Virus record (IMG/VR): IMGVR_UViG_3300033145_001692
Location: 1 to 28,094 of that record
Strand: one strand, 5' to 3'
From: a virus
Length of the DNA stretch: 28,094 bases
Shown here: positions 1 to 28,094 of the stretch, one piece after another
How the letters are laid out: every line of letters begins with the position of its first letter
Numbering within the stretch: the first letter of the stretch is position 1
The notes under the pieces: generated by a model
Told to the model about the DNA's origin: nothing
Databases searched by the model: none
Seen by the model: only the letters and a program-made list of their open reading frames with translations
Program-made: the position numbers and the translations under genes

Positions 1-96
1 GAACCACTCGCCCATCACGCTGTTGCTGTATTTTGATCCACCATAACTCTCTAACCATTGACGTTCGATTGCACCCAAAACATGAAGATGGAACAT
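1..96 (-). CDS. Partial hypothetical protein (N-terminus only)
   Basis: This is the first 32 codons of a gene that runs off the left edge of the window. The ATG at 96 follows a GGGAGGT ribosome binding site four bases away, which is why I believe the frame. The visible protein starts MFHLHVLGAIERQWLESYGG and has no recognisable motif. It is the gene after the 89-residue ORF at 151-420, separated by a gap holding a small hairpin. An SbcD/gp47-type nuclease often follows an SbcC-type ATPase, but nothing visible supports that here. Confidence 0.6.
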   Translation of the reverse strand, partial: MFHLHVLGAIERQWLESYGGSKYSNSVMGEWF

Positions 97-122
97 AGTA
101 CCTCCCTGTGTAACGATTAGTT

Positions 123-140
123 GAGCCGTGGAGTCGGCTC
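123..140. repeat. Short perfect inverted repeat between genes
   Basis: GAGCCG and CGGCTC flank a six-base loop, giving a six-base-pair GC-rich hairpin in the 54-base gap upstream of the partial gene. On the minus strand no T-run follows, so it is not a standard intrinsic terminator. It could be an operator, an mRNA processing site or a weak attenuator. Confidence 0.5.
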
Positions 141-150
141 CAACGAATGG

Positions 151-420
151 TTATGTCCAGTAGTACTCACGAACGATGGCAACGAATTTGCTGAACTCCG
201 GGAATATCTTCTTGATTATCCACAATCTGAATCGGCCCGGGGTCTGGCTCAATTTGAAAAAATCATCCTGGAGAATCTTTTGGGAGGTGTCCCTTATTTT
301 TCTAAGTCGGTCCACTTCTGTAATTAACCAACATATGCGGACCTCATCATCCGTTGCACACCGTGAGTCAATCTGGGCAGATATTCGTTTGTTTATGTCC
401 TTACAAATTTCATCGTACAT
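151..420 (-). CDS. Hypothetical protein, 89 aa
   Basis: The start chosen is the ATG at 420 (MYDEICKDINKR) because GGGAGG lies six bases upstream. An upstream in-frame TTG at 435 has no such site. The gene begins two bases after the TGA of the Rad50-like ATPase gene, so the two are probably co-translated. The protein is soluble, charged and mostly helical in appearance (ITEVDRLRKIRDTSQKI), with two cysteines that form no motif. I do not recognise the family. Confidence 0.6.
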   Translation of the reverse strand: MYDEICKDINKRISAQIDSRCATDDEVRICWLITEVDRLRKIRDTSQKILQDDFFKLSQTPGRFRLWIIKKIFPEFSKFVAIVREYYWT

Positions 421-421
421 A

Positions 422-1543
422 TCAAGTCCTCCCAATTACTGGTGTCTCTGTTTGCCAGTCTTTCCTCAGTGCGCCGCATGTGGGACATGTTTCTGCTTCT
501 CTCATCTGTCTTTTTCTCAGTTCTGTAAGCTCTGAATCAAGTGAGGATATTCTCTCAGTAGCAAATCCGCACGACTTTTCGAGTTGACGTATACTGTCAC
601 ATGTTCTTTTGAGTCCTGAACGCTTGACGCGAATTTCCTTAGCTTTGTCGAACAAAGCCTTTAACTCATTTACCTCAGATTCCGCAGCAAGAAAGTGAGT
701 ATTTCCTGATATACGATTTTCCAGAAGTTCTATGTTTTCACATTGGTCTATAAGGCTATTGTGTTTTGTAGCAACCTTTGTCCTTTTCACGATCAGATCT
801 TTGATGGTTTGCACATCAGGTTCGAGACGTAGGACTTTTTCATGTTCCACAATTCGGGATTCGATATGTCTGACCAGTCTGGCTGTTTGGATGAGTTCTT
901 CTTTTCGTGTAGCGACTCTGGCTTTGGTGGCAAGAAGATCGTCAATAGTGCCTATCAATTTACCTGCTGGTGTAAGATAGTCCGCAGCTTCAATCTTCTT
1001 GCCAAGAGCTACCAATTCGGCTTGATGCTTATCTCTCTCTCCTTTGGTACTATTGACAATAGTATTAGCGTCATGAACAGACCTTCGGATAATGTCAAGG
1101 TTGGCTGCTTCACTGAGGTTTCTTGCGACTTCTCCAGGAGGTTGTTGCAAAAGGTAGAACCTGTCGAATTGAGCCTGAAGATTAACCTCATCCATCAGTG
1201 TACACAAGGCAACTTCTTCAGGAACTTCCGAACGTTTCATTGCCACAAGTTCTTCGGAGTCATCAGCATCGGAAATAACATACTTATTTGTGTTGCCAAC
1301 TTTGGTGCGTTCCACTGTGCAGTCGTCAAAATCTATCAGAGTGGATACAGTTGCTTTCTTTCCAGCGAAGTGAGACCTGAACGTGTCGATGGTAGGGACA
1401 TTGGTCAACGTTGCTCTGAGTCCCTTCATTATGGCAGACTTTCCTTGGTGCGACTTTCCTTTTATTACAGTCACACCAGGTGGAAATTCTATGGTTGTAT
1501 CTTTGTGGGATTGAATATGTTGAAGTCTGATAGATTTGATCAT
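422..1543 (-). CDS. Half-length Rad50/SbcC-like ATPase ending at a zinc hook
   Basis: This is an SMC/Rad50-type P-loop ATPase N-terminal lobe. The Walker A is GKSHQGKS (residues 29-36). A Q-loop-like region NLQAQFDRFYLLQQPP lies near residue 125, followed by a helical coiled-coil stretch and a CPTC zinc-hook-like motif at residues 353-356. The protein stops about 17 residues later. Full Rad50/SbcC/T4 gp46 proteins continue through a second coil into a C-terminal lobe with signature motif and Walker B; that half is absent, and the next genes do not supply it. It starts at an ATG with AGGAGG upstream and overlaps the preceding gene by four bases (ATGA). A role in double-strand-break processing with RecA and SSB is inferred from fold and context. 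Confidence 0.8.
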   Translation of the reverse strand: MIKSIRLQHIQSHKDTTIEFPPGVTVIKGKSHQGKSAIMKGLRATLTNVPTIDTFRSHFAGKKATVSTLIDFDDCTVERTKVGNTNKYVISDADDSEELVAMKRSEVPEEVALCTLMDEVNLQAQFDRFYLLQQPPGEVARNLSEAANLDIIRRSVHDANTIVNSTKGERDKHQAELVALGKKIEAADYLTPAGKLIGTIDDLLATKARVATRKEELIQTARLVRHIESRIVEHEKVLRLEPDVQTIKDLIVKRTKVATKHNSLIDQCENIELLENRISGNTHFLAAESEVNELKALFDKAKEIRVKRSGLKRTCDSIRQLEKSCGFATERISSLDSELTELRKRQMREAETCPTCGALRKDWQTETPVIGRT

Positions 1544-1863
1544 GCAGGTATCCTCCTACCCCCGTGCCACATAGCAGAACCGAAGCCTATGATTGTGCTT
1601 ATGTTTCCACACAGTTTGCACTGCCACTGAACCATTCCAATCACTTGGAAGTCCCATTCCTTTTCGTATGGATACTTTGTTATGTTTCCACACTTGCAGG
1701 TGCATCGAAGGAAACTCAGATCTCCTTTTGGCATTTGTTTGGTGGCATCTTTCTCAATGTCCCTGACTATCTTACAATCAGGACATAACCATCCATCTTC
1801 TTCAAGGTTGCATATTTTCAGGGTTTCACACTTATAGCATATCTTTTTTTCAGGGGAAGTCAT
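1540..1863 (-). CDS. Zinc-ribbon protein, 107 aa
   Basis: The protein has several paired-cysteine knuckles: CYKC near residue 9, CPDC near 27, CTCKC near 54 and CKLC near 82. This is consistent with two zinc ribbons. A GGAGGAGGGAGT ribosome site precedes the ATG. The stop overlaps the start of the Rad50-like gene (ATGA), and the start is four bases into the end of the resolvase-like gene, so it belongs to the recombination operon. The specific function is unknown; nucleic-acid binding is the usual role of such ribbons. Confidence 0.7.
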   Translation of the reverse strand: MTSPEKKICYKCETLKICNLEEDGWLCPDCKIVRDIEKDATKQMPKGDLSFLRCTCKCGNITKYPYEKEWDFQVIGMVQWQCKLCGNISTIIGFGSAMWHGGRRIPA

Positions 1864-2246
1864 ACTCCCTCCTCCACTGCTAATTTTGACCAGTCTTTGA
1901 ACCTCATGATGATGAGGTCATTTTCATGTTTTTCCCCAACAACGTGTACGGCAACAACAGGCATTTTCAAGGCACTGGGGTTATTCTTCACCGCTTGTTT
2001 CATCATTTCTTCTCCAACAAACTTCTTTCGAGTTTTGGCTTCGAAAGAGAACCAGTCATGGGCAACATCCTCACCACCAAGTGTTCCGATATTGGATCCT
2101 TGCACCATTTTTGCCAGAGTTGTTTGGTAACCTCTACCACGAGACTTGTTTAGATTGGCCATCTTTCTTGTCGTTTCTTTGTCTTCAATGAGCCTCTTTT
2201 GCGTTGCCAATTGCGAGTCGAGGGAAGGCCTTTTCAGTCTGGACAT
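1860..2246 (-). CDS. Possible Holliday-junction resolvase / PD-(D/E)xK nuclease
   Basis: This 128-residue protein has a layout typical of small endonuclease-fold resolvases. A basic start contains RGRGYQTTLAKMV, followed by GGEDVAHDWFSFEAKTRK, where the Asp and the E-x-K could be the metal-binding set. Then comes a predicted strand, KMPVVAVHVV. The segment HENDLIIMRFKDW resembles the last strand of these folds. It overlaps the 3' end of the exonuclease gene by 13 bases, with AAAGGT as ribosome site. Neighbours (RecA, FEN, Rad50-like) fit recombination or branch resolution. The family call is from pattern only and could be another restriction-fold nuclease. Confidence 0.45.
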   Translation of the reverse strand: MSRLKRPSLDSQLATQKRLIEDKETTRKMANLNKSRGRGYQTTLAKMVQGSNIGTLGGEDVAHDWFSFEAKTRKKFVGEEMMKQAVKNNPSALKMPVVAVHVVGEKHENDLIIMRFKDWSKLAVEEGV

Positions 2247-3103
2247 GATTCATACCTTTCGATGAGGCTCATCCAACGTGCAAAGCTGTCATCCGTTAAT
2301 TGGGATTGGAAGTTGTATTCTTCAAACACACCCAAGAACTTCCCAATGATAAGGTCATCTTCTACAATATCGGGAACAATCGTACCTTCATAGGGAAGTT
2401 TTACCAGAGATGTGTTTCTGTCAACAATGTCAGGGTTATCTCGGATCCTTTTGTATGTTTTGTGATGGGAGGGAAGTTCATCATTGAGATACTTGATGGC
2501 AGTGGGTTCTCCAACTCCTTCAATGCCTTCAACTGTGTCAGTAGAACAGCCAGCAATGGCTTTTGCTTCCCACCATCGAGATGGGTCAATACCATATTTG
2601 TCTATGAAGGTGTGTTTGGTTATCTTCTTCTTGAGGATGGGATCATACATACTGACCTGATCAGTCAGTAGTTGGTAGAGGTCATTGTCTCTGGATACAA
2701 TCACAAAGTCATCTTCCAGATAGTTCAGGGTGATAGCAGCAATGATGTCATCTGCTTCCATTCCTGTCTGAATGAAAGTGTTGGAAAAGCCCATATCAGG
2801 AATGACTTTCTTTCGAAGGATTTTGAATTGCTCATAGGAAATGTCATCGATCTTTTTTTCGTCAATGGTTTTCTCTTCTTTGGGCCTCACTTTATATTCG
2901 GGATACACATCTTTTCGGAAGTATCTCCCACTGTCCCAAACGAAAAGGAAATTACCAGAGTCCAGAGCCTTTGACAACATGGGAAGAGCCATTATGAAAT
3001 TGAAGATTACTTCGGTGCTCATTTCATGATAACTGAGTTTTGTAGTATCCATAGCATGTCTGGCTCTGTGACAGAGAGCATTGGCATCGACTATTATTTT
3101 CAC
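2234..3103 (-). CDS. 5'-3' exonuclease / flap endonuclease (Pol I N-domain type)
   Basis: The protein is 289 aa from the GTG at 3103, chosen because GGGAGGG lies six bases upstream and the previous gene ends four bases before; longer in-frame starts run into that gene. FEN acidic motifs are clear: KIIVDANALCHRARHA at the N-terminus, FVWDSGRYFRKDVYPEYK, GMEADDIIAAI and IVSRDNDLYQLL. A helix-three-turn-helix segment GIEGVGEPTAIKYL follows. It would remove RNA primers and flaps. The phage polymerase in this window carries its own N-terminal UDG-like domain instead of this nuclease, so the exonuclease is supplied as a separate gene. Confidence 0.9.
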   Translation of the reverse strand: MKIIVDANALCHRARHAMDTTKLSYHEMSTEVIFNFIMALPMLSKALDSGNFLFVWDSGRYFRKDVYPEYKVRPKEEKTIDEKKIDDISYEQFKILRKKVIPDMGFSNTFIQTGMEADDIIAAITLNYLEDDFVIVSRDNDLYQLLTDQVSMYDPILKKKITKHTFIDKYGIDPSRWWEAKAIAGCSTDTVEGIEGVGEPTAIKYLNDELPSHHKTYKRIRDNPDIVDRNTSLVKLPYEGTIVPDIVEDDLIIGKFLGVFEEYNFQSQLTDDSFARWMSLIERYESCPD

Positions 3104-3107
3104 TTTC

Positions 3108-3278
3108 TTACCCTCCCGCATATTCAAATTCACCATCTTCCATGTCTCCAGCAACCCAACGAAGTGCCTCCATTACTCCTTCTTCGTAGGACATACCAAA
3201 ATAACATGAGCCTTCATCAACACCTTCGTTCAACTTCGGGTGATCCATAGCTTCGTATATCTCTTCCAGTGTCTTCAT
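3108..3278 (-). CDS. Small acidic hypothetical protein, 56 aa
   Basis: I start this at the ATG at 3278, which overlaps the RecA stop as ATGA and has AGGTGAGG just upstream. An earlier in-frame ATG at 3359 would lie deep inside recA. The protein MKTLEEIYEAMDHPK... is acidic, with no membrane segment or cysteine motif. It is tucked between recA and the exonuclease gene, so it is presumably made with them. Function is unknown. Confidence 0.6.
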   Translation of the reverse strand: MKTLEEIYEAMDHPKLNEGVDEGSCYFGMSYEEGVMEALRWVAGDMEDGEFEYAGG

Positions 3279-4348
3279 TTCCTCACCTTTCGTTTTCTTG
3301 GGTTGTTCAGTGCGGTTTGTACTCTCTCCCAAAGATCGATTGTTTTCTCCCTGAGCCATTCTTCGAAATCATGATCCTCTATCCAACCGATAGCGGATTC
3401 CATAGATTGATAAGGCTTTGTGTTACAGTCGTACCGAGTGGCACCCTCCACGTCTTTGCAGTACTGAAGGTTACCACGTGTATCGTCAATGCCAAGACCA
3501 AATACAATGTAGACATCGGCGGTGCGGAAAGGTTCATCGACACTGCTTTTCTTGACAGTGCATATGGACTTGATTCCGTATGTCTTTTCTTGCTTGGTTC
3601 CAGTAGTTTGATTGGGATCCGCTTTGAATGTGATGCCTCGTGTCAGGAATTTGTTTTGAGCAGGAGGCCCAATTCTAATTCGCAAGGAGGCATAGAACTC
3701 AACACCTTTTCCACCAGGGGTAACTTCAGATCCCATACCACCCCTGATCTGATTACAGCAAGGAATTATCCAATTGTTCTGCTTGATGATTCGTGCTGTC
3801 TTTCTGAGGCCTTGAGAGAAGTCTTTGGCAATCCTCATTCCCATCTTATCTCCCGTATCACTCATTTCCAGTTCGGAAGAGAGAGCAGCAAGGGAGTCAG
3901 TGCCAATACCATTGATGACATCTGATCTTGGCGGATCGAATTTTGTTATCAAGTCAAAGACTTCCTTCACTGTGTCAGGTTGATGGTAATTACTTTTGTC
4001 TATTGCCAGTTGGAAGATCTTGGCATATACTTTATCCATTCTGGCTTCTGGATCAAGTATCATCGTATCTCCACCACGAGCTTGAACATAGGCTAAGATT
4101 TCAGACAGCAGGGCTGTTTTCCCTGCACTGGAAGGGCCAAATATCTCTAAGAGAATGCCACCCGGAATGCCCCCACCATGAACCCGCAGACCTGATATAG
4201 CTAAATCAAGAGTCGTGGACCCTGTGGAGATCATCGTCTCTGTGTTGCCTTCATATGGAGTAATATCCAATTCGTCTACATCGGCAACCAAATCCTCTTC
4301 GAGTTTCTCCACTTCTGTTTTTGGTGCATCAGGTCTTTTCAGTTTCAT
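3275..4348 (-). CDS. RecA/UvsX-type recombinase
   Basis: This 357-residue protein has a RecA core. The Walker A is GPSSAGKT (residues 71-78), after a segment GSTTLDLAISGLRVHGGGIP typical of phage RecA-like proteins. A catalytic Glu candidate lies in TMILDPEARM, and a Walker-B-like strand carries the IGTDSLAAL segment. An L2-like loop occurs at CNQIRGGMGSEVTPGGKG. It would polymerise on ssDNA and drive strand exchange for repair and recombination-dependent replication. The start ATG overlaps the SSB gene stop (TAATG) and GGAGA precedes it. The C-terminus is strongly basic (NNPRKRKVRK). Confidence 0.93.
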   Translation of the reverse strand: MKLKRPDAPKTEVEKLEEDLVADVDELDITPYEGNTETMISTGSTTLDLAISGLRVHGGGIPGGILLEIFGPSSAGKTALLSEILAYVQARGGDTMILDPEARMDKVYAKIFQLAIDKSNYHQPDTVKEVFDLITKFDPPRSDVINGIGTDSLAALSSELEMSDTGDKMGMRIAKDFSQGLRKTARIIKQNNWIIPCCNQIRGGMGSEVTPGGKGVEFYASLRIRIGPPAQNKFLTRGITFKADPNQTTGTKQEKTYGIKSICTVKKSSVDEPFRTADVYIVFGLGIDDTRGNLQYCKDVEGATRYDCNTKPYQSMESAIGWIEDHDFEEWLREKTIDLWERVQTALNNPRKRKVRK

Positions 4349-5502
4349 TATGTTATTCTCCGTCTCCTCTTCTTAGCGGCCCCACCATCACCCCTTTTCA
4401 GCTTGCTGACCTTCTTTTCCTCTGAGGGATCAACTGGAGGCACTTCTTCTGTGGTTACCGGTTTTGCACTTTCTTCTGTGGTTACGGGGTCTGGGTGTTC
4501 TACCGGAGGAGGGGGATCATCCCCAGCGGGGCCTTCCTCCCCTTTGATTTTCATTGCCAGTTCATGACAGTCATCCCATTTCACACAAGGCCCGCATTCG
4601 GGGTGTTCGTCACTATCCTTGCCAATCGTGTGCCCATGGGGACAAGTTCCATCATCATCACCTCCTGGTTCACCATCAGCAGCAGGTGGTGGAGTTCGCA
4701 GTTGAGGAGCGGGTGCATCTTCTCCTTCAACATAAGGATGGCCATAGAAGGCTTCATACACTCTTTCATAATCTGGAAACATTTCTATGCATTTGTCAAG
4801 AGGGAACACTTTCGCCATGATTTCATCAGGGATTTCTTTGACATCTCTGACAACGAACTGGTGACCCGTGTAGCCAAGACTGTCCCTGTCTTTCCCCCGG
4901 CTGTCTTTGTAGGTGCCAGTTTTGTCGATGTTGAAGGAGATGCTCATGCCCTCAAAGGGATCCGAGAATGCAATCGACCCTCCTTTGGGATTGGATTTGT
5001 TGAGGTTGTCAATCTTCAGTTCGAAGAAGAAGTGAGAGACCTCCCAAAGCTGAATGCCCTTTTCCTCTTCTTCGGGGCTGTCATGAACCCATACGAAATA
5101 GACAGTACGCCGCTTGGCGCGGAGGTCATTGAACTGACTCAGTTCAAGGGTTGTCTGACGGATGTACTCTGCTATGGGGTCTTTCTCACCATAGTTCTTT
5201 GCCTGGGATACGAAGACCTCCCCGCCTGCGCCGACACTCGTATAAACCCAAATGTCAACCACATACGATACTTCTCCTTCACTCTCCTTGGGATGCTGGG
5301 GGCCGGCTTCGAAGGGAATGATATCGATCAAGTGTGTTCCCTTCTCTGGCCTCCAGATCTCCATCCCTTCAGGGATTTCTTCTTTCAGAAAGATGCTCCC
5401 AAAGGAACTCTTCCCCATGTCATCCTTGGTGTCAATTGCCTCTTGCTGGCGGGCAAGAAGCGCCTCCCTCTGAGCTTTCATCCTTTCCTTCAATGTTGAC
5501 AT
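4348..5502 (-). CDS. ssDNA-binding protein (gp32-like) with zinc motif
   Basis: This 384-residue protein sits directly upstream of recA and resembles phage gp32-like single-strand binding proteins. It has a basic N-terminus (MSTLKERMKAQREALLARQQ), then an OB-like beta-rich core with KGTHLIDIIPFE, VVDIWVYTSV and TVYFVWVHDS. A Cys/His cluster CPHGH...CGPCVKWDDC lies near residues 290-315. The tail has Pro/Thr/Glu-rich repeats (PVTTEES, PVTTEEV) and ends KKRRRRIT. The basic end is odd: most SSBs end in an acidic tail that recruits partners, though an acidic stretch lies just before it. The ribosome site is AAGGAGG. Family assignment is from context plus general character. Confidence 0.7.
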   Translation of the reverse strand: MSTLKERMKAQREALLARQQEAIDTKDDMGKSSFGSIFLKEEIPEGMEIWRPEKGTHLIDIIPFEAGPQHPKESEGEVSYVVDIWVYTSVGAGGEVFVSQAKNYGEKDPIAEYIRQTTLELSQFNDLRAKRRTVYFVWVHDSPEEEEKGIQLWEVSHFFFELKIDNLNKSNPKGGSIAFSDPFEGMSISFNIDKTGTYKDSRGKDRDSLGYTGHQFVVRDVKEIPDEIMAKVFPLDKCIEMFPDYERVYEAFYGHPYVEGEDAPAPQLRTPPPAADGEPGGDDDGTCPHGHTIGKDSDEHPECGPCVKWDDCHELAMKIKGEEGPAGDDPPPPVEHPDPVTTEESAKPVTTEEVPPVDPSEEKKVSKLKRGDGGAAKKRRRRIT

Positions 5503-5656
5503 TTGGATCCTCCTTACGTGAATAGGTTATATAGAACTTCCTTCTGGTTTCAAGCTTTGCCCAAGTAATTAGCTTTGTGCCAAGGTATAAACAAAAGAAA
5601 ACAAGTACCGCTAATACTATCCCCAATCCTAAGTTTGAAAGTTGGATAGTTATCAT
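5432..5656 (-). CDS. Small single-pass membrane protein, 74 aa
   Basis: This begins by ATGA overlap with the preceding gene and encodes MITIQLSNLG, then a clear hydrophobic helix (LGIVLAVLVFFCLYLGTKL, about residues 10-28). A basic stop (TRRK) and a polar tail follow. It overlaps the first 71 bases of the SSB gene in another frame, covering that gene's ribosome site, which is unusually long for this genome. The membrane helix argues it is real. Function is unknown; the short tail beyond residue 50 may only reflect readthrough to the next stop. Confidence 0.5.
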   Translation of the reverse strand: MITIQLSNLGLGIVLAVLVFFCLYLGTKLITWAKLETRRKFYITYSRKEDPNVNIEGKDESSEGGASCPPARGN

Positions 5657-6114
5657 CTCTTTAGGCCTCTGTTTCGACTTATATTCAACTGGTCGATATG
5701 TTGTTTCCGCCTTTCTTCTGATCCCAGTTGTTCGATCATTTCCTGTGAGGCTGTAGACTTAGACCAGTATCCGGCAGTGTATAAACGAGTCAATCCATCC
5801 AGTGACCTGCCTCTATGGTCGAATCCTTTTTTGGCAATCTCATACACATCCAATTTGTGTTCCAGATCGATCAACTCCAGATCATCTTCGATCTTCGCCT
5901 TTACTGCTGCTTCGGAAGGACTTGGAGGCAGGCCAAAATCACCCGGCTTTGCTCTTATGGTCAGGCTGAGCCTCCGCCTATGTAATTTGGCCTGTTTCTC
6001 TGTATCTGCCCACTTTTCTCCCCAATACAGATAGTGGCTACCCTGTTCTGCAAGGTTCTCTTCGAGTTTGGTGAAGTCTACTTTTATGTCCTGGCGGTAT
6101 TCTCTATCAGTCAT
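5653..6114 (-). CDS. Possible UvsY-like recombination mediator
   Basis: This 153-residue, highly charged helical protein is the first gene after a promoter and lies upstream of SSB and RecA. A segment GSHYLYWGEKWADTEKQAKLHRRRLSL is followed by a long helical region (VKAKIEDDLELIDLEHKLDVYEIAKKGFDHRGRSLDGLTRL). The layout of W/K-rich helices, then an Ala/Lys helix, then D.....R...L resembles recombination mediators of the T4 UvsY kind that load recombinase onto SSB-coated DNA. The resemblance is architectural and contextual, with no diagnostic motif. Its ribosome site is AGAGAG, and a promoter lies 20 bases upstream. Confidence 0.4.
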   Translation of the reverse strand: MTDREYRQDIKVDFTKLEENLAEQGSHYLYWGEKWADTEKQAKLHRRRLSLTIRAKPGDFGLPPSPSEAAVKAKIEDDLELIDLEHKLDVYEIAKKGFDHRGRSLDGLTRLYTAGYWSKSTASQEMIEQLGSEERRKQHIDQLNISRNRGLKR

Positions 6115-6132
6115 TTTTCACTCTCTTCTGTA

Positions 6133-6167
6133 TCTATTATAGCACACTTTTCTGCGGTGCGAAAATT
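6133..6167 (-). promoter_or_regulatory. Extended -10 promoter for the recombination operon
   Basis: On the minus strand a perfect TATAAT (6141 down to 6136) is preceded by TGC, giving an extended -10 (GTGTGCTATAATAGA). It sits in the 83-base gap upstream of the possible mediator/SSB/recA genes. No good -35 is visible. The surrounding 35 bases recur at 18659-18693 upstream of the 199-residue gene and queC, so it is a repeated phage promoter and not a chance TATAAT. Confidence 0.8.
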
Positions 6168-6197
6168 AGGTCTGACCATTGTAGAATCAGTCAATTC

Positions 6198-8252
6198 CTA
6201 CTTTCCGTCAAGAACTTTGCAACATTCCCTCAAGGCAATTGTTAGTCCCGCCTCACTCATGTACATGAATGAATCGGTGAAGAAGGGAATGATCAATTCA
6301 CTGAGAGGATTTGGGTAATCTGACAAGAGTACTGTATTCATCCATCCCAGGATTGCATAGCGAGACTGTTCAGGATCTCCTTGAAACCTTTGAAGCTTTT
6401 TCCGGATGATCTCCCACTTGTTGACTTGGTTTTTGTCAAGGAGTGTTTTGCAGATGTCTCCAACAGTAGCTTCACTGACCACGATGTCCTCAATGGCTTG
6501 AAGGGCTGTTTCTTCTTCCTCGATATCAATCACAGAGTCAAGGAGCCCTATGGCCACCCCTGGAGATCCTTCACTGGCCTTGTTGATTCGAGTTAGGATT
6601 GGTGCCATTTCATCCAGGTCGATCTCCTCAAATTCTTTTTCCACGATGCTTTTGAGGTAACTGACCATTGTGGGACTTGGCAAAGGATGGAGGGCTGTTA
6701 TGTGGCACCGTCTTTTGATAGTTGCGAGGATTTTCTCTGGCTCAGTGGTACACAGGCAGAAGTAAGCATGTGCGGGAGGCTCTTCTAAGATCTTGAGTAA
6801 AGCATCCTGGGCATGTGTCGTAAGTTTGTGACAATTATGAACAAGTGTATTTTCTGCATAGTAAGAAGGATGGCCTTCGATTTCAAGATCATAAAATTTT
6901 ACAAAGCCTTTAGTTCTTTCTTTATCTCCAACAATACTTTGGAAAGATTCGTCATTACTTCCTGGTTGGTAAACCTCAACACTTTCCACCCGAGTTCTGT
7001 CAGTTTCTCCTCTTTCTTTTTGTCTTTCAATATAGCTTGTTTCCTGTTGTGTCCATCTCCATCTATCTCCACACCTATTCTTAGAGATGTGTTCGCTATG
7101 TCTATTTTGTAATTTGTGGGATATCCCGGTTCGAGTTTCATCAATGATACAGCCACTTCCATCTCCCAACCCAATGCCGACGAAAGCAAGAGTTGGGGAG
7201 TAGTGTGCTTTCCATTTCCCCCACGCTGCCCTGGCCAGATGTGCAAAGTTCCATTCAATCTTTTTGTGGCTAACATTTTTTGGATACTGGATTCTTGTTG
7301 CATTGGGTTGTTTTTCTTCATTCTTTCCGAGGAAGCCTTGCACTGCTCTTTGAATTGGGTTGTTTGCATGAATTGATGTTTTCCCCTCTTTATCAATTCC
7401 CGGTGTTCTTTGCTCCTCAGCATTTCTTTCATCTCTGGCCGATTGCTGTTCCATTTTGCTGCACAGCTTAGGGAGCAGAATCGAAAATGGATTTCTTTTC
7501 GAAAGAAGAGGTTGGAACACCATTCGCATGGCACCCATTGTGGTTTTCTGCAATTGTCGCAGTACCTTTGGTTGTGTACTTTTGGTGAAAAGTTCTCTCG
7601 GCAGATACGACAGCGCCTCAGTTTGATCAACATTGTTTTCTCCTTTTAGTGAACTAATGAGTAGCATGTTATCACTAAAGGAACGAAATAGCAAATTGTT
7701 TTTCAGATCTTTTGCTCTAACCCATCCTGTGGGGGTGAGGAATAAGTGATCTTCGGAACAGAAAATAGGCTTGTCAGATGTATTCACTCTGACAATTCTT
7801 TGCAAAGACACTTTGTTTTCAAAAGTTTGGGAGACTTTTGAAAACCCATCTATAGATTCCACCCAGTCTCCACCATTGATTTCTTCTATCGGAACCGATC
7901 CTATACTTGTTCGAATCATTGTTCCGATACCAAAACACTCATCAAATGTCATCACTTTGAACTTACCATCCGTTGGTTGATAGTAAGCCTTCTCCTTGAT
8001 GGCTCTGGCAAAATCAACCCCACCCGTGTTGGCGGCATCATACTCATAGTAGTCAAAATCCGAACAGCCTATCATACTCTTCACAATTCTTGCCAGAGTA
8101 GTCTTGCCAACACCCGCTTTGCCGACAAAGAGGTAAACCTGCTTCCTGTCTTGGGGTTCTCTGTCCAGCATGGTTGTTAGTGCTTCTATTCCCGCTTCGT
8201 TTCCAACGAAATCCTCAAGCGTTTCTGGTCGGTGTTTCAGATTTAATGACAT
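6198..8252 (-). CDS. Clamp-loader ATPase (DnaX/gp44-like) interrupted by an intein
   Basis: The precursor is 684 aa; the host protein after splicing is about 316 aa, the usual size of a phage clamp-loader large subunit. The N-terminus has the typical LKHRPETLEDFVGNE, Walker A GKAGVGKT (residues 44-51) and Walker B VMTFDE. The intein begins at Cys106, right after DE, and the sequence resumes at Cys474 with CHKLTTHAQDALLKILEEPP, the conserved stretch following the DEAD/DEC box. An arginine-finger region IKRRCH follows. The ribosome site is AAGGAG. The start overlaps the polymerase 3' end by 38 bases. With the sliding clamp and polymerase it would form the phage replisome. Confidence 0.9.
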   Translation of the reverse strand: MSLNLKHRPETLEDFVGNEAGIEALTTMLDREPQDRKQVYLFVGKAGVGKTTLARIVKSMIGCSDFDYYEYDAANTGGVDFARAIKEKAYYQPTDGKFKVMTFDECFGIGTMIRTSIGSVPIEEINGGDWVESIDGFSKVSQTFENKVSLQRIVRVNTSDKPIFCSEDHLFLTPTGWVRAKDLKNNLLFRSFSDNMLLISSLKGENNVDQTEALSYLPRELFTKSTQPKVLRQLQKTTMGAMRMVFQPLLSKRNPFSILLPKLCSKMEQQSARDERNAEEQRTPGIDKEGKTSIHANNPIQRAVQGFLGKNEEKQPNATRIQYPKNVSHKKIEWNFAHLARAAWGKWKAHYSPTLAFVGIGLGDGSGCIIDETRTGISHKLQNRHSEHISKNRCGDRWRWTQQETSYIERQKERGETDRTRVESVEVYQPGSNDESFQSIVGDKERTKGFVKFYDLEIEGHPSYYAENTLVHNCHKLTTHAQDALLKILEEPPAHAYFCLCTTEPEKILATIKRRCHITALHPLPSPTMVSYLKSIVEKEFEEIDLDEMAPILTRINKASEGSPGVAIGLLDSVIDIEEEETALQAIEDIVVSEATVGDICKTLLDKNQVNKWEIIRKKLQRFQGDPEQSRYAILGWMNTVLLSDYPNPLSELIIPFFTDSFMYMSEAGLTIALRECCKVLDGK
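6834..7937 (-). mobile_element. Cys-type intein in the clamp loader with an out-of-frame endonuclease gene
   Basis: The intein is 368 aa. It begins CFGIGTMIRTSIGSVPIEEI (block A) and has a block-B-like SEDHLFLTPTGWV. It ends KFYDLEIEGHPSYYAENTLVHN with Cys +1 of the host. The true splicing parts are only the first ~101 and last ~22 residues. The middle ~245 residues are an in-frame reading of a separate endonuclease gene (6899-7633), so the linker looks like no domain (QRTPGIDKEGKTSIHANNP and similar). Cys1, His-Asn and Cys+1 are all present, so splicing should be possible if the long linker is tolerated. The insertion is in the Walker B/DExC motif, a typical conserved intein site. Confidence 0.9.
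6899..7633 (-). CDS. Homing endonuclease (Vsr/DUF559-like) nested in another frame of the intein
   Basis: This 244-residue protein has its own ribosome site, AAAAGGAG, seven bases before the ATG at 7633. Cysteine knuckles come first (CRICRENF...CDNC, CEWC, CSLSC), then a GKHQFMQTTQFKEQC-type segment and WPGQRGGNGKHTTPQ. The C-terminus has the restriction-fold core IGVEIDGDGH...KEEKLTELGWKVLRF, as in Vsr-like/DUF559 and EDxHD-type homing nucleases. It is one frame off the clamp-loader precursor and ends exactly where the intein C-terminal block begins. It would cut the empty clamp-loader allele to spread the intein. Confidence 0.85.
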   Translation of the reverse strand: MLIKLRRCRICRENFSPKVHNQRYCDNCRKPQWVPCEWCSNLFFRKEIHFRFCSLSCAAKWNSNRPEMKEMLRSKEHRELIKRGKHQFMQTTQFKEQCKASSERMKKNNPMQQESSIQKMLATKRLNGTLHIWPGQRGGNGKHTTPQLLLSSALGWEMEVAVSLMKLEPGYPTNYKIDIANTSLRIGVEIDGDGHNRKQAILKDKKKEEKLTELGWKVLRFTNQEVMTNLSKVLLEIKKELKAL

Positions 8253-10830
8253 CTAATTTCTCCTTTTCTACCCATGAACCATCTATAGGTGTGATTTCGT
8301 AATCGACTGACAATGGAACGATTATCCATTTGTGTTCTTCCCTGAGTCGGACAGTGGTGATATGGTTTACAACTTCTATTACATGGTCTTGTTCTGATGG
8401 ATCCAAGTCGAAGAGAATTGAATCATGTATCTGTCCCATCATCTTTGTCTTCCAACCTTCTTTTCGTCTTACTTTTCCTACTTCGATCAATGACCACAAG
8501 TTGCAATGAAAGGCGGTACCTTGTATTTGTCTGTTGCCCGCCTTCCTTGGAGTCAAGACTCCGTAACATTCAAATCCGAAAAATGTGCCAACAAACCCAC
8601 GTTTGATGTATGATTCATTGACCTGTTCTTTCCATTTTCTGTAGACAGGAAATCTTTCGTACCATAGTATATTTTCAACCCCTCGAACGTGGTTTTCAAA
8701 GTCTTCCAGAGTGTGTATTTTATGGTCATGTAGATGTTCTTCCAGAATAATTCCTGATACAGTCTTCAATTGACGATGCTCCCAGAGGTTCTTGGCACAT
8801 TCTTTGTACCATGAGCCATAAAACTCTGGAAATACAAACTCATTCTTAGCGTAAAACCTGATATCGTCGGTGATTTCTTCTTGTGGAAGAATCCAAGTAT
8901 CTGCCGCGGAGTCTCTATGCATGTCAGTTGATTTGTCAGTGATGTAGGCAATCATGTTTGGATCTTTGTGATAACATGCTCCAATACCAACTTCTATACC
9001 TTTAAAATCGACTTCCAATATTTTGTTTGCTGGAGATGCTGTAATCCCTCTTCTACATGTTTCCTTTGCTTCTTCATCCCTCACAGGTACATTCTGAAAG
9101 TTTGGTTTTGAACTTGAGGAGCGGTATGAACGTGCCGTATTTAGATCGATGAAGGGATGCATTTTTCCATTGTGTGACTCCCTTCTGAATTGTGCAAGGT
9201 ATGTTCCTTGTGTCTTTTCCAATTTTCTCATGCGGATAAGTTGTTCCACAAAAGGAAGTTCAAATTTCTCTATGGTAGCCGCATCTCTCTTCAGATTGCC
9301 TTTGGGTGTTCTTACTTCAGGAACTCCTAACACATCATAGAACAGGATTCCTATGTCAGTCGAGGAGTTAATCTGGAGAGTCCTGCCCGTCTTGTTTCTA
9401 AATAGCTTTGCCTCTTCGGTTTCCTCCTGTAGATGTTTCCTAAGTTGGGCTATCTCTTCCTTGATACGGATATTTTCTCCATGGTAATATTCTTCGTCTG
9501 TGCAAATTCCATTGTGCTGAATGTCAGCAAACTCTATGAGCCCTTCATGGAAGAGTTGATATGCCTCCCTCATTCCAGGTCTTCTTTGATCAAATTCAGA
9601 GTCCTGAATCTCGTCAAGCCAAGCACCATAAAGACTGTCAGAGCCTCCGTATTCGAGAAGTTCTTTGAGGTCTACTTCTTCAATCCTGTTGTAATCTCCT
9701 TTGCTTGCTTCAAAGAAAGTTTTTACACGTTTGTCATATGGTCGAATACCAAACTTGAGGAAGGTTTGTTTGTTGAGGTTTACATAGTCTCTTCTTGGAT
9801 TCAGTATATGGGCGGCGTTCATTGTACATTTGTGCCAGTTGACTATGGATACATCAAAGAACACCCTCGTCCATATTTCCTCAAACTTGAGATTATGGGC
9901 ACCTTTCTTTGATCTTTGTTCGGTTACTATTTTGATCCATCTGGTTTTTATCTCTTGCTGTTGGTTAGGAGTGAAGTAGTCTCTATATTGATAAGGCCAT
10001 GAATATGCAATTGAAGGTTCGGCACATGCGGACATTGAAACTATCTTATGACCAGGTTTGTATGGTTTTAATCCTGTAGCTTCATAATCGATAAAGAGGT
10101 ATTCTGGTGGTTCTTCTATAAGTTTGTCAAGGTGGGCTATTATTTCTTGGTGATCGAAGAGGGGAACTACTTCACCCGACCAATGATCTGTGTCGAACGG
10201 TTCTTTACTTAGTAGTGCTATAGCATTCTGCAAGTCTCTGTCATAGACGGAGCAGATATTTCGATCTTTGTCTTGCCTCTTTCTGTATGATGGATGCCAG
10301 AGACTCGACACCCAAGCATTCGTCTTTCTGTCTGGAAAAGAAAGACCCCGCCATGCACCAGCAGTTGTGTTGGAGAAGTCTTCTCCCAAGTATGACTTGT
10401 TGGCACATTCACCCATTAGCCATATGTATTCAGGTTGGAGCTTTCTGATGGTTTCTTGTATTATAGGACGGCAGAAAGCTATCTGATCATCTGTTGGGGT
10501 GCCTATCTTGTTCCCATCTCTTTTGGGTAGACAGCAAATGGAATTGATCTTCCAGAAGTCTCTGTCAAGTTGAAGGCTATGTAGTTTGAGCCTTGATCGG
10601 AAGTACTGACCAATTGGGCCCATTAACTGTTTGCCTACTTTATCTTCTATATCACCTGAGGCTTCAGCTATGATGAGACACTTCTTCTCACCTCTTCCAG
10701 TGTGAGTCATCATGGGTGATTCACATCTGAATTTCAATCCACACTTATCACAATGTGGACCCGTGTCATCCAGATTGACTTCATATCTGGTTTGTTTCTC
10801 GAACTCCTCATCGGTGAAGAAACCTGGCAT
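8215..10830 (-). CDS. DNA polymerase I family enzyme fused to a UDG-like domain
   Basis: This is an 871-residue replicative polymerase. Residues 1-215 resemble family-4-type uracil-DNA glycosylases: CDKCGLKFRC cysteines, CLIIAEASGDIEDKVGKQLM and a late LWHPSYRKR. The usual GEAPG is altered, so activity is doubtful. Next is a DnaQ-type 3'-5' exonuclease with DYEATGL (Exo I), HNLKFEEIW (Exo II, with Glu where Asp is usual) and YGGSD (Exo III). The polymerase palm follows: motif A EVDFKGIEVGIG, motif B RFYAKNEFVFPEFYG and motif C GQIHDSILFDL. The 5'-3' exonuclease is a separate gene at 2234-3103. The ATG at 10830 has only a weak ribosome site and follows the previous stop by one base, suggesting coupling. 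Confidence 0.93.
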   Translation of the reverse strand: MPGFFTDEEFEKQTRYEVNLDDTGPHCDKCGLKFRCESPMMTHTGRGEKKCLIIAEASGDIEDKVGKQLMGPIGQYFRSRLKLHSLQLDRDFWKINSICCLPKRDGNKIGTPTDDQIAFCRPIIQETIRKLQPEYIWLMGECANKSYLGEDFSNTTAGAWRGLSFPDRKTNAWVSSLWHPSYRKRQDKDRNICSVYDRDLQNAIALLSKEPFDTDHWSGEVVPLFDHQEIIAHLDKLIEEPPEYLFIDYEATGLKPYKPGHKIVSMSACAEPSIAYSWPYQYRDYFTPNQQQEIKTRWIKIVTEQRSKKGAHNLKFEEIWTRVFFDVSIVNWHKCTMNAAHILNPRRDYVNLNKQTFLKFGIRPYDKRVKTFFEASKGDYNRIEEVDLKELLEYGGSDSLYGAWLDEIQDSEFDQRRPGMREAYQLFHEGLIEFADIQHNGICTDEEYYHGENIRIKEEIAQLRKHLQEETEEAKLFRNKTGRTLQINSSTDIGILFYDVLGVPEVRTPKGNLKRDAATIEKFELPFVEQLIRMRKLEKTQGTYLAQFRRESHNGKMHPFIDLNTARSYRSSSSKPNFQNVPVRDEEAKETCRRGITASPANKILEVDFKGIEVGIGACYHKDPNMIAYITDKSTDMHRDSAADTWILPQEEITDDIRFYAKNEFVFPEFYGSWYKECAKNLWEHRQLKTVSGIILEEHLHDHKIHTLEDFENHVRGVENILWYERFPVYRKWKEQVNESYIKRGFVGTFFGFECYGVLTPRKAGNRQIQGTAFHCNLWSLIEVGKVRRKEGWKTKMMGQIHDSILFDLDPSEQDHVIEVVNHITTVRLREEHKWIIVPLSVDYEITPIDGSWVEKEKLDVIKSETPTRNA

Positions 10831-10831
10831 A

Positions 10832-11047
10832 TCAATACCATATCCATTCTAATTTGACCCAGTTGAAACGAGATGGATCCTGAAGGTGCATTGCATAGTT
10901 CATAGCAGCACCTGATCCATCAATGAATTTTGGGGGATTCTCCAAATCTTTCTGGGTGAAGTTCCATGTTCTTGTAACTTTACTATCCGCTACTCCAGGA
11001 AGTACACCCCCCATAACCACGATACTACATTTCAGTGCTTGTGGCAT
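10832..11047 (-). CDS. Small hypothetical protein, 71 aa
   Basis: I start this at the ATG at 11047 (MPQALKCSIVVMGGVLPGV), preceded by GGGGGT and only two bases after the stop of the 110-residue gene. An upstream in-frame start would lie within that gene. It ends just before the polymerase ATG. The sequence has a short hydrophobic strand near the N-terminus and an aromatic C-terminus (WVKLEWIWY), with no known motif. Its placement between clamp and polymerase genes hints at replication, but I cannot assign a role. Confidence 0.6.
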   Translation of the reverse strand: MPQALKCSIVVMGGVLPGVADSKVTRTWNFTQKDLENPPKFIDGSGAAMNYAMHLQDPSRFNWVKLEWIWY

Positions 11048-11049
11048 AT

Positions 11050-11382
11050 TTACCCCCACCATTCCATTTTCTTGCCCATCACGGCACGTTCGATGATCTG
11101 GACATAGACGTAATCAAGATTCTCTATGTCCAATTCTTTTTCACCAAATCCACCATCTCTGAGAACGTTTCTGATTCCCATACCAGTACTCGAATGGAAC
11201 TGTACAAACCAGAACCTATCCTCCCCTTGATTGATCATTCTTTTCAGAGAAGTCTTAATGGACTCATTGAAGAAAGTATCAAGGTGTATGGCAGCGGCAA
11301 CAAGTTTCTCTTCCGAAACCTTTGCTACACAATCGATTTCATGTTTTTCCATCTCTTCCCGCAATCTTTGATTTTCTTCCAT
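11050..11382 (-). CDS. Hypothetical protein, 110 aa
   Basis: The ATG at 11382 has a strong GGGGAGGAG site. The N-terminus is a charged helix (MEENQRLREEMEKHE), followed by KVSEEKLVAAAIHLDTFFNESIKTSLKRM and a mixed region with FWFVQFHSSTGMGIRNVL. No family is recognised. It is the first gene after the clamp, following a 64-base AT-rich gap. It may be a clamp or polymerase accessory, but that rests on position only. Confidence 0.6.
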   Translation of the reverse strand: MEENQRLREEMEKHEIDCVAKVSEEKLVAAAIHLDTFFNESIKTSLKRMINQGEDRFWFVQFHSSTGMGIRNVLRDGGFGEKELDIENLDYVYVQIIERAVMGKKMEWWG

Positions 11383-11446
11383 TTTATTCTCCTCCCCTAA
11401 ATCTTTTGAAGGAATGTAGAAAGAGATTAATTAATTTGCTCCATCG

Positions 11447-12496
11447 TCATTCCACCTTGTAAGCAAGAAGGTGACTAAATTCCTCATCGGAGAACTTTGC
11501 CATGTACTTACCTATAGAGATTGTGGATGATCTTGTCAAAACTTCCAACAATAGTACAGGATTTATATGGAATTCAATCCTGTCTCCTACATATTGAATC
11601 TCACACTCACTGGTTGAGAATCCCCCATCCTGTCTGCCTTCACAAGTTATGAGGTTATCTTCTATCGTCACGGAGATTGCTTTCTCGGCGGCAGTATCAC
11701 CTGAACTCATGATAGAGGATATGTCGATGGCATTCTTCAAATCGTCGGGAAACTCTATGTCAGTGCCCTGGAATTTCTCAAACAAGCGATCATAGGCGAG
11801 TGTCTCTCCATTTATTTTTCTGGCACTGAGAGTCAGATTGTCCTCATCTATGAAATGTACCCAGGATTTGGTGACAAAGTAATGTGTGAAGGAATAGTCT
11901 CGAATTGTTGGAATGATACTTGCTTTGATCATGAACGATCCCATGGGCGTTTTAAGTTTGTACCTACTGGTTCTGTCCTGATCACCACACCAGATGATAT
12001 TCTCTTCAACTCGGATGCAGGTTGCCGTTCCTGAGGATTCGTCTTTGCTTGCTGAAAAGGAGCAAAGATAAGCACCCTTCTGAAAGTCGTCCTTTTTGGG
12101 CAATTCAATCCAGTCATCGATCTCGGCAAGCTCATTTGTAAGGTTCTTGGCTTGTTTGAATACTGCATGATTCCGAACAAGTGAACAGGAAACCTTGCTT
12201 TTGCCTGATGAGGTTACAATAGAAGACGGAAGACCATCTCCTCCCTTTGCTTCCACCACCTGAATCACAACCCCTTCAGATTTGATCTTGGTCAAAGCTT
12301 CGTACATCTTGCTGGCTTCAACCGATCCCACAAAGTCGGTTTCATAAGGATGATGGATGCACAACCGATCGTTGTAGGTTATGACATCTTTACCAGTGAA
12401 AAGGAAATGTGTCATCTCTTCGACTATTTCCTTTGTTGCAAGACCTGGCTTCACTTTGTTCAGTATGTCAAGTAGATCCTTCCTCTTCACTTCCAT
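11447..12496 (-). CDS. Sliding clamp (DnaN/beta-clamp-like)
   Basis: This 349-residue, beta-rich protein has the proportions of a bacterial beta clamp (about 365 residues, three repeats). It opens MEVKRKDLLDILNKVKPGLA, as DnaN-type proteins do. It continues through strands typical of the fold (FLFTGKDVITYNDRLCI, VEASKMYEALTKI) and ends ISIGKYMAKFSDEEFSHLLAY. No sharp motif defines the family, but length, pattern and position next to polymerase and clamp loader agree. It would tether the polymerase. The ribosome site is GAGGAG. The start overlaps the upstream small zinc gene by 29 bases. Confidence 0.8.
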   Translation of the reverse strand: MEVKRKDLLDILNKVKPGLATKEIVEEMTHFLFTGKDVITYNDRLCIHHPYETDFVGSVEASKMYEALTKIKSEGVVIQVVEAKGGDGLPSSIVTSSGKSKVSCSLVRNHAVFKQAKNLTNELAEIDDWIELPKKDDFQKGAYLCSFSASKDESSGTATCIRVEENIIWCGDQDRTSRYKLKTPMGSFMIKASIIPTIRDYSFTHYFVTKSWVHFIDEDNLTLSARKINGETLAYDRLFEKFQGTDIEFPDDLKNAIDISSIMSSGDTAAEKAISVTIEDNLITCEGRQDGGFSTSECEIQYVGDRIEFHINPVLLLEVLTRSSTISIGKYMAKFSDEEFSHLLAYKVE

Positions 12497-12623
12497 GTTT
12501 TACTCCTCTTTGTTTTTGGTATTCTATTTGATCCTTCCTTTCTCTTTTCTTACACCAATGGCAGTTCGTGGCAGCCCATTGGGACTTGTGTTTGTGTCCT
12601 TCATTGCAAAGATAAGTTGGCAT
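12468..12623 (-). CDS. Small Cys/His zinc-finger-like protein, 51 aa
   Basis: This starts at the ATG at 12623, with AAGGAAG seven bases upstream; a longer reading from 12671 has no site. MPTYLCNEGHKHKSQWAATN is followed by CHWCKKRERKDQ, so a C-x-x-x-H...C-x-x-C zinc finger is plausible, with a basic Lys/Arg/Gln tail. It overlaps the start of the clamp gene. Function is unknown. Confidence 0.55.
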   Translation of the reverse strand: MPTYLCNEGHKHKSQWAATNCHWCKKRERKDQIEYQKQRGVKHGSEEEGST

Positions 12624-12634
12624 TATTTTCTTCC

Positions 12635-13006
12635 TTATGTTGCTATGTGTTTGGTGAGATACTCCATACATTCAGGTTTTCGGCACAGAATTGTGATTCT
12701 TTTGACCCGATTCCCCACAATGTTGTTGCCAATCATTCCGCCTTTGAGACCGATGCACACATTTCCATAGAAGGTGAAGAAGTCTTCGGAAAAGCTACTG
12801 TGTAGCTTGTGGCACTGGGAACACTTAACAGTGGGACCGACGTTGAGGTAGTCAATAGTTTCATCCAGGTGAGTATTATGGGGATCAAAGTCGAAGGCTT
12901 CTGCTTCCTTCGATTCGATGTACTCGATAAGCTTCAAAAGATATTCCTGACATCGTGGATTGGTGGGAGCTAAGCCTTTCATTCTATTAAGATCAGGTCT
13001 CTTCAT
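12635..13006 (-). CDS. Hypothetical Cys-containing protein, 123 aa
   Basis: The ATG at 13006 has GAGGAGG upstream. The protein begins MKRPDLNRMKGLAPTNPRC and has a CSQC pair near residue 62 plus CIGLK and CRKPEC later, compatible with a zinc-binding domain. The start lies 14 bases inside the end of the small DpdA-fragment gene. It is the last gene before the clamp-related group. The family is not recognised. Confidence 0.6.
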   Translation of the reverse strand: MKRPDLNRMKGLAPTNPRCQEYLLKLIEYIESKEAEAFDFDPHNTHLDETIDYLNVGPTVKCSQCHKLHSSFSEDFFTFYGNVCIGLKGGMIGNNIVGNRVKRITILCRKPECMEYLTKHIAT

Positions 13007-13169
13007 TTTCTTTCCTCCTCATATTTACTACGGATTGTATGTCATCGACAAAGTAAAAGGAAACCAAACGTCTGTAGACTGGAAATTTCTTCAACACGAT
13101 ATCACGCATAGCCTTTTCAAGTTCTGGATCTTTCATTTGGGGAAAGTTACCAGCAAAGAATATTTTCAT
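12993..13169 (-). CDS. Separate DpdA N-terminal segment (split DpdA candidate)
   Basis: This 58-residue protein is MKIFFAGNFPQMKDPELEKA... with RRLVSFYF near residue 37. From memory of phage TGT-like DpdA proteins, the polypeptide usually starts with a strand of the type MKxFFxG, then an L(x)S(Y/F)xY strand, before the LDSGAxSAW motif. Here those two strands lie in a separate gene immediately downstream, overlapping the DpdA stop as ATGA, while the main DpdA begins right at LDSGAYSAW. It may therefore supply in trans a piece missing from the main protein. This is an inference; it could be an unrelated small protein. Confidence 0.5.
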   Translation of the reverse strand: MKIFFAGNFPQMKDPELEKAMRDIVLKKFPVYRRLVSFYFVDDIQSVVNMRRKENEET

Positions 13170-14041
13170 CCGAACAAAGTCCTTTTCGTAGGCTTGTACT
13201 TCCAAGGCCATTCAGGTATGTTCTGTTCAACCTCTGCATAGAAGAAAAGGTTCAGTTGATCCCTCAATTTATGGTCATTACATAGTCCTGATCGAATGAC
13301 TACCTCTTTCTCATCATCTGTCCATTCAGATGTACCAAGAGAAAACCCTTGATATTCAAAGTACTCCAAAATCCTGTCTTGCAGCATTGGGGGTAAGGAA
13401 TCAATATGCTTGTCCTCAAGTTTCTTTTGTGGGGATCTACCAGACAGGAATATTACGAAAGGATTCTTTCTGAAGTTGTAGGAACCGTTCTCATACCGAG
13501 GTACAAGAACGGCTCCATATTTCGAAAACTGCATCCAACTACCACTGTCAACAGAGTACCAGGGATATCGATACATGATGGGAATCGAAGTGACGCCAAA
13601 TCCATGAAACTTCACTGTAGGGAGCCCTTCCCCATCTGTGACGTAATCCATGCACTGATTCAGCCATCCAATCTTTTCCTTCGTTGATCGATCATTGGCT
13701 GGTGAAAGGCCAATGAAATCCATAATCTTCACCATTCGCTCAAGCCACACGAATTTTTCTTCTTGGTGAAAGACATGGATTAATTTATCTGCTGGTACTC
13801 CATGTTTGAGAAGGGTTCGATAGTTCCTAAACCCTTCCCTGGATGCGTTTTCGATTGCACCCTCACCTATATATGTACCCTTAAGCCCAATTTCACCAGG
13901 AATGACATCCAGATTGACAATGTAATCAAAGCAGTCCAGATACTCCATAGCAAATTTGGCATAGGCATGGATATCAACGTGCTCTTTCTTTGCCCAGGCG
14001 GAGTATGCACCTGAGTCAAGCATGATTTCAGTTTTAGTCAT
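13166..14041 (-). CDS. dpdA: DpdA-like DNA 7-deazaguanine transglycosylase (TGT paralogue)
   Basis: This 291-residue TIM-barrel protein is of the tRNA-guanine transglycosylase superfamily, phage DpdA type. The signature is LDSGAYSAW (residues 8-16, Asp9 a likely catalytic residue), then YIVNLDVIPGEIG (Asp45), FIGLSPAND and VKFHGFGVTSIPIM. In this family the enzyme swaps guanine in DNA for a preQ0-derived base. The neighbours QueC/D/E/F and FolE supply preQ0 and preQ1. The protein begins almost at the first barrel motif, shorter at the N-terminus than expected; the missing part may be the next gene. The ATG has no clear ribosome site and lies three bases after the queF stop, so it is probably coupled. 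Confidence 0.82.
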   Translation of the reverse strand: MTKTEIMLDSGAYSAWAKKEHVDIHAYAKFAMEYLDCFDYIVNLDVIPGEIGLKGTYIGEGAIENASREGFRNYRTLLKHGVPADKLIHVFHQEEKFVWLERMVKIMDFIGLSPANDRSTKEKIGWLNQCMDYVTDGEGLPTVKFHGFGVTSIPIMYRYPWYSVDSGSWMQFSKYGAVLVPRYENGSYNFRKNPFVIFLSGRSPQKKLEDKHIDSLPPMLQDRILEYFEYQGFSLGTSEWTDDEKEVVIRSGLCNDHKLRDQLNLFFYAEVEQNIPEWPWKYKPTKRTLFG

Positions 14042-14044
14042 AGT

Positions 14045-15469
14045 CTACATAGGTGGACGTTGATACTTTGTGAGAACGTCCAAGTGTATTCCACCACGAG
14101 GATTGAACTCTGAATGAACTTCCAGATATACTGGCTGAAGGATTATTACCAAGTCCTGGCGGATCTTGTTGGTGATTGTCTCCATGAATGATCTGTGGTT
14201 TCTGTAGGCAAACATGTACAGCTTGAAAGACTTGGTTTCCAGACACAGTTTAGCTGGGGTATATTCGACAGTGATTTTCGCAAAGTCAGGTTGTCCTGTC
14301 TTTGGACAGTTGTGAACTACTATCCCATTAGCGAAAAAGCATTCCGTATCTTCTACTTCCATATTGTACACATCAGCTTTTCCTATAAATTCAATGAATT
14401 TAACTTTGTGGTTTAACGGAAGTAAATTTCTTTCCAATTTCAACAGTCTTGATTGATTGGATTCTCTAATTTCTCCTCCTGCTCGTTTTACCCATGAACT
14501 GATTGTGGTTGGGTGTACATTGTAATAATTAGCTAAAGTATATATATCATAACCTTGTTCATAGTATTTTCTACATTCTTCGGTACAGGAGTCCATTCTT
14601 GTTTTATGTTTCAAGTTCAAAGATGCTGATTGACTTCGTTTTTCTACCAAATGACCAATCCTTGATTCGATTGTAGAATAATCACACCCATACTTCTTTG
14701 CAAGAGAGTGTATATTTTCACCCTTATTATATTCAGCAACCAATTTGCTTATGTCTAATGAGTCTTCCCATCCATATTGAATCAATCTGTGTAGTTTAGT
14801 GTGTTCCCTATTGTTTGGGAGAACCTCAATATTTGATGGAGTATTGTTGTTATGACATAGATCAGCATGATGGGGAATTTCTTCTTTTGATAATGATCTT
14901 CCTACAATTTCTTCTGCTACCAATCTGTGTCTTCGTTTTCCTCTAATAAAGTCCGAACTTCGTTGATCTACAACCAACTGGTCGTCCTTTTTGAGTTTCT
15001 TTGCTTTCACCCAATTGTAAACTCCCCACCCTCTTCGAACCAAAACTAAATGGTTTAGAGTAACATCTATATACTTTCTTTCCTTCTGCCTATTTGACGA
15101 AATTCCTTTGAACAATTCAAAATGTATTCTAACCATCATGGCATTTCTTTTTGTCTTTCTTACGCTATGGTATTGTTTTGCTACAGGAACATTTCGATCT
15201 TTGTCAAATGAAAATACTATTCCCTCAGTTCCAACAAGATCTTTGATAGGAACACCACAAGGATAGTCATTTTCATTGGTAGCTATGTCAATGAAAGTGT
15301 TGCCTCCAAGACACAATGAGGTGAACTCTACCGTATCAAGCTTTACGGTGTAGTCACTGTCGGGGTACTTGTTGTCAAATGTTTCGAGCATGTTCGGCCC
15401 GGGGTTGGAATACTTGTAATCGGTTTCCTTTGAACCTAACTGTTTGAGGTGTTCTACGTCATCATTCAT
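14045..15469 (-). CDS. queF: QueF, preQ0 reductase, interrupted by an intein
   Basis: The precursor is 474 aa; the spliced enzyme is about 139 aa, the size of the short (type I) NADPH-dependent 7-cyano-7-deazaguanine reductase. Residues 1-52 end DTVEFTSL. The sequence resumes at Cys388 as CPKTGQPDFAKITVEYTP, where the Cys is the catalytic thioimide-forming residue. The QueF signature LETKSFKLYMFAYRNH and the end NPRGGIHLDV follow. It reduces preQ0 to preQ1, so the modified base in this phage should be at the preQ1 level. The start has no strong ribosome site. Its 5' end is duplicated at 15695-15743. Confidence 0.95.
   Translation of the reverse strand: MNDDVEHLKQLGSKETDYKYSNPGPNMLETFDNKYPDSDYTVKLDTVEFTSLCLGGNTFIDIATNENDYPCGVPIKDLVGTEGIVFSFDKDRNVPVAKQYHSVRKTKRNAMMVRIHFELFKGISSNRQKERKYIDVTLNHLVLVRRGWGVYNWVKAKKLKKDDQLVVDQRSSDFIRGKRRHRLVAEEIVGRSLSKEEIPHHADLCHNNNTPSNIEVLPNNREHTKLHRLIQYGWEDSLDISKLVAEYNKGENIHSLAKKYGCDYSTIESRIGHLVEKRSQSASLNLKHKTRMDSCTEECRKYYEQGYDIYTLANYYNVHPTTISSWVKRAGGEIRESNQSRLLKLERNLLPLNHKVKFIEFIGKADVYNMEVEDTECFFANGIVVHNCPKTGQPDFAKITVEYTPAKLCLETKSFKLYMFAYRNHRSFMETITNKIRQDLVIILQPVYLEVHSEFNPRGGIHLDVLTKYQRPPM
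14309..15313 (-). mobile_element. Cys-type intein with HNH endonuclease in QueF
   Basis: The intein is 335 aa, from Cys53 (CLGGNTFIDIATNENDYPCG) to the final VVHN, with the QueF catalytic Cys as +1. The block-B region reads KYIDVTLNHLVLVRRGWGV. An HNH core is visible as IPHHADLCHNNNTPSNIEVL followed by NNREHTKLH. Two helix-turn-helix repeats (NIHSLAKKYGCDYSTIESRI and DIYTLANYYNVHPTTISSWV) probably bind the homing site. The end KADVYNMEVEDTECFFANGI gives blocks F/G. All splice residues are intact. The HNH and DNA-binding parts suggest it is mobile or recently so. Confidence 0.92.
15421..15469 (-). repeat. Copy 1 of a 49-base duplication (queF 5' end)
   Basis: These are the first 16 codons of queF. 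The same 49 bases recur at 15695-15743 with three base differences near the ATG; the other 33 or more bases are identical. Confidence 0.95.
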
Positions 15470-15493
15470 ATTCTACCATTTCGATTACACTCA

Positions 15494-15694
15494 TTATGTT
15501 TCTCTGTACTCCCAATCTGGATCACCGTTTGTCTTGGAAGCCTCTCCAAATCTTACAACCCGTTTCGCTGATATCTTCACTACTTTCCTACAATGTATGC
15601 AGTAGAACCTAAACACCCCTCCACCGTATACTTCAGCATTGTAGGTAACAACATTGGGAACGAAGTTTGGCTTTTTACAGTATGGACATTTCAT
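15494..15694 (-). CDS. Zinc-ribbon protein inserted at the queF 5' end, 66 aa
   Basis: MKCPYCKKPNFVPNVVTYNA is followed by a second knuckle CIHCRKVV near residue 32 and a basic stretch, so this is a single zinc ribbon. The ATG at 15694 has AAAGGA six bases upstream, and that ribosome site lies inside the duplicated queF start fragment. The gene therefore sits between two copies of the queF 5' end, as if inserted there with duplication of 49 bases. Function is unknown. Confidence 0.7.
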   Translation of the reverse strand: MKCPYCKKPNFVPNVVTYNAEVYGGGVFRFYCIHCRKVVKISAKRVVRFGEASKTNGDPDWEYRET

Positions 15695-15743
15695 CGGTTT
15701 CCTTTGAACCTAACTGTTTGAGGTGTTTTACATCGTCATTCAT
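15675..15743 (-). pseudogene. Truncated duplicate of the queF 5' end (22 codons)
   Basis: From an ATG at 15743 with a strong GAGGAG site, the frame reads MNDDVKHLKQLGSKETD, the same as QueF residues 1-17 with one change (E6K). It then runs five unrelated codons to a stop inside the zinc-ribbon gene. The real queF copy lacks a good ribosome site, so this fragment seems to have kept the original translation start. It may act as a leader peptide that couples translation onto the zinc-ribbon gene. Confidence 0.8.
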
Positions 15744-15762
15744 GCTATCTCCTCAATGGGTT

Positions 15763-16000
15763 GGGGCAGGAGGGATTCGAACCCTCATTTCTTAGACCAC
15801 TTGGCCAAACGCCTCAGACAGTTAGCCAGTCTGTCACCTCCGGGACGGTCAATCCCGGCGTCCTTTTAGCACCGTTAAATGCTTGGCTTGAAATCACTGA
15901 ATTTCCCATTAACGTGAGTCCTTCAGTGTGCGTCTACCGTCGGCGAGGAGGGCCCAGATGAAGGAGCGCACCGCCGACACACTGTTTTCGCCACTGCCCC
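15763..16000 (-). ncRNA. tRNA-like structured RNA with a ~190-base insert
   Basis: On the minus strand the element starts GGGGCAG (16000-15994) and ends CTGCCCC (15769-15763): a perfect seven-base-pair acceptor stem. A perfect T-arm lies directly before the 3' strand (GAGGG TTCGAAT CCCTC, 15786-15770). A D-arm-like TGGCCAAGTGGTCTAAG is at 15807-15791, only four bases from the T-arm, so there is no room for an anticodon arm. The remaining sequence folds strongly: CAGTGTG with CACACTG, TCGGCG with CGCCGA, CACTGAA with TTCAGTG, CCGGGA with TCCCGG, and GACAG with CTGTC. There is no encoded CCA. No protein is convincing in it. It lies between folE and the queF region. Confidence 0.6.
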
Positions 16001-16005
16001 ATAAG

Positions 16006-16644
16006 TTACATCATTGATATCTTGATCATTTCCAATGCTTCTGCCTTTGCTGAGGAATCTGACAGGAATACTCCGTGAATAGCTGAGTTTGTCATCCCAG
16101 CATTACCATACTGATTGACACCACGACAACTCATGCATTGGTGAATGGCCCTCATCATTACCATACAGGCAAGAGGTTTGGCATGTTTGACAAAGCTGCT
16201 CAAGACATCCCCACAAAGATTTTCCTGAATTTGAGGCATCGCCGCATAATGTTCAATGCATCTTGCAGGTTTGGATGCTCCAACAAGGACTTTGTCCGGA
16301 ATGTACAACACCCAAGCCTTGCCTACGAAAGGAAGAAAATGATGTGAGCAGGTGGATACGAAATGGATATTGTCGAGCATTATTATCTGATTGTTCCTCC
16401 GTTCTTGAGAAATGGGATGTTCTTTTGATATTCCCATCACTTCGGCAACAACTTCATTCGGAAAAACCGTCCACCCTTCGAACTCTTTGCCGACGTTTCG
16501 AAACAGTTGGAAGTACATCCGACCGATTCGTTCAGGAGTATCTTCCATATTGGGATCTGTCATGTCCAATCCCAGAGCTTGCATCATAAGGGCAACGTAA
16601 TGGTGTACAGGACCAGTATAAGGGTCCGAAGGACTATGTTTCAT
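16006..16644 (-). CDS. folE: GTP cyclohydrolase I
   Basis: This 212-residue protein has the GTP cyclohydrolase I fold and length. Residues after MKHSPSDPY include the helical start and NMEDTPERIGRMYFQLF. Zinc ligands are in STCSHHFLPFVGKAWVLYIP (Cys and His) and IHQCMSCRGV (second Cys). The stretch VLVGASKPARCIEHYA carries the conserved core. It makes dihydroneopterin triphosphate from GTP, the first step to preQ0. I start it at the ATG at 16644, overlapping the queC stop by 11 bases with AAAGGT upstream; the upstream TTG at 16662 is inside queC. It stops six bases before the tRNA-like RNA. Confidence 0.95.
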   Translation of the reverse strand: MKHSPSDPYTGPVHHYVALMMQALGLDMTDPNMEDTPERIGRMYFQLFRNVGKEFEGWTVFPNEVVAEVMGISKEHPISQERRNNQIIMLDNIHFVSTCSHHFLPFVGKAWVLYIPDKVLVGASKPARCIEHYAAMPQIQENLCGDVLSSFVKHAKPLACMVMMRAIHQCMSCRGVNQYGNAGMTNSAIHGVFLSDSSAKAEALEMIKISMM

Positions 16645-18001
16645 TTGGATGTAACCTTTCAATCAGTGGATCAGGCACCCCAGCTTCTTCAAAGCCTTTT
16701 GCTCTTAACACACATGCTGGGCATTTCCTACAAGGTACTGTTTGTCCTTCATAGCAAGTGTGAGACCATGCCAGGGCAGACATACAGCCAGGAATTGTTT
16801 GTGCCAGCTTCACTGATTCAGTTTTAGTTAAATATCCTAACGGGGTGTGTATTGTAGTTTTTTTATCAATCCCTTTCCTCAAAGTTCTTTGCATATTGAA
16901 CATGAATTCTGGGGTGCAATCAGGATATGCTGCTCCAAGATACTCCTGGCTCATTTGTAATTCAACATACACCTTGCTAAGTTTTTCCTTTGAGGTTTTC
17001 ATTCTGATTCGGGGGTTAATTTGTGGATAGACGGTTTGGGTAATATTTCCATCAGAAACGTACAAAGTCTTCTCTGGTTTATTTACATACCCTTTTCCAA
17101 GGAATCTTTTGATATCTTTCAGAAGATGCAGGTTGTTTTGGTAGAACATGTAGTTAGGATAAAAAACAGTAACTCCATTTTTTGTTGTGTATTTCCTTTT
17201 TCCTACTCCGCCATCTCCTTCCCAGAAACCACTCAACCAATCCCAGCTGATTTTTGGAAATGGGGATATAATATCCATATTAAATTGACGAAACATTGAT
17301 CTGGCTTGGCGTCTCTTCATTTTTGAACAGAGCTTTGGGTATATTTTTTCCATAACAGGAAATACGTTCTTCCTGTAATTGATTGTCAACACATAATTGA
17401 CATTTCCTGATTTCTTCGATTTGTCTGGGTATACATGACAAGTTACTCCTAACTCTTCGACAAGGAATTGTTGGATTCTCTCAATTATTCCTAAATCATT
17501 TTGTGACAATCCGATTGTGGGGATTTTCTTTCTGTCTGATCCAGCCACTCCTCTTGAGAACCACCCCTCAGCTTCCCAGAAACCACTCAACCAATCCCAA
17601 TTTATTGGTGGATAAGTCCAGAAATCTGAAGTTGTGGTTCCTGTAATGATATTCTTGATCTTGTGCTTGTAGGCGAACATTGCTGCAAGTGTCAGGAAGA
17701 TGATATTCCTGCCAGGAACAAATGATGCAGGCAATGATGGGTTGTTAGGGTGAGCTTCTTCAACTGGGCCTTTGGAGAGTAAAGCAGAATTCCCAACACT
17801 TTGCATGATATCTGTAGTAATACAGAACCAGGGGGCCTTTGCTATGCTGGCAATCTTCTTAGCTGAATCAACCTCAATAGCATGACGTTGACCATAAGCA
17901 AAAGTCAACGCCACACATTCGAAGCCATGCTCAAGAGCCCAGAACAAGGAGGTTGTTGAGTCTTGGCCTCCACTTAGGAGAACTACGGCTCTTTTCGGCA
18001 T
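16634..18001 (-). CDS. queC: QueC, preQ0 synthase, with in-frame LAGLIDADG insertion
   Basis: The reading frame is 455 residues, against about 230 for QueC. N-terminal QueC features are intact: VVLLSGGQDSTTSL (ATP pyrophosphatase P-loop), FAYGQRHAIE, SFVPGRNIIFLTLAA and IITGTTTSDF. QueC resumes around residue 355 with YLGAAYPDCTPEF and closes with the zinc site CYEGQTVPCRKCPACVLRA. Between them lie about 227 residues of LAGLIDADG endonuclease. The host enzyme converts CDG to preQ0. The ATG at 18001 has AAGGGGT upstream. Whether the product is spliced, or works with the insert in a loop, cannot be read from sequence. Confidence 0.92.
   Translation of the reverse strand: MPKRAVVLLSGGQDSTTSLFWALEHGFECVALTFAYGQRHAIEVDSAKKIASIAKAPWFCITTDIMQSVGNSALLSKGPVEEAHPNNPSLPASFVPGRNIIFLTLAAMFAYKHKIKNIITGTTTSDFWTYPPINWDWLSGFWEAEGWFSRGVAGSDRKKIPTIGLSQNDLGIIERIQQFLVEELGVTCHVYPDKSKKSGNVNYVLTINYRKNVFPVMEKIYPKLCSKMKRRQARSMFRQFNMDIISPFPKISWDWLSGFWEGDGGVGKRKYTTKNGVTVFYPNYMFYQNNLHLLKDIKRFLGKGYVNKPEKTLYVSDGNITQTVYPQINPRIRMKTSKEKLSKVYVELQMSQEYLGAAYPDCTPEFMFNMQRTLRKGIDKKTTIHTPLGYLTKTESVKLAQTIPGCMSALAWSHTCYEGQTVPCRKCPACVLRAKGFEEAGVPDPLIERLHPNET
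17218..17245 (-). repeat. 28-base direct repeat, copy in the second LAGLIDADG motif
   Basis: This sequence is identical base for base to 17572-17599 and encodes WDWLSGFWE in both. Such nucleotide identity between the two halves of an endonuclease is more than the protein motif requires. Confidence 0.95.
17572..17599 (-). repeat. 28-base direct repeat, copy in the first LAGLIDADG motif
   Basis: This is the partner of 17218-17245, identical over 28 bases and 354 bases apart, which is the size of one endonuclease half. Confidence 0.95.
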
Positions 18002-18004
18002 GAT

Positions 18005-18604
18005 TTACCCCTTCGCACCGAATTTCACGATACCCTTGTCATCGATCTCCACCGGCAAGTCAAACGGGTTGTACTTCGGATTCTTGCCGTCGGAAATGTA
18101 GGTCATCACCGTGGATCGCTTAAATTCGGGATGCAGCTTTTCCATTGCCTCCCAGATCTCGACTTTGGTGTGCTTGCCTTCGGCGATGAACTTCCGGAGA
18201 TCTTCTTTGCGAGCCATCGACTTAGCGGTCCGCATCGGAGGGTCTTTCCTGGCCGGGGGGTCTTCCTTCTTCGGGGGATCTTCTTTAGCCGGGGGGTCTT
18301 CCTTCTTCGGGGGATCAGGGGTTTCCTCTTCGGCGGCCGGAGGATTCTCGGTGCCGTCTGCTGTGTCATCGACCATCATGTTGTTAAAAGCATCAACGAT
18401 GGGGTCCGGAATTTCGGGGGCGTCTTTCGTATCATCAAGTTTGATCACCGCCGCCTGGAAAGCATCAATTACCGCTCCCTTCTTGGCGCCGACAAGCTTG
18501 ATCTTCCCGCCGAGCAGTTCCACAAACTTTGCGTCATCGTTAATTGCCTTTACTGCAACCTTGACGGCTGCATAGTCGATTGCCTCTACGTTTTTTCTTT
18601 CCAT
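18005..18604 (-). CDS. Proline/lysine-repeat protein in the queuosine-type cluster, 199 aa
   Basis: The N-terminal ~60 residues form an Ala/Lys-rich helical region (AIDYAAVKVAVKAINDDAKF). A low-complexity linker of PPKKEDPPAKED type repeats covers about residues 95-122. A C-terminal region RKFIAEGKHTKVEIWEAMEK...STVMTYISDGKN may be a small DNA-binding helix domain. GC content is visibly higher than in the neighbours. A promoter (18659-18693) and AAAGGAG ribosome site are upstream. queC follows two bases after its stop. Its role is unknown; a DNA-binding partner for the base-modification enzymes is one possibility. Confidence 0.7.
   Translation of the reverse strand: MERKNVEAIDYAAVKVAVKAINDDAKFVELLGGKIKLVGAKKGAVIDAFQAAVIKLDDTKDAPEIPDPIVDAFNNMMVDDTADGTENPPAAEEETPDPPKKEDPPAKEDPPKKEDPPARKDPPMRTAKSMARKEDLRKFIAEGKHTKVEIWEAMEKLHPEFKRSTVMTYISDGKNPKYNPFDLPVEIDDKGIVKFGAKG
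18252..18316 (-). repeat. Tandem repeat, 36-base period, coding for Pro/Lys linker
   Basis: A 29-base stretch at 18252-18280 recurs identically at 18288-18316. It encodes the alternating DPPKKE / DPPAKE units of the 199-residue protein. Partial further units flank it. Confidence 0.9.
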
Positions 18605-18658
18605 GATCTTTACTCCTTTGTATTGGGTTTGTGTTGTCGTACATTGCTCCCGTTTGCT

Positions 18659-18693
18659 TCTATTATATCACACTTTTTCGAGATGCAGAAATT
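18659..18693 (-). promoter_or_regulatory. Extended -10 promoter for the queC half of the modification cluster
   Basis: The minus strand reads GTGTGATATAATAGA, with TATAAT at 18667-18662. Compared with 6133-6167, about 28 of 35 bases are the same, including AATTT, GCA, AAAAGTGTG and TATAATAGA at the same spacing. It lies in the 104-base gap between the queE stop and the 199-residue gene. Confidence 0.8.
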
Positions 18694-18708
18694 TTTCCGC
18701 AAAAAAGG

Positions 18709-20304
18709 TTAAGAATCTTCTTCAAGTGCGAGAAACTTGTGGATCTGTGTGTTCAATTTGACATGGAACAGGTAGCTTTCTTTCATCCATCGTAGCAGGG
18801 TTGGGGCGGGTAACAGCCCGAAAACAGGGGAGAATGCAAATTGGGCTTTAACCCCAATAGATTCCATATCGTTCAGCACTCGATGGGCTCTAATGTAATC
18901 GTTGTAATCTGCAATGAGGAACTTGACGAAATCTGTTTCTCTTAATTCCCGAAATAAGATCAATTCCATCATTCTGTGGTCAACTGCTGAACTTGGAAGT
19001 TTGTAGTCAACAACCCAACCATCGACATACTCATTTCCAATGAGTTTGTAGGAGCCATTTGTTTCGACCGTGATTGTGTATCCATAGCGTTTCAGCATTC
19101 GGACAGTTTCGAGGAAGTACCCCCCTTGCATCAAAGGCTCTCCGCCCGTGATTGTCACTTTCTGACAACCAATCTCTTCAAGCTGAAAGAGCAGGACATC
19201 GTTGTGCATCTGAGGTTTCTTTTCAAGAGCGTAGGTTGTATCACAGTTATGTACCCACATATTGTCGATCAAGTAGGTATTGTGTGGGGTACAAGACAAG
19301 TTGTAAACTTTCAATGGTTTTGGTCTTATAGAAGGTGGGAATTGCTTCCTGTCAATTGACTTTATATTTTGTACTTCAAAACCATTTAGTTTCAACATCC
19401 TTAACTGACTTTCAATTGTCAGGTTTTTTCCATCTTTTCTGTCCCCCTTCCAAAAATTGTAACCCCTATGATGGGTGACATTATGACAAGAGTTACAAAT
19501 AATGGATATATTTGACAACGAATCGTTTTCTTGATTGCCATCAATATGATGTGGAATTACTTTTGTTTCTTCCATACAATCGAAACATGTATTCAATGCG
19601 CCTTCACGACACAAATCAGATAAATAGTCATAGTTAGGTGTTCTACTGCCTCCCTTCCAATTAGGATTGTTGCTTCCCAATTTCGATATGGAAAGTTTCT
19701 TTCTGATTTCTTCTTTTTTTTCCTTAGATAAAAGATCCCAAACAGGCACATATGTTCCAGACTCTTTTTTCTTTTGGATTGTCTTTGAGACTTCCTTTCC
19801 CATTAAAACATAATCAGTATTTGAAGCTGATTTTTGGGCAACTTCTTTCCTTTTCATGGGATTCTTACTCCCTATTTTTGAAAAGGAAAACTTTTCTTCA
19901 GGAGATGAGTGTAATATCATATCACCTTCCTGTAATTCCTTGGCGAGCATCATGCCTTTGCTTGTAAAAAAAGGATGCTCTTCGGTAACAAAATATACCC
20001 TGCCATTTATTTTCATTTTCAACCATTGATCTACTTCTCGATTAGTAGTTTCCACAACCGTTGTTTCCGCCAACTCACCTTTGGTGTCATAGGTTATCAG
20101 CACATCCCCAGGAACAACTTCATTCAATTTCTTGTTGGGTCCACGCAATGTTGTTATTTTTGGAATTCTACTTCCTTCACGAATCCCAAAACAGTGTTTG
20201 CATCTCAGGTTGCATCCCGCCACACGGATGAATGTAGTGAGAGTTCCTTGCCCATAACGATTGACTTCGCCATCGATTGAGTTGAATAAGCTATATACCC
20301 GCAT
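18709..20304 (-). CDS. queE: QueE, radical SAM CDG synthase, interrupted by an intein
   Basis: The precursor is 531 aa from the ATG at 20304, chosen because GGAGGT is four bases upstream; a GTG just before is also in frame. The host part is about 215 residues, the normal QueE size. It has SLFNSIDGEVNRYGQGTLTTFIRVAGCNLRCKH, then after the intein CDTTYALEKKPQ. Joined, this gives the radical SAM CxxxCxxC, whose last Cys is the +1 residue. The SAM motif TITGGEPLMQ follows. QueE turns carboxytetrahydropterin into carboxy-deazaguanine. The start overlaps the queD end by 14 bases. Confidence 0.95.
   Translation of the reverse strand: MRVYSLFNSIDGEVNRYGQGTLTTFIRVAGCNLRCKHCFGIREGSRIPKITTLRGPNKKLNEVVPGDVLITYDTKGELAETTVVETTNREVDQWLKMKINGRVYFVTEEHPFFTSKGMMLAKELQEGDMILHSSPEEKFSFSKIGSKNPMKRKEVAQKSASNTDYVLMGKEVSKTIQKKKESGTYVPVWDLLSKEKKEEIRKKLSISKLGSNNPNWKGGSRTPNYDYLSDLCREGALNTCFDCMEETKVIPHHIDGNQENDSLSNISIICNSCHNVTHHRGYNFWKGDRKDGKNLTIESQLRMLKLNGFEVQNIKSIDRKQFPPSIRPKPLKVYNLSCTPHNTYLIDNMWVHNCDTTYALEKKPQMHNDVLLFQLEEIGCQKVTITGGEPLMQGGYFLETVRMLKRYGYTITVETNGSYKLIGNEYVDGWVVDYKLPSSAVDHRMMELILFRELRETDFVKFLIADYNDYIRAHRVLNDMESIGVKAQFAFSPVFGLLPAPTLLRWMKESYLFHVKLNTQIHKFLALEEDS
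19246..20193 (-). mobile_element. Cys-type intein with zinc-HNH endonuclease in QueE
   Basis: The intein is 316 aa, from CFGIREGSRIPKITTLRGPN to DNMWVHN, with the third iron-sulfur Cys of QueE as +1. Block B is VYFVTEEHPFFTSKG. NUMOD3-like DNA-binding motifs are present (IGSKNPMKRKEV and KLGSNNPNWKGG). The HNH domain has zinc-binding pairs: CFDCMEETKVIPHHIDGNQE, then NISIICNSCHNVTHH. Block F/G is KVYNLSCTPHNTYLIDNMWV. All splicing residues are intact. It shares the start CFGI with the clamp-loader intein, although the endonucleases are unrelated. Confidence 0.93.
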
Positions 20305-20668
20305 CACACCTCCATTCGGCGAAACAGCCCTCAGTCTCCCACAACTTAATGGAGATCAGATTGATTCGATGACTGACTGACGTTGTAAAGGATATTCGTA
20401 TTCGGTGAAGGGAACTCCTGACAATATTCTCAGCCGTCGGGTTGCTGATAATATTATTGAGAAGGGAGTGATCAAGTTCTTCAATTACAGCCTTGTTGAC
20501 AAGGGACTTCAGTTCTTTGAGGTCCATCACCATTCCAGTGTCAGGATCAACAGGCCCCTCTATCCTTACTTCCATTTTGTACGAATGTCCGTGGAGATTT
20601 TTGCAATCTCCGTCGTATTTGGGCAACCGGTGTGCCGCTTCGAAATGAAACGTGGCTCCTAAAATCAT
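20291..20668 (-). CDS. queD: QueD, 6-carboxytetrahydropterin synthase
   Basis: This 125-residue protein is the size of QueD. Zinc ligands are His13 (FEAAHRLPKY) and His26/His28 (CKNLHGHSY), with Cys22 as the reactive cysteine. GMVMDLKELKSLV and LDHSLLNN carry the catalytic Asp/His region, and LWETEG carries the substrate Glu. It converts FolE product to 6-carboxy-tetrahydropterin. The ribosome site is GAGGAG. The ATG overlaps the previous small gene as ATGA. It is the first enzyme gene of the modification cluster. Confidence 0.95.
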   Translation of the reverse strand: MILGATFHFEAAHRLPKYDGDCKNLHGHSYKMEVRIEGPVDPDTGMVMDLKELKSLVNKAVIEELDHSLLNNIISNPTAENIVRSSLHRIRISFTTSVSHRINLISIKLWETEGCFAEWRCDAGI

Positions 20669-20844
20669 GATTCTCTCCTCTTTTTCTTAGGTTTAAAAAA
20701 CTGTGTAGGAGAAGAAGTCATACACCAAGACTCTCCTTCCATCCGTTCACTTGGCATTACACCACAATGTTTGGACTCTCCCCACCATCCACAGTTCTTG
20801 CATTGCACTGTAACACCTTTTATGTATTTTGGATTCTTCTTCAT
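20665..20844 (-). CDS. Small Cys-rich protein upstream of queD, 59 aa
   Basis: This is a short gene, MKKNPKYIKGVTVQCKNCGW..., with a CKNC pair, a later Cys (KHCGV), another in SWCMTSS, and a basic end KPKKKRRES. It is probably a small zinc- or iron-binding protein. AGAGAGG lies before the ATG at 20844, and its TGA overlaps the queD ATG (ATGA). The spacing, overlap and ribosome site make it convincing despite its size. Function is unknown. Confidence 0.7.
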   Translation of the reverse strand: MKKNPKYIKGVTVQCKNCGWWGESKHCGVMPSERMEGESWCMTSSPTQFFKPKKKRRES

Positions 20845-20953
20845 TTAAGACCTCTCTCTCATTTGCGTTTTAAGAGCTTCAAATCGAAAACGCTTGTGAG
20901 TGTACTCAGAAACTTTTCCGATGTCTCTGTGTGTCTCTCTGCTGATAGAATTG
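20845..20953 (-). other. Intergenic gap, no assigned feature
   Basis: This 109-base gap lies between two small genes. One frame (reading ...LSAERHTETSEKFLSTLTSV) stays open for about 35 codons but has no ATG, GTG or TTG start near a ribosome site. I see no hairpin followed by a T-run and no TATAAT. Confidence 0.5.
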
Positions 20954-21112
20954 CTATTCCTTTGTATGTTCTACAGCTTCAGCGAGTGCAAAAATAGCAG
21001 AACATATGGCTTTCGCTATTCCTATGTAAACCAGTTGTGAGGAGAGGGTTCGACCCGCCTCCGCTTCGTCAAGTCCTTCTTCCGATTTGGCTTCCCACTT
21101 ATCTATTCCCAT
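20954..21112 (-). CDS. Small hypothetical protein downstream of the helicase, 52 aa
   Basis: The ATG at 21112 begins ten bases after the helicase stop codon. The protein MGIDKWEAKSEEGLDEAEAG is acidic at first, then has an Ala-rich helix (LVYIGIAKAICSAIFALAEA) that could be amphipathic or membrane-touching. The helicase's last codons (AAAGTGAGAG) give a modest ribosome site. It is likely real from coupling and codon use, with no known family. Confidence 0.5.
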   Translation of the reverse strand: MGIDKWEAKSEEGLDEAEAGRTLSSQLVYIGIAKAICSAIFALAEAVEHTKE

Positions 21113-21121
21113 TGTTTTCTC

Positions 21122-22666
21122 TCACTTTTGACTGTCAAGATGTACTTGACCTAAGGTTAGTTGCTGTAGAATCGTTACACTATCACCTTCATCGAAATCC
21201 TCATGTCTGTGAGCCATTACGCCAACTCTCATGATTCCCTTTCTCTTTTCCTCAGAAGTCTGGTTGAGGGTGAGCATTGCATCAACATGACCAAGCTTCC
21301 CGACCCATCTGGCTGTATGTCTCTGGGTCACTTGTGTAGCCTCAAGACCTTCTTTTGTCACCTGTGTCGGAGTTACTACCAGTGCTTTTCTTCTACCTGC
21401 GAGTCGAGCAAGACACATCCATGCCTCATCTTCTTTTGATACACCCTGCATGTTTTCCCTTTCAGGCATTAGATTGTCAACCATATCAACAAGGATCATA
21501 CTTGGTATGAACCCCTCAGTCCTTTCCAAAACATTCAGATCTCGTTCCAGGTCACTGACATTGGCTGAGAATTTTGGGTATGCAAAAACTCTGAAGTAAT
21601 TTCCATATTGCCTTTTGAAGGCAGCCATAGCTTGTGATACATTTGCATGGGAGAATGCTGGTTTCTCATGTTCAATGTACCAAGTGGTTCTTTCATATTG
21701 GTCGTAACGTTTTGTCCTACAGTATGTGCAAGGTTTGTAATCACTTTTTGGATCATAGTCTGGAAGATCTGGTTCCACTGAATCTTCATCATCTGGATCA
21801 TAACCATCAACCAGTGGTATGAAGTTTTCCCTTTCCTTCATTGAGCACAAACCGAATTGGTTCTTTTTACAGTCGAAGCAAGGATAAATGAATATTCCAC
21901 CTTCGTCAGAAGTTGACATGAGGCGTTTATATATCCTTTCATTCATCTGGGTTTCTTTCATTTCCAAAGAAAAGAAGGCTACTTTAAGATGGGATAGTAT
22001 TCCCACAACACCAAACTCTTCCAAGAACCAAGTCTTGCCTTTTTTAAATGGTGCAGATATCCCAACGAACCACTCCTTTTGTATATTCCTGAGGAAGTCA
22101 CCAAGTTGTCCAGGGAACCTGAAAAAGTCTTCTTCCTTTTCCCTGAACAATTTGTCTACCGATGATTGGTCAAAAGGATTGACCCAAGCAGAGGTTGATT
22201 TAGCTATCTTTGTATAGCTTAGTACCTCATCCTCAGCATTTTTGACATCTTCTTCTGTGCCTCTGGCAAGGAATTCTTGTATATTCCCTACGGTTATTTC
22301 AAGCTGTCGCTTTTTGCAGAGGTAAATGGTATCACTTACCAAGTATTCGACATTCAGATCTTTCTCCTGTTCGAACTTATCCGACAGACTTGAAAGCAGA
22401 TTGCCTATCAGTTGTGCTTCCTCTACAGGCAGGATCAGTCGCTCTTTGTTGTACACATCCTGAATGTGAGAGAAAGGGGCATCTTCGTAGGTGTCGAAGT
22501 ACTCTATACACCATTTAGCTATTCTCTGGGTGAATGCACTTTGAAGATACCCAATATTGATCATGTTCCTAATTTCATACAGGTATTGTTTACTGACAAT
22601 CATCCCTACGACAATTCTCTTTTCAATCGTGGTATCAACTTTCTGCTTGATGGGCGAAATCGCCAT
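21122..22666 (-). CDS. DnaB-type replicative helicase with a zinc insertion
   Basis: This 514-residue protein has the DnaB two-part layout: an N-terminal helical domain (TTIEKRIVVGMIVSKQYLYE) and a RecA-like C-terminal motor. Walker A is APFKKGKT (residues 205-212). FFSLEMKETQMNERI matches DnaB motif 1a/SLEM. MILVDMVDNL is Walker B, and VTPTQVTKEG is motif 3-like. Residues about 255-320 are an unusual insert right after the SLEM helix, with C263, C266, C274, C313 and C316 and an acidic stretch, probably a zinc knuckle. It would unwind the fork with the primase at 24810-25760. Ribosome site GGAG. Confidence 0.88.
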   Translation of the reverse strand: MAISPIKQKVDTTIEKRIVVGMIVSKQYLYEIRNMINIGYLQSAFTQRIAKWCIEYFDTYEDAPFSHIQDVYNKERLILPVEEAQLIGNLLSSLSDKFEQEKDLNVEYLVSDTIYLCKKRQLEITVGNIQEFLARGTEEDVKNAEDEVLSYTKIAKSTSAWVNPFDQSSVDKLFREKEEDFFRFPGQLGDFLRNIQKEWFVGISAPFKKGKTWFLEEFGVVGILSHLKVAFFSLEMKETQMNERIYKRLMSTSDEGGIFIYPCFDCKKNQFGLCSMKERENFIPLVDGYDPDDEDSVEPDLPDYDPKSDYKPCTYCRTKRYDQYERTTWYIEHEKPAFSHANVSQAMAAFKRQYGNYFRVFAYPKFSANVSDLERDLNVLERTEGFIPSMILVDMVDNLMPERENMQGVSKEDEAWMCLARLAGRRKALVVTPTQVTKEGLEATQVTQRHTARWVGKLGHVDAMLTLNQTSEEKRKGIMRVGVMAHRHEDFDEGDSVTILQQLTLGQVHLDSQK

Positions 22667-22669
22667 GAA

Positions 22670-22888
22670 TTACTCCTGTGTGGATGGCGTAAGAGATTCG
22701 ACTATGCATTCTACATGGATAAACTTCTCAGAGCCTGTGATTTTGAAGAAGACTTTCGGCGTAGGGTTTTTTGGATCTATGCCAATAGCATCATGAGACA
22801 CGTTCTCCACCTTGTATCCCTCTTTTTCAAGATGGTCTCTTATTATCTTTCGAACCTCTGATTCATCTAATCGCAAGATGTTTTCCAT
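22670..22888 (-). CDS. Small hypothetical protein, 72 aa
   Basis: The ATG at 22888 has AAGGAGGAG upstream, and the gene ends three bases before the helicase start. The protein MENILRLDESEVRKIIRDHLEKEGYKVENVSHDAIG reads as an alpha/beta fold with a short hydrophobic strand (KVFFKITG). No family is recognised. Its position suggests a helicase-associated factor. Confidence 0.65.
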   Translation of the reverse strand: MENILRLDESEVRKIIRDHLEKEGYKVENVSHDAIGIDPKNPTPKVFFKITGSEKFIHVECIVESLTPSTQE

Positions 22889-22897
22889 TACTCCTCC

Positions 22898-23554
22898 TTA
22901 TGAGTCTCCATCATGATTCACTGCTTCGAACGCCATGCTGTCTCTTCCTCCCGGATCCACCAATGCATATTGATCCATGATCTTCAGTATTTCGATCATA
23001 TCGATGCTGTATCCTTTGCCAGTGTATTTGATAATCCTCTTGATGGTTTCAGGACAGTTCCTCGAATTGTGAACCTTCAGCCACTTTTCAAGTTCATGGG
23101 CACAGAATGGCTCACTTTCTGTGACTTTGAATTGACTATCCACAGCAATCATACACACTGTCAAATCCATGCAATCAAGAATCTGATCGATTGTGCCGTA
23201 TGTGACAAATGTTGGTTCGTCTCTCGGGGTAATCAATTGCACCACAAATTCCCATTTGGGGAAACGGGTAGCCTTCGGCTTGAAAGACATAGACCTGTCG
23301 GTTGTGAAATAAGCTTCTCTCCCAAGACCTTCGACCAAGGCCATTGTGATCTCATTGTAGTACGTTTCATCCAGAAGAAAGAGGTCGATATCTTCTGGGA
23401 GGACAACCTCAGCCTCAACGTCTGTCGAACACATGTACCGAGCAAAGCCTCCGGCTATCACAACATTGTCGGCGTAGTCGCCAAGCATTTCGAAGATGTG
23501 GTCGGCATAGTACTGTCCTCTCTTCACTTCACTCCTGCCATTGACAAATCTCAT
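22898..23554 (-). CDS. Nucleotidyltransferase-fold protein, 218 aa
   Basis: The segment VVIAGGFARYM...LPEDIDLFLLDE matches the nucleotidyltransferase signature (GG then D-x-D on a strand) seen in CCA-adding/poly(A) polymerase and MNT-type enzymes. The rest, with FPKWEFVVQLITP and TIDQILDCMDLTVCMIAVD, fits the remainder of that fold, giving a possible third acidic residue (CMD). A helical C-terminus follows. The substrate cannot be told. The ribosome site is AAAGGAG. The ATG overlaps the previous gene's stop (ATGA). Confidence 0.6.
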   Translation of the reverse strand: MRFVNGRSEVKRGQYYADHIFEMLGDYADNVVIAGGFARYMCSTDVEAEVVLPEDIDLFLLDETYYNEITMALVEGLGREAYFTTDRSMSFKPKATRFPKWEFVVQLITPRDEPTFVTYGTIDQILDCMDLTVCMIAVDSQFKVTESEPFCAHELEKWLKVHNSRNCPETIKRIIKYTGKGYSIDMIEILKIMDQYALVDPGGRDSMAFEAVNHDGDS

Positions 23555-24573
23555 TTTTCTCTCCTTTCTCGGTTTAGTTGTGTTAACGATTTCTTCTTTG
23601 GTGCCGCAAGGAGTATGGCTTGCTTTTTGAGGTATGAGGGCAATCGAAATTCGAAAGTTCTGTTCGAAGAAAAGAAACCAGGGGATATCGTCATACTATC
23701 CCCCACGTCTGCATAGATTGCATTCCACAACCAATTAGCCATCCGCTTGGTTGATACTGTAAAATTGGGACTGATTTTGCTTTTGTTGTTTTCAAAGAAT
23801 GACCTCAAACTTGAAGATGAGGCAGAGAACTTGTCATGGTCAATGGCACTGATTCTTGCATTTGCCCCACCCAATACATTCAAAGTGTACTTCCTTATCA
23901 GTTCTGTGGTAAGGGCATCATCTTTAGCCACTGTTCTTTCAGGTTCGTTTTCAAGAAAAAACAGGAAATAGCTCATGGACATTTTATCAAATCCATACTC
24001 ATTGAATAGAAAGGCAGGTAAACTCAACCTTACAATCTTCTTATTTCGTGGTAAGACTAAAGGGTTTGTAGCTGCAAGATTCAATCTATCAACCGCCTTT
24101 TTGAACTCTAAGAAGGTGAAAGGGTGATCCCTATATTTCTTGTATATATCTACCTCGTTGTACATTGTACCTCTCAACAGCTTCTTCAAGGTTTGTATTA
24201 TCTTTCGGTAAGTATTAGTTGAGGTGTCAACGTGCTTCATGGTTCCCTTCTCATCCCAGTAATCGATGAACGGTTGCATGTATTGAGGTACAGTTCTTTT
24301 ACGTTTGGCTGGCTTCGGTCTTTCAAGAGTCTTTTTCTTTACCTCAACTTTCTTCTGGTTATCAAGGCTACCTCTCTTCAGGCGAGGGTTTTTCTTCGTC
24401 TGCGAAAAAGTTGTAATACTTACTTCGTAAGTATATTTATTACTTCTTTTTTCTCTTAGTTCTTTAGTTAATACATAACTAGTAATACATATGTTTTTTT
24501 CTGGCTCGGATTCGATTCCACGGACTGATGTAACTACACCGTTTTCATTGACAATAATTTCGATTTGTTTCAA
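23551..24573 (-). CDS. Possible replication initiator or helicase loader, 340 aa, TTG start
   Basis: The start is a TTG at 24573, fixed by GGAGG five bases upstream; no other start has a site. A strand-rich first 60 residues lead to a basic linker (KRGSLDNQKKVEVKKK...PKPAKRKR), then a helical domain (QYMQPFIDYWDEKGT) and further helices (YRDHPFTFLEFKKAVDRL, LPAFLFNEYGFDKMSMSYFL). No motif is diagnostic. Its position directly between primase and helicase genes, and an AT-rich hairpin-bearing stretch inside its 5' part, suggest an initiator with an internal origin. That is an inference. Confidence 0.5.
   Translation of the reverse strand: MKQIEIIVNENGVVTSVRGIESEPEKNICITSYVLTKELREKRSNKYTYEVSITTFSQTKKNPRLKRGSLDNQKKVEVKKKTLERPKPAKRKRTVPQYMQPFIDYWDEKGTMKHVDTSTNTYRKIIQTLKKLLRGTMYNEVDIYKKYRDHPFTFLEFKKAVDRLNLAATNPLVLPRNKKIVRLSLPAFLFNEYGFDKMSMSYFLFFLENEPERTVAKDDALTTELIRKYTLNVLGGANARISAIDHDKFSASSSSLRSFFENNKSKISPNFTVSTKRMANWLWNAIYADVGDSMTISPGFFSSNRTFEFRLPSYLKKQAILLAAPKKKSLTQLNRERREK
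24416..24434. repeat. AT-rich hairpin inside the 340-residue gene
   Basis: ATACTTAC and GTAAGTAT form an eight-base-pair stem with a three-base loop. It sits in a very AT-rich ~90-base stretch (24410-24500) with recurring GTAATAC/AGTAATAC words. The stretch looks like a candidate for strand opening. Confidence 0.6.
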
Positions 24574-24585
24574 CCCCGTCCTCCA

Positions 24586-24623
24586 CTGAATGGTGGCGGT
24601 TACCTACCACCGTTTGCGTTCAG
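24586..24623. repeat. Inverted repeat in the gap before the TTG-started gene
   Basis: GGTGG (24592-24596) pairs with CCACC (24607-24611) across a ten-base loop. Outer arms CTGAA (24586-24590) and TTCAG (24619-24623) can also pair. It lies in the 69-base gap between the 55-residue gene and the TTG-started gene, just upstream of that gene's ribosome site. A regulatory or origin role is possible. Confidence 0.55.
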
Positions 24624-24635
24624 CGCGCGCGCGCG
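24623..24635. repeat. Alternating GC tract
   Basis: Thirteen strictly alternating G and C bases occur in an otherwise AT-leaning genome. They directly abut the inverted repeat and follow the TAG stop of the 55-residue gene. Confidence 0.9.
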
Positions 24636-24642
24636 AGAAATC

Positions 24643-24810
24643 CTAACACCCCTGATTATCTTCCTCGTTCATTTCAGCCATCCTCTTTCCTATGGCAGCA
24701 TCGATTTTCCGTTGCACAGCATACAACCTGGCCGCTCGGGTATGGTTGTCTTCTTCCTTTGATATCTCTTCCGCAAGGAAGACAATGTTTTCAATGATTT
24801 CCTCATGCAT
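24643..24810 (-). CDS. Small helical protein after primase, 55 aa
   Basis: This is a short gene, MHEEIIENIVFLAEEISKEE..., all helix-forming with many Glu/Lys and ending EEDNQGC. The start ATG at 24810 overlaps the primase stop (TGATG), and GGGAGGATATACTG lies before it. It could be a primase or helicase partner; there is no family recognition. Confidence 0.65.
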   Translation of the reverse strand: MHEEIIENIVFLAEEISKEEDNHTRAARLYAVQRKIDAAIGKRMAEMNEEDNQGC

Positions 24811-25760
24811 CAGTATATCCTCCCAAAAATTTCTCTCCTTATAGATTTGACATCATCCTCTTTCAGTTTTCCTGGATCACCTTCGGGTAATTCCCACATG
24901 TTTACATCGTACACGAAAGGGGATATGCTGTAGGCTAATTTCAATCCTAAGTCACGGGTTCCTGCATCAAGCAAGACAAATATCCTCTTGAATTGCCTCT
25001 GGACTATCATGTATAGCTGTTGAGGTGTAATAGTTAAACCTTGAATTGCCCCCGTCCCATCACCCATTCGCCAGGTATCTGTCACCCCCTCAACTATGAT
25101 TAGAGTATCATCCGCGGAATCTATGTTGTACACAATTTGTTTTGGTGGGATGATGCTTTCCTCTATTTCCAGATGCTTGTATTTCTCTTCAGCCAGGTCA
25201 GTGATGTCCCTTGCAGTGAAGGTAACTATCTTGTCATTGAGGAAGAATGGGACAATAATGCGGAGTTTGTACTTGCCCACAGGCCCACAACTCTGGAGTT
25301 TGTACTTGTCATAGAGAAAATCAGCATCAAATCCTCTACCTTCCAGATAGTTCCTGTGACCAGGAAGTATCTCAGTGGTAAACTCTTTTGGTATTGTGAT
25401 TTTGAGAGTATTCTGGAGGGGTGTCTTCGCCCCCGATCCTTGGGGAGTTACTGATAGGTTACCAAAGCCTTTGATGATTTCTAATGCTGGGTTTATGCTG
25501 ACCTTTTCCATCTTCATTATGTATTTCAATACGGTGCCTTTGGTTCCACACCGCCAGCAGGACATATTGTTTTTGGTTTTGTGTATCCCACAGTGGAGGG
25601 AGGGGTCAGGATCATAAGGCGGACAGAAAGGACACTTAACGCCCAGATACCCAGGGGAGATGTTTTTCCCATCAGTAGAGTAAGGAATACTTCTTCCCCT
25701 CAAGTAATTTTCCACATTGAAGTACATGAGGGCTTTTCGGATTTCTGCTATATCAGCCAA
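24810..25760 (-). CDS. DnaG-type primase
   Basis: This 316-residue primase has a zinc-binding N-terminus (CPFCPPYDPDPSLHCGIH...MSCWRCGTKGT) that reads primer start sites. A region GHRNYLEGRGFDADFLYDKY follows, then the Toprim domain: DTLIIVEGVTDTWRMG with the conserved Glu, and FVLLDAGTRD with the conserved Asp. No helicase domain is fused. The start is a TTG at 25760 with AAGGTGA seven bases upstream; the first in-frame ATG (25727) has no site. It works with the DnaB-type helicase at 21122-22666. Confidence 0.9.
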   Translation of the reverse strand: MADIAEIRKALMYFNVENYLRGRSIPYSTDGKNISPGYLGVKCPFCPPYDPDPSLHCGIHKTKNNMSCWRCGTKGTVLKYIMKMEKVSINPALEIIKGFGNLSVTPQGSGAKTPLQNTLKITIPKEFTTEILPGHRNYLEGRGFDADFLYDKYKLQSCGPVGKYKLRIIVPFFLNDKIVTFTARDITDLAEEKYKHLEIEESIIPPKQIVYNIDSADDTLIIVEGVTDTWRMGDGTGAIQGLTITPQQLYMIVQRQFKRIFVLLDAGTRDLGLKLAYSISPFVYDVNMWELPEGDPGKLKEDDVKSIRREIFGRIY

Positions 25761-25767
25761 TTGAAGT

Positions 25768-25917
25768 TCACCTTTTCAATTTGGGATTCTTTTTCTTCTT
25801 CTTTACCGTCTGACAGGCAATCTGAACACAGTTGGGACACATTGCCAATACTTTGCCTTGAGGGAGGATGTAGTTTGGGACGATCTTTCCACAGGTTTCA
25901 CAGATTACTTCAGCCAT
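25768..25917 (-). CDS. Small zinc-ribbon protein, 49 aa
   Basis: MAEVICETCGKIVPNYILPQ is followed by MCPNCVQIAC and a run of lysines, so this is a classic two-knuckle zinc ribbon (CxxC...CxxC). It is only 49 residues. The ATG at 25917 has AAAGGAG upstream; the stop is seven bases before the primase TTG, and its last codons carry the primase ribosome site. Function is unknown, probably nucleic-acid binding. Confidence 0.75.
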   Translation of the reverse strand: MAEVICETCGKIVPNYILPQGKVLAMCPNCVQIACQTVKKKKKNPKLKR

Positions 25918-25929
25918 GATTGCTCCTTT

Positions 25930-26157
25930 CTATAGCTCAATATCAAGAATCTCAGTGGGAAGCCATGCACCATTCTCTTCTACATCATTTACAACCTCAC
26001 GTCTCCACTCCTTATTCTTTATGTAGTTATAGCCCTCTTCCATACGGATGCTATCAGCGTCTACTTGATACTTCTTTCCTAACAGTACATCGTCAAAGCA
26101 TTCCACCAACCCATCGTCTGTTTTTCCCTTAATCAATGTGGCAGTTACTATTCGCAT
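25930..26157 (-). CDS. Small hypothetical protein, 75 aa
   Basis: MRIVTATLIKGKTDDGLVEC reads as a small alpha/beta protein, rich in Asp/Glu (VVNDVEENGAWLPTEILDIEL). The ATG at 26157 has AAGGA eight bases upstream, a moderate site. No motif is recognised. It lies between the SF2 helicase and the zinc-ribbon gene. Confidence 0.6.
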   Translation of the reverse strand: MRIVTATLIKGKTDDGLVECFDDVLLGKKYQVDADSIRMEEGYNYIKNKEWRREVVNDVEENGAWLPTEILDIEL

Positions 26158-26198
26158 CGTTTGGTTCCTTCATGATTTTCGTGTACAGATCTTCCCAA

Positions 26199-27641
26199 TT
26201 ATAGCCACCCATTATCCATATATAGTGAAACTCGGTGACCGAAATGTTTGACCAAGTAAGGATGTGAAGGATCAAATATGTCATAGATGACCACTTCTTC
26301 CTTGCCGTCAGCTTTTCTCAATCCTCTACCTACTTTTTGTAGGGTGTCTTTTTCGTCTTTTCCTGCACCAGCATTCCAGATGACATCGAGGGAGGGAACG
26401 TCTATGCCCTCTTGCCATACAACTGTGGAGATTACACATTTGACTGTCTTGTCGCCGAGAGCCAGCCTTGTGTCTTCTCTGACTGTGGCTGATACACTTC
26501 CCTTGACAACCTTTGTACAGTCTTTCAGGGATTTGTATCCTCTTGCCATACTTTCCAGTCTTCCAGCATGTTGGATTGTTTTGACAAATACCAGGACAGT
26601 ATCTCCTTTGACAACATGCTCATGGACGGAATCCATTATGATTCGATTTCTGTCATAGTTGGCAACAATGCCACTTTGGTACACATCGGGGTATTTTGTC
26701 AGCCTTCTAATGGAACTACTTTCTGGTGATTTTTTCAGTTTAACCCTTGGCTTTGCAAGAATGCCAAGATTTTGAGCTTCTTCCATTGTAACTTCTCCGA
26801 TTACGGGTCCAAGGAATCCTTCGCAGGTGAATGCTGCTTGGGGTTTGACTTCTTCGTTTTCGAGTGTAGCAGTAAAGCCCAGTCTTATTGGACATAATAA
26901 TGATTTCAGGATCTTGGCATATTGACCACTTTTGGTAGATACATGATGGGTCTCATCTATCATTACAATGTCGAAATGGTCACAGTACAGCTTGGGATTG
27001 ATCTTTGCAAACGATTGGCGGGTGGAAATAACTATGTCAGATGTAAACTTTCCACTGAATTGCTTACCACCCCCTATCCTTTGAACGTCAAACCCTTCTT
27101 CATCAAACTTTTTGGCTGTTTGTATGACAATGTTGGAGGTGTGAGCAAGTAGTAGAACAGTGGAGTTATGAAACCACTCAAATATGCCTAATTGGATGAT
27201 TGTTTTCCCCATCCCCGTAGGTGCTTTTATTACCCCTCTTAATAAGAGAGGTACCTTGTTTACTAAGTCAAATTGATCTTTCCTAAGTGTGTAGTTCCCA
27301 GCAGCGTGTGTTTCTTCATAATCAGGAACTGTGGTTGTTTCTCCGAGTATTTGGAGGGGTAGGTCTTGAGCTTGACAGTACTTACGGATTCGTGGGAGGA
27401 GGCCAGTAAGAAAACGCCAATTGTCTCCTCTCTTATAGGTGAACGCTTCCTGCTCATACTCAACCTCTTCTTTATGAAACTTGCCATCTTTCCAGTAAGA
27501 TGCGGGGTATGTGAGACAAGGACGAAGTAGCATACCATTCTCTTTACTTACCGAACATTCGATAGGATCAAGGACTTGAATTACAATGTTAGGAGTGTTC
27601 GGATTTCCTTCGTCGTTATGTAGATCTTTTCCCATTTCCAT
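26199..27641 (-). CDS. SF2 DNA/RNA helicase (UvsW/DEAD-like)
   Basis: This 480-residue superfamily 2 helicase has motif I APTGMGKT, Ia LLLAHTSNIV, Ib VISTRQS, II MIDETHH, III LGFTATLENE, a motif-IV-like segment DTVLVFVKT, V STVVWQEGIDVPSLD and VI KVGRGLRKADG. The N-terminal 120 residues before motif I are unassigned. It resembles phage branch-migration/R-loop helicases of the UvsW kind, fitting the recombination genes downstream. Two possible ATG starts (27641 and 27635) both lie within the upstream gene's 3' end; the overlap is 61 bases. Confidence 0.9.
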   Translation of the reverse strand: MEMGKDLHNDEGNPNTPNIVIQVLDPIECSVSKENGMLLRPCLTYPASYWKDGKFHKEEVEYEQEAFTYKRGDNWRFLTGLLPRIRKYCQAQDLPLQILGETTTVPDYEETHAAGNYTLRKDQFDLVNKVPLLLRGVIKAPTGMGKTIIQLGIFEWFHNSTVLLLAHTSNIVIQTAKKFDEEGFDVQRIGGGKQFSGKFTSDIVISTRQSFAKINPKLYCDHFDIVMIDETHHVSTKSGQYAKILKSLLCPIRLGFTATLENEEVKPQAAFTCEGFLGPVIGEVTMEEAQNLGILAKPRVKLKKSPESSSIRRLTKYPDVYQSGIVANYDRNRIIMDSVHEHVVKGDTVLVFVKTIQHAGRLESMARGYKSLKDCTKVVKGSVSATVREDTRLALGDKTVKCVISTVVWQEGIDVPSLDVIWNAGAGKDEKDTLQKVGRGLRKADGKEEVVIYDIFDPSHPYLVKHFGHRVSLYMDNGWL

Positions 27642-27919
27642 CCCAGTTTGCGTAAAGCTTCGTGGATTGCTTTGATCACACCTTTCCCACTGAGTTCAGG
27701 TCTTAGGATGCAAGCCTTGAACTCTCTGGGAGAGTCGAACAGTAAGTCCAGAACAAGGAGGGCCTCTTCTGACAAAGAGGAAAATTTCTCTTTGTCAAGC
27801 ATATAGTCCTCAGGGGTCTTAGGATTGCTCATGACATCACCGAATGTGTGGTCGATATAGACATAGTTGTCTGGATCGGCTACGTCTAAAGCCGCTTCCA
27901 GTGTATCTATGTTTGGCAT
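27581..27919 (-). CDS. Hypothetical protein, 112 aa
   Basis: MPNIDTLEAALDVADPDNYV is acidic, followed by helices (FSSLSEEALLVLDLLFDS). The C-terminal half, GKGVIKAIHEALRKLGWKWEKIYITT, could be a small winged-helix-like domain. The ATG overlaps the regulator's stop (TAATG), with AAGGAGG upstream. It is co-transcribed with the RHH protein; function is unknown. Confidence 0.65.
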   Translation of the reverse strand: MPNIDTLEAALDVADPDNYVYIDHTFGDVMSNPKTPEDYMLDKEKFSSLSEEALLVLDLLFDSPREFKACILRPELSGKGVIKAIHEALRKLGWKWEKIYITTKEIRTLLTL

Positions 27920-28065
27920 TATTGGGCCTCCTTGGCAGGCTTTTTGACCAACATTTTTAGGAAAGCATTGACATAGTTTGAGAGGCTTCTTCCTTCTTTT
28001 GTGGCAATCTTCTTTGCTTTTTTCAGCACCTCTTCGTCAATCGTTAGGCTAACTGCTACTTTCAT
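27919..28065 (-). CDS. Ribbon-helix-helix (CopG-like) regulator, 48 aa
   Basis: MKVAVSLTIDEEVLKKAKKI is the classic RHH start: a strand with alternating residues, then a helix. The helix-turn-helix region ATKEGRSLSNYVNAFLKMLV has the Gly-Arg-Ser-Leu-Ser turn. It would bind DNA as a dimer and act as a repressor or as an antitoxin-like protein. GGGAGGTGA lies before the ATG at 28065. It is the first gene of the visible operon, with the 112-residue protein directly after. No toxin family is visible there. Confidence 0.8.
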   Translation of the reverse strand: MKVAVSLTIDEEVLKKAKKIATKEGRSLSNYVNAFLKMLVKKPAKEAQ

Positions 28066-28094
28066 CTAATCACCTCCCATTAAAATGTTCCTCA

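Follow-up and report, generated by a model that had tools for sequence, protein, structure and literature searches.

The clamp-loader gene in a 28,094-nucleotide stretch of phage DNA (IMG/VR record IMGVR_UViG_3300033145_001692, positions 1 to 28,094; the whole stretch is called the window below) contains an intein, and within this intein lies an endonuclease gene in a different reading frame. The question is what each of the two frames encodes, and why both have stayed open over some 730 bases. According to the evidence presented here, the locus is very probably a mobile intein belonging to a nested type that is widespread, with the clamp-loader mRNA being read in two frames.

The intein and the gene inside it

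The features of the locus, all on the minus strand, are the following.

6198-8252 (minus): clamp-loader precursor gene (DNA pol III gamma/tau-like AAA+ ATPase; PF13177, phrog_5846), 684 aa, with in-frame intein
7938-8252 (minus): N-extein, whose C-terminal end is the Walker B sequence ...VMTFDE
6834-7937 (minus): intein, 368 aa, from C1 to H367-N368, followed by +1 Cys; inserted in Walker B at DE/CHK (the slash marks the junction)
7683-7937 (minus): Hint N-terminal subdomain, intein residues 1-85, outside the overlap (pLDDT ~97)
7068-7643 (minus): linker in the intein frame, residues 99-290, predicted to be disordered and conserved only as the endonuclease imposes
7640-7645 (minus): Shine-Dalgarno sequence AAGGAG of the endonuclease gene, within the intein frame
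6899-7633 (minus): endonuclease gene, 244 aa, ATG start, EDxHD / DUF559 family (Pfam, 3r3p match, fold)
7463-7612 (minus): N-terminal Cys-rich, zinc-finger-like region of the endonuclease, CxxC pairs up to C57
6905-7117 (minus): endonuclease catalytic domain, with conserved D178, E189, D191, H195 and D204 intact
6900-7007 (minus): dual-coding zone, Hint C-part residues 311-346 over the endonuclease C-terminus
6971-6994 (minus): core of the dual-coding zone, endonuclease LGWKVLRF over the intein strand RVESVEV
6201-6833 (minus): C-extein, beginning CHKLTTHAQDALLKILEEPP...

The precursor matches PF13177 (E=7e-18) and phrog_5846 (E=5e-54), and the clamp-loader similarity is present on either side of the insert that bears the intein motifs. 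The intein corresponds to C106 to N473 of the precursor, with HN473/C as the C-terminal junction, and the spliced clamp loader is predicted to have 316 aa, with the Walker B sequence DECHK restored intact. Intein-free clamp-loader homologues are commonly carried by phages. The class 1 intein residues C1, H64, H367, N368 and Cys+1 are all present; in the family alignment (A2), C1, H367 and N368 are invariant and H64 is nearly so. Compared to the PDB, the intein matches the gp41-1 intein (6qaz, E=2e-20), which is also ranked best by Foldseek for the AlphaFold2 model (E=5e-7). In this model the Hint fold is formed by residues 1-85 and 311-368 with a pLDDT of ~97, while residues 99-290 are mostly below 50. 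The clamp-loader intein that the initial annotation placed at 6834-7937 is thus recovered through both its splice motifs and its fold: by sequence and model it is a class 1 intein with a Hint fold, and it is predicted to splice.

The endonuclease gene starts ~100 codons into the intein, and all of its 735 bases are inside the open intein frame, in the register where the third position of an endonuclease codon is the first of an intein codon. Its AAGGAG (7645-7640) is separated from the ATG (7633) by 6 nt. The complete gene of about 730 bases in a second frame, with a ribosome site of its own, is therefore there as first proposed. However, its end was stated to coincide with the intein C block, which is not so: it stops 65 nt short of the intein end, and overlaps the Hint C-terminal part by ~36 residues.

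The encoded protein belongs to DUF559 (E=1.5e-13) and gives a profile match to I-Bth0305I (PDB 3r3p, E=3e-4). Its AlphaFold2 model is confident throughout (mean pLDDT 93), and Foldseek again ranks 3r3p first (prob 1.00, E=0.005). D178, E189, D191, H195 and D204 are conserved across the endonuclease family. Judged by predicted fold and residues, the inner ORF is an EDxHD homing endonuclease of the I-Bth0305I type, and cleavage activity is predicted for it. The two enzymes share the catalytic fold and the conserved residues, but I-Bth0305I is encoded by a group I intron and does not overlap with a splicing protein.

We propose that ribosomes reading through the first frame would yield the precursor, from which the gp41-1-like Hint domain would excise itself and join DE to CHK in Walker B. 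Ribosomes starting at the internal Shine-Dalgarno sequence and ATG would, in the second frame, yield the free EDxHD endonuclease. This enzyme would cut intein-free alleles within the Walker B codons, and these alleles would then acquire the whole intein through repair (homing). The proposal draws on what the sequences show, namely the two frames with their common register, the avoidance of stops, both predicted folds, recent lateral movement in a related Vibrio group and the dual constraint at the 3′ end; splicing, internal initiation and the cleavage site are what we infer from these.

Nested relatives and the constraint on each frame

Relatives were searched for with the endonuclease protein only, or with an endonuclease alignment. 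Since the query is the endonuclease frame alone, an open second frame in the matches is not a product of selection by the search. We obtained 88 distinct loci (identical ones removed) in which a long host ORF encloses the endonuclease with the frame relation seen in the window; nearly all good matches are of this type, with the third frame closed. The design is thus shared by over 80 diverse genes of phages and bacteria, the intein N and C motifs being located for 86 of the 88 loci. According to Pfam, the hosts are SF2/SNF2 helicases and AAA+ clamp loaders, and the insertion is almost always directly after the Walker B "DE", now and then after DEAH or a similar motif. At the DNA level, no relatives of the window were found among phage records. 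A sequencing error as the source of the double frame was rejected, dozens of independent contigs having the same arrangement.

Three further kinds of relatives serve for comparison below. In two fractured loci (L106 and L199) the N-extein and IntN form one ORF, the endonuclease is in the middle, and IntC and the C-extein are in another ORF. Free-standing endonuclease genes include L061, L094, L100 and L190. Four inteins (L118, L154, L158 and L166) have an in-frame DUF559 endonuclease, their hosts being a phage Mu F-like protein and archaeal radical SAM proteins, and they provide a useful outgroup to the nested type.

It is conceivable that the endonuclease is dead cargo, its ORF being a fossil in an element of which only the intein matters. 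Inteins normally pass through a phase of HEG decay, and the HEG-free mini-inteins L195 and L197 share their site with nested ones. However, the window retains the catalytic and Cys residues intact, these are conserved throughout the family, and the Shine-Dalgarno sequence is kept. In addition, substitutions are concentrated at endonuclease third positions: in close pairs, the changes at endonuclease codon positions 1, 2 and 3 number 1/0/18, 1/0/18 and 4/3/15. As these are intein first positions, it is the endonuclease that is under selection over the linker, so the test of codon substitutions suggested at the outset comes out in its favour. We consider the dead-cargo explanation very improbable.

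Another option is that there is no internal initiation and that ribosomes enter the endonuclease frame from the clamp-loader/intein frame by programmed frameshifting, which would give a fusion protein. Frameshifting is indeed known in dnaX-type clamp-loader genes, but here the endonuclease start has a strong Shine-Dalgarno sequence and an ATG, and the conserved protein opens with its Cys-rich region directly after this ATG, which makes the option very improbable. In the family, a Shine-Dalgarno sequence of at least 5 nt is found at 52 of the 78 chosen starts vs 3.5% of internal ATGs, the former figure being inflated because the starts were picked partly by this very feature. In four loci (L008, L009, L011 and L012) the Shine-Dalgarno sequence GAGGT just upstream of the start is formed by the codons of the intein "DEV" motif, and this ribosome site is therefore of dual use.

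We now turn to the intein frame. Its conservation was compared to a null in which the endonuclease protein is kept and intein-frame stops are forbidden. Over endonuclease residues 60-205 the identity in the intein frame equals or nearly equals the null (0.202 vs 0.201 at residues 100-140), whereas over residues 205-244 it is above it (0.28 vs 0.21, then 0.17 vs 0.11). The peak, with z up to 24, is at the intein-frame RVxSVE strand over LGWKVLRF. In the window this strand, RVESVEV, is made up of intein residues 316-322 (nt 6972-6992); its Arg is present in 60 of 79 members and its Val in 61 of 79. In the endonuclease frame, the Gly of LGWKVLRF is GGG in 59 of 77 members, vs 35% of other Gly codons, and the Leu that follows this Gly is TTG or CTG in 55 of 68, vs 43%. 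The third frame, used as control, also rises at some columns of the core, which the sharing of codons between frames makes unavoidable, but it does so less. The fractured L106 and L199 retain a strand of the RVESVEV type, while the free-standing L061 and L100 are without it. From alignment and model, the last ~35 endonuclease codons, which lie over a structured Hint strand, are thus truly dual-coding.

These results bear on the possibility that the whole intein-frame segment has evolved a function of its own, as a structured or sequence-specific linker. The genuine conservation of the last ~35 codons speaks for it, as does the fact that the Hint fold can be stabilised by in-frame HEN domains or long linkers (PMC6801210). 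However, over endonuclease residues 60-205 the identity found in the intein frame is close or equal to the null, the model is disordered there, and the segment is absent from the HEG-free mini-inteins and the fractured forms, which makes a function of the whole segment just as improbable as the frameshift. The "meaningless" linker of the initial annotation accordingly holds for most of the length, which is conserved only at the null level and is disordered. It does not hold for the last ~35 codons: these specify the Hint strand and the residues leading up to block F, and both of their frames are conserved.

The openness of the intein frame was assessed by permuting synonymous codons within each endonuclease, such that both the protein and its codon usage are kept. 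In the window the intein frame has 0 stops vs 10.8 expected, and 0 of 1000 permutations are stop-free. For 80 non-redundant members (<70% identity) it contains 1 stop vs 961 expected, while the third frame contains 1625 vs 1492 expected. In the free-standing relatives and the in-frame DUF559 inteins, the stop counts match expectation. The same is true for the fractured L106 and L199 upstream of LGWKVLRF, with 23 and 25 stops vs 25.0 and 24.6 expected. The lack of avoidance in these un-nested or fractured relatives indicates that the intein frame is held open only as long as one continuous precursor needs to be translated. Both the improbability of the second frame by chance and its preservation for read-through of the host protein, as originally suggested, are thereby upheld, and stops in the intein frame of nested relatives, which would have spoken against them, amount to that single one among the 80 members. 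A second frame left open by chance, through the composition or codon usage of one endonuclease gene, has a practically negligible probability: high GC or codon bias does make a stop-free frame easier, some GC-rich members expecting only 4-6 stops, but the permutation test with the endonuclease frame alone as query, the stop-filled third frame and the un-nested relatives rule it out.

The single stop is an in-frame TAG (L042:3108-3110) located in the linker; the nested clamp-loader intein of L042 is otherwise intact, and the stop is either a nascent fracture or a sequence error. With the former in mind, L042 was checked for a new start of its C half, but there is no convincing one.

In the register of the window, an intein-frame stop requires an endonuclease NNT codon followed by one that starts with AA, AG or GA. 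As NNT to NNC is always synonymous, every such stop can be removed without altering the endonuclease. In the other register, it can be deduced from the code that stops such as ATG-A are not removable by this change. The register is thus probably fixed by common descent together with the genetic code, the latter part being a deduction.

Mobility, origin and known systems

A case of mobility is found in Vibrio helicases. Between L011 and L169 the difference is ~0-9% per 25-codon bin within the intein, including the non-overlapped Hint N part, and mostly 11-35% per bin outside it, with sharp edges. The same site is empty in L194 (DE/AHHC), holds 150-aa mini-inteins without endonuclease in L195 and L197, and the 356-aa nested form in L011 and L169; the +1 residue is Ala in the empty allele and Cys in the invaded ones. 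This pattern is as homing predicts and shows recent lateral movement in the Vibrio helicase group; it concerns a related helicase intein and not the clamp-loader intein itself. In L196 and L198, a second intein is located in the P-loop of the same helicase, in the first part of the CDS, in addition to the Walker B mini-intein.

The phylogeny is based on one exploratory FastTree run with 145 columns and weak deep support. In it, the nested genes group together apart from the in-frame ones, the fractured L106 and L199 adjoin the nested L064 (support 0.93), and the free-standing relatives are placed within the nested clade, so that they look like escapes rather than the source. The initial annotation had envisaged a mini-intein swallowing a free-standing gene once. 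Instead, with 88 nested loci, the architecture appears old and widespread, and in this exploratory tree the free-standing genes fall inside the nested clade. The simplest reading of the sequences is that one old nested stock has given rise to both the fractured and the free-standing forms.

Several known arrangements were considered for the window. An intron (group I or II with HEG) was rejected, as there is no Rfam match in the window and the host frame is open throughout. Fractured genes with split inteins, having a Vsr/EDxHD-type endonuclease between the intein halves, were reportedly described by Dassa and colleagues in 2009, and the gp41-1 intein, the best structural match of the window intein, is said to stem from that work. 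There the host gene is in two pieces, whereas the window has one continuous stop-free ORF of 684 codons, and this arrangement was rejected for it. It is L106 and L199 that show the fractured arrangement, their endonuclease being inside the nested clade. Canonical HEN-containing inteins (including L118, L154, L158 and L166) share the Hint domain with the window intein and have a related nuclease where the HEN is usually located, but in the same polypeptide and without overlap or stop avoidance; in the window the endonuclease is in another frame than the splicing domain, and this option was rejected too.

Other inteins and endonuclease domains are present in the window. A QueF gene (14045-15469, minus) has an in-frame intein with HNH/helix-turn-helix parts at TSL/CLGGN...VHN/CPKTG, i.e. 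the canonical architecture within the same phage. A QueE-like radical SAM gene (18709-20307, minus) has an in-frame HNH intein inside its Fe-S cysteine motif, and a QueC gene (16634-18001, minus) is interrupted by in-frame LAGLIDADG domains but has no recognisable Hint parts.

Phage genes with an out-of-frame endonuclease are already known from ShiLan (PMC11855218). As in the window, a mobile endonuclease is hidden there in the other frame of a host gene that is open through the insertion. However, it is of the HNH family, no intein splicing motifs or ribosome site were found, and the insertion is predicted to stay in the protein; with an EDxHD endonuclease and Hint domains, the window does not belong to this type. 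Gosselin, Arsenault and Gogarten (2025, bioRxiv 10.1101/2025.01.02.630785) reportedly describe actinobacteriophage inteins of "non-canonical architecture", and PMC11855218 cites that work for overlapping frames in actinobacteriophages; these inteins may include out-of-frame endonucleases and thus similar cases. In the part of the literature covered, no description of nested EDxHD inteins, of the dual-coding strand or of a link to fractured genes was found.

The chances seem to us evenly balanced that inteins with a nested out-of-frame gene constitute a class of their own, both ancient and widespread, in which a single dual-coding stretch ties the C-terminus of the endonuclease to the C-terminal strand of Hint, and that they are the stock from which fractured-gene split inteins arise by losing a linker frame that is no longer needed. 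The nested and fractured forms share sequence, register and dual-coding zone, which would offer a route to the origin of split inteins. It is also important to point out that annotation overlooks the nested endonucleases: in the Vibrio, Pseudomonas and Corynebacterium phage records examined, the site is annotated only as helicase, P-loop NTPase or hypothetical protein. Finally, the family is large, and as a set of long gene overlaps in DNA phages it is statistically unambiguous. Why the genes overlap is plain: one protein has to be read through while the other is translated independently.

Follow-up and report, generated by a model that had tools for sequence, protein, structure and literature searches.

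How does an enzyme built on a TIM barrel, a fold usually treated as one indivisible chain, come to lack the first two strands of that barrel? The question concerns DpdA, which replaces guanine in DNA with a 7-deazaguanine. In the viral DNA analysed here (IMG/VR record IMGVR_UViG_3300033145_001692, positions 1 to 28,094; the whole stretch of 28,094 nucleotides is called the window), the dpdA gene reads MTKTEIMLDSGAYSAW at its start and KRTLFG* at its end, and its start codon lies 7 residues ahead of LDSGAYSAW. An earlier note on this DNA had pointed out this late entry into the enzyme and the 58-residue gene that follows with an ATGA overlap. It proposed that the missing front piece has moved behind the enzyme gene, giving a two-subunit, circularly rearranged transglycosylase. 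Both open reading frames were confirmed as described (Table 1). The small one encodes MKIFFAGNFPQMKDPELEKAMRDIVLKKFPVYRRLVSFYFVDDIQSVVNMRRKENEET (MKIFFAGNFPQ...YRRLVSFYF...KENEET*), and its alternative mechanical start, at 13211, lies within dpdA.

Table 1. Coordinates of the features discussed for the window.
Feature	Position	Strand	Evidence or remark
dpdA core	13166..14041	-	291 aa; strands 3-8 of TGT-type barrel
58-aa module ORF	12993..13169	-	Detached DpdA N-terminal module (beta1-alpha1-beta2-alpha2) by homology to segments of L059, L011 and L009/L117/L025/L085
ATGA overlap	13166..13169	-	dpdA stop (TGA) / 58-aa ORF start (ATG)
Shine-Dalgarno-like AAAAGGA	13180..13186	-	5' of the 58-aa ORF ATG
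QueF (preQ0 reductase), intein-interrupted	14045..15469	-	PF14489 E=3.9e-28; intein PF14890 E=4.8e-9; immediately upstream of dpdA
FolE, GTP cyclohydrolase I	16006..16662	-	PF01227 E=4.8e-41
QueC, in-frame LAGLIDADG insertion	16634..18001	-	PF06508 E=3.1e-60; PF14528/PF00961
QueE (radical SAM), interrupted by intein-like HINT domain	18709..20307	-	PF04055, PF07591; assigned as QueE from pathway context
QueD (6-carboxytetrahydropterin synthase)	20291..20668	-	PF01242 E=3.3e-33
DNA polymerase processivity factor (clamp)	11447..12496	-	phrog_947 E=2.4e-21; synteny with L002, L004-L007
Family A DNA polymerase	8215-10830	-	N-terminal uracil-DNA-glycosylase-superfamily domain (PF03167, PF00476)
Clamp-loader gene	6198-8252	-	Contains an intein
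244-aa ORF	6899-7633	-	Inside the clamp-loader gene in another frame; DUF559/Vsr-like nuclease domain (PF04480 E=1.5e-13)

The dpdA product matched phrog_887 with E=1.2e-40, the alignment starting at profile position 56, and phrog_7068 with E=7.7e-10; a tblastn search for DpdA matched 230 phage records. The DSGA[FY]S motif and the active-site aspartates of tRNA-guanine transglycosylase (TGT) and DpdA are present, and the DpdA-conserved D9, D45 and D165 were invariant when the core was aligned with five phage DpdAs (alignment A1). The C-terminal zinc site of TGT (CxC..C...H) was also looked for, and no CxC motif was found in the 291-residue sequence. DpdA is expected to be encoded with preQ0 pathway genes, and here FolE, QueD, a QueE-like protein, QueC and QueF adjoin it in an operon of the preQ0 type. 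Because a QueF gene is present, we infer that the product is probably of the dPreQ1 type (Hutinet et al., PMC6884629). Downstream of the small gene lie the clamp and then the family A DNA polymerase, in the same order as in Queuovirinae. Inteins interrupt both the QueF and the QueE-like gene, so that several members of one modification pathway have been invaded; for the QueC insertion, neither a Pfam intein-splicing match nor an Rfam intron was found. An intron or riboswitch reading of the window was rejected, as the window had no match in Rfam.

The size of the missing part could be defined from relatives. In phage DpdAs, about 60 residues precede DSGA. A full-length DpdA from an uncultivated virus (L059) enters the independent phrog_887 profile at position 10, whereas the core of the window enters at 56 and that of another relative (L011) at 58, so about 46-48 N-terminal profile positions present in L059 are absent from both cores. 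Structure comparison with Z. mobilis TGT gave the same picture, with the L059 model starting at the equivalent of residue 40 and the L011 core at 94. The segment absent from the core fronts therefore corresponds to about TGT residues 40-93, namely strands 1 and 2 plus the accompanying helices. The dpdA gene of the window thus does not encode a complete one-chain barrel with strands 1-2 before DSGA.

We then compared the 58-residue sequence with the DpdA front segment. Against the five cultured-phage DpdAs alone, the similarity was not significant and suggestive at most (best shuffle p 0.11). A search with the 58-mer (P0002) gave no Pfam match and no useful PHROG match, a viral scan with P0001 alone returned no matches, and neither the 58-mer nor the L117 module, used as tblastn queries, found a standalone module in 50,697 cultured-phage records. 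Since the cultured-phage comparison and the Pfam and PHROG searches gave nothing significant, closer relatives and profiles were needed. The same comparison with the uncultivated L059, which begins MKLYLAGNFPAMADPKYEEHLYNISIREIGVYRRLLSFHFLKDIKTVYNL, was clear, with 25/53 residues identical to its fused N-terminus. The 328-residue core of L011 ends CHFYVSGNFPQMKDPYLETECFIIVCNHNNNIYNRLASFWFKDDCESVIDVKRT, and 24/50 residues of this C-terminal tail are identical to the 58-mer. Identity to the split modules of L009 and L117 was 31/57 and 26/54. For each of these four proteins, 0/2000 shuffles scored as well, and a profile HMM built from fused N-termini retrieved the 58-mer among all ORFs at E=1.9e-8. 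Standalone modules also retain the AG and RLxS[YF] positions conserved in barrel strands 1-2. Judged by these sequence comparisons, the 58-mer is homologous to the segment of about 56 residues (beta1-alpha1-beta2-alpha2) that precedes LDSGA in full-length DpdA.

It is mainly at codon position 3 that the 58-mer gene differs from its counterparts in L009, L117, L025, L085 and L011, while substitutions relative to L059 are about equally frequent in positions 1 and 3. Because of this concentration in codon position 3, the small frame was taken as a real coding sequence. The same pattern bears on whether we are dealing with a decayed or mis-assembled gene, in which DpdA is broken and its 5' end survives as a stray duplicate. 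Duplication of the 5' end could indeed yield tandem modules, but the coding-type substitutions, the conserved catalytic residues and the layout shared by the independent assemblies L009, L117 and L025 make this reading scarcely credible; assembly error as such was excluded, since independent contigs share the layout.

The predicted structures were consistent with this assignment. When L059 was modelled with AlphaFold2, natural standalone modules and cores serving as extra alignment rows, the result was a complete barrel (pLDDT 93.7, pTM 0.90) in which the module occupies residues 1-56 (beta1 2-5, alpha1 15-29, beta2 32-37, alpha2 38-53, followed by beta3 57-62). Another alignment (A2), which set the standalone modules wrongly on the DSGA strand, was excluded from folding. 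The best PDB match of the model was 7ui4, the DNA preQ0 insertase DpdA, with Z 19.3 over 269 residues from model residue 1; the comparison with TGT gave Z 18.7. Sequence-based PDB searches with alignments A1 and A5 returned no matches, and the link to the TGT and DpdA structures comes from fold comparison only. The L011 model was less certain (pLDDT 81, pTM 0.77; core versus TGT/DpdA Z about 12). Its tail was predicted as strand-gap-strand-helix at low confidence (pLDDT about 35-76, with residues 282-306 below 50), which is no more than compatible with a permutation. Foldseek gave TM 0.42 for this permutant, a low value of the kind expected when a rotated chain is aligned sequentially, and it was not taken as proof.

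To place the window among its relatives, 100 non-redundant loci were surveyed, comprising viral contigs and a few contigs from metagenome-assembled genomes (MAGs). Three layouts were observed: the module fused ahead of the core (N-fused), a core alone with one or more separate modules upstream and/or downstream, and the module fused behind the core (C-fused). All 196 module matches lay on the dpdA strand and none on the opposite strand. When 35 viral records of 10-100 kb were searched over their whole length, modules were found in 35/35, essentially only around dpdA. Between 7 and 9 core-only loci lacked a nearby module, and for two of them (L024, L015/L109) a more distant part of the record holds one. 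The layout of the window, a core, ATGA and a module of the NFP type, was repeated exactly in L009 and L117.

Compared by hhalign with the profile of standalone modules, the C-fused tails, NFPQ types left out, matched at E=6.7e-9, and the rotated order in a single chain, a natural circular permutant, was found in L011, L027, L018, L065, L066, L072, L073 and L082. In the core tree, the window pairs with the permuted L011 as its sister (support 99/96). Layouts change at least 19 times on this tree; the C-fused label taken alone requires 3 changes. Deep branches are weakly supported. Split and permutation of this TIM barrel are thus recurrent across many uncultivated viruses and not a one-off. The claim that the normally preceding segment was displaced behind the enzyme gene held, resting on the homology to the L059 N-terminus and the L011 C-terminus and on the position beside L011. 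The circular rearrangement held in part: it exists within one chain in relatives such as L011, whereas the window encodes two chains and is itself split, not a one-chain permutant. Because strands 1-2 sit in a separate ORF, we regard its DpdA as a split variant and not a canonical member. Close homologues that also start at LDSGA, which the earlier note would have counted as a refutation, do exist; they do not refute the displacement, because they encode the segment as a separate ORF or C-terminally.

Several relatives were of interest in their own right. L180, L181 and L195 are DpdA relatives on contigs binned as archaea (Aenigmatarchaeota, Thorarchaeota and Methanoperedens), possibly viruses, and in L180 and L195 a module lies directly behind the core. 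In a Clostridiales MAG (L190 995-2062), tandem modules (MDLYLAGTTP...RLLSFYW and LELYLVGPEK...NMLFNYI) are fused ahead of one DpdA core. The C-fused DpdA of L027 (3004-4884, 646 aa) has an intein-like insertion immediately ahead of its catalytic DS(T)W motif (WFC...VTGNSIDSTTW). GP[HN]xHLA repeats, 2-4 per DpdA chain, were seen in L197 789-1928 (Mycobacterium phage Hedgerow), L198, L199 and L092. The DpdA of Hedgerow (Rosebush species) has one such unit N-terminally and the rest C-terminally; in those of Sour, Quesadilla and Finch, whose chain opens with strand 2, every copy sits at the C-terminus. These units look like extra beta1 units, and the actinophage repeats may represent another type of permutation, one that keeps spare copies, although both proposals rest on pattern only, without a significant profile match. 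In L193 and L094 (Mycobacterium phage Nadezda), the DpdA chain opens with strand 2 and closes with a beta1-like unit (LRIYFADSYPSQLPMLAQF; LQLYIADSSTTWTPAAAVG), which suggests a chain rotated between alpha1 and beta2.

How the two chains of the window are produced was considered at their junction. The ATGA overlap was interpreted as translational coupling of dpdA and the small ORF. A 4-nt overlap with the start at stop minus 3 is shared by 15 split and 9 N-fused loci, and AAAGGA stands at the equivalent place before the module ATG in L009 and L117. Programmed frameshifting at the overlap could instead yield one fused permuted chain like that of the sister L011, and a 1-nt shift would join the frames. 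However, no canonical slippery heptamer was seen at the junction, the Shine-Dalgarno sequence before the module ATG is good, and ATGA-type overlaps are common in loci whose module is plainly a gene of its own, all of which leaves frameshifting very improbable.

In the two-chain enzyme that we propose, the 291-residue chain would contribute the conserved aspartates along with strands 3-8 of the TGT-type (beta/alpha)8 barrel. Its 58-residue partner would be made by coupled re-initiation at the ATGA overlap, fold as beta1-alpha1-beta2-alpha2 and dock in the gap, completing the barrel with strands 1-2 in trans. In TGT, Val45, Leu68 and Asn70 of the strand 1-2 segment line the pocket of the exchanged nucleotide (PMC5395182). 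The small chain should thus matter for substrate binding, and it is inferred to be needed for activity. A physical precedent for a strand unit supplied by another chain is the TrpA of S. pneumoniae, in which precisely the H0-S1-H1-S2 unit passes between chains; TrpA fragments also show complementation at this boundary (PMC7008512). The interpretation as a split or permuted DpdA is well supported. That the window encodes a two-chain DpdA closed by the 58-residue chain is, in our judgement, likely; its assembly, its activity and the requirement for the small chain are inferred, and no two-chain model is available.

The distribution of modules leaves room for other roles. N-fused DpdAs, complete by themselves, were accompanied by separate modules in 20/25 loci, so modules may do more than complete a barrel. 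The small proteins could derive from the DpdA N-terminus and act independently as a regulator, an inhibitor or a separate partner, with the core working without strands 1-2. Those N-fused loci speak for such a role, but core-only enzymes lack two of the eight barrel strands, and the standalone copies retain the AG and RLxS[YF] positions. A separate module was also found in 0/11 C-fused loci, compared with 47/56 core-only loci (Fisher p=1.3e-7; the count left out eight divergent loci that the script called split and that by eye were fused or otherwise permuted), a contrast that also supports the two-chain enzyme. We therefore consider an independent role unlikely.

A further possibility, which we hold only tentatively, is that a single catalytic core can pair with any of several beta1-beta2 modules, which would shape the nucleotide pocket or the dimer interface in different ways and so allow DNA context or regulation to change, the window being the single-module case. 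Many relatives have several different modules next to a single core, up to 6 per locus, on one strand and clustered at dpdA, and the types TPGI, VPGG, ATW, APGNE and NFPQ recur. Several actinophage DpdAs hold the 2-4 beta1-like repeats described above, and in TGT this segment forms part of the lining of the R34/P35 pocket (PMC5395182). On the other hand, there is no evidence of altered sequence context, only one module is present in the window and in most of the NFPQ group, and extra copies could be redundant. It is plausible, untested and, in our estimate, doubtful that phages retarget or retune DNA modification by swapping about 55 residues on a three-quarter barrel with interchangeable strand-1/strand-2 modules. 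The modules would come from the small-gene arrays beside dpdA (up to six) or from the beta1-like repeats that actinophage DpdA chains contain in tandem. Should the module array determine which guanines are exchanged, phages would have a new means of varying how their DNA is protected from host nucleases, and base-exchange enzymes for DNA would gain a practical exchangeable part. The two-chain DpdA remains our preferred reading. The split layout explains truncated-looking viral DpdA genes and the neighbouring runs of unannotated ORFs of about 55 aa. Moreover, N-fused, split and C-fused forms occur in closely related viruses, one sister pair combining a split with a C-fused member, and this makes the steps of a circular permutation readable.

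A literature search that did not cover subscription journals found no report of a split or permuted DpdA or TGT; the window encodes a split form of a known enzyme family, within a wider and apparently undescribed set of permutations. Among the nearest known systems is the DpdA of Queuovirinae, a dPreQ0/dG+ insertase found for example in the CAjan group of Escherichia phages (Hutinet et al. 2019, PMC6884629; PHROG 887), whose core is 29-35% identical to that of the window and shares the DSGA[FY]S motif, the conserved aspartates and the adjoining que, sliding clamp and DNA polymerase genes. However, its own strands 1-2 are N-terminal in the same chain (MNVFMAA...ILESYHYV...FLDSGAFSA), whereas the window encodes them as a separate downstream protein. 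The 7ui4 DpdA and TGT have the same barrel, to which the fused L059 aligns over its full length, but theirs is one chain in canonical order. TGT differs further in using tRNA as its substrate and in having a zinc site; the CxC..C motif of that site does not occur in the window chain. In S. pneumoniae TrpA (PMC7008512), a strand 1-helix 1-strand 2 unit from another chain likewise completes a TIM barrel, although there identical full-length chains swap reciprocally, while the module of the window is separately encoded and displaced. Another close system is the permuted DpdA of the L011 type (IMGVR_UViG_3300017971_000294), the sister of the window core with the same NFPQMKDP module, in which the module is fused to the core C-terminus in a true one-chain circular permutation.
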